From Dysgonomonas hofstadii (lineage in GTDB: Bacteria; Bacteroidota; Bacteroidia; Bacteroidales; Dysgonomonadaceae): DNA of 64,000 bases. The first letter of the stretch is position 1. The number at the start of each line of letters is the position of its first letter. This document shows positions 1-64,000 of the stretch, piece by piece. The translations under genes were made by a program, and so were the position numbers. The stretch lies in NCBI RefSeq assembly GCF_014196915.1, contig NZ_JACIEP010000011.1, positions 62,001 through 126,000 of the forward strand, in the 5' to 3' direction. The notes beneath the pieces are model-generated. The model made no database searches. It worked only from the letters and a program-made list of their open reading frames with translations, and was not told the DNA's origin.

Positions 1-2137
1 ACATGTCGTCGATCCTTTTATAATAAAAGTCCGTTGTGAATGAGAACCTGTTATTCAGCACACCGAAATCGAGGCCGACATTATATTGCTTCTGACTTTC
101 CCATTTCAGGTCATCGTTGACAACATTCGAAGGATAACGCCCTATTTCCACACTGTTTCCATTGACTACCACTTTATTGTTTGCCAGTTGTGCGAGTGAT
201 TGATATGAAGGGATCTGATTGTTTCCGGTCATCCCGAAACTAGTCCTCAGTCTCAGGTTAGAAATAAAATCGATTTCCTTGATGAATTCTTCTTCCGACG
301 CACGCCAGGCAACACTCACCGCCGGAAAATATCCGTACTTATTATTTATCCCGAATTTTGAAGATCCGTCTATACGTAAAGAAGCGTTGAGGACGTATCT
401 GTTGTCAAAGGTATATGTTCCGCGACTTATAAAAGAAGCTGTCTGATTGCCATCGTAAGTGTATTTAGGGGCGTATGTGACAAGTCCCTGGTCTATTCCC
501 CAGATGCCCAGTGCTGTATCTTCAAAGTTGGTTGCTTTGTTGTATATATTCTTCATTGTCCACTTCGAAGCCTCGAAAGCACCCATCAGGGAGAAATAGT
601 GTTTCTGTATATTTTTGGAATATTGCAGTCTGGCTTCATAGACCCAGCTGGCTTCTTCCCTGTTGGTAAGTTCCATCCGTCCTTTTTCCGATTGTCCATA
701 CCAGGTATCGGGTCCCCAGAATTTGCTTTGTCCGACTGTATATTTCCTGTAAGAAGCGCTTGTGCTGAAAGTCAGATCATCTAATATCTTGTAGTTAAAG
801 TAAATGTTACCATTCAGTTCATTGTAAGTGTTTTTAATATCCACCTGTTCTATAGCCACAAGGGGACTCATTATATTTACATTGCTGTAATTCATAATGT
901 CGGATAGTCCCGGATAGTATAAGAACGGCGATCTCTGTAATGCATTCAGCATGACACCTGTTTGCGACCAGTCATTGATAGGATTCTTATCTTTGGATGT
1001 TGAGTATGATAAATTGACGCCAACGTTTATTTTGGAACTTACCTCCTGACTCAGATTTACACGTGAGGTGAAGCGGTCGAAAGCCGAACGTTTTATGATA
1101 CCTGTATTATTAAGATATCCCAGCGAAACCATGTAATTTGTTCCGTTACTGCCGCCCGACATACTTGTATTTACTTCATGCTTTCTTGCTGTCTGCGTAA
1201 TTTCGTCCATCCATTTGTGTACGGAAGGATCGTTCCATCCTTTATTATCAATAACACCTTGCCAGAAATTAATCAGGTTCTCTCCATCGAAGGTGGCATA
1301 ATTCAGCATCTTGGTAGCATATTCTTCAGGAGAAAGTACCTCTATCGAACTTTTAGGGCTTATGTCTAATCCTCCCGTGTAGCTTAATGAAAATTTAGGT
1401 TTAGCTGATGCTGCACCCCGTTTGGTGGTGATAATAACGACACCGTTAGAACCATTTGCCCCATATATGGCAGCGGCAGCGGCATCCTTCAGTATTTCCA
1501 TCGAAGCAATGTCATTGGGATTGAGTCCCAGCAAAGGATTGTTTACGGTTTCTGTATCATCGTTTGTTATTCTTTGCGCAGGCATAGGAACACCGTCTAT
1601 TACAAACAGGGGCTGAGTACCTCCGGTAATGGAGTTTACCCCCCTGATACGGAAAGTCATCCCGCTGGATAAGGAACCATCTGTTGGGATTATCTGCACC
1701 CCGCTGACTTTTCCCTGTAAGGCCTGAAGTGTTTGTGCCGAACCGCTTTGTGTAATATCCTTCATGTTAACGGAAGCTACGGCTGTTGATATATCACTCC
1801 TTCTCTGAGTTCCATACCCGACTACTACAATTTCGTCCATTTCTGTAACTACAGGCTCAAGAATAACTGTTAGGGGACGATTGTCGCTGACTGCTATTGT
1901 CTGAGGGTTATATCCTAAAAAATTAAAGACAAGGACATCCCCCTGTTTGGCAGCAATCTTAAAATTACCGTTATCATCAGCCATCGTTCCGGTAGAAGTA
2001 TTCTTTATATTCACAGAGGCACCGGCAAGAGGTTCTCTTTTTTCATCCAAAACCTGCCCCGAAACATTAATTTGTTGTGCAAATGCAGCCATAAAGACCG
2101 GCATAATGAACAACATTATTAGTAGCATTTTCTTCAT
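1..2137 (-). CDS. SusC/RagA-family TonB-dependent receptor, 3' part cut off by window edge
   Basis: The reverse frame is open for 712 codons from an ATG at 2137 to the window edge, so only the N-terminal part is present (family members are about 1000 residues). It begins with a signal peptide (MKKMLLIMLFIMPVF...), then a carboxypeptidase-regulatory-like domain, the TonB-box motif DEIVVVGYGTQ, a plug with IRGVNSI and PLFVIDGVP, and a DAAAAAIYGANGSNG segment typical of SusC plugs. It would import an oligomeric nutrient across the outer membrane with a SusD partner, which should lie beyond the left edge. Nothing here reveals the substrate. It is a different protein from the SusC at 14.3 kb. Confidence 0.9.
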   Translation of the reverse strand, partial: MKKMLLIMLFIMPVFMAAFAQQINVSGQVLDEKREPLAGASVNIKNTSTGTMADDNGNFKIAAKQGDVLVFNFLGYNPQTIAVSDNRPLTVILEPVVTEMDEIVVVGYGTQRRSDISTAVASVNMKDITQSGSAQTLQALQGKVSGVQIIPTDGSLSSGMTFRIRGVNSITGGTQPLFVIDGVPMPAQRITNDDTETVNNPLLGLNPNDIASMEILKDAAAAAIYGANGSNGVVIITTKRGAASAKPKFSLSYTGGLDISPKSSIEVLSPEEYATKMLNYATFDGENLINFWQGVIDNKGWNDPSVHKWMDEITQTARKHEVNTSMSGGSNGTNYMVSLGYLNNTGIIKRSAFDRFTSRVNLSQEVSSKINVGVNLSYSTSKDKNPINDWSQTGVMLNALQRSPFLYYPGLSDIMNYSNVNIMSPLVAIEQVDIKNTYNELNGNIYFNYKILDDLTFSTSASYRKYTVGQSKFWGPDTWYGQSEKGRMELTNREEASWVYEARLQYSKNIQKHYFSLMGAFEASKWTMKNIYNKATNFEDTALGIWGIDQGLVTYAPKYTYDGNQTASFISRGTYTFDNRYVLNASLRIDGSSKFGINNKYGYFPAVSVAWRASEEEFIKEIDFISNLRLRTSFGMTGNNQIPSYQSLAQLANNKVVVNGNSVEIGRYPSNVVNDDLKWESQKQYNVGLDFGVLNNRFSFTTDFYYKRIDDM

Positions 2138-2498
2138 AATGTTATAGATATTAAAATTAACAATTACTATTTTACATATTAAGGTATTATAGCTAATTGT
2201 AAGAATACTTTACTTCTTATACTAAGATATATATCATTCCTTCAAATAGCTATAGTTTCAATCTTTTTGTTTGTAAATGAACTTTATTATTCTTCAATCG
2301 AGTTGACCTATTGTACATTTTCCTTGACCTGAGGGCTATTTAACATCGTTTTTGGGGAATGTATATTTTTTGTGTGGATCTCAGGAGAAAATTAGTATAG
2401 TAAATCCTAAAAGATAAGTATTGATTTTTAGGGTTCACTTGAATATACAAAGAAGATGAATTAAAATATATATTTGATTCCGAGCCCTTGCCCCAAAA
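2138..2498. other. Intergenic region upstream of the left SusC gene
   Basis: About 360 AT-rich bases lie between the SusC-like start and the terminator of tRNA-Gln. I found no clear TAnnTTTG box on the minus strand. A weak hairpin (CCTAAAA at 2406-2412 with TTTTAGG at 2426-2432) is the only visible structure. The promoter and any regulator site for the receptor should lie here, but I cannot place them. Confidence 0.4.
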
Positions 2499-2537
2499 GA
2501 AAAAACGACTGAAAAATCATTGCTGATAATCAGTCGC
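2499..2537 (-). terminator. Rho-independent terminator after tRNA-Gln
   Basis: Read on the minus strand, CGACTGA (2536-2530) pairs with TCAGTCG (2512-2506), and the second arm is followed by a run of T. It lies 17 bases after the tRNA 3' end and probably ends a tyrS-tRNA transcript. Confidence 0.75.
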
Positions 2538-2553
2538 TTAATTAAATATTTTG

Positions 2554-2624
2554 TTGTCTCACAAGGATTCGAACCTTGACAGGCAGATCCAGAATCTGCA
2601 GTGCTACCATTACACCATGAGACA
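2554..2624 (-). tRNA. tRNA-Gln (anticodon CTG)
   Basis: A 71-base cloverleaf on the minus strand. The acceptor arms TGTCTCA and TGAGACA pair fully, the D-loop contains AATGGTAG, the anticodon stem GCAGA/TCTGC encloses loop TTCTGGA (anticodon CTG, reading CAG), and the T-arm carries GGTTCGAATCC. CCA is not encoded, so it would be added after transcription. It sits 35 bases downstream of tyrS on the same strand, so tyrS read-through could supply it. Confidence 0.95.
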
Positions 2625-2659
2625 ATATTACTTTTGACAGTGCAAAAGTAATAATTTTT

Positions 2660-3952
2660 TTATTTTGCAATCAATAGGAAGTAGTTTTTCTTTCCTTTTT
2701 GTGCAATAATATATTTCCCGGCTATCAGAGAAGAATTATCAATAGTGTCGTCAAAGCCTTCCAGCTTTGTTTTGTTTATCATTACTCCTCCGGCCTGAAC
2801 TGTTTTGCGCATCTCTCCTTTCGATGGAAAAACCTGTGCTTTTTCTGTAAGCAGATCCACGGCCTTAATTCCCGCAGACAACTCATCCTTAGAAATATCA
2901 AAAGCAGGGACACCTTCAAATACTTGCAGGAATGTTTCCTCATCCAGTCTCTTGAATGCATCGGCAGTCGCATTCCCAAAAAGAATATTTGATGCTTCAA
3001 CAGCCAGCTCGAAGTCTTCTTCGGAGTGAACCATCACTGTCACCTCTTTCGCCAAACGCTTTTGTAACGGGCGAAGGTGAGGCGCGGCTTTTTGTTCTTC
3101 AACTAAAGCTTCGATCTCATCCTTGCTGAGTGCTGTAAATATCTTTATATATTTTTCTGCGTCTTCATCGCTTACATTCAGCCAGAACTGGTAGAATTTG
3201 TAAGGAGAAGTATATTTTCTGTCGAGCCATACATTACCCGATTCGGTTTTACCGAATTTTGTACCGTCAGCTTTTTTAATCAATGGACAAACCAAAGCAA
3301 AGGCTTCGCCTCCTGCCGCGCGGCGGATAAGTTCCGTTCCGGTGGTAATATTGCCCCATTGGTCAGAGCCTCCCATCTGTATGCGAACACCTTGTGTCTG
3401 ATATAAGTGGAGATAATCGTAAGCCTGCATCAGTTGATATGAAAACTCTGTAAACGACATCCCTTCCGAGGCTTCTCCGTTCAGACGTTTCTTTACGGAT
3501 TCCTTAGCCATCATATAATTCACAGTGATGTGTTTACCTACGTCGCGGATAAAACTCAGGAATGAGAAATCCTTCATCCAGTCGTAGTTGTTTACCAACA
3601 GAGCCGCATTGGGTTTATCAGACTCGAAATCGAGAAACTTTGCAAGTTGTTTCTTTATCGATTCCTGATTGTGGCGAAGCGTAGCTTCATCTAACAGATT
3701 ACGTTCGGCCGACTTCATCGAAGGATCGCCGATCATTCCTGTTGCACCACCGACAAGGGCGATAGGGCGATGTCCTGCACGCTGGAAATGCTTCAGTATC
3801 ATTACGCTCACAAGGTGGCCAATGTGAAGCGAATCGGCTGTGGGGTCGATGCCCACATATCCCGAGGTCAGTTCCTTTTGCAGTTGTTCTTCCGTACCCG
3901 GCATGATTTCCTGAATCATACCCCTCCATCTTAGTTCTTCAACAAAATTCAT
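2660..3952 (-). CDS. tyrS: Tyrosine--tRNA ligase
   Basis: Cytoplasmic class I aminoacyl-tRNA synthetase that attaches tyrosine to tRNA-Tyr. The 430 residues match the usual bacterial length. The HIGH signature is seen as LHIGHL (about residues 42-47), the KMSKS-equivalent as KFGKT (about 231-235), and GGSDQWGN of the tyrosine pocket lies before it. The C-terminal 70 residues look like an S4-type RNA-binding domain ([16 protein letters not shown]). The start [11 protein letters not shown] is typical of the family. A TACTTTTG box lies 45-52 bases upstream. The tRNA-Gln gene follows in the same direction. Confidence 0.97.
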
Positions 3953-3996
3953 CGAATTGATTTATTAATACAACGTAACTTAAAATAGTCAGGGTG

Positions 3997-4004
3997 CAAA
4001 AGTA
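3997..4004 (-). promoter_or_regulatory. Promoter -7 box for tyrS
   Basis: TACTTTTG on the minus strand matches the Bacteroidota TAnnTTTG consensus. It is 45 bases upstream of the tyrS ATG and would give a leader of about 40 bases. No convincing -33 element was picked out. Confidence 0.6.
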
Positions 4005-4089
4005 CGACCTTATTTCGAAAAGAAAAAAAGTTACAGGCTTTTTATACGAATTTATCTGATAGTTAGTCTTGTAATAATTTATTGTAACT

Positions 4090-5391
4090 TTATCCGTTAA
4101 TTTCTTTCTCCAGATTTGTGATGTATTCTTCCAGATGTTTGATCTTTTCTATTGTATCTTTTATTTCTTGTTTATCTGGTTCGGGCTTTGTTTTCTCATT
4201 TTCCAGATAGGCGTTTATACTTACTTTGTATAGCCTGAAATATTTCAACGCTTCTGCATTGTTTCTAAGCCTCTTTACATAAATGTCACCTATAGTGTAA
4301 TATAAATTCATCTTTTGATTATCTGTCCCGTACTGGATAGCGGTAGCATAATTATCTGCCGACTCCTGATATTGGTCCGTTTTTGAATAAGCCTGAGCCA
4401 AATTCCTGTAATAAAGGTATAATGTAAGATCCGGAGGAATAGTCCGGTCCAGTAACTTATGAAAATAAGTTATGGCTCTTTCAGGTTCAGCCATTTCGCT
4501 GCAAGAGACAGCAAGGCAATACAATACATTATTGTTTGTTGTGTCTTGTCTGTATGCTATATCCAGAAATTCCATAGCCTTAAAACTTTCCTTTAATGAG
4601 TAATAACATAATCCTAAACTGCGGTTTACAATTACAGAAGTATCTCCGGCCGCATGGCATTTCAGAAGGCGGGGAATGGCTTCTTCATATAAGTCGGACA
4701 TGTAATAACTCAGGGCATTCAGCAGGTTTATCTGTTTATCGGTAGAATCTCTTTGCATGTAAATGTCGGAAAGCAGCCTGCCATTACCATACTGTTCTTT
4801 TTTGAGATTCAGGTTTATGAGATTTGCTGCCGAAAAGCTGTCCGTCGAATCGGTTTCCCATGCAAGGCTGTAATAATGTATTGCACTATCCGGTTCATTT
4901 ATTTTTTCGAAACATTGGGCAGATCGCTTTATCATATTCTTCAATCCGTCACGGCTGTGTATCGTTTGGTAAAGTTCCAGTGCTTTTTTAAAACTACCCT
5001 GTTGATATAACAACTCTGCCTTTTGTACTTTAAAATATGAGTTTGTTGAGTCCATGCATATCAGCGAATCGTAGCAATTTATGCTTTCATCTAATTTTCC
5101 TGCATTCGCATAACAAGTGGCCAGATCGGCTTTAAGCCGGATGTCATCAGCATGTTCAGCCGATAATTCCCTCAATATTTCAATCGCATCTTTATAATTA
5201 CCCAATGCTTTATAACAAAAGGCCTTCCGTTCCATAATCTCTTTTGTAGGTTCTTGTGTATCTATATATTCCAGCGCTTTTTGATACTGGAAATTATTAA
5301 TATAGGACAGCAATTCGCTATCGGCCTGTTGTGAATAGAGAAAGGACGTAATACTGGAAAGGAGAATGAGAAATATGAAAGGCTTTTTCAT
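4090..5391 (-). CDS. Secreted TPR-repeat protein of the BlaI/BlaR1-like cluster
   Basis: 433 residues: a signal peptide (MKKPFIFLILLSSITSFLYSQ) and then helical repeats with TPR-like spacing across about residues 25-395, such as ALGNYKDAIEILREL, YQQGSFKKALELY and AEPERAITYFHKLL. The C-terminus is charged and probably coiled-coil. No catalytic motif is seen. It should be a periplasmic or envelope scaffold. It follows the BlaR1-TonB gene on the same strand after a 103-base gap holding a strong hairpin, so it may be cotranscribed at a lower level. The exact role is unknown. Confidence 0.75.
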   Translation of the reverse strand: MKKPFIFLILLSSITSFLYSQQADSELLSYINNFQYQKALEYIDTQEPTKEIMERKAFCYKALGNYKDAIEILRELSAEHADDIRLKADLATCYANAGKLDESINCYDSLICMDSTNSYFKVQKAELLYQQGSFKKALELYQTIHSRDGLKNMIKRSAQCFEKINEPDSAIHYYSLAWETDSTDSFSAANLINLNLKKEQYGNGRLLSDIYMQRDSTDKQINLLNALSYYMSDLYEEAIPRLLKCHAAGDTSVIVNRSLGLCYYSLKESFKAMEFLDIAYRQDTTNNNVLYCLAVSCSEMAEPERAITYFHKLLDRTIPPDLTLYLYYRNLAQAYSKTDQYQESADNYATAIQYGTDNQKMNLYYTIGDIYVKRLRNNAEALKYFRLYKVSINAYLENEKTKPEPDKQEIKDTIEKIKHLEEYITNLEKEING

Positions 5392-5409
5392 CTATACGCA
5401 TTTTAGTTT

Positions 5410-5464
5410 AAAGAGGACGATTCATTAATAATCAATGTATTAATAATAAAAAATCGTCCTCTTT
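5410..5464 (-). terminator. Long hairpin between the BlaR1-like and TPR genes
   Basis: The 13-base arms at 5410-5422 and 5452-5464 pair perfectly, and the interior (ATTAATA with TATTAAT) can extend the stem. The hairpin starts 31 bases after the BlaR1-like stop and ends 19 bases before the TPR start. It could partly terminate, or stabilise the upstream mRNA. Confidence 0.65.
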
Positions 5465-5494
5465 TGTAAAAAAGTAATGTTTAGTGAATCCTGC

Positions 5495-7207
5495 CTACGA
5501 TTGAGGCATATTTTCTTTGGGCTCATCTTTTTTCAGCCTGTAAACGATAGGTAATGTAAAATACACAGGAACGTCCTGTCCATTTTGTTTACCCGGAGTC
5601 CAGTTGGGCATAGCTTTGATGACTCTCGCAGCTTCTGCATCAGCTTCGGGAGAAATTCCTCTTATAATATTTACATCACTAATGCTTCCATCAGCACCTA
5701 CAATAAAACGGATAGTTACACGCCCCTGCACACCTGCTTTTTGCGCTTCTTCCGGATATTTAAGGTTATTGCCTATATATTCCTGCATTGCTTTTTCTCC
5801 TCCCGGGAACATTGGCATTTGTTCAACAGTTATAAATGGTTTACTATTGTCACTCATTGATGTGGCATTAGCCTTTTCTTTAGAACCATATCCCACTACT
5901 ACAACTTCATCTTTATTTCCTGATGAAGCAGTATTATTTTTACTTCCTTTTAATTTAAAGACGACAGGCAATGTGAAATATACATCGACCGCTTTTCCAT
6001 CTTGCTTGCCCGGAGTCCAGTCAGGCATAGCCTTAATTACCCGGATAGCTTCTTCATCTAGCAAAGCATTTGTTTTTCTTACTGTGACTACATCAGCTAT
6101 TTCGCCGGTACTCTTTACAATAAAACGTACAACAACGCGTCCTTCCGCTTTGTCTTTTTGTGCTTCTGCCGGATATTTCAGGTTCGATGCAATGAACTTA
6201 TGCATTTCACTCTCTCCACCCGGATATTCAGGCATTTCTTCAACAACAGTATATACGTCTCCTTTCTTTTGTGGAACCTGATTCCCGTCAAAAGTAGTTT
6301 CTTCTGTAATAATATTTATCAGATCGGTAGATGAAGCCTGTACTGCATTTCCCAGCAGCAGAGCCGAACCTATCGGTATTGCCAGCAAGTATTTTACAGC
6401 CTTGGCTATAGATGTTTTCCTTTTATTCATCATGGTAATTCGTTTTTTTAACTGTGAAACATTGAAATTATTGATAAGTGGTATACCGGTACTTTTATTC
6501 GAAACTTGTAATAATATATATTGGTATTCTTTGCTGTCGAAGCCGGCGATTAATACGCCTTCATCGGCAAGATATTCCAGGTTTATTTTCATCTCTTTTT
6601 TTATCAGCCAGGCAAAAGGATTCCACCAGAAACAGATACACAATATTTCGGATAAGATAACATCTATAGAATGGTACTGTCTGGCATGTATTTGTTCATG
6701 AGTTATAATTTCGCCTAATTCATGCTGGTTATATCTGCCTGAGTTGACAAAAATCCATTTAAAGAAAGAGAACGGAGATGTTTCTTTATCCTTTATTTTT
6801 ACAATATGGCAGTTTTGCAGATCTTCAGTTTCGCTGTTTGTCCTTAATCTGAAAATACTGAACAGTTGTGCGAGGAAGCGTAAGGCAAACAATATGGATA
6901 CAATAATAATGAGAATGATTATCACATCCCATATACCGACAGGTTTTTCGGTAATGCTGTCTGTGGCGGTAACCCCCAGTTCAAAATCGGAAAGCCAGTA
7001 ACCGGGTATCTGCATGGCAGCATCTGTATTATTCGAGAGTTCCAGTTTTACAAAGGGAAAAACAACAGAAAAAAGGATGGCGAACAGAAAGAAAAATCTT
7101 CTTATTTTCAGGAATGTATCGTTCCTGAGGCAAAACATATATAGCATATAGAACATGGCAAGTGCGACAGAAACTTTTATCTGATATATAAAAAATATAT
7201 TATCCAT
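5495..7207 (-). CDS. BlaR1-like M56 metallopeptidase with two TonB C-terminal domains
   Basis: 570 residues. Three membrane segments (about 5-25, 33-55 and 95-115) precede a zinc-peptidase loop with the HExxH motif HEQIH (about 169-173), then EILCICFWWNPF and another membrane helix (about 265-285). The rest is periplasmic and holds two TonB-C domains (about 325-420 and 465-560), each with YPGGE/FPGGE, NLKYP, GRVxxRFIV and MPxWTPGKQ. Members of this family sense an envelope signal and cleave a BlaI repressor, here encoded just upstream. The linker (433-442) reads DEVVVVGYGS, which resembles a SusC TonB box. The ligand is unknown, and a beta-lactam is not implied. Confidence 0.85.
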   Translation of the reverse strand: MDNIFFIYQIKVSVALAMFYMLYMFCLRNDTFLKIRRFFFLFAILFSVVFPFVKLELSNNTDAAMQIPGYWLSDFELGVTATDSITEKPVGIWDVIIILIIIVSILFALRFLAQLFSIFRLRTNSETEDLQNCHIVKIKDKETSPFSFFKWIFVNSGRYNQHELGEIITHEQIHARQYHSIDVILSEILCICFWWNPFAWLIKKEMKINLEYLADEGVLIAGFDSKEYQYILLQVSNKSTGIPLINNFNVSQLKKRITMMNKRKTSIAKAVKYLLAIPIGSALLLGNAVQASSTDLINIITEETTFDGNQVPQKKGDVYTVVEEMPEYPGGESEMHKFIASNLKYPAEAQKDKAEGRVVVRFIVKSTGEIADVVTVRKTNALLDEEAIRVIKAMPDWTPGKQDGKAVDVYFTLPVVFKLKGSKNNTASSGNKDEVVVVGYGSKEKANATSMSDNSKPFITVEQMPMFPGGEKAMQEYIGNNLKYPEEAQKAGVQGRVTIRFIVGADGSISDVNIIRGISPEADAEAARVIKAMPNWTPGKQNGQDVPVYFTLPIVYRLKKDEPKENMPQS

Positions 7208-7295
7208 GGCGCGATGAGTTTTTGATTAAGTAACAAAAGGTTTTTAATGATATGTTTTTGAATCATAATCAACTTTAGTTGTTATGCTTACAAAA

Positions 7296-7321
7296 CAATA
7301 AAAAGGTCTGCGACCTTATTG
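7296..7321 (-). terminator. Hairpin overlapping the blaI stop; core shared with 62.5 kb
   Basis: Arms AAGGT (7303-7307) and ACCTT (7313-7317) enclose CTGCG, with outer CAAT/ATTG pairs. It lies between the repressor and the BlaR1-like gene and is followed on the minus strand by TTTTG. The core AAGGTCTGCGRCCTT recurs at 62536-62550. Confidence 0.55.
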
Positions 7322-7678
7322 TTTTCCTTTTTCTATCATTTCCATTATTTCCTTCAGTTCTTTAGGAGAAATTTTCTCTTCTTTCACGAAGAAGGAAACC
7401 AATTCTTTATAGGAGTTCTCAAAATAACTCCTGACAACGTCCGACATAAATACTTTTTTGTATTCCTCTTCTTTTATCTTTGGGGAATATACCCATACAT
7501 TTCCGTATTTCTTTGCATTCAGGTAGCCTTTTTGCTCCAGATTGCGTACTATGGAGGCCACAGTAGTATATGGAGGTTTAGGATCATCCATCTTGTTTAC
7601 GATGTCTTTCACTACGCATTCTTCCAATTGCCATATATTTATCATAACCGATTCTTCCTGATGGGTAAGTTTTTCCAT
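7316..7678 (-). CDS. blaI: BlaI/MecI-family transcriptional repressor
   Basis: 120 residues from the chosen ATG at 7678 (MEKLTHQEESVM). A longer frame exists to 7723, but it would put the operator palindrome inside the gene, so the shorter start is preferred. The N-terminal winged helix contains the family pattern PKPPYTTVASIVRNLEQKGYL, and the C-terminal helices would dimerise. The repressor should bind the palindrome at 7694-7720 and be inactivated through the BlaR1-like peptidase encoded next. Gene order blaI - M56/TonB - TPR is consistent with one regulated operon. Confidence 0.88.
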   Translation of the reverse strand: MEKLTHQEESVMINIWQLEECVVKDIVNKMDDPKPPYTTVASIVRNLEQKGYLNAKKYGNVWVYSPKIKEEEYKKVFMSDVVRSYFENSYKELVSFFVKEEKISPKELKEIMEMIEKGKQ

Positions 7679-7693
7679 GTTATTATATTTTGG

Positions 7694-7720
7694 TATATCT
7701 ACGAAATTTTCGTAAATATA
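7694..7720. promoter_or_regulatory. Predicted BlaI operator, 27-bp palindrome
   Basis: The two 13-base halves around a central T at 7707 match at 12 of 13 positions. The core TACGAAATTTTCGTA (7700-7714) is symmetrical apart from its centre. The right half also holds a weak minus-strand -7 box (TATATTTA, 7720-7713), so a bound repressor would cover the promoter. It ends 16 bases before the blaI ATG. Confidence 0.75.
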
Positions 7721-7770
7721 CATAAAGGTTTTCTAATAATTCAAATAATTATAAATATTTTTTGAAAAAT

Positions 7771-8160
7771 TTATTGTGGATACTGAGCCGGATCTTCTTT
7801 GTCAGTTACTGGTATAAGTTTTGTTTTGTCGGATATCTCAAATGTATTTCTATCGTTTTCCTTGATCACAAACACTGTGTCAAACCTGACTACACTATTA
7901 TAATCAGAGAATAAATAGAGTTCTTTAACTGTATTTCCTGACATCCACAGTTCTTCCGAATAGGTGTCTTTATATAAATCACCCATCTCTTTTATTTTAA
8001 TAAACTTACTGTCTTTTTTATATCCGATCACACAATTGGGTAAGGTTATATCTGCCGGTTGATAAAAAACGATGCTTGATACAATTTCCTTAGGGTCGTC
8101 ATCTGAACCACAAGACAAAACAAATACAGCTAAGAGAGCTAAAGTCAATATTTTTTTCAT
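7771..8160 (-). CDS. Small putative lipoprotein of unknown function
   Basis: 129 residues with a lipoprotein signal (MKKILTLALLAVFVLSCGSDDD) whose lipobox cysteine is residue 17, followed by an acidic SDDD stretch common in exported lipoproteins of this phylum. The remainder is a short mixed beta-rich domain with no motif I recognise. It begins 26 bases after the tsaB stop on the same strand, so it may be cotranscribed with tsaB. It ends about 50 bases before the BlaI operator and is probably not part of that operon. Confidence 0.6.
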   Translation of the reverse strand: MKKILTLALLAVFVLSCGSDDDPKEIVSSIVFYQPADITLPNCVIGYKKDSKFIKIKEMGDLYKDTYSEELWMSGNTVKELYLFSDYNSVVRFDTVFVIKENDRNTFEISDKTKLIPVTDKEDPAQYPQ

Positions 8161-8186
8161 AAGTAATAAGATTTTATAGATTTATA

Positions 8187-8894
8187 TTACTGGGAATTCA
8201 TTGGTAAAACTTTATTCTTCGGTATCGTCGCTACAAACTCTTTCAGATAGAAAGGTTCGAAATATGCAGTGTCGACAAACGATTTGTTTCTGTAAGCTTC
8301 TTCTGCCAGCCCGGTCATATCCTCTGCCAGCGGATGTATACTATCCAGGAAAAGAGCGTTAGGGTGATGCAAGACAGCTTTACATTTTTCTGCCCCATTG
8401 CCGAAAAACAGGATTTTTTTCTCTTTGAGATATTCGCCAAAGGAGCTTTCGTCGATAATATCGGCCGAAACAGGTTTTATCTCTTCCAGTTTATTATTAT
8501 ATAAAGTGTCATATACTTCCATTCTGCGGGCGTCTATCATCGGGCAGAGCAAAGTGTCGTCATCTATAGTTTTATTGTTAACTATCCCGTAAGCCAATAC
8601 TTTCAGGGTATTTATTGCAATGAGCGGAATATTCAGTCCATAGCAAAGTCCTTTTGCCTCCGACACCCCGATGCGAAGCCCGGTATACGATCCCGGACCA
8701 CAACTGACAGCAACTGCATTCAGTCTGATGTTTTTCGAATTGATGAATTTTATGGCTTCATCTACAAACTGTCCAAGTACTACTGCGTGAGACGGGCCTT
8801 CGGTTTCTTTTTTACTGAAAATTATTTCGTTGTTGTTTGATACAGCTACTGAACATACTTCAGTGGCAGTTTCTATATAAAGGATGCAAGACAT
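8187..8894 (-). CDS. tsaB: TsaB, subunit for tRNA N6-threonylcarbamoyladenosine synthesis
   Basis: 235 residues with an ASKHA fold. The start MSCILYIETATEVCSVAV and the segment CGPGSYTGLRIGVSEAKGL match TsaB (YeaZ). It works in the cytoplasm with TsaD and TsaE to place the t6A modification at position 37 of ANN-decoding tRNAs. TsaB is a non-catalytic partner of TsaD, and length and motifs fit the family. A TACTTTTA sequence about 30 bases upstream resembles a -7 box but departs from consensus at the last base. Confidence 0.93.
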   Translation of the reverse strand: MSCILYIETATEVCSVAVSNNNEIIFSKKETEGPSHAVVLGQFVDEAIKFINSKNIRLNAVAVSCGPGSYTGLRIGVSEAKGLCYGLNIPLIAINTLKVLAYGIVNNKTIDDDTLLCPMIDARRMEVYDTLYNNKLEEIKPVSADIIDESSFGEYLKEKKILFFGNGAEKCKAVLHHPNALFLDSIHPLAEDMTGLAEEAYRNKSFVDTAYFEPFYLKEFVATIPKNKVLPMNSQ

Positions 8895-9000
8895 TTATTT
8901 CTATTTTTATTATGGAGTAAAAGTACATATTTTATTGCAAATTTTATTGCAAAATATTTCCATTCGTATGATTTGAGATTCCAACATTAATTCTTTTTCG

Positions 9001-9008
9001 TACATTTG
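9001..9008 (+). promoter_or_regulatory. Promoter -7 box for rnr
   Basis: TACATTTG matches TAnnTTTG, 82 bases before the rnr ATG. A long leader is implied. No well-spaced -33 box was seen. Confidence 0.55.
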
Positions 9009-9090
9009 GATAAAATAACATTGAATTAAACATTCATTGTTGTGAAATGTTTCAATTAAATAGAATCAAAGATATTAATTATTATATACT

Positions 9091-11247
9091 ATGAGTAAAA
9101 AGAACGTAACTCACAAAACAGACAAGCGGAAAACAAAGAAAGACATAATAAACACAGTAGTCAACTTTTTCAATAGGAACCGGGATGCTTCTTATAGTTA
9201 CAAACAGGTTGCCGAACAACTTGGCTATAAGAAAGCTGCGGAAAAACAGCTTATAAACAATATCCTTTTCGATCTGGTAGAGGATGCATTTATTATAGAA
9301 ACAGCCCGTGGTAAATACAAATCGAATACGCACGGCGTATTTCTCGAAGGTACATTCGAAAGGCGGAGCAATGGTAAGAATTTCTTTGTCGCTGACGGCG
9401 AGGAAGAAGATTCCCACATATTTGTAGCAGAGAGAAATTCTGCGCATGCAATGGGTGGCGACAGGGTGAAAGTGCAAATGCTGGCCAAACGCAAAGGACG
9501 TGATCCCGAAGCCGAAGTTGTAGAAATAATCGAGCGGAAACAAACTTCATTCGTGGGCACGCTGGATGTACAGAAGCAGTTTGCATTCCTGGTGATGGAC
9601 AGCAAAATACTGGCTAACGATATCTTTATTCCGAAAGATAACCTTAAAGGAGGAAAAGACGGGGACAAAGCCCTGGTTCAGGTTGTGGAATGGCCGCAAA
9701 AAGCGAAGAATCCTATAGGGAAAGTACTTGATATACTCGGTCAGGCAGGCGATAATAACACCGAAATGAACGCTATCCTCGCTGAGTATGGCCTGCCGTA
9801 TAAATACCCCGAAAAGGTAGAGGCTGCCGCAAATAAAATATCCGATGAAATAACAGCGGAGGAAATAGCTAAACGCGAAGACATGAGAGGAACGACAACC
9901 TTTACCATAGACCCGCGTGATGCCAAAGACTTTGACGATGCATTATCCGTTAAACAGTTAAAGAACGGCAACTGGGAAATCGGTGTGCATATAGCCGATG
10001 TTACCCATTATGTACAGGAAGGTGATATTATAGACAAGGAAGGTGAAAGCCGGGCAACTTCGATCTATCTGGTAGACAGGACTATCCCTATGCTTCCCGA
10101 ACGTTTGAGTAATAATCTTTGTTCGTTGCGGCCGCATGAAGATAAGCTATGTTACTCTGTCGTTTTTGAACTGGATGATAATGCCAACATTAAAAAACAC
10201 CGGATAACCCGCACTGTTATTCATTCCGACAGGCGTTTCACCTATGAGGAAGCTCAGGATATAATAGAAACCGGAGAGGGTGATTTTAAAGAAGAAGTGT
10301 TGAAGCTAAATGATCTGGCACAGAAACTCCGGGCTAAACGTTTCGAAAACGGAGCCATTGCTTTCGACCGCCACGAAGTCCGTTTCGAAATAGACGAAAA
10401 AGGTAAGCCTATCAGCGTATATTTCAAATATGCAAAGGAGTCGAATAAACTTATCGAAGAGTTTATGCTTCTGGCTAACCGTACAGTCGCCGAGTTTGTA
10501 GGCAATGTCCCTAAAAATAAAAACGCCAAGACGTTTGTATACCGGATTCACGATATTCCGAACAGCGAAAAAATGGAAAACCTTTCTGAATTTATCCGGC
10601 GCTTCGGTTATAAAATCAAGGTGGACGGAACAAAAACCTCCGTATCTAAATCCATCAATCATTTATTGGATGAAGTAAGCGGTAAACCTGAAGAAAATCT
10701 TATTTCAACCATTGCTATACGTGCGATGGCAAAGGCGATATACTCAACGGCTAATATTGGCCATTACGGACTGGCTTTCGAATATTATACTCATTTCACG
10801 TCTCCGATACGCCGTTATCCGGACATGATGGTTCACCGCCTGCTGACAAGGTATCTCGACGGAGGGCGCAGCGTGAGCAAAACATTATACGAAAGCAAAT
10901 GTGAACATAGTTCTGAAATGGAGCAACTGGCAGCCAATGCCGAACGGGCTTCTATCAAATACAAACAGGTAGAGTATATGTCGGATAAGCTGGGGCAGGT
11001 ATTCGAAGCTGTTATCTCCGGTATAACAGAGTGGGGAGTGTATGCGGAGATCAACGAAAATAAATGTGAAGGAATGATTCCTATCCGTGACCTGGATGAT
11101 GACTTCTACGAATTCGATGAAAAGAACTATTGCCTGCGTGGACGACGCAATAAACGTACATACAGCCTTGGCGATCCTATAAAAATAAAAGTGGCAAGGG
11201 CTAACCTGGAACGTAAGCAACTGGATTTTGCCCTGATTGAAGAATAA
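9091..11247 (+). CDS. rnr: Ribonuclease R (3'-5' exoribonuclease)
   Basis: 718 residues with the RNase R layout: an N-terminal winged-helix segment (about 15-70), cold-shock OB domains (about 80-240), an RNB catalytic domain with the acidic motif DPRDAKDFDDALS (about 273-285) and DRTIPMLPERLSNNLCSL, and a C-terminal S1 domain (about 640-718) containing GVYAEINENKCEGMIP. It degrades structured RNA, including rRNA and mRNA fragments, in the cytoplasm. The gene stands alone and is followed by a very strong hairpin. The family assignment is firm. Confidence 0.96.
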   Translation: MSKKNVTHKTDKRKTKKDIINTVVNFFNRNRDASYSYKQVAEQLGYKKAAEKQLINNILFDLVEDAFIIETARGKYKSNTHGVFLEGTFERRSNGKNFFVADGEEEDSHIFVAERNSAHAMGGDRVKVQMLAKRKGRDPEAEVVEIIERKQTSFVGTLDVQKQFAFLVMDSKILANDIFIPKDNLKGGKDGDKALVQVVEWPQKAKNPIGKVLDILGQAGDNNTEMNAILAEYGLPYKYPEKVEAAANKISDEITAEEIAKREDMRGTTTFTIDPRDAKDFDDALSVKQLKNGNWEIGVHIADVTHYVQEGDIIDKEGESRATSIYLVDRTIPMLPERLSNNLCSLRPHEDKLCYSVVFELDDNANIKKHRITRTVIHSDRRFTYEEAQDIIETGEGDFKEEVLKLNDLAQKLRAKRFENGAIAFDRHEVRFEIDEKGKPISVYFKYAKESNKLIEEFMLLANRTVAEFVGNVPKNKNAKTFVYRIHDIPNSEKMENLSEFIRRFGYKIKVDGTKTSVSKSINHLLDEVSGKPEENLISTIAIRAMAKAIYSTANIGHYGLAFEYYTHFTSPIRRYPDMMVHRLLTRYLDGGRSVSKTLYESKCEHSSEMEQLAANAERASIKYKQVEYMSDKLGQVFEAVISGITEWGVYAEINENKCEGMIPIRDLDDDFYEFDEKNYCLRGRRNKRTYSLGDPIKIKVARANLERKQLDFALIEE

Positions 11248-11262
11248 TATTTTACGATCAAA

Positions 11263-11318
11263 ATAATAAAAGAAACAGAAAATGTCTTTAATAAGATATT
11301 TTCTGTTTCTTTTATTAT
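11263..11318. terminator. Perfect 21-bp hairpin after rnr
   Basis: The arms 11263-11283 and 11298-11318 are exact inverted repeats around a 14-base loop. The stem is A/T rich with T-rich ends on both strands, so it can act as a terminator or as a 3' mRNA stabiliser. It begins 16 bases after the rnr stop. Confidence 0.75.
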
Positions 11319-11480
11319 CAGGGATAAATAAAAAGTAATGCCTAAACATACAGAATATTTTTGGACATAATGAAAAAAATATTATTTTAGATGCCTGAAG
11401 CAAAGAACACAAAAAATATAGAAACACAGAAATTGACACAAAACACATTTATTATTTAATTAAAATCAAACTTTTACTCT

Positions 11481-12173
11481 ATGAACAAGTATTCAATCAA
11501 AGCTTTTATCGAAGAAACAGCACAAGACGAGTCGAAAAACGAATTTTTCCAATTGGAAAGCCCTTACATGCTTGAGTTAAACATCAACAACCAGACAGTG
11601 ATGTTGAAAAAAGGAGCGATGGTAGCATATACCGGAAATGTTAAATTCGTAAGAGAAGGAATGTTAAGCAAAGGTATTGGTAACCTGCTGAAAAAGACTA
11701 TGTCCGGCGAAGGTACAACAATGATGAAAACATCAGGCGTAGGAAAAGTATATGCTGCTGACTTCGAAAAAAGAGTACGCGTACTGTATATGGAAAACGA
11801 GGCTATCAACGTAAATGGTAACGATATCCTTGCACACGAAGAATCTATCAAATCTGAGATCAAAATGATGAAGAGCGTTGCCGGAATTATGGGTGGCGGT
11901 TTATTCCAGGCCCGTTTGAGCGGAACAGGACATATCGCTATCACAACTCATGGCAATCCGTTGACACTTATTGTAAAACCCGGACAACCTGTATTTACAG
12001 ATCCGAATGCTACGGTAGCATGGTCAGGAAACCTTACCCCTACAATGAAAACAGATATCTCCCTGAAAACTCTTGTGGGACGTGGTAGTGGCGAAAGCTT
12101 CCAGATGATGTTTGAAGGCGACGGATGGGTGATCGTACAACCATGTGAAGAAGTATACGGCAACCCTCAATAA
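11481..12173 (+). CDS. AIM24-family protein
   Basis: 230 residues made of short beta strands and glycine turns, with LELNINNQTVMLKKGAMVAYTG near the start, a GIMGGGLFQARLSGTGHIAI segment in the middle and GDGWVIVQP at the end. These are typical of the AIM24 (TIGR00266-like) family, whose bacterial role is unsettled. There is no signal peptide or membrane helix, so it should be cytoplasmic. It stands alone between the rnr hairpin and its own terminator. Confidence 0.85.
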   Translation: MNKYSIKAFIEETAQDESKNEFFQLESPYMLELNINNQTVMLKKGAMVAYTGNVKFVREGMLSKGIGNLLKKTMSGEGTTMMKTSGVGKVYAADFEKRVRVLYMENEAINVNGNDILAHEESIKSEIKMMKSVAGIMGGGLFQARLSGTGHIAITTHGNPLTLIVKPGQPVFTDPNATVAWSGNLTPTMKTDISLKTLVGRGSGESFQMMFEGDGWVIVQPCEEVYGNPQ

Positions 12174-12207
12174 GAGAAGCTTTATGATATAATCTTCTTA
12201 CAGAAGG

Positions 12208-12240
12208 GAAAAGCAGCCAGACAGGCTGCTTTTCTTGTTT
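12208..12240 (+). terminator. Rho-independent terminator after the AIM24 gene
   Basis: GAAAAGCAGCC (12208-12218) pairs with GGCTGCTTTTC (12224-12234) over a 5-base loop, followed by a T-rich tail. It separates the AIM24 gene from the PUL regulator. Confidence 0.9.
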
Positions 12241-12340
12241 TGTAGAGAAAATCTTTATCGTAAAATATGCTCATAGAGCAAGTCAAAGAATCAAATAACT
12301 TAAAAACATATTATTAATTTCGCTTTATGGCTTATTTTAA

Positions 12341-12348
12341 TAACTTTG
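12341..12348 (+). promoter_or_regulatory. Promoter -7 box for the SusR-like regulator
   Basis: TAACTTTG matches TAnnTTTG, 26 bases before the ATG at 12375. The regulator therefore appears to have its own promoter. Confidence 0.6.
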
Positions 12349-12374
12349 CCCGTATCCATATAATGTAGTAATAA

Positions 12375-14042
12375 ATGAAGAAACCAGTCTTTCTTATTTT
12401 GTTTTTGTTATCTGTCTGTAACATTTTTTCTATGGTTCCACAAGATACTACTTTCAGGTATCTGTATCAACTGATAGAAAATAAAGAGACCTATATGTCT
12501 CAGAAAGAGAATAAGATATCCGAAATAAGAAAGATGTTTGAGACTCCCGGTATAAATGCCGAGCAGCGCTACAATATAAATCTGAAGCTGTATAATGAAT
12601 ACAAAACATATATTTCAGATTCTGCTATTTTTTATGTCCGGGAAAACAAAGAGATCGCTGAAAATCTTAACCATGCCGACTGGATATACGAATCGCGGCT
12701 AGACCTGGTATCTCTTTACTCAATCACAGGAATGTATATCGAATCCATTGATATACTGAAATCGATAAATAATAAAGATCTTCCGGATTGGTTACTGGTT
12801 AAATATTACGATTGTTATAAGCAGTTATATAATTATTATTCGTATAATAATCCATATACACTGGTACATGCCGAAAAAAGTAAATTGTACAGGGATTCAC
12901 TGTTAAATGTTCTGGACAAGGAGTCGAATCACTATAAGATAGTATATGCCGAGAAGCTGGATGATGAAAATAAATTGAACGAAGCGAAGCAAATATTGCA
13001 GGATCTTCTGGATAAAACTAAATCCGATACACACGAAAAGGCCGTTCTGGCCTATGCTTTGGCTAATATCTATAAAAAAGAAGGGAATATCGGCCTGCAA
13101 AAGCACTATTATGCCATATCTGCTATCTGTGATATAAAGAATGCAATTAAAGAAAATGCTTCGTTGCAAGCCTTGGCTTCGGTACTTTACGAGACCGGAG
13201 AGGTGGAGAAAGCTTATGATTGCATAAAATCCTCGATGGAAGACGCCATGTTCTGTAATGCCCGGTTGAGGACATACGAGGTTTCGCAGATATTTCCGAT
13301 TATAGATTCGGCTTATCAGGAAAATGTGAACAGGCAGAAATCGGAACTCCAGTTATTCCTAATTCTGGTGAGTATATTGTCTGCATTCCTGATCATTGCG
13401 GTGATATATGTTTACAGGCAAATGAAACGGGTTGCGCGCATACGTAAAGAGTTATACAGAACCAATGTGAAGCTGAACGAACTGAACAGCGATCTTCAAT
13501 ACACAGTCAGCCAGCTTAATGAAGTGAATAAAGAATTGTCGGACGTTAATAATGAGCTTTCAGAAGCCAATCAGATCAAGGAAGCCTATATCGGTCATTT
13601 CCTTGATCTGTGTTCGACATACATAAATAAACTGGAGAAATATCAGAATACCCTTAACAAAAAAGCCGTGGAGAAGAAGCTCGACGAGTTGTATAAGATT
13701 CTGAAATCACGGGAAATGATCGACAATGAGTTAAAAGAGCTTTATGAAAACTTCGATAACATATTCCTGCACCTCTATCCCAATTTTGTAGAAGAGTTCA
13801 ATTCCTTGCTGCTCGAAGAAGAAAGGTTTATCCTGAAACCGAATGAACTATTAAACGTAGAACTTCGCATATTCGCATTAATACGGTTAGGTATTACCGA
13901 TAGCTCCAAAATTGCACACTTCCTTCACTACTCGGCAAACACCATTTACAGTTACCGTACCAGGGTACGGAATAAAGCGGCCGTACCTCGCGATGAGTTT
14001 GAAAATATGGTTATGAAAATAGGAGCGATCAAGAAAAATTAA
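12375..14042 (+). CDS. SusR-like membrane-anchored transcription regulator (DUF6377 type)
   Basis: 555 residues: a signal peptide (MKKPVFLILFLLSVCNIFS), a helical TPR-like periplasmic region (about 30-310), one membrane helix near 325-347 (LFLILVSILSAFLIIAVIYV), a coiled coil rich in LNELN/LNEVNKEL repeats (about 360-400), and a C-terminal helix-turn-helix region (about 490-545) with LGITDSSKIAHFLHYSANTI. Proteins of this plan sit beside Sus-type loci and, like SusR, are thought to sense a sugar in the periplasm and activate the adjacent operon. It is immediately upstream of susC and in the same direction. The assignment rests on layout and context; the ligand is inferred to be an alpha-glucan fragment. 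Confidence 0.8.
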   Translation: MKKPVFLILFLLSVCNIFSMVPQDTTFRYLYQLIENKETYMSQKENKISEIRKMFETPGINAEQRYNINLKLYNEYKTYISDSAIFYVRENKEIAENLNHADWIYESRLDLVSLYSITGMYIESIDILKSINNKDLPDWLLVKYYDCYKQLYNYYSYNNPYTLVHAEKSKLYRDSLLNVLDKESNHYKIVYAEKLDDENKLNEAKQILQDLLDKTKSDTHEKAVLAYALANIYKKEGNIGLQKHYYAISAICDIKNAIKENASLQALASVLYETGEVEKAYDCIKSSMEDAMFCNARLRTYEVSQIFPIIDSAYQENVNRQKSELQLFLILVSILSAFLIIAVIYVYRQMKRVARIRKELYRTNVKLNELNSDLQYTVSQLNEVNKELSDVNNELSEANQIKEAYIGHFLDLCSTYINKLEKYQNTLNKKAVEKKLDELYKILKSREMIDNELKELYENFDNIFLHLYPNFVEEFNSLLLEEERFILKPNELLNVELRIFALIRLGITDSSKIAHFLHYSANTIYSYRTRVRNKAAVPRDEFENMVMKIGAIKKN

Positions 14043-14091
14043 AAAATACTCCATCTATATTTTTATATGTTATCTGTATCGCTAATGTATT

Positions 14092-14110
14092 GTATATAAG
14101 TATTATATAC
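14092..14110. promoter_or_regulatory. 19-bp palindrome between regulator and susC
   Basis: GTATATAA and TTATATAC flank the spacer GTA. It lies 50 bases after the regulator stop, 56 bases upstream of the susC -7 box, and is followed by seven T. It may be an activator site or a weak terminator; sequence alone does not decide. Confidence 0.45.
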
Positions 14111-14165
14111 TTTTTTTCTGTCTATATTTTATCAATGTGAATTTTCTTTAAATGATTGCCCCTCA

Positions 14166-14173
14166 TATTTTTG
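14166..14173 (+). promoter_or_regulatory. Promoter -7 box for the PUL operon
   Basis: TATTTTTG matches TAnnTTTG, 91 bases before the susC ATG. A leader of about 85 bases is implied. Confidence 0.55.
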
Positions 14174-14264
14174 TATCCGGGAGGTTATATCTCTGTTTCA
14201 GTTATGGAAAACTGAGGGAATAATGTTAACCGTATAAATATTAAAATTATTAATCACACAGACC

Positions 14265-17200
14265 ATGAAAAAAAATCAGAAAAAGAAATGGACTTATCTC
14301 AACAGAATATGTCTGCTTACCTTGTCTTTGTTCTTTGTGGCCGGTTTATCGGCGCAAAGTCAGAAACAGATTACAGGGACTGTTCTCGATGAAAAAGGAG
14401 AGAGCATTATTGGGGCATCGGTTTCAGTGAAAGGAACAACAAACGGGACAATTACGGATATAGACGGCCGGTTCTCTTTGAGTGTTGAAGATAATTCGGT
14501 GATAACCATATCATATCTGGGATTTCTTCCCCAGGATATTTCTGTCACAGGAAAAACAGACTTCCGGATCACATTGAAAGAAAATGCCGCATTGCTCGAC
14601 GAAATAGTTGTTGTCGGTTACGGTGTTGTGAAAAAACGCGACCTGACCGGATCACTTTCTTCTGTCGGAGCAAAGGTCATGCAGGACAAACCCGTATCAA
14701 ATATTGGAGAAGCTCTTCAGGGACGTGCTGCCGGCGTACAGGTGATTAATTCGGGGGCGCCGGGTAGCAATGTGAGTATCCGTGTCCGTGGGTTAGGTTC
14801 GATAAATAATTCCGATCCCCTGTTGGTTATCGACGGAGTTCCCACCGATATGCCACTAAATGCCCTTAATCAGAATGATGTAGAAACCATCGATATTTTG
14901 AAAGACGCTTCGGCCACTGCCATTTACGGTTCCCGTGGAGCAAACGGGGTAGTTCTGATCACTACAAAAAAAGGTAAAGACGGAGATGGGGTAATCTCAA
15001 TAGGAGCAAACTGGGGTATACAGGATGCTACCAGTGTACCCGGGATGTTGAATGCTGCGCAATTCGCCTCTTTGCACAATGAGATGATGGCCAATAATGG
15101 TATCGGGCAGCGTCCCGATTTTGCCGATCCGCTTTCGTGGGGTACAGGCACCGATTGGACAGACGCGTTGTTACGTACAGCTTTGATGCAGAATTATTCG
15201 GTTTCATACTCAGGTGGAAATGATAAAAGTAATTATTATGTGTCGGGTGGGGTGTTCGACCAGAAAGGTATTGTTATAAATACGTCCTACCGCCGTTATA
15301 CAATTCAGTTCAATAATGAGTCGAAAGTACGGTCATGGTTGAAATTCGGTAATAATGTGACCTTGAGCCACGATGTGAAGAAGAGCGGTTCATACGATGT
15401 GCTCAATACTCTGGCTTCCCTGCCTACGCAGCCTATATTCAATGAAGATGGCACATACTCGGGCCCCGGTACAGAGCCTCAGTTCTATGGCGATCTTCGC
15501 AACCCGATCGGTACGGCCAATCTGGACCAAAAGACAACAAAAGGCTATAATATATTAGGCAGCCTGTATGGAGAAGTCACTCTTTTCGATAAAATAATCT
15601 ATAAAATGACGGGTGGGATCGACTTCAAATTCTGGGATGAGGTAAATTTCTCACCAAAATACGACTGGAAACCCATACCTGTTCCTAACTCGTATCGTAG
15701 TGAAAGTTCCAACAAAAGTCTTACTTATCTGTGGGATAACACTGTCACCTATATGGACACATTCAATGAAAAGCATAACCTGAGTATAATGCTGGGTTCC
15801 AGTGCTCAGAATAATGTGTACAACTATATGAATGCAAGTATAAAGGAATTCTTGTCGGACAGCAATAACCAGTTGAATAACGGGTTGCTTGACGCTACTG
15901 CGGGCGGTAGCAAAAATGAGTGGGCTTTACTTTCATTTTTCGGGCGTGTAAATTATTCGTTCGATAATAAATACCTGTTAACGGCTACAGTTCGCCGCGA
16001 CGGCACATCACGCATTACTAAAGCCAATCGTTGGGGAACATTCCCTTCTTTCTCGGCTGCGTGGCGTTTGTCGGAAGAATCCTTCTATAAGAAAAATGAT
16101 ATTTTAAGCGACCTTAAAATCCGTTTAGGGTATGGAGTAACAGGTAATCAGGCAGTGCTTGATAATTATGCTGCCGTTACCCGTCTGAAAACTGCTCAGT
16201 ATGTATTTAATGGTACGCCTGTTTCCACATTATATCCGTTAGTGATGCCAAATCCCGATATAAAATGGGAAACCGTGAAGCAGGCAAATATCGGATTCGA
16301 TGCAACTTTACTTAACCAGCGTATAAACCTGACTTTCGACGCATACATCAAAAAGACGACCGATATGCTTGTTAGTATGGTTGTGCCGATCACAACCGGA
16401 TATTCAGATATCTATACGCCTATGATCAATGCCGGAGAAGTGAAGAACACAGGTTGGGAACTGACTGTTTCTTCACAAAATATGAGAGGTGCATTTGAAT
16501 GGAATACCGACTTTAATGTATCTTATAACAAAAACAAAGTGATAAAACTGAATAATGGTACTCCGATTTATTACGGCTATCAGTCTCATATCGAAGGACG
16601 TCCTGTGGGTTCATTCTATGGCTGGGTAACAAACGGATTGTTCCAGAACTGGGATGAGGTAAATAACTATGCCTACCAGTATCAGGGAGCGGATGCGGCA
16701 AATGGTACGGCACCCGGTGATATCAAATTTTTGGATATAAACAACGATGGGGTGGTAAACGATTACGACCGTACTTATATAGGAAATCCGACTCCTGCAT
16801 GGAACTTCTCTATGAATAACAGTTTTTCATATCGTAATTTCGATTTACAGATATTCCTGCAGGGAGTAGCCGGAAATAAGATCTATAATGCAAACAGGGT
16901 AACACTTGAAGGTATGTACACGATCAGAAACCAGACTACAAAAGTTCTCGATCGCTGGACAGGTGAAGGCACAAGTAATTCTATCCCCCGGGCTATATAC
17001 AGTGACCCGAATAAGAATACCCGTAATTCAGACCGCTTTATTGAGGATGGAAAATACCTGCGACTCAAGAACCTGACATTCGGTTATACACTGCCCGCTT
17101 CATTGATAAAGAAGGCGTATATCAGTAATCTGCGTGTCTATATGTCGGCACAGAATTTACTGACACTGACAAAATACTCGGGCTTCGATCCTGAAGTGCA

Positions 17201-17270
17201 GGGCGGGGTTGACAACAGCAATTATCCGCTTACCCGTACTATCAGCTTTGGCGTTGATATCAAGTTCTAA
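14265..17270 (+). CDS. SusC-like TonB-dependent transporter of the dextran-type PUL
   Basis: 1001 residues, full family length. A signal peptide ends near ...VAGLSAQ (about 32), followed by a carboxypeptidase-regulatory-like domain (TGTVLDEKGESIIGASVSVKG), a TonB box (DEIVVVGYG), a plug with IRVRGLGSINNSDPLLVIDG, and a long beta-barrel ending in ISFGVDIKF. It should form the outer-membrane channel of a SusCD pair that imports oligosaccharides using TonB energy. susD begins 21 bases later. The substrate, an alpha-1,6-glucan oligosaccharide, is inferred from the downstream GH66, GH31 and GH97 genes, not from this protein. Confidence 0.95.
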   Translation: MKKNQKKKWTYLNRICLLTLSLFFVAGLSAQSQKQITGTVLDEKGESIIGASVSVKGTTNGTITDIDGRFSLSVEDNSVITISYLGFLPQDISVTGKTDFRITLKENAALLDEIVVVGYGVVKKRDLTGSLSSVGAKVMQDKPVSNIGEALQGRAAGVQVINSGAPGSNVSIRVRGLGSINNSDPLLVIDGVPTDMPLNALNQNDVETIDILKDASATAIYGSRGANGVVLITTKKGKDGDGVISIGANWGIQDATSVPGMLNAAQFASLHNEMMANNGIGQRPDFADPLSWGTGTDWTDALLRTALMQNYSVSYSGGNDKSNYYVSGGVFDQKGIVINTSYRRYTIQFNNESKVRSWLKFGNNVTLSHDVKKSGSYDVLNTLASLPTQPIFNEDGTYSGPGTEPQFYGDLRNPIGTANLDQKTTKGYNILGSLYGEVTLFDKIIYKMTGGIDFKFWDEVNFSPKYDWKPIPVPNSYRSESSNKSLTYLWDNTVTYMDTFNEKHNLSIMLGSSAQNNVYNYMNASIKEFLSDSNNQLNNGLLDATAGGSKNEWALLSFFGRVNYSFDNKYLLTATVRRDGTSRITKANRWGTFPSFSAAWRLSEESFYKKNDILSDLKIRLGYGVTGNQAVLDNYAAVTRLKTAQYVFNGTPVSTLYPLVMPNPDIKWETVKQANIGFDATLLNQRINLTFDAYIKKTTDMLVSMVVPITTGYSDIYTPMINAGEVKNTGWELTVSSQNMRGAFEWNTDFNVSYNKNKVIKLNNGTPIYYGYQSHIEGRPVGSFYGWVTNGLFQNWDEVNNYAYQYQGADAANGTAPGDIKFLDINNDGVVNDYDRTYIGNPTPAWNFSMNNSFSYRNFDLQIFLQGVAGNKIYNANRVTLEGMYTIRNQTTKVLDRWTGEGTSNSIPRAIYSDPNKNTRNSDRFIEDGKYLRLKNLTFGYTLPASLIKKAYISNLRVYMSAQNLLTLTKYSGFDPEVQGGVDNSNYPLTRTISFGVDIKF

Positions 17271-17291
17271 CCTAAAAAAGATAAAACGATC

Positions 17292-18779
17292 ATGAAAAAA
17301 ATAATATATACAGGATTTCTTCTGTTGGCTTACATGCTCACTTCCTGCTCCGGTTTTCTGGACAAAGAACCGTATGAAGACCCTAGTGCGGAAACTATTA
17401 ACGACGAAGCTTCTGCTATAGCGATGACCAATGCGGCCTACCAGCCGATGCAGCGCCCTAAATTGTATAACATGCGTATCTGGGCGCTCGATATCGTCGC
17501 CGGAAACAGTGAGGTCGGGGCCGGAGGGGGTGACGATGGTATAGAGACGATCCAGTTGGCCAACTTTGTGGCAGGCCCCGATAATTTTGCGGCTATCGAC
17601 CTATGGCGTGGTCCCAATCCCGGAATCCTTTATTGTAATACGGTGCTGGAGAATGTGCCTGCCATGGCGATTAGTGAGGATATAAAGAACAGGTGCATCG
17701 GCGAAGCGAAGTTTTTACGGGCAAGCTATTACTTTATCCTTGTCCAGTTATTTGGTGACGTACCTTTGACCCTGACCCCTACAAAACCGGGAGATAACCT
17801 GTTCCCAGAACGGGTTAACAAAGACCGGATATATAACGAAGTGATTATCCCCGATCTGCTCGACGCTATCGATCTGCTCCCCCGCCGCGAGGACTATAGT
17901 AGTAAAGATCTTGGCCGGGCAAGCAAAGGAGCAGCGGCCGGTATGCTGGCGAAGGTATACCTTACCTTAGGCCAATTTCAGAAAAGTATAGAAATGTGCA
18001 ACATGGTGGAAACTCTGGGGTATGTTCTTAATCCTGACTACAGTGATTGCTTCGGAGGAGAAGATAAACATAAAAATACTGCCGAATCCTTATTCGAGAT
18101 ACAGTACTACGGGCTGACAAAGGCCGGATTCTGGGACGACGAAAACCAGGCTTGCTGGTTAAGTACTTATATGGGACCCCGCAATTCAGGCTGGGTAGGC
18201 GGAGGTTACGGTTGGAATCAGCCGACTCAGGAATTTATCGATCAGTACGAAGACGGGGATTTACGTAAGGATAAAACTGTCCTTTATGAGGGAGGTCCGC
18301 TCTTCGATGGTAAGCAGTATAAGAGCTCTATGTCGTCTACCGGATATAATGTGCGAAAATTCCTGGTTCCTCTTTCAGTATCTCCCGATTATAATACAAA
18401 TTCGGCGAGTATTATTGTACTGCGTTACGCTGATGTGTTGCTGATGAAAGCCGAAGCTCTGAATGAATTGGGAAGCACGGGCGATGCGGAAGAACCGTTA
18501 TATCAGGTGCGTAAACGCGCCGGACTTACCGACAGAAGCGATGTTGAGGGATTGACTCAGGATGAGATGCGTGACAAAATCCGTCACGAGCGGCGTATAG
18601 AACTGGCCTTTGAAGGCCATCGCTGGTTCGATATGATACGCTGGGACAACGGAACCTATGCGCTCGATTTTCTGCATTCGATAGGAAAAGTGAATGCGCA
18701 ATCGAAACACTTGTTGTTACCTATTCCACAGCAGGAAATAGATTCGAATCCAAATCTAAAACAAAATCCGGGATATTAA
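17292..18779 (+). CDS. SusD-like surface glycan-binding lipoprotein
   Basis: 495 residues. The lipoprotein signal is MKKIIYTGFLLLAYMLTSCSG with the lipid-attachment cysteine at residue 19. The body has SusD/RagB hallmarks: FLDKEPYEDPSAETINDE near the start, IKNRCIGEAKFLRASYYFILVQLFGDVPL, LGRASKGAAAGMLAKVYLTLGQ, and the C-terminal IRHERRIELAFEGHRWFD. It should cap the SusC barrel and bind the glycan at the cell surface. It is 21 bases behind susC and 19 bases ahead of the SusE-like gene, so one operon is likely. Confidence 0.95.
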   Translation: MKKIIYTGFLLLAYMLTSCSGFLDKEPYEDPSAETINDEASAIAMTNAAYQPMQRPKLYNMRIWALDIVAGNSEVGAGGGDDGIETIQLANFVAGPDNFAAIDLWRGPNPGILYCNTVLENVPAMAISEDIKNRCIGEAKFLRASYYFILVQLFGDVPLTLTPTKPGDNLFPERVNKDRIYNEVIIPDLLDAIDLLPRREDYSSKDLGRASKGAAAGMLAKVYLTLGQFQKSIEMCNMVETLGYVLNPDYSDCFGGEDKHKNTAESLFEIQYYGLTKAGFWDDENQACWLSTYMGPRNSGWVGGGYGWNQPTQEFIDQYEDGDLRKDKTVLYEGGPLFDGKQYKSSMSSTGYNVRKFLVPLSVSPDYNTNSASIIVLRYADVLLMKAEALNELGSTGDAEEPLYQVRKRAGLTDRSDVEGLTQDEMRDKIRHERRIELAFEGHRWFDMIRWDNGTYALDFLHSIGKVNAQSKHLLLPIPQQEIDSNPNLKQNPGY

Positions 18780-18798
18780 TCTAAAAAAGGATATAACG

Positions 18799-20256
18799 AT
18801 GAAAAAACTATATAATATATTATTCGGAATGTTGCTGGCGCTTCCTTTTCTGATCGTATCGTGTAGCGAAGATTATGCGGAGACCAATCTGGGTGACCAG
18901 CCTCTGGTATTGTCTGCCAGTGAATCGACGCTGGTTTTGGATATAACCGCGCCACAAAGCAATGCCGTAACGTTTGAATGGACTCCGGGGTCTAACTTCA
19001 ATACCAATGCTGCCATAACCTATACTTTCGAGTTGGGACTGAGTGGCTTTACTAAAAGCATACAGGTAGAACTCAGGGAAGGGAAAAATTCGGTATCTTA
19101 TAAAACTGAAGAGCTCAATGCGATCCTACTGAACGAATTTGGTGCAGGAACTAATGAAGAAGTAGAACTGGAAGCGCGTGTGACGGCTCAGGTGCATAGC
19201 GATGGAATCCAGCCACAAGTATCTGAAACGGTAAAATTGAAGGTGGCAAGTTATAAACCGGTATCATCCACGCTTTACCTGATAGGTGGCGCAGCGCCAA
19301 ATGGCTGGAGTGCTGACGATGCCACAAAGATGAATACGGTCACAGGCGCAGCGGGCGGATTTGTGTGGCAGGGAAAACTGAATGCAGGAGAACTCAAGTT
19401 TATCACTACACTTGGCGAATTTCTTCCGTCTTATAATAAGGGAAGCGATGATACGAAATTAGTTTTAAGGGAATCGGATGACGATCCTGATGAGAAATTC
19501 ACAATTCCGGCAACGGGTGTATATAAAATATCAGCCAATATCATCAGCCTTGCTATCAGTATCGAAGCTTTGGATGCACCTGACTACGGGGAACTATGGT
19601 TCGTGGGTAATCCTACGGGATGGAGTTTCAAGCCGATGGCCGCCGATGCATCCGATCCGTTTATTTTCCGTTACAATGCAGACCTTTCGGCTGGTGGTGA
19701 ATTTAAAATAGCTACGGTTGCCGATTTTGATCCGGGTGTTGTATTCCTTCGTCCTGAAATAAACGGACAAGGCCCAGGTACAGATCTGAATGTAGTGAAA
19801 TGGTCGGAGAGTGAAAAACCGGGAGGTGAGAATGATTATAAATGGAATATAACAGGAGGGGTATATAAAATAAAGCTTGATACCCGTGATATGAAAATTG
19901 ATATTGTTGCATTTACACCATATGCTATGATTTATCTGGTCGGGGAAGCTGCGCCTAATGGCTGGAGCATAGATAACGCGACGCCAATGACCGCCGGAAG
20001 CGATCCGTACAAATTCACTTGGACAGGTACATTGAAAGAAGGTGAAATGAAATTCACGTGTGACAAGCAAAGCGATTGGAACGGAGCATGGTTTTTAGCC
20101 AGCCAGAATGGAATGGAACCGACAGGTGATCAGGAACAAATGATATTTAGTCCGTCAGGGTCTAATCCTGATAATAAATGGAAGATAACCACTGCCGGCA
20201 CGTATACCATAGAGCTGGATCAATTACAGGAAACAGTTATAATCAAAAAACAATAA
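18799..20256 (+). CDS. SusE/SusF-like lipoprotein with three glycan-binding domains
   Basis: 485 residues. The lipoprotein signal ends at LIVSCSED. A SusE-type N-terminal domain (about 30-150) is followed by three related binding modules starting near residues 157 (STLYLIGGAAPNGWS), 263 (GELWFVGNPTGWS) and 375 (AMIYLVGEAAPNGWS). Each has the tryptophan after PNG or PTG that helps form binding sites in SusE/SusF. It should sit on the cell surface and hold alpha-glucan near SusCD and the GH66 enzyme. The module count is read from internal similarity. Confidence 0.85.
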   Translation: MKKLYNILFGMLLALPFLIVSCSEDYAETNLGDQPLVLSASESTLVLDITAPQSNAVTFEWTPGSNFNTNAAITYTFELGLSGFTKSIQVELREGKNSVSYKTEELNAILLNEFGAGTNEEVELEARVTAQVHSDGIQPQVSETVKLKVASYKPVSSTLYLIGGAAPNGWSADDATKMNTVTGAAGGFVWQGKLNAGELKFITTLGEFLPSYNKGSDDTKLVLRESDDDPDEKFTIPATGVYKISANIISLAISIEALDAPDYGELWFVGNPTGWSFKPMAADASDPFIFRYNADLSAGGEFKIATVADFDPGVVFLRPEINGQGPGTDLNVVKWSESEKPGGENDYKWNITGGVYKIKLDTRDMKIDIVAFTPYAMIYLVGEAAPNGWSIDNATPMTAGSDPYKFTWTGTLKEGEMKFTCDKQSDWNGAWFLASQNGMEPTGDQEQMIFSPSGSNPDNKWKITTAGTYTIELDQLQETVIIKKQ

Positions 20257-20265
20257 TGAAACTAT

Positions 20266-20295
20266 AGGTGGTGTTGTCGTCTAATAACGCCACCT
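20266..20295 (+). other. Intercistronic hairpin between SusE-like and GH66 genes
   Basis: AGGTGGTGTT (20266-20275) pairs with AACGCCACCT (20286-20295) with one G-T pair and a 10-base loop. It fills the 54-base gap and has no T run, so it more likely acts in mRNA stability or processing than in termination. Confidence 0.55.
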
Positions 20296-20310
20296 TAAAG
20301 AAAATATAGT

Positions 20311-22068
20311 ATGAAAAAAATATATTTGTTTATCGTCATGTCTTTTGCTTTGCTTGTCAGTAGTTGCGAAGACTATTACGATACGAAAAATGATCCGGTA
20401 ATATATGGTGAGACTTATTTTAATGCTGATCTCAGTATTGATAAGGCTTGCTACAAACCCGGCGATAAAGTGCAGTTTACATTGAAGGAAATACCTTCGG
20501 GGAATGCGAAAATCCGTTATTCATATCTGGGACAAACTCTTTCGGAGGAAAGCCTGTCTTCAACCTCATGGAGCTGGGTTGCACCTGCCGGAGATTATAG
20601 AGGTTATATGGTGTCTATTTATGAAGTAGTTGATGGGAAAGAAAAGATATACCAGAGTATTGCGGTCGATGTATCCTCCGACTGGGCAAAGTTCCCCCGT
20701 TACGGATTCTTGTCCTCTTATGGTAAACTATCGGAGACTATTATTCAGAATAATATTAATAATCTGAACAGATATCACATCAACGGGATTCAGTTTTACG
20801 ACTGGATGTATGACCATCATCGTCCGTTGGCCGGTACGGTGGATAATCCGGCCGCTACATGGCTCGATCTTATGGGGCGTACAAATTATCTGTCAACAGT
20901 AAAAGGATATATCGATGCTGCACACAGCAAAGGCATGAAGGCGATGTTCTACAATCTTGCTTTCGGAGCTTTGAGCAATGCCGCGTCTGACGGAGTAAAA
21001 GAAGAATGGTACATCTTCAAGGATAAAAACCATTCGGAAAAAGACAATCACCATCTGGATGAGCCTTTCCGTAGCAGCATATATCTGACCAATCCCGCAA
21101 ATGCCGAATGGCAGGATTATATTGCAGGACGCCATAAGGATGTGTATCAGGTGTTTGACTTTGATGGATACCATATCGACCAGCTAGGAAACCGTGGTAC
21201 TGTGTACGATTACAGCGGAAATGAAGTGAATCTTGAAAATAGCTATGCATCATTTATTCCGGCAATGAAAGTAGCCAGTCCGGATAAACGGTTGGTGATG
21301 AATGCAGTGTCTCAGTACGGGCAGCAGAAAAGTATAGCAAAATCGGATGTCGATTTTTTATATACTGAGGTTTGGGACGAATCTAAATCCTTTGAACAAT
21401 TGGCACAGGTGATTCTTGACAATAACACGTATAGTGAGAATACAAAACAAACCGTGTTGGCAGCCTATATGAACTACGCTAAATCGGGCAACAAAGGATT
21501 TATCAATCTGCCGGGTGTATTGCTTACTAATGCTGTTATATTTTCTTTTGGAGGAGCACATCTTGAACTGGGCGAACATTATCTGGCAAACGAATATTTT
21601 CCGAACTCCAATTTACAGATGAAATCGGCGATGAAAGAATCATTGATGTACTATTATGATTTCCTTGTTGCTTACCAAAACCTGTTACGTGACGGGGGAA
21701 CATTTTCGGCAATAAATGTACAATCTGCCGATGGAAAACTTTCTTTCGAAAACTGGCCTGCATCACAGGGAAGTATAGCTGCGCAGGGAAAAAAGTTTAC
21801 AGACAGGGATGTTATCCATCTGATAAACTTTACCAATGCCAACTCGATGGAGTGGCGCGATACGAACGGTACACAGAAAGAGCCTGCGCAGGTTGCGGAT
21901 GCGGCAATCAGGATTACAGTATCTAAAACGGTTTCTAAAGTGTGGCTGGCTTCGCCCGATATGAACGGCGGTGTAGCGCAGAATCTGGAATTTACACAGA
22001 CGGGAAATGAAGTGGCATTGACATTGCCATCCCTTAAATACTGGAATATGGTTGTGTTGGAATATTAA
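20311..22068 (+). CDS. GH66 dextranase-family lipoprotein
   Basis: 585 residues with a lipoprotein signal (MKKIYLFIVMSFALLVSSCED, cysteine near 19), an N-terminal beta-sandwich-like domain, then a GH66 barrel beginning PRYGFLSSYGKL and INGIQFYDWMYDHH. The likely nucleophile is D290 in DGYHIDQLG and the likely acid/base E353 in LYTEVWDE. The family endo-hydrolyses alpha-1,6-linked glucan or makes cyclic isomaltooligosaccharides. The protein lacks the CBM35-type insertion of typical cyclising enzymes as far as I can see, so an endo-dextranase is favoured. It should act at the cell surface. Neighbouring GH31 and GH97 genes support dextran degradation. Confidence 0.87.
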   Translation: MKKIYLFIVMSFALLVSSCEDYYDTKNDPVIYGETYFNADLSIDKACYKPGDKVQFTLKEIPSGNAKIRYSYLGQTLSEESLSSTSWSWVAPAGDYRGYMVSIYEVVDGKEKIYQSIAVDVSSDWAKFPRYGFLSSYGKLSETIIQNNINNLNRYHINGIQFYDWMYDHHRPLAGTVDNPAATWLDLMGRTNYLSTVKGYIDAAHSKGMKAMFYNLAFGALSNAASDGVKEEWYIFKDKNHSEKDNHHLDEPFRSSIYLTNPANAEWQDYIAGRHKDVYQVFDFDGYHIDQLGNRGTVYDYSGNEVNLENSYASFIPAMKVASPDKRLVMNAVSQYGQQKSIAKSDVDFLYTEVWDESKSFEQLAQVILDNNTYSENTKQTVLAAYMNYAKSGNKGFINLPGVLLTNAVIFSFGGAHLELGEHYLANEYFPNSNLQMKSAMKESLMYYYDFLVAYQNLLRDGGTFSAINVQSADGKLSFENWPASQGSIAAQGKKFTDRDVIHLINFTNANSMEWRDTNGTQKEPAQVADAAIRITVSKTVSKVWLASPDMNGGVAQNLEFTQTGNEVALTLPSLKYWNMVVLEY

Positions 22069-22088
22069 AGATAAACAGGTAAAAAGTT

Positions 22089-24572
22089 ATGATAAAGAGA
22101 GTTTGGTTATTTATCATGGGGTTGGTATTTTCTTCGGCAATCCTGATTGCCGGAGAATGTATCTCCTACACCAAAAAAGGAAATCAGGTAATATTTAACT
22201 GTAAGGACGGATCGAAACTGTTGCTGACGATCAATAGCAGTTCGGTGGTTAAGATATGGTTCGATCAGTCGGGTAAATTTATACGAAGTAATGAATCGTT
22301 TGCTGTCGTAAATGAAAATCTGGAAAATGTAGGCGAGATAAATGTAAATGACGAGCCCGCCTGCTATGAAATATTCACTTCTAAACTTCGCATCCGGCTG
22401 AATAAAGATCCGATGCAATTGCAAATATTCGACAAATGGCAGAAGCTGGTATTCAGTGATTTCAAAGAAAAAGGGCATGAATCCGATTCTAAAAGTGTAA
22501 AAGCATACAAAGTATTGCGCAGCGATGAACAGTTTTTCGGGCTCGGTGAAAAAACAGGCCCATTGAACCGCCGTGGACGTTCATATAAAATGTGGAACAG
22601 TGACCGTCCTTGTTATAGCGTGACCGAAGACCCGTTGGCTAAAAGTATTCCTTTCTTTATGAGCAGTTACCGTTATGGTATATTTTTAGATAACACATAC
22701 AAGACAGAATTTAAATTCGGTACCGAATCTGAGGAATATTATTCTTTCGAAGCGCCGGACGGGGCGTTTATCTACTACTTCATTTTTGGTAAAGATTATA
22801 AAGATATTCAGGAACAATACATTGCCCTGACAGGGAAACCGATTATGCCACCCAAATGGGCTTTAGGTTTTGCTCAGTCACGCGGGCTCTATACAAAAGA
22901 AGCGCAGGCATTGGACGTAGCCGCCGAATTCCGTAAGCGGCAGATACCATGCGATATTATTTATCAGGATATAGGCTGGACACAATATCTCCAGGACTTT
23001 GAATGGAGGAAAGGAAACTACACCAATCCGAAAGAAATGCTTAAAACTTTAAAAGGGCAGGGCTTTAAGATGATCGTTTCACAAGACCCTGTTGTTTCAC
23101 AGGCAAATAAAAAGCAATGGCATGAAGCCGATAAACTGGGCTATTTTGTAAAAGACGTGCGTAACGGCAAATCATATGATATGCCATGGCCTTGGGGCGG
23201 AAATTGCGGAGTAGTTGATTTTACCCTACCCGGGGTTGCCGACTGGTGGGGTAAATATCAGCAGAAGCCAATGGATGATGGAATCAGCGGATTCTGGACA
23301 GATATGGGCGAACCGGCATGGAGTAACGAGGAAGATATTGACCGCCTGAATATGAAACATCATATAGGTATGCACGATGAGATACACAACGTATATGGCC
23401 TTACATGGGATAGAGTAGTGAAAGAACAATTTGATAAGCGTAATCCTAACCGCCGGATATTTCAAATGACACGGTCGGCCTATGCGGGACTCCAACGCTA
23501 TACTTTCGGGTGGACAAACGACAGTGGAAACGGTAACGATGTGCTTGAAGGTTGGGGACAACTCGAGAATCAGGTAGCAGTCGGCATTTCTGCCGGATTG
23601 GGAGGAATCCCTTTCTGGACAACAGATATATCTGGTTATTGTGGCGATATTACCGACTACAAGGCAATGGGTGAATTGTATACCCGCTGGATGCAGTTCG
23701 GTATATTCTGCCCGCTGAGCCGTGCGCATCACGAGGGAGATAATGCTGTTGAGCCGTGGATGTTCGGCGATGTGGTGGAGAAAAACAGTAAGGCTGCCAT
23801 TGAACTGAAATACCAGTTATTCCCGTACTTATATACCTATTCCCGTAAGGCACACGATACAGGTTTGCCTATAACCAGAGGTTTGTTTATGGAATATCCG
23901 AACGATGCGGAAGCTGTGAAAATAGATAACCAGTTCATTTTCGGGGAGGAGATTTTAGTGGCTCCTGTCCTGAAAAAAGGCGAGCGGATAAAACGGGTTT
24001 ATCTGCCTGACGGGGAATGGATTGACTTTAATGATAAAAAGACTGTATATCTGGGTGGACAAACTGTTGCTTACCGTGCGCCATTGGGGGTTATTCCCAT
24101 CTTTGTAAAGAAAGGCTCCATCATTCCGATGATGCCTGTTATGCAATATATACACGAAAAGAAAGACTATCCGCTGTCTGTCCATATTTTTCCTAACTAT
24201 GAGGATGAAAGCGCAAGCTTCGAATTATATGAAGACGATGGAGAAAATCTTGATTATCTGAAAGACATTTATTCAAAAACGAAGTTTGTTTGTACGACAC
24301 AGTCCGGAGGATATGCGACAACCATCGCTCCCGAAAACAAAGGCTTCACACAGTCGGATAAACGCAATATTGTTCTGAAATATCATCTGGAAGAAAAACC
24401 TGACACGGTATCAGTTGAAGGGAAAGCGATTCAGAATGTAGAAGAGGGACTTATTTTAGATAAGCAGGAATCCGATTTCACATCTTTGGAATGGTCATGG
24501 AATGAAACGACAAAAGAATGTTGGGTAAAGATTCCGGATAGGAGGAAAAGTGTGAATATTATTTTGAAATAA
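22089..24572 (+). CDS. GH31 alpha-glucosidase
   Basis: 827 residues with a signal peptide (MIKRVWLFIMGLVFSSAILIAG) and a full GH31 catalytic region: ALGFAQSRGLYTKEAQ, DIIYQDIGW, GFWTDMGEPAW with the predicted nucleophile D405, and WTNDSGNGND with the predicted acid/base D478. A C-terminal beta domain follows (LYEDDGENLDY). It should be periplasmic and remove glucose from the non-reducing end of imported oligosaccharides. It starts 20 bases after the GH66 stop. Linkage preference (alpha-1,6 or alpha-1,4) cannot be read from sequence; context favours isomaltooligosaccharides. Confidence 0.92.
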   Translation: MIKRVWLFIMGLVFSSAILIAGECISYTKKGNQVIFNCKDGSKLLLTINSSSVVKIWFDQSGKFIRSNESFAVVNENLENVGEINVNDEPACYEIFTSKLRIRLNKDPMQLQIFDKWQKLVFSDFKEKGHESDSKSVKAYKVLRSDEQFFGLGEKTGPLNRRGRSYKMWNSDRPCYSVTEDPLAKSIPFFMSSYRYGIFLDNTYKTEFKFGTESEEYYSFEAPDGAFIYYFIFGKDYKDIQEQYIALTGKPIMPPKWALGFAQSRGLYTKEAQALDVAAEFRKRQIPCDIIYQDIGWTQYLQDFEWRKGNYTNPKEMLKTLKGQGFKMIVSQDPVVSQANKKQWHEADKLGYFVKDVRNGKSYDMPWPWGGNCGVVDFTLPGVADWWGKYQQKPMDDGISGFWTDMGEPAWSNEEDIDRLNMKHHIGMHDEIHNVYGLTWDRVVKEQFDKRNPNRRIFQMTRSAYAGLQRYTFGWTNDSGNGNDVLEGWGQLENQVAVGISAGLGGIPFWTTDISGYCGDITDYKAMGELYTRWMQFGIFCPLSRAHHEGDNAVEPWMFGDVVEKNSKAAIELKYQLFPYLYTYSRKAHDTGLPITRGLFMEYPNDAEAVKIDNQFIFGEEILVAPVLKKGERIKRVYLPDGEWIDFNDKKTVYLGGQTVAYRAPLGVIPIFVKKGSIIPMMPVMQYIHEKKDYPLSVHIFPNYEDESASFELYEDDGENLDYLKDIYSKTKFVCTTQSGGYATTIAPENKGFTQSDKRNIVLKYHLEEKPDTVSVEGKAIQNVEEGLILDKQESDFTSLEWSWNETTKECWVKIPDRRKSVNIILK

Positions 24573-24701
24573 TTATCTATAGTCAGTAGAAGCGATCCTT
24601 GACATGGATAAAGTTGACAAGTAAACAAGATACAAGTAAACAAGTTTCCTCATCTCATCGGATTTAAACTAAAAATTGTGTCAGGAATGTCAGGTTTTAA
24701 C
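24573..24701 (+). repeat. Dispersed 129-bp repeat, copy 1
   Basis: The repeat begins at the first base after the GH31 stop codon. It matches the reverse complement of 40881-41009 at 124 of 129 positions by direct comparison, with no gaps. It contains GTAAACAAGATACAAGTAAA and GTCAGGAATGTCAGG, has no open frame worth calling, and has no obvious terminal repeats. Confidence 0.9.
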
Positions 24702-27109
<2,408 letters not shown>

Positions 27110-27156
27110 TCCTCTGATTAATGCCAATCAGTAGTTGAAATTATGATTGTAATGAA

Positions 27157-27626
27157 TAAATGTTCGTTTCTTTTCTACTACGTGCAATCGAAGATTGCTT
27201 GTGTTCCTTTTGCCCAAAGCCACAAAAGGAACCAAAAACGCTTTGGTGGCTCATCCTCCGTGCGACCCGTTACAGGCTCACGGGCTAAATGGAAAGATTG
27301 TCCTGTGGACGCTTTCCATTTCACGCCCCTTTCGCCTGACGGGTGCCCCGCACTACGGCTTAATGCCACCGGGCGAAGCCACCTCAAGGTAGGGTAATTC
27401 CCTGTCGTGCGTCAGCCTTCCGTGCATAGGTTCCTACGACGGGCACCTGTCCGGTGAAGACGGCGTGAAACCAAATATTGTCTGAGCCGCAGGCGAGTTT
27501 ATTTGGTTTAGCCGGCAAGCCGTTGACAGGTCGGCGGGGAACCAAGCACTAGCCTTTTGTTTCGTTTTGGGCAATGCCAAAATGAAAAACAAACCCGAAG
27601 GGCGCGTTAGTAAAAACGAACATTTA
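27157..27626. mobile_element. G+C-rich non-coding element with terminal inverted repeats (MITE-like)
   Basis: The ends TAAATGTTCGTTT (27157-27169) and its exact complement (27614-27626) form 13-bp inverted repeats, and similarity continues inward imperfectly (TACTACGTGC against TACTAACGCGC). Inside, each end has a hairpin: TTCCTTTTG/CAAAAGGAA near 27205-27232 and TTTCGTTTTGG/CCAAAATGAAA near 27560-27587. The interior is far richer in G+C than its surroundings (33 of 60 bases at 27241-27300). The open frames inside are short and composition-driven. It lies between GH97 and a terminator. No target duplication is clear. Confidence 0.6.
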
Positions 27627-27657
27627 AATCTAACTGCTGATTCGCATTATTAATAAT

Positions 27658-27685
27658 AAAGCCCGAACTTCAGTTCCGGGCTTTA
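27658..27685. terminator. Bidirectional terminator hairpin
   Basis: AAAGCCCG (27658-27665) pairs with CGGGCTTT (27678-27685), with inner AACT/AGTT pairs. It is 25 bases beyond the stop of the minus-strand gene at 27710 and can also end PUL transcription from the left. Confidence 0.8.
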
Positions 27686-27709
27686 CTCTAAATTATATCC
27701 TATTTATGA

Positions 27710-28249
27710 TTAAAGCATTTCATTCTTAGCATGTTCTTTTTCGGCTTTAAGTTTATCTTTCTCTGCTTTATATTTTTGCTTCAGGGCTTCTTTTTGAACT
27801 TTCTTTTCGTCTTTGCTAAGTGATGTATTGTTTTCAATTGCAGATTTCTCGGCATCGTACTTGTCTTCCAGGGCATCTGCTTTGCTGTCGTAGCCATCCG
27901 ACACCCCCTTCCTCACATTATCCAGGGATGTGTATTGGCCATGTTTCTTTTCCCACAAGCCAATCTGCTCTTTAGTTAAGATACTTTCTATTTCTTGTTT
28001 ATGTTTAAGCGCCAGTTCTCTTTTTTTCTGTCCTTTTTCGTATCCCGACAGAGAACGGTCTAGTCCAATCGCTTCGAATTTGGGACCTACTTCCTTTTTG
28101 AGTTGTTTAATTTTTGCTATTTGTTCCGATGAAAGCTGTAAATCCCGGTAAGTTTCTATTCCTTTGTAATAATTCTCGTTCTGTGTCGATTGTGCATGCG
28201 AGAATAGGGCTAAAGTACTAACTAGTAGTATCAGTAAAACTTTTTTCAT
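27710..28249 (-). CDS. Secreted Spy/LTXXQ-like helical protein
   Basis: 179 residues with a signal peptide (MKKVLLILLVSTLALFSHAQ). The mature part is almost wholly charged alpha helix. LSSEQIAKIKQLKKE and ILTKEQIGLWEKK resemble the L-T/S-x-x-Q pattern of Spy/CpxP-type periplasmic proteins, and the lysine/glutamate-rich C-terminus (YKAEKDKLKAEKEHAKN) is likely coiled coil. It may act as a periplasmic chaperone or stress protein; this is inferred from pattern only. It is transcribed divergently from the gene at 28361. Confidence 0.6.
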   Translation of the reverse strand: MKKVLLILLVSTLALFSHAQSTQNENYYKGIETYRDLQLSSEQIAKIKQLKKEVGPKFEAIGLDRSLSGYEKGQKKRELALKHKQEIESILTKEQIGLWEKKHGQYTSLDNVRKGVSDGYDSKADALEDKYDAEKSAIENNTSLSKDEKKVQKEALKQKYKAEKDKLKAEKEHAKNEML

Positions 28250-28360
28250 AATGTGTTGGTTTGATTAGATAATTAGTTTGTCATTTCTGGTAATAATTTA
28301 CATAGCTAAGACACTGGCAGTAACGAAAGGTTTTCCTATTTAACTATTTATAACATAAAA

Positions 28361-29185
28361 ATGATATATAACAAAATGAATTTAATAGATACAAATGATA
28401 TAAATCTCTTGCAGTTCAACCTATTTCCTAGCGAAAGAATATTCCATTTTTCTACTACGATTCAAGGTGGGGTAAGCAAAGGTAGTTATGCTACATTCAA
28501 TCTTGGATTCTATTCGGGAGACAATCCTGAGAATGTGCATGAAAACCGTTACAGGCTGGAATCGGCAGCAGATGTAGAGCATGGTAATTTATTTATTCCT
28601 TACCAGACACATAGTGATAAAATATGCATTATAGATGAAGCTTTCTTATCTCTAAAAGATAACGACAGATACTTAAAGCTGAACGAAGTCGATGCCGTTA
28701 TTACAGACCGGAAAGGTGTCTGCATTGGTGTAACGACGGCCGATTGTGTCCCTGTGTTAGTATATGATCCGGTGAAAAATATACTGGCAGCAGCGCATGC
28801 CGGGTGGAAAGGAACCGTCACTAAAATCGTGTATAAAACGATTCTGGCGATGATGGCGCATTTCGGTTGCGATCCCCGTTCCTTACTGGCAGGAATAGGC
28901 CCTTGCATTTCTCAAACGCATTTTGAAGTGGGGGATGAGGTTATCGATACATTTCAAAATGCGGGCTTCCTCATCGATGCTATCGCCTACCGGAATGATG
29001 ATTCGGGTAAAATGCATATCGATTTGGAAAAGACGAATAAGATGATTTTGACAGAATCGGGTGTTCTTCCCGAAAATATAGAGCTTGCCGGTCTTTGCAC
29101 TTATTCCAACCCCGGATTGTTCTTCTCTGCCCGCCGCCAGACTATACATTCGGGCAGAATGATAACAGGTGGGGTTTTAAGATAA
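28361..29185 (+). CDS. pgeF: PgeF/YfiH-family polyphenol oxidase-like purine nucleoside phosphorylase
   Basis: 274 residues. Family motifs are present: the N-terminal TTIQGGVSKGSYATFNLG, GVTTADCVPVLVYDP, AAAHAGWKGTV and GIGPCISQTHFEVGDEV, containing the zinc-binding His and Cys residues. Members (the DUF152 or YlmD family) have been shown to act on purine nucleosides and, in E. coli, to edit a peptidoglycan precursor error; which applies here is unknown. A second ATG (MNLIDTND) five codons in is an equally possible start. Confidence 0.87.
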   Translation: MIYNKMNLIDTNDINLLQFNLFPSERIFHFSTTIQGGVSKGSYATFNLGFYSGDNPENVHENRYRLESAADVEHGNLFIPYQTHSDKICIIDEAFLSLKDNDRYLKLNEVDAVITDRKGVCIGVTTADCVPVLVYDPVKNILAAAHAGWKGTVTKIVYKTILAMMAHFGCDPRSLLAGIGPCISQTHFEVGDEVIDTFQNAGFLIDAIAYRNDDSGKMHIDLEKTNKMILTESGVLPENIELAGLCTYSNPGLFFSARRQTIHSGRMITGGVLR

Positions 29186-29192
29186 TTATTCG

Positions 29193-29200
29193 TACTTTTG
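29193..29200 (+). promoter_or_regulatory. Promoter -7 box for aguA
   Basis: TACTTTTG matches TAnnTTTG, 24 bases before the aguA ATG and just after the pgeF stop. Confidence 0.6.
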
Positions 29201-29224
29201 TTTGTGAAATAAAATGCTTGAAAA

Positions 29225-30268
29225 ATGAAACATCATATATTTTTCCCGCCCGAATGGTATCCTCAGAGCGCTGTACAACTCACGTGGCCGCATGCCGATA
29301 CCGATTGGGATTATATGCTCGAGGAAGTAAGTGAATGTTATGTGAAGATCGCAGCAGAGATATTGCGAAGACAAAAGCTTATAATTGTTTGCCGTGACGA
29401 AGGATTGGTAAAATATCAGTTGCAGGATTATAAAGAATTATTTGATAATCTTACAATCGTGGAACTTTCAACAAACGATACCTGGGCGCGGGATCATAGT
29501 GGTATTTCTGTCCTGAAAAACGGAGAAAAATATATCTATGATTTTACATTCAATGGCTGGGGGTTAAAATTTGCTTCCAACTACGACAATCAGATAACCC
29601 GGGGACTGTATGCCGCGAAGGTTTTTAAACAGGATGCTGTTTTAGAGAATAAGAAAGATTTTGTTCTCGAAGGAGGAGCCTTGGAATCGGACGGTAAAGG
29701 GACGCTATTGACGACCAGTGAATGTTTGCTTTCTCCCAATAGGAACTCTTATCTGTCGAAAGAAGGAATCGAAGACTATCTGAAAGAAACATTCGGGCTC
29801 GATCGTGTGCTTTGGCTCGATTACGGGTATATGGACGGAGACGATACCGATAGCCATATAGATACATTGGCCCGTTATTGTGACGAGCATACGATTGCCT
29901 ACGTAAAATGTAATGATCGGGATGATGAACATTGCGAAGCCCTGAATAAAATGGAAGAGCAGTTGAAAACATTTACAGATTATAAAGGCGATCCGTATAA
30001 ACTGATTCCCCTGCCGATGGCAAAGGCTGTTTATGATGAAGATAATACCCGCCTGCCCGCTACCTATGCCAATTTTTTAATAATGAACAATGTCGTTCTG
30101 CTGCCGTTCTATAATGATAAGGAACGGGATGAAGAAGCGAAAAATCAGTTGCAAAAAGCTTTTCCCGGCAGGGAGGTAATAGGTGTAGATTGCTCTGCGC
30201 TCATTCGTCAGCATGGTTCGTTACATTGTATAACCATGCAATATCCGGAAGGATTTATAAACAGTTAA
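29225..30268 (+). CDS. aguA: Agmatine deiminase
   Basis: 347 residues of the agmatine deiminase / Porphyromonas-type peptidylarginine deiminase fold. FPPEWYPQSAVQLTWPH opens the protein, NDTWARDHSGISV and FNGWGLKF follow, DGDDTDSHIDTLARY carries catalytic Asp/His, and the nucleophile is C335 in GSLHCITMQYP. It converts agmatine to N-carbamoylputrescine in the cytoplasm. The next pathway enzyme, aguB, is 0.6 kb downstream in the same direction. There is no signal peptide, which argues against a secreted peptidylarginine deiminase. Confidence 0.93.
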   Translation: MKHHIFFPPEWYPQSAVQLTWPHADTDWDYMLEEVSECYVKIAAEILRRQKLIIVCRDEGLVKYQLQDYKELFDNLTIVELSTNDTWARDHSGISVLKNGEKYIYDFTFNGWGLKFASNYDNQITRGLYAAKVFKQDAVLENKKDFVLEGGALESDGKGTLLTTSECLLSPNRNSYLSKEGIEDYLKETFGLDRVLWLDYGYMDGDDTDSHIDTLARYCDEHTIAYVKCNDRDDEHCEALNKMEEQLKTFTDYKGDPYKLIPLPMAKAVYDEDNTRLPATYANFLIMNNVVLLPFYNDKERDEEAKNQLQKAFPGREVIGVDCSALIRQHGSLHCITMQYPEGFINS

Positions 30269-30340
30269 CAGCCAACAGTTATCAGTTAACAATATCGTAA
30301 TTTTGAAAACTTGTTTACTGGTATCTTGTCTACTCGTTAA
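30269..30340 (-). repeat. Short repeat modules between aguA and the small ORF
   Basis: In reverse complement, 30307-30339 (GAGTAGACAAGATACCAGTA...) resembles 24615-24645 inside the 129-bp repeat. GTTAACAGCCAACAG-type sequence at the aguA end resembles 24746-24775. These are diverged fragments of the intergenic modules found elsewhere in the window. Confidence 0.55.
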
Positions 30341-30366
30341 CTAATATTATTTGTAACTATAAAAAT

Positions 30367-30591
30367 ATGAAAGATCAGAAAGCTTTATTATTCAGATGTC
30401 TACATAATGATGTGCCGGCAATGGTATTCTCGGGAAATGACATTCTTTTCCTGCCTCTGCTGAGACGTTATTATGAAGACGCGAAGGAAGCGGGATGTGA
30501 TAGGGCGTTTTTGGATGATATATTATTAAGAATAGAAGAGTTTGAAAAACATATCGAGATGTCTCCCGATACCATCAAACTGCCGGATTAA
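30367..30591 (+). CDS. Small conserved-looking protein of unknown function, 74 aa
   Basis: 74 residues, acidic and mostly helical (FLPLLRRYYEDAKEAGCDRAFLDDILLRIEEFEKHIEM). No signal peptide, membrane helix or metal motif. Codon use and composition look like the neighbours, and it sits between aguA and aguB in the same direction, so it is likely a real gene. A role in polyamine metabolism would be guesswork. Confidence 0.6.
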   Translation: MKDQKALLFRCLHNDVPAMVFSGNDILFLPLLRRYYEDAKEAGCDRAFLDDILLRIEEFEKHIEMSPDTIKLPD

Positions 30592-30641
30592 TTTGATATT
30601 ATATTTGCATTTTTTATTGATAACTTTATCTATGTATGAAA

Positions 30642-30671
30642 GAGTTATAAATAATTGAGTTATAAATAATG
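30642..30671 (+). repeat. Tandem pair of a 15-base unit
   Basis: GAGTTATAAATAATT is followed directly by GAGTTATAAATAATG. A TATATTTG box (30600-30607) lies just before and could start a transcript toward aguB. Confidence 0.5.
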
Positions 30672-30701
30672 AATGAAGAATTCAAGAATGTACTATTTTT
30701 A

Positions 30702-30855
30702 CTTTGTGGCTTAGCGTCTTTGCGAGAGGTTTCATTTTCTAATCTTATCATGCTAGAGCGAAGCGAAGCATCTAAAAAAGAAAGATCCTTCGTTCCTCAG
30801 GATGACAAAAGGCAAATCAAAAATTAAAATATGCGTCAACTTTGTCAACTTTTTA
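30702..30855 (+). repeat. Palindromic intergenic repeat, copy 1
   Basis: It aligns with the reverse complement of 53163-53366, apart from about 53 bases present only in that copy. Shared pieces include CTTAGCGTCTTT, CTAGAGCGAAGCGA, GATCCTTCGTTCCTCAG and AAAATATGCGT. The part 30748-30805 is an imperfect dyad, TCATGCTAGAGCGAAGC... against ...CCTTCGTTCCTCAGGATGA, that could fold as a hairpin. The repeat ends seven bases before aguB. Confidence 0.85.
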
Positions 30856-30862
30856 CTGAATT

Positions 30863-31738
30863 ATGAAAATAGGAATAATACAACAGGCAAATGTAGCCGA
30901 TGTCAACAAAAATAAAGAGCAGCTAAAAAGTAATATAAGAGAGGCTGCTAAGCAGGGTGCGGAGCTTATCGTTTTACAGGAGCTGCACAATTCGCTCTAT
31001 TTCTGTCAGGTAGAAGATACAAATATATTTGATCTGGCAGAGCCGGTTCCCGGGCCTTCTACCGATGAATTCGGCGTTTTAGCGAAAGAATTGGGTGTAG
31101 TCATTGTTTTGTCCCTGTTCGAAAAACGTGCTCCCGGATTGTACCACAATACAGCGGTAGTGATGGAAAAGGACGGGACAATCGCCGGAAAATACCGTAA
31201 AATGCACATACCGGATGATCCGGCCTATTACGAGAAATTCTACTTTACTCCGGGCGACCTCGGCTTTCAACCAATCGATACCTCATTAGGTAAACTGGGT
31301 GTACTTGTCTGCTGGGATCAGTGGTACCCCGAAGCTGCCCGCCTGATGGCAATGGCAGGTGCCGACCTGTTGATCTATCCTACTGCTATCGGCTGGGAAT
31401 CTACCGATACACAGGACGAAAAGGATCGTCAACTCGGAGCATGGGTAATATCGCAACGCGGACATGCTGTGGCCAATGGCCTGCATGTCGTTTCTGTTAA
31501 CCGCACAGGCTATGAGCCCGATCCATCGGGACAGACGAATGGTATTACTTTCTGGGGAAATAGTTTTGTCGCAGGCCCTCAGGGTGAGATCCTATGGCAG
31601 GGAAGTAACGATAAGGAAGAGGTACGGATTGTAGAAATAGACCTGAAACGTTCGGAGCAGGTACGCCGCTGGTGGCCATTCTTCCGCGACAGGCGTATCG
31701 ATGCATTCGGAGATATCACCAAGCGGTTCAGAGATTAA
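30863..31738 (+). CDS. aguB: N-carbamoylputrescine amidohydrolase
   Basis: 291 residues of the nitrilase superfamily with the full Glu-Lys-Cys triad: E40 in VLQELHNSLY, K113 in YRKMHIPDD, and C150 in VLVCWDQWYPEAARLM. It cleaves N-carbamoylputrescine to putrescine, CO2 and ammonia. Paired with aguA upstream, it completes the agmatine-to-putrescine route. The start MKIGIIQQAN is standard for the family. The upstream repeat reaches almost to the ATG, so its promoter would lie in or before the repeat. A gene for an unknown secreted protein follows after six bases. Confidence 0.95.
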   Translation: MKIGIIQQANVADVNKNKEQLKSNIREAAKQGAELIVLQELHNSLYFCQVEDTNIFDLAEPVPGPSTDEFGVLAKELGVVIVLSLFEKRAPGLYHNTAVVMEKDGTIAGKYRKMHIPDDPAYYEKFYFTPGDLGFQPIDTSLGKLGVLVCWDQWYPEAARLMAMAGADLLIYPTAIGWESTDTQDEKDRQLGAWVISQRGHAVANGLHVVSVNRTGYEPDPSGQTNGITFWGNSFVAGPQGEILWQGSNDKEEVRIVEIDLKRSEQVRRWWPFFRDRRIDAFGDITKRFRD

Positions 31739-31744
31739 AATAGA

Positions 31745-32458
31745 ATGAAATTCTTTTATCTGACATTGTTTCTTTTACTTTATCTATTTCCCTGCAATAT
31801 AAATTCGCAGGAGCAAGGATCAGTATCTCTACAAAAAAAGATCATTCCATATTTAAAACCATATAACGAACTGAAAAAAGAAACACTGGAAAAACGGGAT
31901 GATTTTTACAAACAATGCCAACAGGCTAATAATAAAGACAGTATAATAACTGAAGCTCAAAAATATCTTTTAAAGGTATCTGATAATTTCTTCCGTTCAT
32001 GGTACAATACCCCGTGGACATTCCACGGTCATAGCCAGATACCCGGAGTAGGAAGTATTGCCTGTGGGTATTTTGTTACTACCACACTCAGGGACATGGG
32101 CTTTAATATTCCCCGCATAAAGTGGGCGCAACAGGCTTCGGAATACCTGATAAAGAAAATCAGTTCTGATATACAACGTTTTCATAAGAAACCAATGAAT
32201 GAAATCATAGACTATATCGAAAGAAAAGGTGAGGGGTTATACGTTGTGGGATTGGATCAGCATGTAGGATATATCTATTATACAGGAGGCAAAATGTCTT
32301 TTGTTCATGCAAACTACTACCGCCCGAAAATCGGAGTGATGTCCGAACCTCTGACAGGGAGGAATCCATTGAATGATTCGAAATACAGGATTATTGGTAA
32401 AATCTTTGACAGGGAGATGGTAAAGAACTGGATAATGAATACACCTTATTCGGAATAG
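31745..32458 (+). CDS. Secreted protein with conserved-looking Cys/His residues, function unknown
   Basis: 237 residues with a signal peptide (MKFFYLTLFLLLYLFPCNINS). The segment PGVGSIACGYFVTTTLRDMG looks like the Cys-bearing helix start of papain-like or NlpC/P60-like peptidases, and HVGYIYYTGG and FVHANYY could supply the histidine strand. I see no exact NlpC/P60 signature, so this is only a suggestion. It starts six bases after aguB and ends four bases before the MFS gene, so the three are probably cotranscribed. Confidence 0.65.
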   Translation: MKFFYLTLFLLLYLFPCNINSQEQGSVSLQKKIIPYLKPYNELKKETLEKRDDFYKQCQQANNKDSIITEAQKYLLKVSDNFFRSWYNTPWTFHGHSQIPGVGSIACGYFVTTTLRDMGFNIPRIKWAQQASEYLIKKISSDIQRFHKKPMNEIIDYIERKGEGLYVVGLDQHVGYIYYTGGKMSFVHANYYRPKIGVMSEPLTGRNPLNDSKYRIIGKIFDREMVKNWIMNTPYSE

Positions 32459-32462
32459 ATAA

Positions 32463-33659
32463 ATGCTGCAACCGGAAAAAAATAATAGACAATACTTATC
32501 CAAAGGCACTCTTTGGCTGATGACCATTGGGGCGGGGCTTGTTGTGGCAAATAATTATTACAATCAGCCTCTGTTGGGAATGATTTCACGTGAACTGGGC
32601 GAATCGGAAGCCGCTACAAGTAAGGTAGCTATGTTCACACAGGTAGGTTATGCGGCAGGGCTTCTGTTGATTATCCCGCTTGGCGATATGTTCAAACGTA
32701 AGCAGATAGTACTGATTGATTTTATTTTCATTATAGCCTCCCTTTTGGTATTTGCTTTTAGCCGTTCGTTACCTGTAATGGTTACTGCCAGCTTTTTTAT
32801 AGGTTTGACTTCTGTCGTTCCTCAGATATTTGTTCCTATTGCGGCGCAACTTTCAAGACCTGAAGAGAAAGAGCGGAATGTAGGGATTGTGATGAGCGGT
32901 CTGTTGGTGGGGATTCTCGCATCACGGGTATTCAGCGGCATTGTAGGTGAATATCTTGGTTGGCGCGAGGTGTTCTATATCGCTACAGCCATGATGATTG
33001 TACTGGCTGCACTGATCGCGTGGCTTTTACCAGATATGCGTCCTACATTCGGTGGAACATACGGCCAGTTAATGGCATCCATTGCCCGCTATACAAAGGA
33101 GTTGCCCAGTCTCAGGCTTGCGTCCTTGAGGGGCGCTTTGGGTTTTGGCTCTTTCTCTATTTTCTGGACGACATTGACTTTCAGGCTCGAACAGGCTCCT
33201 TTCTTTCAGGGGAGTGATATTGCCGGATCGCTCGGATTAGTGGGTATTGCCGGGGCTTTGGCCGCTTCGCTGACAGGTTATATTGCAGGAAAAATCAATA
33301 AAAACACTATTATAACCATAGCCTGTATCCTTCTCATATTGTCATGGGGGATATTTGGCATAGGGGGGAGTACCTATACCGGACTGATTGCCGGGATCAT
33401 ATTTCTTGATTTAGGCTTGCAGGCAATGCATGTGACAAACCAGACTATTGTCTTCTCTACTCACCCTGAAGCTTCTAACAGACTGAATACAGTTTATATG
33501 GTGTCCTACTTCATCGGAGGATCTGTGGGTACCCTGATTGGCGGGCAGGCATGGCAATATTATGGATGGACTGGAGTTGTATCTGTCGGCGCTTTGTTTG
33601 TAATTTTATGTTTATTTGTGCATTTATTATTGTGCAATAAGCCGAAATTCAAAGAGTAA
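32463..33659 (+). CDS. Major facilitator superfamily transporter
   Basis: 398 residues with about 12 hydrophobic segments. GDMFKRKQIVLIDF is the loop 2-3 motif of the superfamily, and RVFSGIVGEYLGWREVFYIA is typical of 12-helix drug/solute antiporters. It belongs in the inner membrane. It follows the unknown secreted protein by four bases. The substrate cannot be told from sequence; export of a polyamine or drug are both possible. Confidence 0.85.
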   Translation: MLQPEKNNRQYLSKGTLWLMTIGAGLVVANNYYNQPLLGMISRELGESEAATSKVAMFTQVGYAAGLLLIIPLGDMFKRKQIVLIDFIFIIASLLVFAFSRSLPVMVTASFFIGLTSVVPQIFVPIAAQLSRPEEKERNVGIVMSGLLVGILASRVFSGIVGEYLGWREVFYIATAMMIVLAALIAWLLPDMRPTFGGTYGQLMASIARYTKELPSLRLASLRGALGFGSFSIFWTTLTFRLEQAPFFQGSDIAGSLGLVGIAGALAASLTGYIAGKINKNTIITIACILLILSWGIFGIGGSTYTGLIAGIIFLDLGLQAMHVTNQTIVFSTHPEASNRLNTVYMVSYFIGGSVGTLIGGQAWQYYGWTGVVSVGALFVILCLFVHLLLCNKPKFKE

Positions 33660-33662
33660 TAT

Positions 33663-33670
33663 TATATTTG
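33663..33670 (+). promoter_or_regulatory. Promoter -7 box for the DUF3788 gene
   Basis: TATATTTG matches TAnnTTTG, 28 bases before the ATG at 33699. It lies upstream of a possible TTG start at 33675, which would fall at or before the first transcribed base; the box therefore supports the ATG. Confidence 0.55.
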
Positions 33671-33698
33671 TCAATTGTTAAAACCAATTGACACTATC

Positions 33699-34145
33699 AT
33701 GGAAGCGCAGTCACCCGAAAGAATCTATAGACAGGAACCTTTACCAGACTTGAAAGAGTTAAGAGCATTTATCAGTTCGAAAAAAGCAATAAAAGCATTT
33801 GATTCTCTGTTGAAGTTTCTCGATAATAACTATAATTTTGAACAACAGATTGTTTTCGGAGGCAAGAATTTCGGGGTTATGATACGTTATCGTAAAAACG
33901 GAAAGACACTTGTCTCTATTTTTCCCGAGAAAGATGCTTTCTCCGTTGTATTGGTATATGGGAAGAAGGAAGTCATTACATTTGAGGCCAACAGGGCTGT
34001 CTTCGATTCTTATATGACGGACATATTTGATAATACCCCTCAGCTACATGACGGCCGATGGATGCTTATTACGTTGAACGATAGTAAACTATTGCCCGAA
34101 CTGGAGAAAATGATAATGATAAAGAAATCGATGAAGAAGCAGTAG
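33699..34145 (+). CDS. DUF3788-family protein
   Basis: 148 residues from the ATG at 33699 (MEAQSPERIYRQ). The pattern NFGVMIRYRKNGKTLVSIFPEKDAFSVVLVYGKKE and DGRWMLITL is that of DUF3788, a small cytoplasmic alpha/beta family without known function. A frame eight codons longer begins with TTG, but the promoter box upstream argues against it. It is convergent with the gene at 34146 and the two stop codons abut. Confidence 0.78.
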   Translation: MEAQSPERIYRQEPLPDLKELRAFISSKKAIKAFDSLLKFLDNNYNFEQQIVFGGKNFGVMIRYRKNGKTLVSIFPEKDAFSVVLVYGKKEVITFEANRAVFDSYMTDIFDNTPQLHDGRWMLITLNDSKLLPELEKMIMIKKSMKKQ

Positions 34146-34994
34146 CTAGAATCTGTCCTTAAACCAATACTTTATAGCCCAGAGTCTTCTGTAAAGCTTC
34201 CTTAGTCTGAAACGGTGTTTATAGTGATATTTACTTGTATAGTATTTATCTCGTCGTGCTTGTATGGGATAACTGTCTAATAATGACCAGTCTCGCTGAA
34301 AAATCTCATTTGTGGAGATTTCGGCAATTCCATATTTCTTTCCTAAGATGGAATATATGCTTTGGTCGTGGCGATTCTCTTTAAATCCCGGAAGATTAGG
34401 TATACGGGATGGTGAGTCGGTTGCCAGGGTGTAATCATCAAGATACGCCTGATACCAGTCCTGTACGAATTGCATTACTACCGGGCTTTTCTTAAAGAAT
34501 ATAATGGTCGATTCGAATTGTGGGGTATGCGTATATGCTTTATTATCATATACGTTATAATAGGCAAAGACATCGCCTTTTGTCCACTCATATTCGAAAT
34601 AGAGTGTTTCGGGCATGCCGTTGTAGCTTTCCACCTGGCTTTTCACACCTAACATCCCTGTCGGCGTCTTTTCTACCATATCATAATATTCTAACAGACG
34701 TTTTCGGCCTTTCGGATTGAAATAGCAGCCTATATCCGAATAAAGGAGCACATCTCCTTCATCCATCTTTTCCAGTATCTTCAGAATGAAATATGGTTTC
34801 CAGCACCAGTAACCGAAACCACGGGAATAAGGGATCAGATAGCGTCCCCAGCGTTTATTAAAATCCTCATCCAGATCCTTTTCGCAAATAGTATATATCT
34901 CATCAAAGAGATTCATATCCTCCGCCATCTTCCTGAATCGGGGAAAACCTTCCGTGAGATAGTAACTACCAAATGTGCAGACCGCTCTTTTCAT
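34146..34994 (-). CDS. Putative glycosyltransferase-like protein
   Basis: 282 residues from the ATG at 34994 (MKRAVCTFGSYYLTEG). A longer frame begins at a TTG that overlaps the -7 box and is rejected. The fragment GFGYWCWKPYFILKILEKM followed by DVLLYSDIGCYF resembles the nucleotide-sugar site with an acidic metal motif (SDIG) seen in GT-A-fold transferases acting on cell-surface glycans. The C-terminus is basic (RHRFRLRKLYRRLWAIKYW), suiting membrane association. It is a lone gene, so donor and acceptor are unknown. Confidence 0.65.
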   Translation of the reverse strand: MKRAVCTFGSYYLTEGFPRFRKMAEDMNLFDEIYTICEKDLDEDFNKRWGRYLIPYSRGFGYWCWKPYFILKILEKMDEGDVLLYSDIGCYFNPKGRKRLLEYYDMVEKTPTGMLGVKSQVESYNGMPETLYFEYEWTKGDVFAYYNVYDNKAYTHTPQFESTIIFFKKSPVVMQFVQDWYQAYLDDYTLATDSPSRIPNLPGFKENRHDQSIYSILGKKYGIAEISTNEIFQRDWSLLDSYPIQARRDKYYTSKYHYKHRFRLRKLYRRLWAIKYWFKDRF

Positions 34995-35012
34995 CCTATT
35001 GTACTTATGATG

Positions 35013-35020
35013 CAAAAATA
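35013..35020 (-). promoter_or_regulatory. Promoter -7 box deciding the start of the glycosyltransferase-like gene
   Basis: TATTTTTG on the minus strand, 19 bases upstream of the ATG at 34994. Its last three bases are the TTG of the longer frame, which therefore cannot be the start on this transcript. Confidence 0.65.
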
Positions 35021-35071
35021 GGGCATTTATCTGATTAATACTCTATTCTTCTTAGTTATATTATCTAATGT

Positions 35072-38000
35072 TTATTGCACAACTTCTACCCACATACCCG
35101 TAGTACGGCTTTGTTCTGTCGGACTGTACATGGCTTCGCATGCTACGGCAGGCAGATAGAATTTACCACAATAAGCAGCTTGTAATCTCACCTTGAACGA
35201 CATAGAATAACCCATCCCGATGTTGAAGTACGTATACACCCTGTCGTCCCGTATGTCCTGATAGTTATACGAGCTGTTTTGCATATTTGCACCAGCATTA
35301 AACAGGCGGTTATTGAATATCTCCCATCCCGAAGCGAATATCTGGTTCAGATTCATATCTGTTAAATACTGTCCCGATATATTCTGGACAATCACACTTG
35401 CATAGAATTCCGTACCCTGTTTCAGTTTGGTTATATCCATATCCTTTCCGTTGTCATCCACATATTTCACAAACAGGTTGATACCTTCATTGATAGCAGG
35501 AGCCTTATCCTCCAACGGTTGGGTGCGTCCCAACAAACGTACATAAAGTTTGCCTTCGCCTCTGTTCGTGAAGTTGATATCTATTTTCTGTTTAGGCTGT
35601 ATCACTATTTCCTGGAATACCTTATTCGTATTCACAGTCTGTTGTTTCTCGCCATTTAGCGTCCATTCATATTTAATGTCGCTCTTACCCATTTTTTCAG
35701 CAAGTCGTGACATAGCTATAAGTCCGTAAGCTGCAGTTTGTGTAGTTACGTAACCACCGCTAAGGTGATCCGCAACATCGAATGAAAGTTCAAGCGCTTT
35801 CTCTACCCTATCGAGCAACAAGTACGTTTCCATTATCATAGCCCTGTCTCGTACTGTATTACCATACGTATTATTGCTGAATGAATATTTACTTACTTTA
35901 TCGCTAACATTATTAGTCAACTGTATAGCCGCGTCTTTCTTGCCTGCCAGCACATAAGCTGCGGCCAGGCGCCAGCGTGCCTGTGTAGATAAACCTGTCA
36001 TTTCTTTCAAGCGGTTCATCGCTCCCAATTCAGGTTCTCCGGCCAATGCCAGTGTATATAAACGGTAAGCCTGTTGCAGATCACTCATCGAATAACTGTA
36101 GTAAGAACTGTACAGGTCTTTCCTATCCCATGTTTGCGCCGATTTCTTCTGGAATTGTTTCCACTTATTGATGACTGATGCAGGTACATCCCGACCTGAA
36201 CGTTGTGCTTCTACAAGGAAGTGTCCTGCGTAGGTAGTTACCCATTCGTTCGGATAGCGGTTGCCCGGCCAGTATGCGATTCCTCCGTCGCTGAGTTGTC
36301 GTGAAACAATGATGTTGATCGCTTCTTTGATGTGATTGTTTGTCAATTCTTTCTCGGCATTTGTCAAAGCTCGGAAGTTCTCTACATACAATAGAGGGAA
36401 ACCTTTGGAAGTAACCTGTTCGGAACATCCGTGAGGATAGTAACGAAGGAACTCGAGATGTTTGCCCAGGTCGATACCCGGCATACGCGAAACCTCCATG
36501 CGGGCCCAATCACCGTCCTTTATATCTTCGAATGTGAGGTTCAGATTAGCTGTGCCATTTGGATCTACTAACGACTTGGACGTCATTATCACATGCGGAT
36601 TAGGGTTGCGTATTTCTATATCCACCGTTTCGGTAGCAGCTTCACCGCCTCCGGTCGCTTTAATGACTACCTTTTCATATCCTGTTTTCTTACTCACTTT
36701 TACCTTGAAGTAAACCATCTTGTCACCTGTTTCGGCGAAAGAAACGGATTTGGATTTACCATCGGTGAACTGGAATAGTCCGTTGGATTGGACGGTAACA
36801 GTTACATCCTTCACTTTCTTATCCATTGCGAATACGTTCACAGGCAAAAGGATCTCTTCTTCCGGTCCGGCTACACGTGGAAGTGTAGATAATATCATCA
36901 ACGGATTGCGTACAGGTACGGTCTTTTCTGCATTGCCATAAGCGCCTTTCATATTTCCGGCAACAGCCATCACCCGAACAGAGCCGAAGTAGGATGGCAA
37001 TGTTAGTTTATGTGTATCGGTTTTTCCTCCTTTCAGAGTGAATGGCCCGATATATTTTACCACAGGTTTGAACCTGTTTACGTTATTTTTAGACGGATTC
37101 AGGGCTTCGTCTCCTCCGATACTCAATAGCGGCCCTATTTTTCCTGTTTGTGCACCTACCACAAGGTCGAACATATCCCATGTGCGCACACCCAAAGCCT
37201 GACGGGCATAGAAGTCACTCCATGCGTTCGGGGTTTTGAATGAGGTAAGATCAAGCAGTCCTTCGTCAACTATTGCCAATGTATAGGTCATATCCTTACC
37301 GTTCTTTTCCGATACGGATACAGAGAATTCTTTTTCAGGACGCAGTTCGTCCGGCATATTGATGACTGGAGTAAGTTTGGTCTCTTCATTTTCTACATTG
37401 ATATTCAACACACCATACAAACGTATAGGCAGATCGTTGTCAGTCTGTGCATGAGGTTGCAGAAGTGTAGCGAATATATAGAAGTTAGGCGCCATCTCCT
37501 CGGTCACGGTGAGGGTATATTTTGTATCTTCTTTGGCATTGGTTGTCACCCATTCCTTCGATAATATTCTCGAACCATCTTCTATACTGATGAGCGCACG
37601 CCCTGCAGAACTCTTCGGTAAAGTGACAGTCACTTTTTCGCCTACCTTATATGCTTGTTTATCGGTAGTGAAAGAAAGCATTGTCAGCCCTTCGGGGTCT
37701 TGTTTATCCGAACGTCCACGCCATGACGGCCAGTCTACATACAGTGTCCTGCCTGATATATGGCCTCCGTTTTTGTCCTCTACCATAATCAGATAGCGTC
37801 CCCATTCAGGATAGTCGACACGGAATTTCACTTTGGCCTTTCCTCCGTTTGTCGTAGAGATATTTTCATCGAGGATGACCTGAGTGGAAGTATTGTTTAT
37901 ATAAGAGGACAGATTGTCACTGGAGTTCCACCACCACGACCATTTTATCTTATAGATCTTTACATGCAGACCCGAACGATTCACAGGTTGCCCTTTTGCA

Positions 38001-40636
38001 TTGAGGGTAACAATATCGATCATGTTGTCTTTGTCTGTTTCCATCCATCCGTAATACGAATCGGTCGGAGACTTAATGCCAATGTAAGCGGCAAATGGAG
38101 AGTATACAGATGTCTGGCTATAAAAGCTGGCATCGCCTCCTGTTTCGAATACACGGGAAACAAAATCGGCTTTCAACAATCCCGGTGCACCGGCTGCTTG
38201 TGGCAGATTTGCCCTTACAGTGGCATTCCCTGATGCATCCAATTGCCCATCGAAGACTGTATATGTATCTGCCGTGAAATTCGACGCAGGATTACTGAAA
38301 GTATAATTTTCGTATCCTTTGAACGGACGGTTTGCCCTGCTCAATGTCATTTCCACTTTCGCTTTCAGATTGGATGCCGGAGCACCGTGCAGCCATTGCG
38401 ATGATAATGAGCTATTGAAAGTACCACTGCTGGCGTCTATCATATCGCTAACATCGAGGCGGACTTTCAGGCGGTTTGGTTTCACTGTTTCTATTTTCAG
38501 CGTTTTGTAGAACGTAACGCCACCCACTTTTACCCGTGCCTGCCAGTTTCCTGTAATGGCATTCGCATCGGTAGCCATACGGAACGGATAGAAATTTTCT
38601 TTTCCTCCATTCGATACATAACGTTGAGCCATTTGCCCGCGAGGAGTATATAGTTCAAGTGAAACAGGATGCCCTTCCGGCAATGTTTTGGCTTTATCTT
38701 CGAGGATGAAAGTTACAAAAATGGAGTCACCCGGACGCCACACGCCCCGTTCCCCATAGATATATCCTTTTAGTCCTTTTTCCAGCCTTTTCCCACTTAC
38801 ATCGAAGTTACTTAACGACAGGGAGAGGTTGGATGTTACTTTCAGATATCCTTTCTCTTTTCCGTTGGTCGCAATCACAACGAAAGGCACGCCGTTCTTA
38901 TACTCTATTTCGGCAAAACCATTTCCATCGGTAGTGCTACTGCCGATACGCTGCATCTGATAGTTGTAAATATCTACTGTAGCACCCGAAAGCGGGTTTG
39001 TCGTTAAAACATCAGTCACGGCAACCGTCATTTTCTTTTCGGCACCCATCTTGGCTGTAATGCCTATATTAGAGGCCAATACCATACAGGTTACCGACGA
39101 TTTTTCCATATAATAGGTTGGATGACAAGGATTATCCCTTTCTTTCCATACATAATTATTCCAGTCGCGTCCGTCATCGTAATAGTAATAACCCGGCCTG
39201 TCCCATTGAGCTTCTTCGGCTTCGGTTATTTCATCGAAGCGCTCAAGTGACGCTTCTTCCGGTATTTGCGGAATCATACCGTCGCATGGATAAAGCGAGT
39301 ATTGTGCTTTTATCGAGAATTCGAGACGGTAGACCGCGCCCGGATCTTGCTTGATCATCTTCGACAGGTCGAGCGAGAAGTTGTTCCATTCGCCGAGTTT
39401 AAGCGTCGGGTCGGAATCAAGCCGGATTCGTTTTTTCAGTATGAGCCGTCCGAAACGTTTAAGTTCGCTGTTTTCTCCAAAGTCATTCGATTGAAGATAA
39501 CCCAGAATGTTATTCTCATATACTTTGATCACTTTCACATCTACAGCCCATAGGTTGACTGCCTGAAAAGGAATAATCAGATTTTCGGAATTCGGAAGAA
39601 TATTTCCCGCATTGACAAGCTTGATTTCCGGTTTGTTTTTTTGTATGACTACGGCTGCTGTATAATCTTCTTTCAACGGTTTGTTTCCGGCGCTTTTCAG
39701 CTCTTTGTGGATTTTCAGGTTTATACTTGTTCCACTGGTATTCTTATCCAGATAGATTCTCAATACATTTTTCTGGATGTCATAGGTAAAATTCTCTATT
39801 TCCCCCGGTTTGATAAGGCCTTGTATATTCTGGTTCAGGGATAAAGGATCGCTGAATGTAACTCTGATACACTCCTGCGGTGAATATTCGTTTATAACCT
39901 CCAGCACTGAAAAATCCTGTATCTTAGGGATATTTATTTTTATATCTTCGTTTCTTTTTACACCTACAGGATCACCCTTTATATGGAGTGTGTATTCAAA
40001 ATCTTTATCTCCACGGCGAAGGCTGTCTATTAGCAGGTTGAACCGTCCTTTTCCTTCGGCTGGCGTAACTTTTATTCTGGCATCTTTTGCATTTTCGCCC
40101 GAAAGGCTCAGCATTTTTTGTATATCTTCCACGTTCGCCCCGTCTGCCAGATTGAGATTGCCCTGCACGGCATTCCATAAAAGATCATTGTCTTTTATCG
40201 GAGAATAGGGATTCAGGTTGACGCTGAAATTCTGTTCAGGCACATGAAAACTGAAATTAAAATCTTTAAATTCACTATCTACCTTCAACACTTTATTCAG
40301 TAAAAAGTGTGCTTCATATTCCTGCCCGTTTTTTAATTCACCCGGATCGGGTACGAATTTTATCGTTCGCGAACTTGTCCAGAAGGCTTTCCCTTTGATA
40401 GACGGGGAGAATTTGAATAATTCCTGATCTACCTCTTTGTTCAACTCCACAGTAGGGATGTCTTGAGTCAGTTCGATCTGTATTTCAGATGAAGATGATA
40501 CCTGCCCGTAGGTAAATGCCGCAATATACTTAGCAAATTCAGGATTGATATCCCGTGTGCCACTTCTCTTGCATGCATTGATGATGAAGAGACACGACAA
40601 AATAAAAATGGAGGAAAGGAGTAGATTTTTTTTCAT
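35072..40636 (-). CDS. Bacterial alpha-2-macroglobulin, thioester lipoprotein
   Basis: 1854 residues, about the expected length. The lipoprotein signal has its cysteine at residue 22 (IINACKRSG). Long series of MG-type beta domains include GYIYGERGVWRPGDSIFVTFIL (the MG3/MG4 region) and MTYTLAIVDEGLLDLTSFKTPNAW. The thioester motif is intact: CSEQ at 1404-1407 in YPHGCSEQV, followed by a helical TED-like domain. Such proteins trap invading proteases in the periplasm by covalent linkage. In many bacteria a pbpC gene for a class A peptidoglycan synthase is adjacent; none is seen here. Confidence 0.92.
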   Translation of the reverse strand: MKKNLLLSSIFILSCLFIINACKRSGTRDINPEFAKYIAAFTYGQVSSSSEIQIELTQDIPTVELNKEVDQELFKFSPSIKGKAFWTSSRTIKFVPDPGELKNGQEYEAHFLLNKVLKVDSEFKDFNFSFHVPEQNFSVNLNPYSPIKDNDLLWNAVQGNLNLADGANVEDIQKMLSLSGENAKDARIKVTPAEGKGRFNLLIDSLRRGDKDFEYTLHIKGDPVGVKRNEDIKINIPKIQDFSVLEVINEYSPQECIRVTFSDPLSLNQNIQGLIKPGEIENFTYDIQKNVLRIYLDKNTSGTSINLKIHKELKSAGNKPLKEDYTAAVVIQKNKPEIKLVNAGNILPNSENLIIPFQAVNLWAVDVKVIKVYENNILGYLQSNDFGENSELKRFGRLILKKRIRLDSDPTLKLGEWNNFSLDLSKMIKQDPGAVYRLEFSIKAQYSLYPCDGMIPQIPEEASLERFDEITEAEEAQWDRPGYYYYDDGRDWNNYVWKERDNPCHPTYYMEKSSVTCMVLASNIGITAKMGAEKKMTVAVTDVLTTNPLSGATVDIYNYQMQRIGSSTTDGNGFAEIEYKNGVPFVVIATNGKEKGYLKVTSNLSLSLSNFDVSGKRLEKGLKGYIYGERGVWRPGDSIFVTFILEDKAKTLPEGHPVSLELYTPRGQMAQRYVSNGGKENFYPFRMATDANAITGNWQARVKVGGVTFYKTLKIETVKPNRLKVRLDVSDMIDASSGTFNSSLSSQWLHGAPASNLKAKVEMTLSRANRPFKGYENYTFSNPASNFTADTYTVFDGQLDASGNATVRANLPQAAGAPGLLKADFVSRVFETGGDASFYSQTSVYSPFAAYIGIKSPTDSYYGWMETDKDNMIDIVTLNAKGQPVNRSGLHVKIYKIKWSWWWNSSDNLSSYINNTSTQVILDENISTTNGGKAKVKFRVDYPEWGRYLIMVEDKNGGHISGRTLYVDWPSWRGRSDKQDPEGLTMLSFTTDKQAYKVGEKVTVTLPKSSAGRALISIEDGSRILSKEWVTTNAKEDTKYTLTVTEEMAPNFYIFATLLQPHAQTDNDLPIRLYGVLNINVENEETKLTPVINMPDELRPEKEFSVSVSEKNGKDMTYTLAIVDEGLLDLTSFKTPNAWSDFYARQALGVRTWDMFDLVVGAQTGKIGPLLSIGGDEALNPSKNNVNRFKPVVKYIGPFTLKGGKTDTHKLTLPSYFGSVRVMAVAGNMKGAYGNAEKTVPVRNPLMILSTLPRVAGPEEEILLPVNVFAMDKKVKDVTVTVQSNGLFQFTDGKSKSVSFAETGDKMVYFKVKVSKKTGYEKVVIKATGGGEAATETVDIEIRNPNPHVIMTSKSLVDPNGTANLNLTFEDIKDGDWARMEVSRMPGIDLGKHLEFLRYYPHGCSEQVTSKGFPLLYVENFRALTNAEKELTNNHIKEAINIIVSRQLSDGGIAYWPGNRYPNEWVTTYAGHFLVEAQRSGRDVPASVINKWKQFQKKSAQTWDRKDLYSSYYSYSMSDLQQAYRLYTLALAGEPELGAMNRLKEMTGLSTQARWRLAAAYVLAGKKDAAIQLTNNVSDKVSKYSFSNNTYGNTVRDRAMIMETYLLLDRVEKALELSFDVADHLSGGYVTTQTAAYGLIAMSRLAEKMGKSDIKYEWTLNGEKQQTVNTNKVFQEIVIQPKQKIDINFTNRGEGKLYVRLLGRTQPLEDKAPAINEGINLFVKYVDDNGKDMDITKLKQGTEFYASVIVQNISGQYLTDMNLNQIFASGWEIFNNRLFNAGANMQNSSYNYQDIRDDRVYTYFNIGMGYSMSFKVRLQAAYCGKFYLPAVACEAMYSPTEQSRTTGMWVEVVQ

Positions 40637-40682
40637 AATTGTATATTTTGTGCCTTATATTGTGTTTTAAGTATTCTAAACA

Positions 40683-40690
40683 CAAATATA
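40683..40690 (-). promoter_or_regulatory. Promoter -7 box for the alpha-2-macroglobulin gene
   Basis: TATATTTG on the minus strand, 47 bases upstream of the ATG. Confidence 0.55.
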
Positions 40691-40739
40691 AAAGAATAAA
40701 TGAAATAAAGTGAAGTTATTTTTCCATAAACAGCGTAAA

Positions 40740-40880
40740 TAAGCTGTCGGAAATTGCCAAAGTTTACAGAACTCACGTATGTTTTAGTTTTTATTTAGCC
40801 TTTGGTTGCTTTATCAAAACCTGACAAACCTGACAGATTATTTAGCCTTTAGCTGTTAGCTCATGGCTATTCGCTTTTTT
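40740..40880 (-). repeat. Diverged intergenic modules beside the 129-bp repeat
   Basis: In reverse complement it contains AACTAAAACATACGTG (compare 30823-30836 and 53168-53181), two GTCAGG words with TTTTGATAAA, and AGCTAACAGCTAAAGGCTAA. No gene is seen between the alpha-2-macroglobulin promoter (40690) and zupT (41073). Confidence 0.55.
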
Positions 40881-41009
40881 GTTAAAACCTGACATTCCTG
40901 ACACAATTTTTAGTTTAAATCCGATGAGACGAGGAAACTTGTTTACTTGTATCTCGTTTACTTGTCAACTTTATCCATGTCAAAGATTGCTTCTATTGAC
41001 TATAGATAA
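40881..41009 (-). repeat. Dispersed 129-bp repeat, copy 2
   Basis: The reverse complement matches 24573-24701 with five substitutions and no gap. It starts 63 bases downstream of the zupT stop in the same reading direction as zupT, while copy 1 starts directly after the GH31 stop, so both copies follow a gene 3' end in the same orientation. Confidence 0.9.
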
Positions 41010-41072
41010 AGAATCAGAATAAAAATACAGATTTCAACTATTTAACTCGGAGAATTAAAATGATTATTGGGC

Positions 41073-41867
41073 TTACACGAACAAATAAAGGCTAAACGCC
41101 ATAACCAGCATTCCGGCAACCAGTCCGGAGATAGAAAGGTGATGTTCTCCATATTTTTCAGCACTCGGGAGAAGTTCGTCCAAAGAAATAAACACCATAA
41201 TACCTGATACGGCAGCCAGCACGATCCCGTTCATGGCCGGAGTCCAGAACTGCATGAGGAACAGATAGGCGATCAAAGCGCCGAATGGCTCAGCCAGTCC
41301 CGATGCAAAGGAATACCAGAAAGCTTTTTTGCGACTGCCAGTGGCATGGTAGATCGGTACTGCCACGGCTATTCCTTCGGGGATATTGTGTATGGCAATG
41401 GCTATGGTGATTGGTATGGCTACATCAAGCGATCCAAGTGCAGAGGTAAAAGTAGCTATTCCCTCAGGAAAGTTATGTATGGCGATGGACATGGCTACTA
41501 CTAATCCGGTACGTTTCAGTGCACTTTTCTTGTCCATATCTTCCACACCCTGTATTTCGTGCGGATTGAGCGATTCGGGTATCAGAAAGTCGATGAGGTT
41601 GATAAAGGCAATACCTCCAAAAAAAGCAAGGATAAGATATAAAGTTCCCATTTTGTCGCCGAAAACAGATATCAGTTCCTCTTTTCCCTGCGGTATCATC
41701 TCCATAAACGATACATAAAGCATAATACCTGCCGAAAAACCTAATGACGCGCACAGGAATTTTGTGTTTGTATGCTTTGCCAGTAAAGCGATAAGGCTTC
41801 CTATACCGGTGGATAATCCGGCAATAGCGGTAAGGATAAATGCAAGCAATATATTCTGTTCGGTCAT
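41073..41867 (-). CDS. zupT: ZIP-family zinc transporter
   Basis: 264 residues with eight hydrophobic helices. Helix 4 has HNFPEGIATF and helix 5 HNIPEGIAVAVPIYHA, the two metal-binding motifs of ZupT-like ZIP proteins. It should import zinc and possibly other divalent metals across the inner membrane. A TATCTTTG box lies upstream. MntH is encoded 2 kb away on the other strand. Confidence 0.93.
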   Translation of the reverse strand: MTEQNILLAFILTAIAGLSTGIGSLIALLAKHTNTKFLCASLGFSAGIMLYVSFMEMIPQGKEELISVFGDKMGTLYLILAFFGGIAFINLIDFLIPESLNPHEIQGVEDMDKKSALKRTGLVVAMSIAIHNFPEGIATFTSALGSLDVAIPITIAIAIHNIPEGIAVAVPIYHATGSRKKAFWYSFASGLAEPFGALIAYLFLMQFWTPAMNGIVLAAVSGIMVFISLDELLPSAEKYGEHHLSISGLVAGMLVMAFSLYLFV

Positions 41868-41899
41868 TGTTGTTTTTCAGATAGTTACCATAATAGATG

Positions 41900-41907
41900 C
41901 AAAGATA
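41900..41907 (-). promoter_or_regulatory. Promoter -7 box for zupT
   Basis: TATCTTTG on the minus strand, 33 bases upstream of the ATG; a good TAnnTTTG match. Confidence 0.65.
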
Positions 41908-42001
41908 CACATATTTTTAGCGAAAAGTTAAAATTAAAATGAGGTTTTAATCAGGAAGAGAATAAACATTTTGTAATTTTATAATCTAAAATTGCAACAT
42001 A

Positions 42002-42649
42002 ATGGAAAAAATATGTACTGTTCACTATATTCAGCATGTCCCATACGAAGGGTTGGGGTATATAGAAAAATGGGTAAAGGAAAAAGAGTATAACCTATCG
42101 GTGACAAAAATATATGAAGATCAGATTTTACCTGATATGTCGCAATTTGACATGCTGGTTGTCATGGGTGGGCCTATGGGTGTTTACGAAGAAGACAAAT
42201 ATCCCTGGCTGAAAAAAGAGAAAGCTTTTGTCCTTCAGGCCATAGAGGCCGGGAAGACAGTGATCGGGATTTGTCTTGGCGCACAGTTAATCGCAAGTGC
42301 CCTGGGAGCGGATGTTTATCCGAACAAGGAAAAGGAAATAGGCTGGTGGCCTGTTGCCTTTACTGATTCTGTAGCACAGGAACTATTCGACAGTAAAGAA
42401 AAATATTTTGTGGCATTCCAATGGCATGGCGACACCTTCGATCTGCCCCCTTTGGATGGAGTCCGCCTTTTAGCCTCAAGTGAAGCATGCACTAATCAGG
42501 CATTTCTTTATAAGGAAAATGTGCTTGCCCTGCAATTCCACTTCGAAGTGACAGAAGAAAGCCGTGATGATATAATTGTCAACGGAAAAAGTGCATTCAC
42601 AGAGGGTAAATACATTCAGACAGAAGAATATATACGTAACAATGTGTAA
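42002..42649 (+). CDS. Class I glutamine amidotransferase-like protein
   Basis: 215 residues. The nucleophile elbow is GICLGAQLIA, and the catalytic His/Glu are in LALQFHFEVTEES; FQWHGDTFDLPP is typical of stand-alone GMP-synthase-like amidotransferases. It hydrolyses glutamine or a gamma-glutamyl compound in the cytoplasm. Without a synthase partner here, the true substrate is unknown. The three plus-strand genes that follow it are two transporters, the first 59 bases downstream. Confidence 0.85.
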   Translation: MEKICTVHYIQHVPYEGLGYIEKWVKEKEYNLSVTKIYEDQILPDMSQFDMLVVMGGPMGVYEEDKYPWLKKEKAFVLQAIEAGKTVIGICLGAQLIASALGADVYPNKEKEIGWWPVAFTDSVAQELFDSKEKYFVAFQWHGDTFDLPPLDGVRLLASSEACTNQAFLYKENVLALQFHFEVTEESRDDIIVNGKSAFTEGKYIQTEEYIRNNV

Positions 42650-42708
42650 TATATCCCGGAATCGAACAGGATGATTAAATCAATACTGGATAACTTCACT
42701 GAAAGATT

Positions 42709-44109
42709 ATGATACAATCTGAAACGAAAAAGAATACAGGCGCGCTATTATTTATATTGTGCCTGGGCTCTTCCTTAGTGCCATTTATGGGTTCGGCGCT
42801 GAACCTTGCATTGCCTTATATCAATAAAGACCTTTCACTCGATGCCGTTATGTCGGGGTGGGTACCTACTTCATACATGTTATCCACAGCCATATTGCAG
42901 ATACCATGTGCCCGGATCGCCGATATGATCGGACGGCGGAAAGTATTTATCTGGGGAGTAATTATCCTGACAATATTCTCTGTGCTAAGCGGATTGGCCA
43001 CTACCGGAACAACACTGATTATTTACAGGTTCCTGTCGGGAGTGGGCAGTGCTATGATGTTCGGTACAAGTACTGCAATCCTTACCTCGTCTGTCCCTGC
43101 CGAAAAGAGGGGGATGGCTATGGGGACAATAGCGGCGACTGTTTATTTTTCGTTAGCAGCAGGACCTTTTATCGGAGGAATACTTACTCAGTATCTTAAC
43201 TGGCACAGTATCTTTTTTGTGGCGGCGGCAGTCAGTCTTATTGTAGCGGTAGGAGGTATTATCGTTATAAAGGAGGACTGGAAAGAGGAAGTGAAAAGTA
43301 AGTTCGATGTTATAGGCTCTGTACTTTTTGCTATTTCGTTATCCGCTCTTATTTATGGTTTTGCCGAGTTACCTCATGTACAGGGTTTTGTCTGTATAGG
43401 AGTAGGGGTGATCGTTTTGTTGGTTTTCGCTTTTTATGAGAAGAAGCAGGAATATCCGGTATTCAATATCCGTGTTTTCCTTGAGAACAGGGTATTCCGT
43501 TTATCCTCCCTTTCGGCATTGATAAACTACTCGGCGACTTTTGCCATTTCTTTTATGCTGAGCCTGTATTTGCAGTATGTAAGAGGTCTGTCGCCACGGG
43601 ATGCGGGACTTATACTGATTATACAATCAATCGTGCAAGCGTTCGCATCCTTGAAATCGGGACGGCTTTCAGATAAGATGTCAGCTACTTTTCTGGCGAC
43701 TTTAGGGATGGGCATTATTGCCGTCGGACTGATTGGCCTATGCTTTATTTCTGAAACTACCAGTTATTACCTTCTCGGTGCTATTCTTTTCTTGCTGGGA
43801 CTTGGTTTTGGTATTTTCTCTTCACCGAATACAAATATTATCATGAGCTCGGTGGAAAAGAAGCACTATGGTCTGGCTTCCGCGACGATGGGTACGATGC
43901 GGCTCACAGGCCAGGCTTTCAGTATGGGAATTGCCATCATGGCAATTTCTATCATGGTGGGGAATGTAAAGCTTTCACCTGATGTACATGTTGGATTAAT
44001 GAACAGTATGCGCATCACTTTTGTTATTTGTTTGGTTCTTTGCTGCTTCGGGATTTATGCATCTTCGGCAAGGGAGAAAAAGAAGGCCAGTGATATTACA
44101 GGAAAATGA
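42709..44109 (+). CDS. MFS exporter, DHA2 (EmrB/QacA-like) family
   Basis: 466 residues with about 14 hydrophobic segments. GWVPTSYMLSTAILQIPCARIADMIGRRKVF covers helix 2 and loop 2-3 of the DHA2 family, and FLSGVGSAMMFGTSTAIL matches the motif C region of exporters. Likely a proton-driven drug exporter in the inner membrane, with no partner MFP or outer-membrane gene here. Its stop overlaps the mntH start by four bases (ATGA), indicating translational coupling. Confidence 0.85.
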   Translation: MIQSETKKNTGALLFILCLGSSLVPFMGSALNLALPYINKDLSLDAVMSGWVPTSYMLSTAILQIPCARIADMIGRRKVFIWGVIILTIFSVLSGLATTGTTLIIYRFLSGVGSAMMFGTSTAILTSSVPAEKRGMAMGTIAATVYFSLAAGPFIGGILTQYLNWHSIFFVAAAVSLIVAVGGIIVIKEDWKEEVKSKFDVIGSVLFAISLSALIYGFAELPHVQGFVCIGVGVIVLLVFAFYEKKQEYPVFNIRVFLENRVFRLSSLSALINYSATFAISFMLSLYLQYVRGLSPRDAGLILIIQSIVQAFASLKSGRLSDKMSATFLATLGMGIIAVGLIGLCFISETTSYYLLGAILFLLGLGFGIFSSPNTNIIMSSVEKKHYGLASATMGTMRLTGQAFSMGIAIMAISIMVGNVKLSPDVHVGLMNSMRITFVICLVLCCFGIYASSAREKKKASDITGK

Positions 44110-45392
44110 AAAACTTATTCAAGAGACTAAAGCAGGAATACAAAACTATCAACAGAAGGCAAAAATCCAGCGCCTTCGAATTACTGAAATATATAGGGCC
44201 GGGCCTCTTGGTTACGGTCGGATTTATCGATCCCGGGAACTGGGCCTCGAATTTTGCTGCCGGATCGGAATTCGGTTATGCTTTGCTATGGGTAGTTACC
44301 CTGTCTACAATCATGCTGATTATTTTGCAGCACAATGTGGCGCATCTGGGTATTGTAACAGGGTTGTGCCTTTCCGAGGCTGCAAATAAATACCTGCCAC
44401 GCACAGGTTCACGTATTGTCCTGTGGTCGGCAATGGGTGCGTCAGTATCTACTTCGCTCGCCGAAATATTAGGAGGAGCTATCGCCTTGAATATGTTGTT
44501 TGACGTACCTATAAAGATAGGGGCTGTACTGGTTACAGTCTTTGTGTTCTTTATGACGTTTTCCAATTCGTACCGCAAGATCGAGCGCTATATCATAGCT
44601 TTCGTTTCACTGATAGGGCTTTCTTTTATCTATGAACTATTTCTTGTGGACATCGAGTGGGGCGAGGCTGCCAGGTCATGGGTTGTTCCTTCTGTTCCAC
44701 AAGGCAGTATGCTGATCATCATGAGTGTGCTGGGTGCGGTGGTGATGCCCCACAATCTTTTTCTGCATTCTGAAATTATCCAGAGCCGCCAGTGGAATTT
44801 ACAGGATGAAAAGGTGATGGAAAAACAGCTTAAATACGAATTTTTCGATACGTTTTTCTCTATGCTGATAGGCTGGGCGATAAACAGTGCTATGATCTTA
44901 CTGGCAGCATCAACATTTTTTAAGCAGGGAATGGTAGTTGATGATCTGCAACAGGCTCATTCCCTGCTGGAACCGTTACTGGGGAGCAATGCCGTTATTA
45001 TATTTGCCGTAGCCTTGTTGTTTGCCGGGGTATCTTCTTCCATGACATCGGGGATTGCTGCAGGGTCGATCTTTGCAGGGATGTACAACGAACCATACAA
45101 TGTAAAGGATATTCATTCCCGTACGGGGATAGCCATATCTTTGGGTATAGGTTTATGTATTATTTTCCTGATAGGTGATCCTTTCAAAGGGCTTATAATT
45201 TCTCAGGCTGTATTGAGTATGCAATTACCTGTTACCGTATTTCTTCAGGTAAGGCTAACTTCTTCTAAAGAGGTGATGGGTAAGTATGCTAATACTCCAT
45301 TTACCAAATTTTTGCTGTATGGTATCGCTACTGTGGTAACGTTCCTGAATGTATTATTGCTCGCCAGTTTTTTTGTAGATATAAAGTTATAA
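44106..45392 (+). CDS. mntH: Nramp-family divalent metal transporter
   Basis: 428 residues with about 11 helices. The metal site motifs are intact: DPGNWAS in helix 1 (GFIDPGNWASNFAAG) and MPHNLFLHS in helix 6. It should import Mn(II) or Fe(II) with protons. It overlaps the exporter gene by four bases and converges on the minus-strand gene at 45387, overlapping its end by six bases. No MntR or Fur site was recognised. Confidence 0.93.
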   Translation: MKNLFKRLKQEYKTINRRQKSSAFELLKYIGPGLLVTVGFIDPGNWASNFAAGSEFGYALLWVVTLSTIMLIILQHNVAHLGIVTGLCLSEAANKYLPRTGSRIVLWSAMGASVSTSLAEILGGAIALNMLFDVPIKIGAVLVTVFVFFMTFSNSYRKIERYIIAFVSLIGLSFIYELFLVDIEWGEAARSWVVPSVPQGSMLIIMSVLGAVVMPHNLFLHSEIIQSRQWNLQDEKVMEKQLKYEFFDTFFSMLIGWAINSAMILLAASTFFKQGMVVDDLQQAHSLLEPLLGSNAVIIFAVALLFAGVSSSMTSGIAAGSIFAGMYNEPYNVKDIHSRTGIAISLGIGLCIIFLIGDPFKGLIISQAVLSMQLPVTVFLQVRLTSSKEVMGKYANTPFTKFLLYGIATVVTFLNVLLLASFFVDIKL

Positions 45393-46346
45393 ACTATCGA
45401 TGCTTTTCCTTAATCCGGTAAGATAAGGTATTTCTATATCATACGGCTTAGCAGAAAGAATAACTTTGTCAAGCATGAACTTTATATCTTTAACTGAATG
45501 TTTCAGGTATCCGTCGAACATGGATGCCATGTCTTCATTGCTGAATATTTTTCTCATGACAGGGATACATATAAAGAACGGTAAGTAATACAACTGGTTG
45601 ACTTTTTCCCGCTTCGGATTGATCCCTTTTCTTATACAAATGCCGAACCCTTCTCTGATAGCCTTTACAGTATCTTTAATAAGCTTTTTGTTTCCAAGGA
45701 AGTTTTTTGTCGTACCGCCTGAATTTATTATTCCTGCCGATATTGCTGCTATAAATACATAATGAGGAACAAGCCAGTTTATTATCTGACCGGAGATAAA
45801 AGGTTTCAGGTTTACTTCATCTAAAATCCCGAAGAATATTTCAAGTTCGGGCGTTTTCTTCCCATCGGCATTGCCCAGCATCGTTTTCGAGTATTTTGAT
45901 CCCGATATGATCGCGTCTAATATATTCCCGTTCCGTCCGCCGCCTGCCATAAACGGGAAACCATAAGAATATTGATGAGGTAATAAATATCCGGATATTT
46001 CGTCGAATTCGTCCCACAGATTCAGGAAGAATATAATATGTGCTTTACCAGCTGATTTAGACAATGAAGGTAATACGTCCATAAGATCGGCAGAACTTAC
46101 AGTAATTAGTATATAGTCAAAATCATTGTCAGAAGATAGGTTCTCAATTACTTTTGGACAGAACATTGTTTCCGTTGTTTGTCTTTTTCCGCTTCTGTAG
46201 TCGGCACAACTGATATGTATGCCTTTATCTTTTATCTTTTCAGCCTTGCCTTTTCTTACCAAAAGGCTCACATCATGCCCGGCAGAGGAAAATTGGCAGC
46301 CGTAGGTGCATCCGATAACACCTGCTCCATAGATAAGTATTTTCAT
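45387..46346 (-). CDS. Ketopantoate reductase (PanE/ApbA)-like oxidoreductase
   Basis: 319 residues. The N-terminal Rossmann motif is MKILIYGAGVIGCTYG, followed by FSSAGHDVSLLVRKGKAEKIKDKGI, typical of PanE/ApbA. The C-terminal helical domain is less conserved, and the usual Lys/Asn/Ser catalytic set is not obvious, so the substrate may not be ketopantoate. It lies 12 bases behind the AraC gene on the same strand, so the two probably form one unit. Confidence 0.75.
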   Translation of the reverse strand: MKILIYGAGVIGCTYGCQFSSAGHDVSLLVRKGKAEKIKDKGIHISCADYRSGKRQTTETMFCPKVIENLSSDNDFDYILITVSSADLMDVLPSLSKSAGKAHIIFFLNLWDEFDEISGYLLPHQYSYGFPFMAGGGRNGNILDAIISGSKYSKTMLGNADGKKTPELEIFFGILDEVNLKPFISGQIINWLVPHYVFIAAISAGIINSGGTTKNFLGNKKLIKDTVKAIREGFGICIRKGINPKREKVNQLYYLPFFICIPVMRKIFSNEDMASMFDGYLKHSVKDIKFMLDKVILSAKPYDIEIPYLTGLRKSIDSL

Positions 46347-46358
46347 AATATATTTTTA

Positions 46359-47183
46359 TCAGGGCGTGGAATTCAGAAAAGCAGACCTGAACAATGCATG
46401 ATAGCCGGAGTATGGATCACAATGAGACAGATACTCTCCGGGTGTGTGTCCCGAAAATTCTTTGAAATCCTTTATCAGATGCGACTTATCGTAATAATTA
46501 CAATTGTCTGCCAATTGTTCCAGCGTTGTCGTTCTATTGCTTTGTATAATATAGGCTGCTTGCTGGAACCGTTTTATCCGTATATAATCTTTTGGATTAA
46601 TCCCTACCTGATCATAGAATTTTCGTTTAAATTGCTTATATCCCAGGCATACGGTTTGTGCGAGGGATGAAATGTCATTTACACCGTTATGGATAGAATT
46701 TATTGTAGCGGCCAGTCTGTAGTCTTCTCTGTCCTGATTTTTACACAGGCTTTTTATCAGAAATCTTTCGATTAATTCGATACATTTTCCGTTGTCCTCT
46801 GTTTCTGTCAATCTGTTTTCCAGTTCGGTCATCGATCTGTTCTTCAAATCTTCAACCGGTATATGCCTGTCGGTAATTTCACTCATTGCCATATCGAAAA
46901 ACAACATAGCTCCTACCGGATGAAATATGACTGATATGAAATTTATTCTGCCATTAAAAACAAGTTTGCTGTACTGTGTAGACTGTCCGCTGATATATGA
47001 GACCGGTAATCTATTTCCATCCAAGAGATTGTTGTGTTTCGTTCTGTGGAAAGTCACTCCCGCATATCCGAAAGGTAGTAGTCTTTGATAACCTTTTGCT
47101 ATATCATCTAATGATACAAACCAATATTGCTTTACAAAAGGAATAAGCATAGGAGAGGGTTCTATGGCATAAAAACTATTCAT
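46359..47183 (-). CDS. AraC-family transcriptional regulator
   Basis: 274 residues. The N-terminal part (IEPSPMLIPFVKQYWFVS) resembles the DUF6597-type sensor, and the C-terminal 100 residues carry two helix-turn-helices: ISSLAQTVCLGYKQFKRKFYDQVGINPKDY and LEQLADNCNYYDKSHLIKDFKEFSGHTPGEY. It probably controls the reductase gene that follows it after 12 bases. Effector unknown. Confidence 0.88.
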   Translation of the reverse strand: MNSFYAIEPSPMLIPFVKQYWFVSLDDIAKGYQRLLPFGYAGVTFHRTKHNNLLDGNRLPVSYISGQSTQYSKLVFNGRINFISVIFHPVGAMLFFDMAMSEITDRHIPVEDLKNRSMTELENRLTETEDNGKCIELIERFLIKSLCKNQDREDYRLAATINSIHNGVNDISSLAQTVCLGYKQFKRKFYDQVGINPKDYIRIKRFQQAAYIIQSNRTTTLEQLADNCNYYDKSHLIKDFKEFSGHTPGEYLSHCDPYSGYHALFRSAFLNSTP

Positions 47184-47248
47184 AAAGCAAATTAAAACTT
47201 ATTTTTCGGAAGATAAGGTGTAAAAAAAGGACTTTGTTGATTCCTTAT

Positions 47249-47458
47249 CTATTCTTCCTTTTGTTCCGTTTTTCTGGGCTTTATCAGAAAAGCAGCTAAA
47301 ACCGAAATGCCAATAGCAATAAGTATGTGCCCCCCTAAAAGAGATGCGGTAAAAACAAGCTCTCCACCATTGCGAAGAAGCTCTAAAAAACGCATGAGAA
47401 GGAAGGTGAAACTTGCCAGTCCCAGAAAGAAAAAAAATCTTCTAAACCAGTTTTTCAT
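47249..47458 (-). CDS. Small membrane protein, 69 aa
   Basis: The ATG at 47458 (MKNWFRRFFFFLG) is preferred; a TTG start at 47479 would lie within the preceding gene. Two hydrophobic helices (FFFFLGLASFTFLLM and GGHILIAIGISVLAAFLI) are joined by a short loop, with a charged tail ending KTEQKEE. No family recognised. It starts four bases after the lipoprotein stop, so the two are likely cotranscribed. Confidence 0.55.
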   Translation of the reverse strand: MKNWFRRFFFFLGLASFTFLLMRFLELLRNGGELVFTASLLGGHILIAIGISVLAAFLIKPRKTEQKEE

Positions 47459-47462
47459 AATA

Positions 47463-47936
47463 TTATTCTGCCAGGTCAATACTCTTAGTTTTCAGGTATG
47501 ATGTTTTTTTCGTTGTCGTTAAATCTGTTGTATATAGCATTGTCGCTTCAATATGGTTGATCAGCAATAAATATGAAACCTTAGTGGGAAGGCCCCCCAC
47601 ATTTTTTTCTATATCAAAAGTGATTACATAATCTTTACCAGTACTGTCATATTCTTTGATTTCCCATTTGTTTATATCGTAAGTAGCCGAAAAGGTATAT
47701 TTATTGTCTTCAATAGATTCTATAATCTGCACACTCCCTGTTTTATCCTCGTTAAAAGTAAAAACCGAACCTAAATCTTCAGAATTGCCATCCGTGGGGA
47801 AATTCTCAAAAACGGCGGGTTTCCATATTCCCGCTAAGAAGAATTCGTACAATTCTTTCGTGTCAGGCTCTTCGGTGTCACTACTGCAACCAGCCAATAA
47901 AAAACTCAGTACTAAAAGGCTCAAAAGCTTTCTCAT
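47463..47936 (-). CDS. Putative lipoprotein with a lipocalin-like domain
   Basis: 157 residues. Lipoprotein signal MRKLLSLLVLSFLLAGCSSD, cysteine at 17. The mature part (GIWKPAVFENF..., FTFNEDKTGSVQII, YDINKWEIKEYD) has the short strands and W-containing opening of small lipocalin-like lipoproteins of this phylum; the assignment is by pattern only. Followed by the 69-residue membrane protein. Confidence 0.6.
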   Translation of the reverse strand: MRKLLSLLVLSFLLAGCSSDTEEPDTKELYEFFLAGIWKPAVFENFPTDGNSEDLGSVFTFNEDKTGSVQIIESIEDNKYTFSATYDINKWEIKEYDSTGKDYVITFDIEKNVGGLPTKVSYLLLINHIEATMLYTTDLTTTKKTSYLKTKSIDLAE

Positions 47937-48054
47937 AATAAATATATTAGATTATATACGTGATGCAATTTGTTTTAAAATTAATAGAATATCAGCAAAC
48001 ATACAAATTCATAAGATAAAATAGTAGAATTGCGTGTGTCATTCTGAGCTTCAA

Positions 48055-48086
48055 TTTGATTTTATCTTGTCATTTTACTACTTTTG
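48055..48086 (+). promoter_or_regulatory. Promoter for thrC
   Basis: TTTG (48055-48058) and TACTTTTG (48079-48086) are separated by 20 bases, as expected for the -33 and -7 elements of Bacteroidota. The ATG is 27 bases further on. Confidence 0.7.
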
Positions 48087-48113
48087 TTGTTCATAATTTA
48101 GATTTTTGAAAAA

Positions 48114-49409
48114 ATGAAGTATTACAGCACGAATAAACAATCGCCGGAAGTTAGCTTGCAGGAAGCCGTTGTAAAAGGACTGGCTCCCGATAAAGGGCTT
48201 TATATGCCTGAAAAAATAAAAGTATTGCCAAAATCATTTTATGATAATATCGGCAATATGACCTTTCAGGAAATTGCTTATAGCGTAGCCGATGCCTTTT
48301 TCGGGGAGGATGTAGAAGCGGATACTTTGAAGCAGATCGTTTACGATACGCTGAACTTCGATACGCCTATGGTGCATGTAAACGATAATATTTATAGTCT
48401 GGAACTGTTTCATGGCCCTACATTGGCTTTTAAAGATGTCGGCGGCCGTTTTATGGCTCGTTTGTTGGGCTATTTCATCAAAAAACAGGGACAGACAGAT
48501 GTGAAAGTGCTGGTTGCCACATCGGGTGATACAGGTAGTGCCGTGGCAAACGGATTTCTGGGAGTCGATGGCATCCATGTATATGTGCTTTACCCTAAAG
48601 GAAAGGTGAGTGCAATACAGGAATGCCAGTTCACTACTTTAGGGCAAAATATTACCGCTATAGAAGTAGATGGTACGTTCGACGATTGCCAGGCATTAGT
48701 GAAGATTGCTTTCCTTGATGAAGAATTGAATAAGAAACTGAACCTGACTTCTGCCAATTCGATCAATGTAGCCCGTTTCCTGCCGCAGGCTTTCTATTAT
48801 TTCCATGCTTATGCGCAATTGGCGAAGCAGGGTAAAACCGATAATGTGGTTTTCTGTGTGCCTAGCGGTAACTTTGGCAATATCACGGCCGGACTCATCG
48901 CCAAACGTATGGGATTACCTGTTAAACGCTTTATCGCGGCAAACAATAGTAACGATATTTTTTACGAATACCTGCAAACAGGTGAATATAATCCACGTCT
49001 GTCTGTGCAGACGATTGCCAATGCAATGGATGTAGGCGATCCGAGTAATTTTGTGCGGGTGCTGGATCTTTATGACCATTCTTTAGAAAAAATAAAGACA
49101 GACATTTCAGGTGAATGGTACAACGATGACAGTATAAGGAAAACTCTGAAACAAACATATATCGATACCGGCTATTTGCTCGATCCTCATGGAGCATGCG
49201 GCTATCAGGCGTTGAAGGATCAGTTAAAACCCGATGAAACTGGCGTATTCCTGGAAACGGCTCATCCTGCCAAATTCCTTGAAACGGTAGAGTCTATTAT
49301 CGGAGAGAAAATTGCTATTCCTGAAAAGTTGCAGGAATTTATGAAAGGCGAAAAGAAAAGTATCGGTATGGGTAAATCGTTCGATGAATTCAAGCATTTA
49401 CTTCTTTGA
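48114..49409 (+). CDS. thrC: Threonine synthase
   Basis: 431 residues, PLP-dependent. N-terminal MKYYSTNKQSPEVSLQEAV is family-typical, the PLP lysine is K107 in GPTLAFKDVGGRF, and ATSGDTGSAVANGF binds the phosphate. It converts O-phosphohomoserine to threonine. Homoserine-pathway partners are not in the window. Its last 20 bases overlap the convergent glycosylase gene. Confidence 0.96.
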   Translation: MKYYSTNKQSPEVSLQEAVVKGLAPDKGLYMPEKIKVLPKSFYDNIGNMTFQEIAYSVADAFFGEDVEADTLKQIVYDTLNFDTPMVHVNDNIYSLELFHGPTLAFKDVGGRFMARLLGYFIKKQGQTDVKVLVATSGDTGSAVANGFLGVDGIHVYVLYPKGKVSAIQECQFTTLGQNITAIEVDGTFDDCQALVKIAFLDEELNKKLNLTSANSINVARFLPQAFYYFHAYAQLAKQGKTDNVVFCVPSGNFGNITAGLIAKRMGLPVKRFIAANNSNDIFYEYLQTGEYNPRLSVQTIANAMDVGDPSNFVRVLDLYDHSLEKIKTDISGEWYNDDSIRKTLKQTYIDTGYLLDPHGACGYQALKDQLKPDETGVFLETAHPAKFLETVESIIGEKIAIPEKLQEFMKGEKKSIGMGKSFDEFKHLLL

Positions 49410-49890
49410 CAGCATCCAGTAGCAATTGCCATTTTTCCAGCTTTTGAGCAAAGGTTAAACGTGCATTAGCCGCACTGGGAGAGGGTAGGGTGATATATGT
49501 CCGCTCTTCGTCGAATCCTATATGTTTTCTGTAAAAATCTGCGGCTTTTGTTCCGGTAAAAAAGATGTATTTTATCTGTGGATATTCTCTGAATAAGGTC
49601 ATAAAATCATTAGGAACTTCATTCTTTAAGTTGCTGTCGAGACTGCCTTTACCTTCTGCGGAGTGAAGCACATCCCAGATCGCAATATTGTTTTCTGCTA
49701 ATATGGCATTCTTTTCTTCGTAGTTATCAGGTAGAGGTTTTTCGAAAAGGGTGAAAATAAGCCGCCAGAACTGGTTTGTTTTATGGCCATACCGTTCACG
49801 TTTGCGCATCGATTCTTCGCTGGGCAGTGTGCCAAGTATCAATATCCGGCACTTTTCGTTAATGATCGGTTCAAAGCTTTCTTTTCTCAT
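49390..49890 (-). CDS. DNA-deoxyinosine glycosylase-like (uracil-DNA glycosylase superfamily)
   Basis: 166 residues. ILILGTLPSEESMRKRERYGHKTNQFWRL is the N-terminal motif of the hypoxanthine/uracil glycosylase fold, and LPSPSAANARLT is the second active-site loop. Family members remove deaminated bases (hypoxanthine, uracil or mismatched thymine); which one is not decided by sequence. It starts three bases after the POT transporter stop on the same strand and overlaps the 3' end of thrC by 20 bases. Confidence 0.8.
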   Translation of the reverse strand: MRKESFEPIINEKCRILILGTLPSEESMRKRERYGHKTNQFWRLIFTLFEKPLPDNYEEKNAILAENNIAIWDVLHSAEGKGSLDSNLKNEVPNDFMTLFREYPQIKYIFFTGTKAADFYRKHIGFDEERTYITLPSPSAANARLTFAQKLEKWQLLLDAVKEVNA

Positions 49891-49893
49891 CGT

Positions 49894-51642
49894 TTATCTT
49901 ATTCCATGCATCATTTTCAATAGCCTGCGGGACAGGAAGAACAGTACAATAGATGCTGCCCCTGCCATGAATACGAAGAGCATAAAGAAGTCATACAAAT
50001 TGGAAATCTGATACCCTAAAAATGTTTTAGGGTTCTCCATCTGTTTAGGCTCTAGTTCCCGTTGAATTTCTTCTTTCAGGTTTTTATCCTTTATTTCCGA
50101 AAATGCGATTTTATCAAAAGGCATCACCTCCACACCGTTTTTTTCAGATACTGATTTCTCGAAATTTTCAGGTAGTAACTTTAACATACTTTTTTCTGCG
50201 GCAGCTTTTACATCGGCGACTTCTATCAGTGGTTGCGGATAGTAACCACTCAAAGTCCCTGCGAATTTATTCGCCGTGGCTGTACTCAGATACCATATTG
50301 CCATCAGTAATGAAGCAAAACGGAGAGGAGCCAGTTTGTTCACCATCGACAGACCTATGGGGGACAAACAAAGTTCGCCAAAAGTATGGATCACATACAG
50401 GCTTACAAGCCAGAGCATGCTGACTTTCACCCCCGGTGCCAGCCCTTTCACTCCAAACGCAATAACCAGATAGCCTATTGCAAGGAGAAATAATCCGATC
50501 GATTGTTTCATCGGAGAGGCGGGTTCTTTTCCTTTTCGTCCGAGTTTTGTCCAAAGGATTACGAATAACGGCGCAAATACAATTATAGCCAGTGCATTTA
50601 CCGATTGGAAGTAAGAAGTCGGGATTGTCCAGTTGAACAATTCTAGATGTCGGTCGATCTGCGCTTCGGCAAAATAAGTGAGTGATGCTCCTGCCTGTTC
50701 GAAGGCTGCCCAGAAGAAGATTACAAAAAAGGCGATGATATAGATCACCCAGATGCGGGAACGCTCAATCTTGGTTAATGATGGGTCGGAAATAATATAT
50801 CCAGGTGCGGCAACAGCCAGTGAGTAAATGATGGAACCGAAGAAATCCGTATCTAAAACAACATAAAGGAGATAGAATAAAACAATCAGTATGGTAGCCC
50901 AGATGATGGCTATTTTTACCGGAGATTTGTCTGATTGTTTGTTCGTGTCATTTACGTCTGTTTTCTTTTCATCCTTGTTGTTGGGTATAACTCCAATCGA
51001 GTCGCCTGCCGGAGTCACCAGATATTTGTCTTTGAATAAAATGAATACGATCAGTCCGAGCAACATACCGATACATGCTGCCAGAAATCCCCACTTGAAA
51101 TCTTCGGGATGACCTGTGTCCCCAAAGAATCCACAAATAAGCGGGGCTATGAATGAGCCTGTATTTACTCCCATATAGAAAATCGTATAGGCCGAATCTT
51201 TTCGGCTGTCACCGGGCGCATATAATTGTCCCACCATAGAGGAAATATTCGGTTTGAAAAACCCATTGCCGAATATGAGAAATCCCAGTCCCGAGAACAT
51301 CAGCGTCGTAGCTAAACTTACATCTTTGAAAAACCAGCCTGAAAGGAACAATAAAAATTGCCCAACCGCCATCAGTAAGGCCCCTACCATTATGGAGCGG
51401 CGGTTGCCCCAATATCTGTCGGCTATATATCCGCCGATCAGCGGGGTTAAATATACCAGTCCTGTGTAGCTGCCATATATGCTGCTGCTGTATGCCGTGT
51501 CGAATAACAAAGCTTTCAGCATATACAAAGCGAATAATGCCCGCATGCCGTAATAGCTGAAACGTTCCCACATTTCGGTGGCAAAAAGCAGATAAATACC
51601 TTTAGGATGTCCTTTCTGTATAGCGTCTATTTCTTCCTTCAT
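49894..51642 (-). CDS. POT-family peptide:H+ symporter
   Basis: 582 residues, about 14 helices. The PTR2 signature is clear: ATEMWERFSYYGMRALFALYM near the start, with GGYIADRYWGNRRSIMVGA after it. It should import di- and tripeptides across the inner membrane. A terminator-like hairpin lies just before its start, so it may be transcribed separately from the upstream MFS gene. The glycosylase gene follows after three bases. Confidence 0.9.
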   Translation of the reverse strand: MKEEIDAIQKGHPKGIYLLFATEMWERFSYYGMRALFALYMLKALLFDTAYSSSIYGSYTGLVYLTPLIGGYIADRYWGNRRSIMVGALLMAVGQFLLFLSGWFFKDVSLATTLMFSGLGFLIFGNGFFKPNISSMVGQLYAPGDSRKDSAYTIFYMGVNTGSFIAPLICGFFGDTGHPEDFKWGFLAACIGMLLGLIVFILFKDKYLVTPAGDSIGVIPNNKDEKKTDVNDTNKQSDKSPVKIAIIWATILIVLFYLLYVVLDTDFFGSIIYSLAVAAPGYIISDPSLTKIERSRIWVIYIIAFFVIFFWAAFEQAGASLTYFAEAQIDRHLELFNWTIPTSYFQSVNALAIIVFAPLFVILWTKLGRKGKEPASPMKQSIGLFLLAIGYLVIAFGVKGLAPGVKVSMLWLVSLYVIHTFGELCLSPIGLSMVNKLAPLRFASLLMAIWYLSTATANKFAGTLSGYYPQPLIEVADVKAAAEKSMLKLLPENFEKSVSEKNGVEVMPFDKIAFSEIKDKNLKEEIQRELEPKQMENPKTFLGYQISNLYDFFMLFVFMAGAASIVLFFLSRRLLKMMHGIR

Positions 51643-51651
51643 CTTATTGAA

Positions 51652-51674
51652 AAAGTCCGGTTGTGCCGGACTTT
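51652..51674 (-). terminator. Hairpin between the two carrier genes
   Basis: AAAGTCCGG (51652-51660) and CCGGACTTT (51666-51674) form a perfect 9-bp stem with a 5-base loop, followed on the minus strand by TTT. It lies five bases after the MFS stop and nine bases before the POT start. Confidence 0.75.
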
Positions 51675-51679
51675 GAGTT

Positions 51680-53050
51680 TTATTTCTTAATATTTGGTTG
51701 TTCGAGCCCGTAGCCTTTTTTCTTGTCTTCGTGTTTCAGTAAGAATGCGACAAATAGGGCTAGTATGCCGAAGCAGGTGAAAATTATCATAGGGATGGTA
51801 TAGTCGTAAAGGGTAGATATCTTTCCTTTGTCATCAATCTTTTCTCCTATTATGCAATATTTATTCAATACCCAGCCTATTAACAGAGGAACTCCACTGA
51901 GCCCTATATTTTGCACCCAGAAAATAAGACCGTAGGCTGTGCCAAGTTTGTTTTGCGGTATGATTTTGGGGACGGAAGGCCACATGGCTGACGGGACAAG
52001 AGAGAATGCAACGCCAAGTACTACCATAAGAATAGCTGCAAACCACCAGTAGTTGAACGGCAGCGATAATAAGAAATGAACAATAATTAATAATATTGCA
52101 CCTATTGCCATTATTGTAGCCCCTTTGCCTTTCTTGTCATATATTCCGCCGAATAGAGGTGTTAACAACACTGTTCCAAAAGGTAAGATTAAAGGAATGA
52201 GCCCCGCGAGTTTTGGCTCGACGCTATATTTATTGATCATCACCGATGTCGCAAATTTCAGGAATGGGAATACGGCAGAATAGAACAAGACACATAAAAG
52301 CGCAATAAGCCAGAATCCCTTGTTCCCGATGATGAAGAAAATGTCTTTAATCTTAAATGGTTCTTCAGGTTCTTCATCCATATCTTTCACAGAAGCATCC
52401 AGCCTTCTGTCCATTACGCAAAATACCAGGTAAGAAATAGTGCCTATGCATAAAAACGCTAATCCAAGCAGTATTGGTGCAGATAAACTACCCAAACCTT
52501 CAGCAAGGGGGATGGCTGTACCTATAGCCAGACCTGTGCCAATTCGTGCTACTGCTACCTGAATACCCATTGCTAAAGCTATCTCGTGTCCTTTAAACCA
52601 TCGGGCGATTACTTTTGTGACAGTGATCCCTGCGGTTTCTATACCTACACCGAATATTGCAAATCCGATACTGGCCGAAATAACCTGTGATTTTATGCCG
52701 AAGACAGTTCCTGTGAATAGATCGGGATTGGCTACAGAATAATATTTCAAAGCACAACCTATTATCATTAGTGCGCAAGACATAATCCCTGTCCATCTTA
52801 CTCCAAGTTTATCGAGTATTATGCCGCTGATAATGAGCATAAACAACATAACGTTGAACCATCCGTATGCACTGGTGAAGATTCCGTATTCGTTGGCATC
52901 CCATTTTAATTCTACCTGTAACATATCCATCAACGGTGCCATTACATCGGTAATGTAATATCCACAAAACATTGTAAAGGCGACAACGCAGAGAACAGTC
53001 CACCGGGCTGCTTTGGAGTCACTTAGTTTTTGTCTTAATATTTCGGTCAT
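51680..53050 (-). CDS. Major facilitator superfamily transporter
   Basis: 456 residues with 12 predicted helices; GIILDKLGVRWTGIMSCALMIIG is the loop 2-3 motif, and IPLAEGLGSLSAPILLG and VPSAMWPSVPKIIPQNKLGTAYGL are typical of anion/organic-acid MFS carriers. Inner-membrane protein; substrate unknown. A TACATTTG box precedes it. It ends six bases before a strong hairpin. Confidence 0.83.
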   Translation of the reverse strand: MTEILRQKLSDSKAARWTVLCVVAFTMFCGYYITDVMAPLMDMLQVELKWDANEYGIFTSAYGWFNVMLFMLIISGIILDKLGVRWTGIMSCALMIIGCALKYYSVANPDLFTGTVFGIKSQVISASIGFAIFGVGIETAGITVTKVIARWFKGHEIALAMGIQVAVARIGTGLAIGTAIPLAEGLGSLSAPILLGLAFLCIGTISYLVFCVMDRRLDASVKDMDEEPEEPFKIKDIFFIIGNKGFWLIALLCVLFYSAVFPFLKFATSVMINKYSVEPKLAGLIPLILPFGTVLLTPLFGGIYDKKGKGATIMAIGAILLIIVHFLLSLPFNYWWFAAILMVVLGVAFSLVPSAMWPSVPKIIPQNKLGTAYGLIFWVQNIGLSGVPLLIGWVLNKYCIIGEKIDDKGKISTLYDYTIPMIIFTCFGILALFVAFLLKHEDKKKGYGLEQPNIKK

Positions 53051-53088
53051 TTTTTTGAGTTTATAATATTTTTCGAATTTTAGTCATG

Positions 53089-53096
53089 CAAATGTA
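53089..53096 (-). promoter_or_regulatory. Promoter -7 box for the MFS gene
   Basis: TACATTTG on the minus strand, 39 bases upstream of the ATG at 53050. Confidence 0.6.
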
Positions 53097-53162
53097 TAGA
53101 AAAGATTTATAAAACGTTCTTAGATAAGTAACAGAAAGTAGTTTTGAATATTTCAAAAGTTA

Positions 53163-53366
53163 AAAGTTGACAAAGTTTACGCATATTTTAGTTTTTGATT
53201 TCCTTTTTGTCATTGACTACATTTCATTCCGTCGAATTCGAAGAATCGGCGGAGCCAACAGTTGTTTCTGAGGAACGAAGGATCTTCCTTTTTTAGATGC
53301 CTCGCTTCGCTCTAGCACGACAAGATTAGAGAGTAGAATTCCTCGTAAAGACGCTAAGCCGCAAAG
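53163..53366 (-). repeat. Palindromic intergenic repeat, copy 2
   Basis: The reverse complement aligns with 30702-30855. About 53 bases (53211-53263) have no counterpart there and contain their own palindrome (CCGTCGAATTC against GAATCGGCGG). The rest of the 417-base gap between the MFS gene and PBP4 holds no gene that I can see. Confidence 0.85.
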
Positions 53367-53467
53367 GATAATTATTAAATATTTAAACATTGAATCTTTA
53401 AATTTTCTATAGAGATAAAGTTTCCGTAAAAAGATGCAATATTTAACTATTATTAGCCCAATATGAA

Positions 53468-54913
53468 TTAAGGAAACAAAGCCAGTAAAAGATTGTCTAT
53501 CCCTTTTGTTATCTGGCTGCGTTGCCCGGTGAATTTATTTACCATGATGGTAAACGCATATTTCTTGTCTCCGTTTATATAATATCCGGCAAAGCATTGT
53601 ACGCCGTATATGCTTCCGCTTTTCATAAATATTTTGCCTGCCAGCCGTGTTCCTCTCAGCCTGCTGCGAACTGTGCCGTCTTTTCCTGCCTGGGGTAATG
53701 ATTCCAGAAATGTTTTTGCATTCTTACTTTTTGCCTGCATGTAAACCAGCAGGTCACACATAAAAGCCGGACTGACGGCATTAGACGGAGATAGCCCGCT
53801 ACCGTCGAACATCATCAGCGCATCGGTGTTCAACCCTCTCGCTTTCCAGAGTTGGCTTGTTTTTTCGATGCCTTCGTCGAGGGCGGATGAGTATATATCT
53901 TTGTTCTTTGTCCGTCCTACGGTTCTTATCAGATGTTCGGCATAATGGTTGTTGCTGCGTACATTCGTATCTTTTATTATATCCTTCAGCGGGAATGAGT
54001 TGTGTGTATAGAATATTTCTTCTGCGAAAGATGATCTTTCAGCAGCATACATTTGTCCGAGATATTTATCATAGGTTGTGTTTACTTCGGCGATATCCAA
54101 GCCTTCTTCTATGAGGCGGGTGGCCAGGGTTTGTCCAAGACATAAGCCGGGATTGGGAATATCTCCCTTTATACTGAATGAGGTTTTTCCACCCGGAATA
54201 TTTCCGGTGAGAAGCCGCTTCATCGAGCGGGGTTCACCATGTATGTAGCCGTTGTCACGCCCGGAGGTGTTTGTCCGCAGTGTATTCGTAAATATGATAT
54301 CCAGATGAGGCCGTATCTCTGTTATAATAGGGCAGGTATCTATTCGTGTCGTGTTGAAATATAATTCATAGGTATTGTCGAAAATACTGATACCATATGC
54401 GGCAGCGGCATAATAGCTTCCCATATCCTGATATATCCATCGTTGAGAAACTCCGTCATATCCGAAATAATCGTCTATAACAGTGATATCTAATGATTGT
54501 GTTGTATCGATGTTTTGTTTTATCTGCTTTTCCCATTCAGATAAAAAAATAAAGGGGAAATTTTCGAGATGTTGTGTCCCCAGCGTAGGATCTCCGTAAC
54601 CATGAATAAGCAAATGATTCTCTTTATCCTTATCTTTCGACAGAGTTGTTTTGTATCGGTAATCTGCCCCCAGTGTTTCCAATGCGGTTGCTGTTGTTAT
54701 CACTTTTAGTATGGAAGCCGGAGTATATGATTTATCGGCATTATGGCCATTTATCTGCTTACCCGTCATATCTTTTACACAAATGCCTACCGACGCGTGT
54801 TTCAATCCGGGGATATTAAGAAATTGCTGGATGGCGCTTTGCTTAGCTTGTGCATTTAAAATGTAAGGCGTTAAGAGTAAAAGGAGTAATAAATATTGAA
54901 ACTTTGATTTCAT
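53468..54913 (-). CDS. dacB: D-alanyl-D-alanine carboxypeptidase/endopeptidase, PBP4 (class C)
   Basis: 481 residues with a signal peptide (MKSKFQYLLLLLLLTPYILNAQ). The three penicillin-binding motifs are present: SILK at 67-70 (YTPASILKVI), SNN in VRSNNHYAEHL, and KSG in FMKSGSIYGVQ (KSG in place of KTG). The periplasmic enzyme trims or opens peptidoglycan cross-links. Divergent from the AI-2E-family gene. Confidence 0.93.
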   Translation of the reverse strand: MKSKFQYLLLLLLLTPYILNAQAKQSAIQQFLNIPGLKHASVGICVKDMTGKQINGHNADKSYTPASILKVITTATALETLGADYRYKTTLSKDKDKENHLLIHGYGDPTLGTQHLENFPFIFLSEWEKQIKQNIDTTQSLDITVIDDYFGYDGVSQRWIYQDMGSYYAAAAYGISIFDNTYELYFNTTRIDTCPIITEIRPHLDIIFTNTLRTNTSGRDNGYIHGEPRSMKRLLTGNIPGGKTSFSIKGDIPNPGLCLGQTLATRLIEEGLDIAEVNTTYDKYLGQMYAAERSSFAEEIFYTHNSFPLKDIIKDTNVRSNNHYAEHLIRTVGRTKNKDIYSSALDEGIEKTSQLWKARGLNTDALMMFDGSGLSPSNAVSPAFMCDLLVYMQAKSKNAKTFLESLPQAGKDGTVRSRLRGTRLAGKIFMKSGSIYGVQCFAGYYINGDKKYAFTIMVNKFTGQRSQITKGIDNLLLALFP

Positions 54914-54950
54914 CGTTTACAAATTGTTTCTGATAATTCGAAAAATAAAA

Positions 54951-54958
54951 TATCTTTG
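54951..54958 (+). promoter_or_regulatory. Promoter -7 box that sets the start of the AI-2E-family gene
   Basis: TATCTTTG, 43 bases before the ATG at 55002. A TTG start of a longer frame at 54924 lies upstream of this box and so would not be transcribed. Confidence 0.65.
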
Positions 54959-55001
54959 TAAAGATATACTAAAAAGTTCAATCACCTTATTCCTTTCCAA
55001 T

Positions 55002-56144
55002 ATGTCATTAGGTCAGCCCTTTGAAAAACCTTTTACATTTGATAGAGCTATTCGTTTGTTGATAAGTGTTCTGGCAATAGGTGCCAGCTTGTACTTTCTT
55101 TATATACTCAGGAATGTTTTATTACCTTTTTTTATCGCATGGTTGCTGGCATATATGTTAAATCCACTGGTGCGTTTTTATCAGAGGAAATTGAGACTGG
55201 CTCATTCTTTAGCGGTAATTCTTACACTATTGTCTGTGGCAGGGGCATTAACGCTTTTAGGCTTTATTCTGGTTCCGCTCATCGAAAACGAAATATGGCA
55301 GATAAATAATCTGATAGCCACTTACGATCTTAGTTCGATCAGCAAAAACGGTGTTCCGGTCAGTGTATCGGATCTTATCGCCCAGTATGTTGACTACAAG
55401 GAAATACAGGAAGCGTTGACAAAGGAAAATCTGGTCGAAATATTTAAATTCCTGGGGCCGGCAGTAGAGTCCCTTTTCTCCAATACGGTTTCTTTCCTTC
55501 TGGGACTTACTGTAGTGTTTATTGTGATGCTTTATCTGATTTTCATCCTTCTCGATTATGATAAGATAAACGAGCTATGGCGCTACCTCATTCCTCCTAA
55601 ATACCGTGAAGTAGTAGGCCGTATAACACTGGATGTGGAGACTAATATGAACCGTTATTTCCGTCACCAGGCATTTATTTGCTGCATTCTGGCGGTTCTA
55701 TATGCCGCAGGGTTTCAGATAATAGGGTTGCCGATGGCTATTATATTCGGTATTATTGTGGGACTTGTGCATATGATACCGTATTTGCAGGTAATAACAT
55801 TCCCTCCGGCAATTCTTCTGTGTTGGCTGCATGCTTCGCAGACTGACGATAGTTTTTGGGTGATGATAGGGCTTGTCGCTCTGATTTATGTCATTGTACA
55901 ATGTATAATGGATTTGTTCCTTGTTCCCCGTATAATGGGTAAGGCTATGGGGCTCAACCCAGCCATTATATTGTTATCCCTATCGGTGTGGGGCTCGCTT
56001 CTTGGTGTCGTGGGAATGATTATCGCAATACCACTAACCACCCTGCTTCTGTCTTATTATAAGGAATTTATAGTGTCTGCCGAAAGGATACATGCAATGG
56101 GTAGCGCTCAGCAGGAATTTCATTTTGATGATGACAAGCCTTGA
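55002..56144 (+). CDS. AI-2E (PerM/YdiK)-family membrane permease
   Basis: 380 residues from the ATG at 55002 (MSLGQPFEKPFTFDRAIRLL). Typical layout: two N-terminal helices with LPFFIAWLLAYMLNPLVRF, a soluble helical insert (about 120-190), then a cluster of helices with GIIVGLVHMIPYLQVITFPPAILLCW and the C-terminal MGLNPAIILLSLSVWGSLLGVVGM. Members are described as AI-2 exporters or sodium/solute antiporters; the substrate here is unknown. Divergent from PBP4. Confidence 0.86.
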   Translation: MSLGQPFEKPFTFDRAIRLLISVLAIGASLYFLYILRNVLLPFFIAWLLAYMLNPLVRFYQRKLRLAHSLAVILTLLSVAGALTLLGFILVPLIENEIWQINNLIATYDLSSISKNGVPVSVSDLIAQYVDYKEIQEALTKENLVEIFKFLGPAVESLFSNTVSFLLGLTVVFIVMLYLIFILLDYDKINELWRYLIPPKYREVVGRITLDVETNMNRYFRHQAFICCILAVLYAAGFQIIGLPMAIIFGIIVGLVHMIPYLQVITFPPAILLCWLHASQTDDSFWVMIGLVALIYVIVQCIMDLFLVPRIMGKAMGLNPAIILLSLSVWGSLLGVVGMIIAIPLTTLLLSYYKEFIVSAERIHAMGSAQQEFHFDDDKP

Positions 56145-56162
56145 TTTTAAGCTAAATTTTAG

Positions 56163-56170
56163 TACCTTTG
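56163..56170 (+). promoter_or_regulatory. Promoter -7 box for the DUF3127 gene
   Basis: TACCTTTG, 36 bases before the ATG at 56207. The alternative TTG start at 56168 lies within this box and is rejected. Confidence 0.65.
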
Positions 56171-56206
56171 GGCTTCGAATTGAATAGAAAATATAAACTT
56201 AGGATA

Positions 56207-56584
56207 ATGCAATTAATAGCAAAACTGATTCAGGTATTGCCTGTGCAGACAGGTATGGGTAAAAACGGAGAATGGCGTAAACAAAGCATCATTTTGGAAA
56301 CAGATGGAATGTATCCAAAAAAAGTTTGTGTTACCATTTGGGGAGATAAAATAAATGTAGCGGCCTTGCAAGAAGGGACTATGCTAGATGTACAGTTCGA
56401 TGCGGAAAGCCGTGAATACAACGGAAACTGGTATACCGACCTGCGCGCATGGAAAGTAGATCCTGCGGGAATGGGAGAACAGGTTCCACCTGCGGCATAT
56501 GGCGCGCAGAATCAACAACAGGCACCGGCAGCACCTCCTGTAGACTTTACAAGTGGTGACGATGCTGACGACCTGCCTTTTTAA
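56207..56584 (+). CDS. DUF3127-family OB-fold-like protein with an SSB-type acidic tail
   Basis: 125 residues from the ATG at 56207 (MQLIAKLIQVLPVQTG). The N-terminal ~90 residues have short beta strands (KKVCVTIWGDKINV, YNGNWYTDLRAWKV) and conserved tryptophans consistent with an OB fold; this family is annotated DUF3127 and is unlike canonical Ssb. The C-terminus is a Q/A/P-rich linker ending GDDADDLPF, which matches the acidic tip that Ssb uses to recruit partner proteins. It may bind single-stranded DNA; that is inference. Confidence 0.75.
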   Translation: MQLIAKLIQVLPVQTGMGKNGEWRKQSIILETDGMYPKKVCVTIWGDKINVAALQEGTMLDVQFDAESREYNGNWYTDLRAWKVDPAGMGEQVPPAAYGAQNQQQAPAAPPVDFTSGDDADDLPF

Positions 56585-56628
56585 TGTAATATTGAGTCAG
56601 AGTAACTCTATCGAAATAAATTTTTATT

Positions 56629-56680
56629 AATCGATGCCAAAACAGAAAAGACAAAAACTCTTTTCCTTTTGGCATCGATT
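56629..56680 (+). terminator. Perfect 14-bp hairpin after the DUF3127 gene
   Basis: Arms 56629-56642 and 56667-56680 are exact inverted repeats (ends AATCGATGCC), with a 24-base loop. No long T run follows. It ends 28 bases before the next ATG. It may terminate or shape the 5' leader of the following gene. Confidence 0.6.
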
Positions 56681-56708
56681 GGTTAAGACCTTAATACAAT
56701 ACCTTGAT

Positions 56709-58451
56709 ATGAAAAGAGTAAGCATGATTGCAGCTCTGTTGTTCTGCATCATTGTCAGCACACAAGCACAGGTTAAATATTCTTTCATCAGCATGAAAGA
56801 AAAATATACACTCAACCTTCCTCAGTTTGACATGTCTATACCTTTACCGGCCAAAGCCGGTTTCAGGACACCGCAGATTTCCGACAAAAAAGTAATGTTT
56901 GAGATAGATACTGAAACTGTCTATTGCTTCGATCTTGATAAGATAGGGGAAGAAGAAGGGGCGGGGCTTTTTTCTTTTTCGGTTCCCGACTGTAATGAAT
57001 ATTATCTTTATATGGAGATAAGCCGGTTGCCCATTGCCAGTTTCTATAAGAAGAAAAGGGAACTTGCCCTGCAATCGGGTATAAAGCAGCTACCCGCTTT
57101 GAAAACAAAGCTGAATAAAGAAACCTATTCAATTTCCGAAAATAGTATAGATTATCATTATATTCATCATGAAGATTTTTTGTTTTCGTTTTATATGAAG
57201 ACAGAAGCTCCCGAAAAGATAAAAAAACAGTATCAGAATATTATCAGGAACATACAATCGAAAGATCTGAGAAATCAACTGCGGAAATACGAGGATAGAA
57301 TAAAATATGGTTATTTCGATAAAAAGAAAGATACATACGATCCCGAACTATATAAATTCTTGGTTTGGGAAGGTGTGAGGGAAAAGCAAAGCACTTATAC
57401 ATGGGATGTCTTCGATATACAGGCAACCATTCCTGCCGGTTGGAACTACCGAGTCAATGGCAGACAGATGCGGGAGTCGGGCGACGAGTCTGGTATCCGT
57501 ATTGTAATGGATAGCCTCGATTTATACGATAACCCGATGATGATGACATGGTTTAGATCTGATTCGCTCACATTTACTATCCGTAGCTATACCAAAGCAT
57601 CGAATGTGAATATGGAAGATATGATAAAGCATATGGCCTCGATGGTAAGCTATTCTGTGCAAAAGACAATAAACATTGATGGCATAGCTATGCCTGTAAC
57701 GCTATATGGGACAGAGGAAATGGCCACTATCGATACCTATTACGAAGCAAATGGGATTACTCACTGGTTGTCGTTCGGTGGAGTAACAGCGCAAACGATG
57801 CCTTTGGCAGACAGGATATTATCGTCAATAAAGATTGACCAGCCGCAACTTAAAGACAGAGCCTCGGGGAATGTCTGTAATACATTGGGCGGATGCTTCG
57901 GGATGAAAAAAGCTAAACCTGTTCAGTTAGACGTTCCATTGGAAATCCCATATATAGATGAGAGTAAGACAATGCTATGTATGCTACCCAATGTGAAAAT
58001 GAAACTTCGTATATTAGGCCCTGATAACCAATGGTATTGTTCGGTAGGAAGTGATCGTGTGGAAATGAAAGACGGAGTGGTGGAAGCCGTGCCTGTAAAT
58101 AATAGCGACAAAAGGTTGACTATTTATTCTATGAGCCCCGAAGGTGTCTACTACAATATATCTAAGTTACAGGATTCGCCAATGGACAGGAAAACATATA
58201 CCGAGAATTTCAAGCGAGGATTCAGTTCATACAAAATGATTACCGTATTGCATGCAAGCGTAACCTCTGTTAACGGCAAACCATGGAGTATCTGTATATA
58301 CAAACAGAACGATCAATATATGGGGATGTTTGTCGCCGCTAATTCGGAATATGAAATGCATATTGCCGCTACAGGCACAAGCTATGAAGAGATCGTGGGG
58401 AAAGCAGGATATATCCGTCTGGTTGAATTTTCTGATAGTGTTCTGCCCTAA
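56709..58451 (+). CDS. Large secreted protein of unknown function, 580 aa
   Basis: The ATG at 56709 begins MKRVSMIAALLFCIIVSTQAQ, a clean signal peptide; the longer frame from 56634 would run through the hairpin. No family recognised. The mature part is rich in beta strands, with two cysteine pairs in the middle and a CNTLGGCFG patch near residue 395. The C-terminal half has mixed strands such as PWSICIYKQND. It stands alone before rpsO. Confidence 0.6.
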   Translation: MKRVSMIAALLFCIIVSTQAQVKYSFISMKEKYTLNLPQFDMSIPLPAKAGFRTPQISDKKVMFEIDTETVYCFDLDKIGEEEGAGLFSFSVPDCNEYYLYMEISRLPIASFYKKKRELALQSGIKQLPALKTKLNKETYSISENSIDYHYIHHEDFLFSFYMKTEAPEKIKKQYQNIIRNIQSKDLRNQLRKYEDRIKYGYFDKKKDTYDPELYKFLVWEGVREKQSTYTWDVFDIQATIPAGWNYRVNGRQMRESGDESGIRIVMDSLDLYDNPMMMTWFRSDSLTFTIRSYTKASNVNMEDMIKHMASMVSYSVQKTINIDGIAMPVTLYGTEEMATIDTYYEANGITHWLSFGGVTAQTMPLADRILSSIKIDQPQLKDRASGNVCNTLGGCFGMKKAKPVQLDVPLEIPYIDESKTMLCMLPNVKMKLRILGPDNQWYCSVGSDRVEMKDGVVEAVPVNNSDKRLTIYSMSPEGVYYNISKLQDSPMDRKTYTENFKRGFSSYKMITVLHASVTSVNGKPWSICIYKQNDQYMGMFVAANSEYEMHIAATGTSYEEIVGKAGYIRLVEFSDSVLP

Positions 58452-58468
58452 AAATGAGGGCTTAAATG

Positions 58469-58499
58469 TTTGTATATCAAAAAATAAATTTTATCTTTG
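58469..58499 (+). promoter_or_regulatory. Promoter for rpsO
   Basis: TTTG (58469-58472) and TATCTTTG (58492-58499) are separated by 19 bases, as expected for Bacteroidota -33/-7 elements. The rpsO ATG is 34 bases further. Confidence 0.75.
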
Positions 58500-58532
58500 C
58501 ACCTCGTTTAAATAAATTATAAATAATAACGT

Positions 58533-58802
58533 ATGTATTTAGATTCAGCTAAAAAGCAAGAACTCTTCGCAAAGTACGGAAAGTCTAACACTGATACTGG
58601 CTCGCCTGAAGCTCAGATAGCATTGTTTTCATACCGTATTTCGCATTTAACTGAGCACCTCAAGTTAAATAAGAAGGACTATAACACAGAAAGATCATTG
58701 AGACGCCTTGTAGGTAAACGTCGTCGTTTACTCGATTACCTGATTGCAAATGATATCGAAAGATATCGCGCGATCATCAAAGAACTGGGCTTAAGAAAGT
58801 AA
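58533..58802 (+). CDS. rpsO: 30S ribosomal protein S15
   Basis: 89 residues, standard length. TGSPEAQIALFSYRISHLTEHLK and RSLRRLVGKRRRLLDYL are the S15 hallmarks. It binds 16S rRNA in the platform of the small subunit. A strong promoter lies upstream and a terminator downstream. Confidence 0.98.
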   Translation: MYLDSAKKQELFAKYGKSNTDTGSPEAQIALFSYRISHLTEHLKLNKKDYNTERSLRRLVGKRRRLLDYLIANDIERYRAIIKELGLRK

Positions 58803-58825
58803 TCTTTCGTGCGGAAAATTTATTA

Positions 58826-58860
58826 AGAGATTGTTTCTTTATTAGAGACAATCTCTTTTT
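58826..58860 (+). terminator. Terminator after rpsO
   Basis: AGAGATTGT (58826-58834) pairs with ACAATCTCT (58848-58856), followed by a T run. A small inner TCT/AGA stem adds to it. Confidence 0.9.
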
Positions 58861-58892
58861 CTTTGTATACATTTTAAAGTTAGAAAATTGCT

Positions 58893-59663
58893 ATGGAGAA
58901 GCTGACCATTATAAAAGTAGGAGGAAAGATAGTTGAAGAGGAACAGTCCTTGCATCAACTATTATCCGGCTTTTCGAAAATCGAGGGATATAAACTTCTT
59001 GTGCACGGAGGCGGGCGTTCGGCTACAAAACTGGCCGAAAGGTTAGGTATTGAAAGCCATATGGTGAATGGCCGCCGGATAACAGACAAGGCCACACTGG
59101 AAGTAGTTACTATGGTATATGGAGGATTAGTCAATAAAAATATAGTAGCGGGCTTGCAGGCTTTAGGCGTAAATGCTTTAGGCCTTACAGGTACCGACCT
59201 GAATATTATCCGTTCGGAAAAGCGTCCTGTGAAAGATATTGATTATGGCTTTGTCGGAGATGTGAAAGAAGTGAATGGAGAAATGCTATCGAATCTTATC
59301 TCATTGGGTATTGTCCCTGTTCTGGCGCCATTGACACATGACAAGCAAGGCAACATATTAAATACAAACGCCGATACTATCGCAGGAGAAACGGCAAAAG
59401 GTTTGGCTCAGAAATTTGACGTGGAGCTAGTCTACTGTTTCGAGAAAAAGGGAGTTTTGATGGACGAAAACGATGATGATAGTGTAATTCCTGTTTTGAG
59501 AAAAGCTGATTTTGAAAAACTGATTGCGGAGAAAGTTATTCAGGGAGGCATGATTCCTAAACTGGAAAATGCTTTTGAAGCTTTAGATGCAGGTGTAAAA
59601 AAAGTAATCATTACCGAGGCTTCGCAAATAGGAAAAGAAACAGGAACAACTGTAATGATATGA
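58893..59663 (+). CDS. argB: Acetylglutamate kinase
   Basis: 256 residues of the amino-acid-kinase fold: IIKVGGKIVEEE near the start, HGGGRSATKLAERLG, VNGRRITDKATLEVVTMVYGG and TNADTIAGETAKGLA match ArgB. It phosphorylates N-acetylglutamate, the second step in arginine synthesis. Other arg genes are not in the window, so it is not in a local arg operon. The segment GGMIPKLENAFEALDAGVKKV closes the domain. Confidence 0.95.
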   Translation: MEKLTIIKVGGKIVEEEQSLHQLLSGFSKIEGYKLLVHGGGRSATKLAERLGIESHMVNGRRITDKATLEVVTMVYGGLVNKNIVAGLQALGVNALGLTGTDLNIIRSEKRPVKDIDYGFVGDVKEVNGEMLSNLISLGIVPVLAPLTHDKQGNILNTNADTIAGETAKGLAQKFDVELVYCFEKKGVLMDENDDDSVIPVLRKADFEKLIAEKVIQGGMIPKLENAFEALDAGVKKVIITEASQIGKETGTTVMI

Positions 59664-59673
59664 TTGTAAAAAG

Positions 59674-59705
59674 AAGAAGGTATCCCGATTGACACCTTCT
59701 TTTAA
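59674..59705. terminator. Convergent terminator between argB and the POT-like gene
   Basis: AAGAAGGT (59674-59681) pairs with ACCTTCTT (59694-59701), with A- and T-rich tails on the two sides, serving both strands. Confidence 0.8.
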
Positions 59706-59713
59706 ATGATATT

Positions 59714-61210
59714 TTATCCTGTTACTTTCTTTGCATCCAACCGTTTTACTATGCGCCCGTAAATAATTAATGCTACTGCCGATACAAAACCAATGGCAAA
59801 AAATACATACCATAAATAATGGGCATTGGCTGTTGCCGCGGCGTAATCGGCGGCAAAGTTTGTTGAATTGGCAAACCTTTCGGATGTAGGATCAGGACAG
59901 AACTTTTCCAATAAGAATCCTGCGACTATAAAACTCACTAAAGATGATACAAATGAGTGCAGGTGGCTAAATCCTAAATAAAGACCTTCTTCTCCTTTGG
60001 GCGACTGTAAGGAAAAATATTCGAGAAACCGAGGAGAAATGAAACATTCGGCTAAAGCCTGGAATGCGATACCTATGATCAAAGTGAGAGTGACAGGGTG
60101 TATGGTAAACCATCCGAAAACAGATATAAGTTCTCCTCCCATCATATTGCCGAACGACATTATCAGAGCTGAAAAAGGTATAATAAACATTCCGACCATA
60201 ATGGATGAAAGCGCTGTACGCTTTTTCATAATGGTGGTAACAAGGTTTACCAGCAGGAATACAACAAAAGGATTCACATTGGCAATCCATCCGGGAGAAG
60301 CATCTGCTCCAACCATCCTGATGACATATTTTGGCATAGATGCGTACATCTGTTGCTGTACAATCCAGAATCCGCTGGTAATGAGGATGAGTGCTACAAG
60401 ACGGCCGTTTTGGCATACCTTTATCAATGCTTTCCATATATCGGAAAAACTCTTACCCTGTCCTGCCGTTTGTGTGGATTTATACATGAAATAAACTACA
60501 ACTAGTGCGATCAGTGTCATTGACGCAGAAAAGTAATTCAGATAGACGAGACCCTGGTCCCCGATACTTTTACGTAATGGGTCTACTACGGTTTTACCTG
60601 TAAAGGCACCAATATTGACCATCATATAGAAAATAGCAAATCCTCTGGCTCTTGTATCTGCGGTTGTTTCTTTTGCTACGGTTCCTGAAATAACGGATTT
60701 TATGAAAGCCCCTCCAACAACAATAAATAATAATATAGGTACAATAGTCCACTGTTGTGCGCTTTCCCTCAATCCTGTGAAACTGGTAAGCTGGTCGAAG
60801 TTTCCGACTCCGATCGATACAAAGAAAGACCTGAATGTTTCGATGATCCAGCTGGAATTGTTTGCGTTTTCTCCTAATCCTACAGCATTCCCTGCTCCAT
60901 AGGTAACAAGGCCTGCACTTTCTAGGAATGTAGGTACGAGCCCTAAAGCAAAATACCCTACGGTGAGTAAGGCAAAGGCGGTCATGATAGCATTACGGAA
61001 ACCTATTTTATCGGAATATGCTCCCAGAAATGTAGGAAGAAAGTATAGTAATGCTGAAAATGTACCGGCAATGATTCCAGCTTCAACGTCGCTGAATCCC
61101 CAGATGTTGGATAGATATAAAGTTAACGAAATAAAAACAGCATAGTACGCCAATCGCTCTAATAGTTCTACGGTATTAGCGACCCAAAAAGCTCTTGAAA
61201 ATTTAGTCAT
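59714..61210 (-). CDS. POT/MFS-family transporter
   Basis: 498 residues, about 12-14 helices. VELLERLAYYAVFISLTLYLSN fits the PTR2-type helix-1 motif, and FLGAYSDKIGFRNAIM is the loop 2-3 motif. Likely a proton-linked peptide or related solute carrier. The sequence lies farther from the classical DtpT type than the carrier at 49.9 kb. A TATTTTTG box precedes it. Confidence 0.8.
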   Translation of the reverse strand: MTKFSRAFWVANTVELLERLAYYAVFISLTLYLSNIWGFSDVEAGIIAGTFSALLYFLPTFLGAYSDKIGFRNAIMTAFALLTVGYFALGLVPTFLESAGLVTYGAGNAVGLGENANNSSWIIETFRSFFVSIGVGNFDQLTSFTGLRESAQQWTIVPILLFIVVGGAFIKSVISGTVAKETTADTRARGFAIFYMMVNIGAFTGKTVVDPLRKSIGDQGLVYLNYFSASMTLIALVVVYFMYKSTQTAGQGKSFSDIWKALIKVCQNGRLVALILITSGFWIVQQQMYASMPKYVIRMVGADASPGWIANVNPFVVFLLVNLVTTIMKKRTALSSIMVGMFIIPFSALIMSFGNMMGGELISVFGWFTIHPVTLTLIIGIAFQALAECFISPRFLEYFSLQSPKGEEGLYLGFSHLHSFVSSLVSFIVAGFLLEKFCPDPTSERFANSTNFAADYAAATANAHYLWYVFFAIGFVSAVALIIYGRIVKRLDAKKVTG

Positions 61211-61250
61211 TAGGTAGTAATAGAATTGTTAAAATTTAGACGAATTGATA

Positions 61251-61258
61251 CAAAAATA
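61251..61258 (-). promoter_or_regulatory. Promoter -7 box for the POT-like gene
   Basis: TATTTTTG on the minus strand, 41 bases upstream of the ATG at 61210. Confidence 0.6.
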
Positions 61259-61303
61259 GTAAAATATTCCAAATAGAGAAGCTTTTTAACTATCGCTATG
61301 CTA

Positions 61304-62455
61304 CTATTTCACCTTTTTTAATTCTATACAGAAAGTTGTTCCGACATCTATTTCAGATGATTTTACATAGATTTTTCCTCTATGGTACGATTCTATTATT
61401 CTTTTCGCTAGAGATAGTCCAAGTCCCCAGCCCCGTTCTTTTGTGGTGAATCCGGGATTGAAGATCGTTTTGAATTTAGATTTTGGTATTCCTTTTCCGG
61501 TGTCTTTGATGTCAAGAACAATATTTTTATCCGTTTCGGAGAGGATATAGGTAATCCTGCCTTGTCCTCCCATTGCATCCACCGCATTTTTTGTAAGGTT
61601 TTCTATTACCCAGCTTAATAGGGATTCGCTGACTTCGGCATAGAGTGGGGCGGATTGGAAGTGAGTTTCAAATATAACCTTTTTTGAAATCCTTTTTTCC
61701 AGGTATATAATTGTCCGTTGAATAAGTTCTTCTATATTCTCTTTTTTAAGGGCAGGGGCAGAACCTATTTTGGAAAACCGGTCGGTAATCATTTGCAGAC
61801 GGTCTATGTCCTTTTCCATATCAGAAACTATCCCCTGATCAGCGTCTTTCAGTTTCAGGTATTCGATCCATGCCAGGAGGGAGGAGATAGGCGTGCCCAA
61901 CTGATGGGCTGTTTCTTTTGACAGTCCTACCCATAATCTGTCCTGTTCCATGCGCATGGTCGTGAAAAGGGCAAAAAAGGCTGTAACCATAAAAATTAGT
62001 AATACCCCTATCTGTATATAGGGATATAATTGCAAGTGCTTTAGTGTATATGAATCGTCGTAATAAATATACTGATCGAAGTCTTCTACTTCTATAATGA
62101 TAGGCTTGTGACTCTTCTCGAATTTCTTTGCTTTTTCCTTTAAATAATCCTGTTCATTGACCGCCGGGAGATCGATATTGGCTGAAGTGTAGTAATTTTC
62201 TTTTTTGTCGTATAAAATAACGGGAATCGTGGTATTGCTGTTTAAGACCTGTACAACAAGATTCATATTCGGGTTTTCCATATCACTGGCAACCTCTTTT
62301 GTAGCCTCAGCCCAGATCTCCATTTTATTGCGTTCTTCTTTCGACAGGTCTTTCACCAGGTAGTGAGATACAATAAGCGAACCGAAAGCTATTATTATAG
62401 CTATCGCAATAAAGAGATATCGCAAGAGAACCTTATTGTTTTCAACTATTTTCAT
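61304..62455 (-). CDS. Membrane sensor histidine kinase
   Basis: 383 residues. Two membrane helices (about 10-31 and 127-150) flank a periplasmic sensor of about 95 residues. The phosphoacceptor is near H184 in LSKETAHQLGTPISSLLAW, and the ATPase region shows the N box (ENLTKNAVDAM), G1 (DIKDTGKGIP) and GWGLGLSLAKRIIESYH. No response regulator is adjacent. It follows maf after 129 bases that contain a nested hairpin. Signal unknown. Confidence 0.9.
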   Translation of the reverse strand: MKIVENNKVLLRYLFIAIAIIIAFGSLIVSHYLVKDLSKEERNKMEIWAEATKEVASDMENPNMNLVVQVLNSNTTIPVILYDKKENYYTSANIDLPAVNEQDYLKEKAKKFEKSHKPIIIEVEDFDQYIYYDDSYTLKHLQLYPYIQIGVLLIFMVTAFFALFTTMRMEQDRLWVGLSKETAHQLGTPISSLLAWIEYLKLKDADQGIVSDMEKDIDRLQMITDRFSKIGSAPALKKENIEELIQRTIIYLEKRISKKVIFETHFQSAPLYAEVSESLLSWVIENLTKNAVDAMGGQGRITYILSETDKNIVLDIKDTGKGIPKSKFKTIFNPGFTTKERGWGLGLSLAKRIIESYHRGKIYVKSSEIDVGTTFCIELKKVK

Positions 62456-62520
62456 ATAAAATAAGTGAAAGAGTGTACTTCATGCTATATTTTAACGTTA
62501 TAGTAACCTGTTGTTGTATA

Positions 62521-62570
62521 CAGATAGACAACAAAAAGGTCTGCGGCCTTAAAGATAGTTGTTTTATCTG
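62521..62570 (-). repeat. Nested hairpin sharing its core with 7.3 kb
   Basis: Outer CAGATA/TATCTG, middle CAAC/GTTG and inner AAGGT/GCCTT stems stack around a CTGCG loop. The inner core AAGGTCTGCGGCCTT matches that at 7303-7317 except for one base. It lies between maf and the histidine kinase gene. Confidence 0.6.
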
Positions 62571-62584
62571 AGTAGAGGAGTTTT

Positions 62585-63166
62585 CTAAAAGTTTTTCAGT
62601 TCCCGGTAAAGCCGCTGTATAGGCAATCCCATTATATTGAAATAAGAGCCGGATATATATTCCACGGCGATATAGCCAATCCATTCCTGCACACCGTATG
62701 CTCCGGCCTTATCCAGAGGTTTGTATTTTGATACATAATATTGTATTTCATCTTCTTCCAGATTGGCAAAGCGGACTTCCGACGATACGGCAAATATCTT
62801 TTGTTTCTTTTTAGTAGTAATGCAAACGCCTGTGATTACTTTGTGCGTTTTTCCGGACAGGTCACGGAGCATTTGCTTAGCATTTTCTTCATCTATGGGT
62901 TTACCATAAACCTTTCCATCAAGTAAAACAATGGTATCAGCTGTGATCAGCAGAGTATTATCCTGCATATAAGAGGTATAAGCATCCGCTTTCTCTTTTG
63001 CGATATAGGTAGCTATGTCATCTCCCTGCAAATCATTGGGATATGATTCATCAATATCAGGTAATGTTTTTATCTCGTAATTAATATCCAGTCCGGATAG
63101 TAGTTCTTTCCTGCGGGGCGAATTAGAAGCGAGGATAACATGGTATTGAGACAGGTCGAGTATCAT
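62585..63166 (-). CDS. maf: Maf-family nucleotide pyrophosphatase
   Basis: 193 residues. LASNSPRRKELLSGLD at the start and TADTIVLLDGKVYGKP in the middle are the Maf (YhdE-type) motifs, with the catalytic Asp in TADT. It hydrolyses non-canonical or pyrimidine nucleoside triphosphates (dTTP/UTP type) and may guard against modified nucleotides. It overlaps ogt by four bases (ATGA), implying coupling. Confidence 0.92.
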   Translation of the reverse strand: MILDLSQYHVILASNSPRRKELLSGLDINYEIKTLPDIDESYPNDLQGDDIATYIAKEKADAYTSYMQDNTLLITADTIVLLDGKVYGKPIDEENAKQMLRDLSGKTHKVITGVCITTKKKQKIFAVSSEVRFANLEEDEIQYYVSKYKPLDKAGAYGVQEWIGYIAVEYISGSYFNIMGLPIQRLYRELKNF

Positions 63167-63627
63167 AAAGTATTTTTATAACGTTGTTCGAGATCCAGTA
63201 ATTGTTTCTTAACTTCCAGTCCGTAAGCATATCCGCCCGGTTTGCCGCCTTCATTTACTACACGGTGACATGGGACTACGATAGCGAGATTGTTCTTCCC
63301 GTTGGCTGAGCCTACAGCCCTGCATGCTTTTTCGGAGCTTACGGCTATGGCTTCCGCCTTGTAGGACACAGTTTCTCCGTAAGGGATAGAAGACAGGTAA
63401 TCCCAGGCTTTTTGTTGAAATTGCGTTCCTGATTGTTTCAGCGGAAGATCAAAATTCTTTCTCTTTCCTGTGAAGTACTCATTCAGTTGAGATATTGCTT
63501 TATTTAAAACCGGATTTGTTTCAGGCTCTTTTTCCGGTATTTTGTCTGCGATTCTTACAGAAGAGATGTAACCGTCATTCTCCTCTATTTCGATAACTCC
63601 TACGGGTGATTGTAAAAAAGCCTTCAT
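63163..63627 (-). CDS. ogt: Methylated-DNA--protein-cysteine methyltransferase
   Basis: 154 residues. The methyl-acceptor motif PCHRVV is present in IVVPCHRVVNEGGKPGGYA, with SIPYGETVSYKAEA and RAVGSANGKN upstream of it, as in Ogt/MGMT. It repairs O6-methylguanine in a suicidal reaction. It overlaps the upstream acyltransferase-type gene by 53 bases and maf by four, so the three are cotranscribed. Confidence 0.94.
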   Translation of the reverse strand: MKAFLQSPVGVIEIEENDGYISSVRIADKIPEKEPETNPVLNKAISQLNEYFTGKRKNFDLPLKQSGTQFQQKAWDYLSSIPYGETVSYKAEAIAVSSEKACRAVGSANGKNNLAIVVPCHRVVNEGGKPGGYAYGLEVKKQLLDLEQRYKNTL

Positions 63628-64000
63628 TTTTCTTTTTGGGTTTGTTTTCTCCTTTATACCAGCTCCAGTTTATCATCTGACGCAGCCTTTTTAGAAAACG
63701 TTTCGATGGTTTGTCCTGGAGGTAGGACTCTATATGGCGTTTTTTCTTTTCTTCGAGTATTTCATCCACGTTGATCAGTATGCCTGTTTCCTCCACATTG
63801 CCGAAAGTGTCGTTAACTGCCGTGCCGAATACTTTCATTTGGGGGGATAGGCTCATGTATGCATTTACTAATGGTGGAATATTAAGCCCAAGTCTGCGCA
63901 CTGATGTGTTTAGTATCTTATAATCGTATTTGAATGTTTCCCCGTCAAACATCCGTTTCAGTTTCCGTTCGTTGGTTTCTATGTGCAAGGCCTGTTTTGG
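63575..64000 (-). CDS. C-terminal part of a GNAT-type N-acyltransferase (OlsB/GlsB or hemolysin-like), cut by window edge
   Basis: The reverse frame is open from 64000 to the stop at 63575 (141 codons). FKYDYKILNTSVRRLG, NIPPLVNAYMSLSP and FGNVEETGILI resemble the C-terminal part of the ornithine/glycine lipid N-acyltransferase family (COG3176), from memory of the family. The N-terminal part lies beyond the window. The tail is basic and low in complexity. The first step of glycine-lipid synthesis would be its likely role, with moderate confidence. Confidence 0.6.
   Translation of the reverse strand, partial: PKQALHIETNERKLKRMFDGETFKYDYKILNTSVRRLGLNIPPLVNAYMSLSPQMKVFGTAVNDTFGNVEETGILINVDEILEEKKKRHIESYLQDKPSKRFLKRLRQMINWSWYKGENKPKKKNEGFFTITRRSYRNRGE

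Follow-up and report, generated by a model that had tools for sequence, protein, structure and literature searches.

A 570-residue BlaR1-like sensor protein of Dysgonomonas hofstadii carries a copy of the SusC-type Ton box in the linker between its two TonB C-terminal (TonB_C) domains. The motif recurs among the M56 relatives of this protein, lies outside the folded domains, keeps a recurrent distance from the TonB_C domain before it and has a BlaI-family gene as neighbor. We consider it very probably real and under selection. The interpretation we favor, possible but still somewhat short of probable, is that the tethered Ton box docks on the TonB_C domain of its own chain, is displaced by the boxes of receptors and in this way signals to the M56 protease and to BlaI. 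The features concerned lie in a stretch of 64,000 nucleotides (the window; contig NZ_JACIEP010000011.1, positions 62,001 to 126,000) and are as follows.

5495..7207, minus strand: gene of the sensor with the order M56, TonB_C, box, TonB_C (ORF, 570 aa)
6428..7180, minus strand: Peptidase_M56 domain, residues 10-260 (Pfam PF05569)
6686..6700, minus strand: HEQIH, the HExxH zinc motif of metalloproteases, residues 170-174 (sequence)
5945..6247, minus strand: TonB_C domain 1, residues 321-421 (Pfam PF03544; limits from our own TonB_C profile)
5906..5953, minus strand: 16-residue spacer from the F-x-L end of TonB_C domain 1 to the box, residues 419-434 (spacing measurement)
5882..5911, minus strand: Ton-box-like motif DEVVVVGYGS, residues 433-442 (translation; likeness to the box of the SusC protein Bt1763)
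5891..5905, minus strand: core VVVVG, residues 435-439, a weak predicted strand with pLDDT mostly 50-70 (AlphaFold2)
5525..5830, minus strand: TonB_C domain 2, residues 460-561 (Pfam PF03544; limits from our own profile; structure match to the TonB C-terminal domain)
7316..7723, minus strand: BlaI/Penicillinase_R repressor gene just upstream of the sensor gene (Pfam PF03965)
4090..5391, minus strand: TPR protein gene downstream of the sensor gene (Pfam)

By its sequence the protein is a member of the M56 family: the Peptidase_M56 match scores 52.2 bits at a Pfam cut-off of 31, and HExxH is present in 144 of 151 M56 relatives. Both TonB_C stretches lie above the Pfam cut-off, and the protein matches TIGR01352 as well. 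A homolog of the BlaI gene was found at 78 of 80 related loci and one of the TPR gene, which is probably in the same operon as the sensor gene, at 20 of 80. The source genome encodes three M56 proteins.

With BlaR1/MecR1 and their repressors BlaI/MecI the window protein shares the M56 domain with HExxH, a C-terminal extracytoplasmic sensor part and the adjoining BlaI-family gene. The sensor part itself is different: it is a penicillin-binding domain in BlaR1 but TonB_C with a Ton box here. Pfam finds only M56 and TonB_C in the 570 residues and no penicillin-binding/beta-lactamase-like sensor domain; thus the protein is not a BlaR1 beta-lactam sensor. Its score with the NCBIfam model blaR1_generic is 26.8 bits, the cut-off being 400. 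As judged from its domains it is neither a TonB nor a receptor. It has the TonB_C fold in common with TonB, yet its membrane part is the M56 protease domain (Pfam) in place of a TonB-type anchor, and a tethered box is added. With SusC/RagA receptors such as Bt1763 it shares the box sequence, and the CarboxypepD_reg and plug modules found on either side of the SusC box recur in some of its relatives. Unlike these receptors, it contains no plug or beta-barrel family (Pfam), and its box stands beside TonB_C on one chain.

After the last membrane helix, residues 286-292 (approximately 6332-6352) form a signal-peptidase-I-like motif. Such motifs (NAVQA-S, NSVYA-Q) are seen in many TonB_C-bearing M56 proteins, 37 of 110 matching N[SATCV][VIAT]xA, and cleavage at this site might release the periplasmic part.

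The Ton box of Bt1763, a SusC protein of B. thetaiotaomicron, is DEVVVTG at residues 82-88 (PMC7782687); the DEVVVVG of the sensor is identical in six of seven positions and differs in one. As described in the same paper, deletion of VDEVVV in Bt1763 or its replacement by alanines impaired growth on levan much as deletion of SusD does (PMC7782687). The two SusC-type boxes of the window (14607-14624, plus strand; 1811-1828, minus strand) read DEIVVVGYG. The sequence-only reading had pointed out this resemblance for DEVVVVGYGS at residues 433-442 (5882-5911, minus strand) and had located the motif between the two TonB_C domains of a BlaR1-type sensor. The translation agrees with this, and given the TonB_C limits of 321-421 and 460-561 the motif falls into a linker of 38 residues.

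In the whole genome (5.04 Mb), DNA coding for VVVGYG occurs at 21 sites, compared with 2 for the reversed control pattern. Eighteen of the 21 are SusC-type by context, as judged by eye from the translations; the other three are in an A2M-family protein, a DUF4139 protein and the window sensor. There are 15 TonB_C matches in the genome, and outside the window sensor none coincides with a VVVGYG site, which leaves this sensor as the only TonB_C protein of the genome with the motif. The A2M-family protein and the DUF4139/DUF4140 protein, the latter with a CarbopepD_reg_2 insert, are not receptors, yet both carry the SusC-type LDEVVVVGYG (loci L014, G000:C6:17840-20856, and L019, G000:C18:75011-78027) and, going by this motif, may also be TonB clients.

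Conservation of the box among orthologs holds in part. In a genus sample of 25 genomes, including the source genome, 11 of the 16 orthologs with at least two TonB_C domains retain the box, although these 11 include near-copies (L026/L027, L029/L030). Among the remaining five the box is degenerate in one (ITVSGYE, by eye) and absent from four. None of the three genus orthologs with a single TonB_C domain has a box. When 12 orthologs were aligned without reference to the motif, no other run of seven linker columns was conserved as well as residues 435-441, which have a mean pairwise identity of 0.36 compared with 0.15 in the remainder of the linker and 0.58 and 0.63 in the two TonB_C domains. 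Orthologs selected by the box give column identities of 0.73 versus 0.20 and 0.08, values that involve some circularity, the motif itself having served to pick the rows; therefore the case for conservation rests on the motif-blind alignment.

Beyond the genus, 315 loci yielded 253 complete M56 ORFs and, after clustering at 85% identity, 151 non-redundant proteins; ORFs truncated by the 3' border of a locus, M56 ORFs shorter than 330 aa and near-copies at 85% were left out of the counts. In the periplasmic parts of the 151 proteins the strict box pattern occurs 30 times, whereas 0.24 occurrences are expected from shuffling, and by profile none of these boxes lies inside a TonB_C fold and none was found in the M56 parts. 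The loose pattern occurs 52 times versus 5.4 expected from shuffling, with 5 in M56 parts and again none of the 52 within the profile limits of TonB_C. On the M56 tree the state of the box changes at least 25 times, 12 of these changes being forced by well-supported branches. Thus the box was often lost, gained or moved, as is the case with short linear motifs. From these changes, and from the five of 16 orthologs in which the box is missing or degenerate, it follows that a latch formed by it would be dispensable. Ordinary TonB proteins do not appear as box carriers: of 37 non-redundant non-M56 ORFs with TonB_C, two that match the loose pattern were set aside as probable M56 pieces (L089 comes after an in-frame TGA of an M56 gene, L193 is cut by the locus edge), and none of the other 35 has a box.

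The structure of sensor residues 307-570 was predicted with AlphaFold2 from 34 sequences. Both TonB_C domains are modeled with high confidence, the model as a whole has a pTM of 0.52, and the linker mostly has a pLDDT below 70. The box is outside both folds, with a pLDDT of 43-52 around it and a weak strand at 435-439. This corresponds to the flexible linker supposed by the sequence-only reading and, together with the absence of strict (0 of 30) and loose (0 of 52) boxes from TonB_C domains, rejects the possibility of a buried TonB_C strand. A docked box in the window sensor is not predicted confidently. The picture is clearer for the relative L164, of which a single TonB_C domain with its tail was modeled from 18 sequences: here the tail box VVVVGY is predicted as a strand within a segment whose pLDDT is about 89 (pTM 0.82; partner strand not reported). 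Binding of DEVVVVGYGS to a TonB C-terminal domain is therefore a prediction, with strand docking modeled only in this relative. Chain 6i97_D, the TonB C-terminal domain bound to FoxA, matches both models (Z 9.4, rmsd 1.8, 89 aligned; Z 10.9, rmsd 1.9, 89 aligned), and the match with Z 10.9 is listed for TonB_C domain 2 of the sensor.

The distance between TonB_C and the box was counted starting at the F-x-L that ends the preceding domain; 7 of 50 boxes had no such anchor. It amounts to 15-20 residues (median 17) in 34 of the 43 boxes that could be anchored, whether these lie in linkers or in tails, a pattern noticed post hoc and inflated by common ancestry, especially among the many tail boxes. 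The spacer sequences of these boxes are unlike between lineages. Exceptions are distances of 11 (two of Bacteroidaceae type), 29 (five linkers of Petrimonas type) and 39 (L164 type) and one mis-anchored row. For the linker boxes alone (n = 17), the upstream spacing is not tighter than the downstream spacing (SD 6.5 versus 4.9), so that these show no preference for the preceding domain. Of the proteins with neither box nor plug, 48 of 54 end at most 14 residues past the last TonB_C domain; hence the tails seem to be present for the sake of the box.

The sequence-only reading had proposed a self-docking latch and had attached special meaning to the position between two domains. The docking part of this proposal gains from the predicted strand in L164 and from the spacing of 15-20 residues. 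The two-domain geometry turned out not to be general: among the 110 M56 proteins with TonB_C, 46 have a box, which is in the tail in 25, in the linker in 14, in both in 4 and before the first TonB_C domain in 3. A special clamp made of two domains is thus rejected as the general case.

How could such a latch work? The BlaR1-like sensor would consist of an M56 zinc protease in the inner membrane and of periplasmic TonB_C domains to which a copy of the SusC Ton box is tethered. The spacer of about 16 residues would let the box fold back onto the TonB_C domain just before it, where it would extend the sheet at a free edge by one more beta strand and fill the groove meant for the Ton box of a receptor. 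The Ton box of FhuA adds parallel to strand beta3 of TonB (PMC11658791), and by analogy with FhuA-TonB we infer the beta3 edge as the docking site in the sensor. Parallel addition to the preceding domain needs a crossover, which the spacer could supply. If many receptor boxes were exposed, as on SusC proteins that are loaded or wrongly assembled, they would compete with the tethered box; its displacement would change the shape of the periplasmic part and be signaled to the M56 protease, which would cleave BlaI and derepress its targets as in BlaR1, whose signaling to protease and BlaI serves as the model (PMC7593790). In favor of the latch, the box resembles a Ton box that SusC cannot function without, and both the predicted tail-box strand of L164 and the recurrent spacing lend additional support to self-docking. 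Docking in cis is slightly on the probable side, whereas competition from the boxes of receptors is a guess, and in our view a doubtful one.

A precedent for sequestration in cis is FpvA, in which the signaling domain and the strand holding the protein's own Ton box form a four-stranded sheet (PMC11658791). As described there, the Ton box of FpvA is likewise bound in cis by a small mixed domain, in the service of transcriptional signaling (PMC11658791). The difference is that FpvA is an outer-membrane receptor, whereas the holder in the window protein would be TonB_C in an inner-membrane protease.

Alternatively, the box could act in trans as a bait for energized TonB-ExbBD, with pulling or occupancy reporting free TonB and docking in cis being secondary. 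That the box copies a SusC box, which works with TonB, and occupies a flexible segment, either linker or tail, of the kind that TonB needs for access, is in line with this. However, boxes accompany TonB_C on the same chain, being present in 46 of 110 M56 proteins with TonB_C but in 2 of 41 without (Fisher p 3.6e-6), an association that ancestry can explain since the M56 tree shows just two changes of TonB_C itself, leaving 2 independent pairs, too few to give a tree-based test any power. The recurrent spacing and the confidently predicted L164 strand also favor cis, and we regard a bait for TonB as unlikely.

A relic is a further explanation: N-terminal pieces of SusC (CarboxypepD_reg, box and plug) would have been gained by fusion, the box being a harmless leftover. 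Relatives with CarbopepD_reg_2 (L162) and Plug (L206, L022) were indeed found by Pfam, the order of SusC is retained in some, and five of 16 orthologs, including the degenerate one, lack the box. The neighbors of the 52 loose boxes are TonB_C and TonB_C in 17 cases, TonB_C and the protein end in 16, CarboxypepD_reg and the end in 11, CarboxypepD_reg and TonB_C in 4, TonB_C and plug in 2 and plug repeats on both sides in 2. At least one SusC-like neighbor is thus retained by 19 of the 52, but the other 33 follow a TonB_C domain and are themselves followed by a further TonB_C or by the protein end, meaning that the box outlives its SusC neighbors. Within the rapidly diverging linker it is moreover the most conserved part, and short C-terminal tails consist of spacer and box. 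A mere leftover is quite improbable in our view.

The box might also dock on the TonB_C domain of a second sensor and hold an oligomer together. The same sequence evidence as for docking in cis applies to such a swap, and the flexible 38-residue linker would permit it; yet the recurrent spacing and the tail-box docking predicted for a single chain of L164 require no second chain, and we consider the swap very unlikely. Finally, chance resemblance of a hydrophobic linker to a Ton box has a negligible probability and is rejected: the motif is short and valine-rich and the loose pattern is expected 5.4 times, but 30 strict boxes stand against 0.24 expected and the motif is conserved in orthologs.

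The tethered latch can be placed in a wider frame. The PDZ domain of DegS binds the C-termini of outer-membrane proteins. DegS is an inner-membrane protease with a periplasmic signal-sensing domain (PMC7593790), and the window protein shares this layout; DegS, though, combines a serine protease with PDZ, whereas the window protein combines M56 with TonB_C and a tethered pseudo-ligand. The M56-TonB_C proteins of Bacteroidales could accordingly be imagined as a DegS-like alarm that reads exposed SusC-type Ton boxes, the tethered pseudo-Ton-box setting the threshold. We think this rather unlikely as it stands; if true, the state of outer-membrane import or the misassembly of receptors would be passed on to BlaI-controlled transcription.

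In the open PMC literature, surveyed by titles and the beginnings of abstracts, we recognized no description of a Ton box within a sensor protein of the M56 or TonB_C kind, and in the open PMC literature we found no description of the signal sensed by the BlaI-M56 pairs of Bacteroidota. A Ton box beside TonB_C on the sensor offers a testable answer to what these pairs sense: their input may be the Ton boxes of the receptors through which glycans, B12 and iron are imported. If so, this would be a new input for BlaR1-type signaling, by which Bacteroidota of the gut and the environment could monitor both the workload and the malfunction of the importers in their outer membrane.

Several of the related loci show unusual arrangements of these modules. 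At L162, L098 and L115-like loci of Proteiniphilum/Fermentimonas type, a CarboxypepD_reg domain interrupts a degenerate TonB_C domain just ahead of its final strand; this strand, VFRLQ, comes after the insert, and the box follows 17-20 residues later. The M56 proteins of L172 (an ORF of 1000 aa), L022 and L206 contain repeated plug-like segments (PLVIVDG...YGEEGKNGVI), beside which L022 and L172 have the box-like VKVIGYG / EVIVRGYG. The L183, L185 and L164 loci (Petrimonas/Proteiniphilum type) have tandem M56-TonB_C genes, only some of which carry a box.

What the first reader, a model, noticed from the sequence alone, without database searches (positions are those of the whole stretch)
27157..27626. 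470-bp G+C-rich, apparently non-coding element with terminal inverted repeats
It has 13-bp perfect inverted ends, imperfect extension inward, a hairpin just inside each end, and composition quite unlike the A+T-rich surroundings. It encodes no convincing protein, and the small frames in it look like artefacts. It may be a non-autonomous mobile element or a structured RNA whose folding, not coding, is conserved. Similar unannotated blocks seem to recur in Bacteroidota spacers, from memory.
Basis: partly seen in the sequence, partly recalled or inferred. Interest (0 to 1): 0.75.

Follow-up and report, generated by a model that had tools for sequence, protein, structure and literature searches.

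The report
Hairpin-packed miniature transposon in Bacteroidota
This is one of about forty copies of a small protein-less jumping DNA element (a MITE) that appears to borrow the enzyme of an IS982-related insertion sequence found in sister species; unusually, its inside is one large folded hairpin whose base pairing is kept as copies diverge, equally on both DNA strands.

Summary
The element runs 27121-27647 (527 bp), bounded by ATGC[CG]AATCAGTAGTT-type inverted repeats and an imperfect 5-bp target duplication (GATTA/TATTA). The genome holds about 40 places; of 34 end-defined copies, 12 have exact and 24 have <=1-mismatch 5-bp duplications (shuffled means 1.6 and 6.8). All 39 copies checked are intergenic; the three ORFs tested are broken by stops in a third or more of copies. 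The same ends and 5-bp duplication flank intact 303-aa IS982-related transposases in other genomes of the family, one in the same genus, so this is a MITE of that IS group. The window's own genome lacks such a transposase. The exact end motif occurs across Bacteroidota; the interior was found only within the family. The interior is a branched foldback with strong covariation (48 of 97 pairs change on both sides). Unlike RNase P, G-U and A-C intermediates are equally rare and both strands fold equally well. That argues against a one-strand structured RNA and for a DNA hairpin, two-way transcription, or copying between arms or copies. Function of the foldback is unproven.

The parts
27121..27647 (.). 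complete MITE (527 bp), ATGCC...CGCAT
   Evidence: outer ends defined by multicopy comparison
27116..27120 (.). left target-site duplication GATTA
   Evidence: 5-bp duplication statistics; 4/5 match at this copy
27648..27652 (.). right target-site duplication TATTA
27121..27136 (+). left terminal inverted repeat ATGCCAATCAGTAGTT ('A' type end, with ATGATTGTAA inside it)
   Evidence: same motif ends autonomous IS982-related elements
27632..27647 (-). right terminal inverted repeat, reverse complement ATGCGAATCAGCAGTT ('B' type end)
   Evidence: poorly conserved between copies
27614..27626 (-). right arm of the inner inverted repeat
27184..27198 (.). small hairpin GCAATC-GAA-GATTGC just inside the left end
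   Evidence: alignment columns 63-75, 100% paired
27203..27232 (.). second left hairpin GTTCCTTTTG...CAAAAGGAAC; arms covary (CATTCTTTTG/CAAAAGAATG, CATCCTTTTT/AAAAAGGATG, CTTACTTTTG/CAAAAGTAAG)
27233..27559 (.). G+C-rich branched foldback core with long-range helices
27560..27587 (.). right hairpin TTTCGTTTTGGGCAATGCCAAAATGAAA
   Evidence: helix 18, 95% paired
27594..27602 (.). small hairpin CCC-GAA-GGG just inside the right end
   Evidence: sequence

Best explanation
The block is a copy of a MITE family. SHOWN: about 40 places in this genome; conserved 16-bp terminal inverted repeats; 5-bp duplicated targets of the form NANTN; intergenic insertion; no conserved coding frame; autonomous elements (1,064-1,065 bp, 303-aa transposase related to IS982) with the same terminal repeat and same-length duplication in sister genomes, one in the same genus. 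INFERRED: the IS982-related transposase recognises the ends in trans, moves the element and duplicates 5 bp; the family spread while such a transposase was resident (copies up to 97% alike to this one) and is stranded now, since this genome has no intact close relative of that enzyme. The interior is a branched foldback whose pairing is kept strand-symmetrically. I think it most likely that this is a property of the DNA: palindromic arms homogenised by hairpin-templated copying or by exchange of whole hairpin modules between copies, perhaps with some benefit to the element as an extruded hairpin. The confidence given is for the MITE identity and mover; the account of the foldback is much less certain (see rivals).
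For: Copy number and identity; outer ends; 5-bp duplication 12/34 exact and 24/34 within one mismatch against shuffled means 1.6 and 6.8, with clear agreement above chance at length 5 only; end-only mini versions of 46-70 bp; IS982-related autonomous elements with the same ends and exact 5-bp duplications TAATT, TAATT, ATATA, TACTA at L136, L137, L138, L142; no such enzyme in the window's genome, whose one good IS982 hit has different ends, ACCCGTAGTGCATTT; 39 of 39 copies intergenic; broken frames; covariation; strand symmetry with RNase P control; both-side changes about as common as one-side changes at 90-94% identity, against 0.36 for RNase P; interior flips against its asymmetric ends.
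Against: No clean empty site was found: downstream gene order differs in the 11 relatives examined, none of which shows an element right after the upstream gene. A subfamily (L016, L019, L020, L024) has the same interior but other ends (GGTCRTTTT...) with no clear duplication, so IS982-type ends are not the only way the interior moves. Transposase scores (109-118 bits) fall below the NCBIfam IS982 cut-off of 130. Mobilisation in trans was not tested.
Confidence: 0.9

Rival explanations
1. A structured non-coding RNA (one-strand product) that happens to be dispersed; folding of the transcript is what is conserved.
For: Strong fold (z -9.6) and covariation.
Against: In the 66 pairs predicted on both strands, 12 G-U and 10 A-C cells out of about 1,580; RNase P of the same genus gives 42 and 6. 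Consensus fold is as strong on the other strand (-87 and -97 kcal/mol; RNase P -126 and -66). No Rfam match near a gathering score. Interior orientation flips relative to its ends.
Confidence: 0.07
2. A transcript element selected in both orientations, for example a two-way terminator or stabiliser at gene ends.
For: Strand-symmetric strict Watson-Crick pairing is also what two-way RNA selection would give; all copies are intergenic.
Against: No excess between convergent genes: 16 tandem, 15 divergent, 8 convergent. By eye, no T-run follows the terminal hairpins outward on either strand; no terminator scan of the copies was run.
Confidence: 0.1
3. REP/BIME or IS200/IS605-type single-strand element moved by a Y1 transposase, which would explain hairpins near each end.
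For: Hairpins just inside both ends.
Against: Clear target duplications and terminal inverted repeats, which IS200/IS605 elements lack (established knowledge of that family); autonomous partners with an IS982-related transposase carry the same ends.
Confidence: 0.02
4. The compensatory pairing reflects selection for an extruded DNA hairpin or cruciform that the element needs, rather than arm-copying or exchange of hairpin modules between copies.
For: Long-range helices are kept as well as local hairpins (93.8-100% of cells paired); pairing persists among the nine most divergent copies, at about 64% mean identity. The same end motif in Dysgonomonas sp. 520 (L135) carries an unrelated but equally hairpin-rich interior (z -8.9).
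Against: Double changes come in blocks and with few intermediates even between close copies, as copying or recombination would give. Several other MITEs with these ends fold little better than their flanks (L120, L134, L106).
Confidence: 0.3

Closest known systems
MITECca01 of Cardinium cOegib (PMC9769881)
   Same: Bacteroidota MITE of about 240 bp attributed to an IS982-family parent, transposase gene lost, multicopy.
   Different: Parent ISCca4 is resident and intact there; no large foldback interior is described in the passages read. Its full end sequence was not compared.
Porphyromonas gingivalis MITEs (MITE239, MITE464/PgRS, MITE700, BrickBuilt; PMC4596501)
   Same: Bacteroidota MITEs matched by their ends to resident insertion sequences.
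   Different: Ends GAGAC... or ACGT..., parents given there as IS5 family; no match to ATGCSAATCAG.
IS982 family
   Same: Partner transposases match NF033520 over almost the full profile (E 2e-31 and 7e-34); element length about 1,065 bp.
   Different: Scores below the curated cut-off; ends ATGCG... instead of the ACCC... seen on the IS982 element in this very genome.
QMITE2 of Coxiella, as described in a review of prokaryotic MITEs (PMC10969869)
   Same: Short element with terminal repeats, duplications and a stable predicted transcript fold.
   Different: That review calls MITEs typically A+T-rich; this interior is G+C-rich against A+T-rich flanks, with tested covariation and tested strand symmetry.

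Membership tests
MITE | short, multicopy, no transposase | tested here: met
MITE | terminal inverted repeats shared by most copies | tested here: met
MITE | target-site duplication | tested here: met
   5 bp
MITE | ends match an autonomous element able to move it | tested here: met
   sequence match in sister genomes, not in own genome. Mobilisation itself not tested
IS982-derived MITE | parent transposase belongs to IS982 family | tested here: inconclusive
   best family is IS982, E 7e-34, but 117.6 bits against cut-off 130
IS982-derived MITE | interior derived from the parent IS | tested here: inconclusive
   by inspection of sequences only the ends look alike and the interior looks unrelated; no alignment of interior against the IS was run
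structured non-coding RNA | strand-specific covariation with G-U tolerance | tested here: not met
   with RNase P control
structured non-coding RNA | match to a described family | tested here: not met
REP/BIME or IS200/IS605 | no target duplication and no terminal inverted repeats | tested here: not met
REP/BIME or IS200/IS605 | Y1 (RAYT or TnpA) transposase partner | not tested
   Y1 transposases were not searched for

The most novel reading that the evidence does not exclude
The interior is a mobile folded-DNA module: a branched hairpin under selection as DNA, carried by at least two different kinds of transposon ends, which helps the element replicate, escape or invert, so that here DNA secondary structure covaries the way RNA structure does.
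Probability: 0.22. Interest if true: 0.75.

Novelty: new variant of a known kind. Interest (0 to 1): 0.48.

Why it matters
It gives a family-wide MITE with an identified likely enzyme source, and an example in which covariation, usually read as a sign of a functional RNA, is strand-symmetric and therefore probably not a one-strand RNA. Searches for new structured RNAs in Bacteroidota could trip over such elements; the G-U/A-C count used here separates them. It also makes testable whether palindromic DNA keeps its pairing by copying between arms or by selection.

Tried and rejected
Rfam search of the element: nothing near a gathering score. Pfam on the ORFs: nothing. Plasmid collection: no match; phage collection: only a 45-nt hairpin match in one microvirus, unexplained. 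Looking for the transposase beside single ends in the own genome and for paired ends 1-3 kb apart in two one-contig genomes: none; the partner came from a scan of the 22-mer end in named genomes. Empty site at the window locus: gene order changes at this boundary in relatives. A covariance model of the left hairpins in 394 other Bacteroidota genomes found nothing; that draw apparently held no other genome of the family, and only 12 candidates per genome were scored. A cruder neighbour-gene count mis-assigned this very copy and was replaced by a codon-usage version.

Full report
WHAT IS THERE. The window lies in a 5.0-Mb draft genome of 44 contigs. Its genus is very probably Dysgonomonas: contig C2 of the same-genus genome G012 has the same length, 442,970 bases, as NZ_JARXWN010000002.1 of Dysgonomonas sp. 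PF1-14. This is an inference from contig length, as is the family name Dysgonomonadaceae for what the tool calls f1.

TRUE ENDS. The shared outer end is ATGC[CG]AATCAGTAGTT; the pattern AATCAGTAGTTRRAWTT with up to two mismatches occurs 103 times in the genome against 10 for the reversed control. At this locus the element is 27121-27647. For 34 copies with both ends, the five bases outside left and right agree exactly in 12 and within one mismatch in 24, against shuffled means of 1.6 and 6.8; other lengths show no comparable agreement. The duplicated target reads roughly NANTN. Three copies consist of little more than the two ends (46, 55 and 70 bp between the terminal-repeat cores).

PARTNER. 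A scan of named genomes with the 22-base end found it in Dysgonomonas, several Bacteroides species, a Tannerella MAG and many Saprospiraceae MAG contigs. One hit, in a Bacteroidales MAG (L129), has two such ends 1,062 bp apart around a transposase reading frame carrying one in-frame stop near its end. Searching the family with that protein gave intact 303-aa versions in other genomes, one in the same genus (G011), with ATGCGAATCAGTAGTTGAAAC at one end and ATGCGAATCAGTATTTAA at the other; exact 5-bp duplications flank L136, L137, L138 and L142 (L142 itself has stops). The proteins match the IS982 model NF033520 over nearly its whole length but below its cut-off, so they are best called IS982-related. 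The window's genome has only a more typical IS982 transposase (224.7 bits) whose element ends in ACCCGTAGTGCATTT. Hence the MITE's likely mover is absent here now; movement in trans is inferred from matching ends and duplications, not shown.

INTERIOR. The 534-nt stretch 27119-27652 folds with z -9.6 on one strand and -8.2 on the other. In 24 copies, most of them from the window's own genome and the rest from three other genomes of the genus, 97 consensus pairs are formed in 97.4% of cells against 88.3% when partners are shuffled and 36-45% when slid; 48 pairs have changes on both sides against 22.5 shuffled. So pairing is conserved. Whether this is RNA was tested by counting, in pairs predicted on both strands, G-U against A-C cells: 12 and 10 for the element, 42 and 6 for RNase P in 21 genomes of the genus; fold strength on the two strands is -87 and -97 for the element and -126 and -66 for RNase P. 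The element's pairing is therefore strand-symmetric. A DNA hairpin, RNA selected in both orientations, or copying between arms all predict this; a one-strand RNA does not. The counts are small and copies are related, so this is a strong hint, not proof.

HOW THE PAIRING IS KEPT. Between copies 90-94% alike, both-side changes are as frequent as one-side changes (156 and 157), against 70 and 193 in RNase P, and they come in blocks (columns 438-443 between L016 and L020). At 94% identity and above the two do not differ (ratios 0.19 and 0.20). A roughly 30-base extension sits after TTTTG of the left hairpin in L024 and at the mirrored place of the right hairpin in L007 and L015. The asymmetric ends (A and B) occur in both arrangements around the interior: BA 12, AB 7, BB 5, never AA. 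I read these as signs of arm-copying, exchange of hairpin modules between copies, and inversion; selection for the fold is not excluded, and relatedness and recombination among copies were not modelled.

CONTEXT. All 39 copies examined are intergenic: 16 tandem, 15 divergent, 8 convergent, which gives no support to a terminator role. Relatives of the element by blast were found in 17 of 25 genomes of the genus and in 6 of 15 genera of the family.

VERDICT. An IS982-related MITE family with an unusual, strand-symmetrically covarying foldback interior: new variant of a known kind. Six searches of the held paper library found no description of this family, but most subscription journals and ISfinder were not searchable.

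Noticed in passing
L016, L019, L020, L024 (G000 C13:73553, C11:36074, C6:274234, C5:127682): Four copies carry the same interior but lack the AATCAGTAGTT ends; they end in GGTCRTTTT...AAAYGACC or similar with no convincing target duplication. Possibly a second kind of mover for the same interior.
   Followed up: partly
MT135430.1 (L098) record 29-71; window 27544-27588: A microvirus record from a porcine source shares a 45-nt hairpin (93%) with the element's right part, outside its annotated genes. An exact scan of the hairpin core in viral contigs gave six other contigs, not inspected.
   Followed up: partly
L135 4733-5022 (Dysgonomonas sp. 520): A 290-bp element with the same ends whose interior is a string of unrelated, near-perfect hairpins (DNA fold z -8.9).
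   Followed up: partly
L057 1459-2245 (G000 C24): One short copy sits shortly downstream of the RNase P RNA gene (match 25956-26311; element from about 26383).
   Followed up: no
window 27656-27687: A G+C-rich inverted repeat, probably the ordinary terminator between the convergent genes, lies just outside the element; it falls within the weak sub-threshold Rfam match to Thr_leader.
   Followed up: no
L120 1065-1194 (Acidobacteria MAG MWYZ01000086.1): A 130-bp element with exact copies of the end motif on both sides, in a contig assigned to Acidobacteria; transfer or mis-binning not resolved.
   Followed up: no
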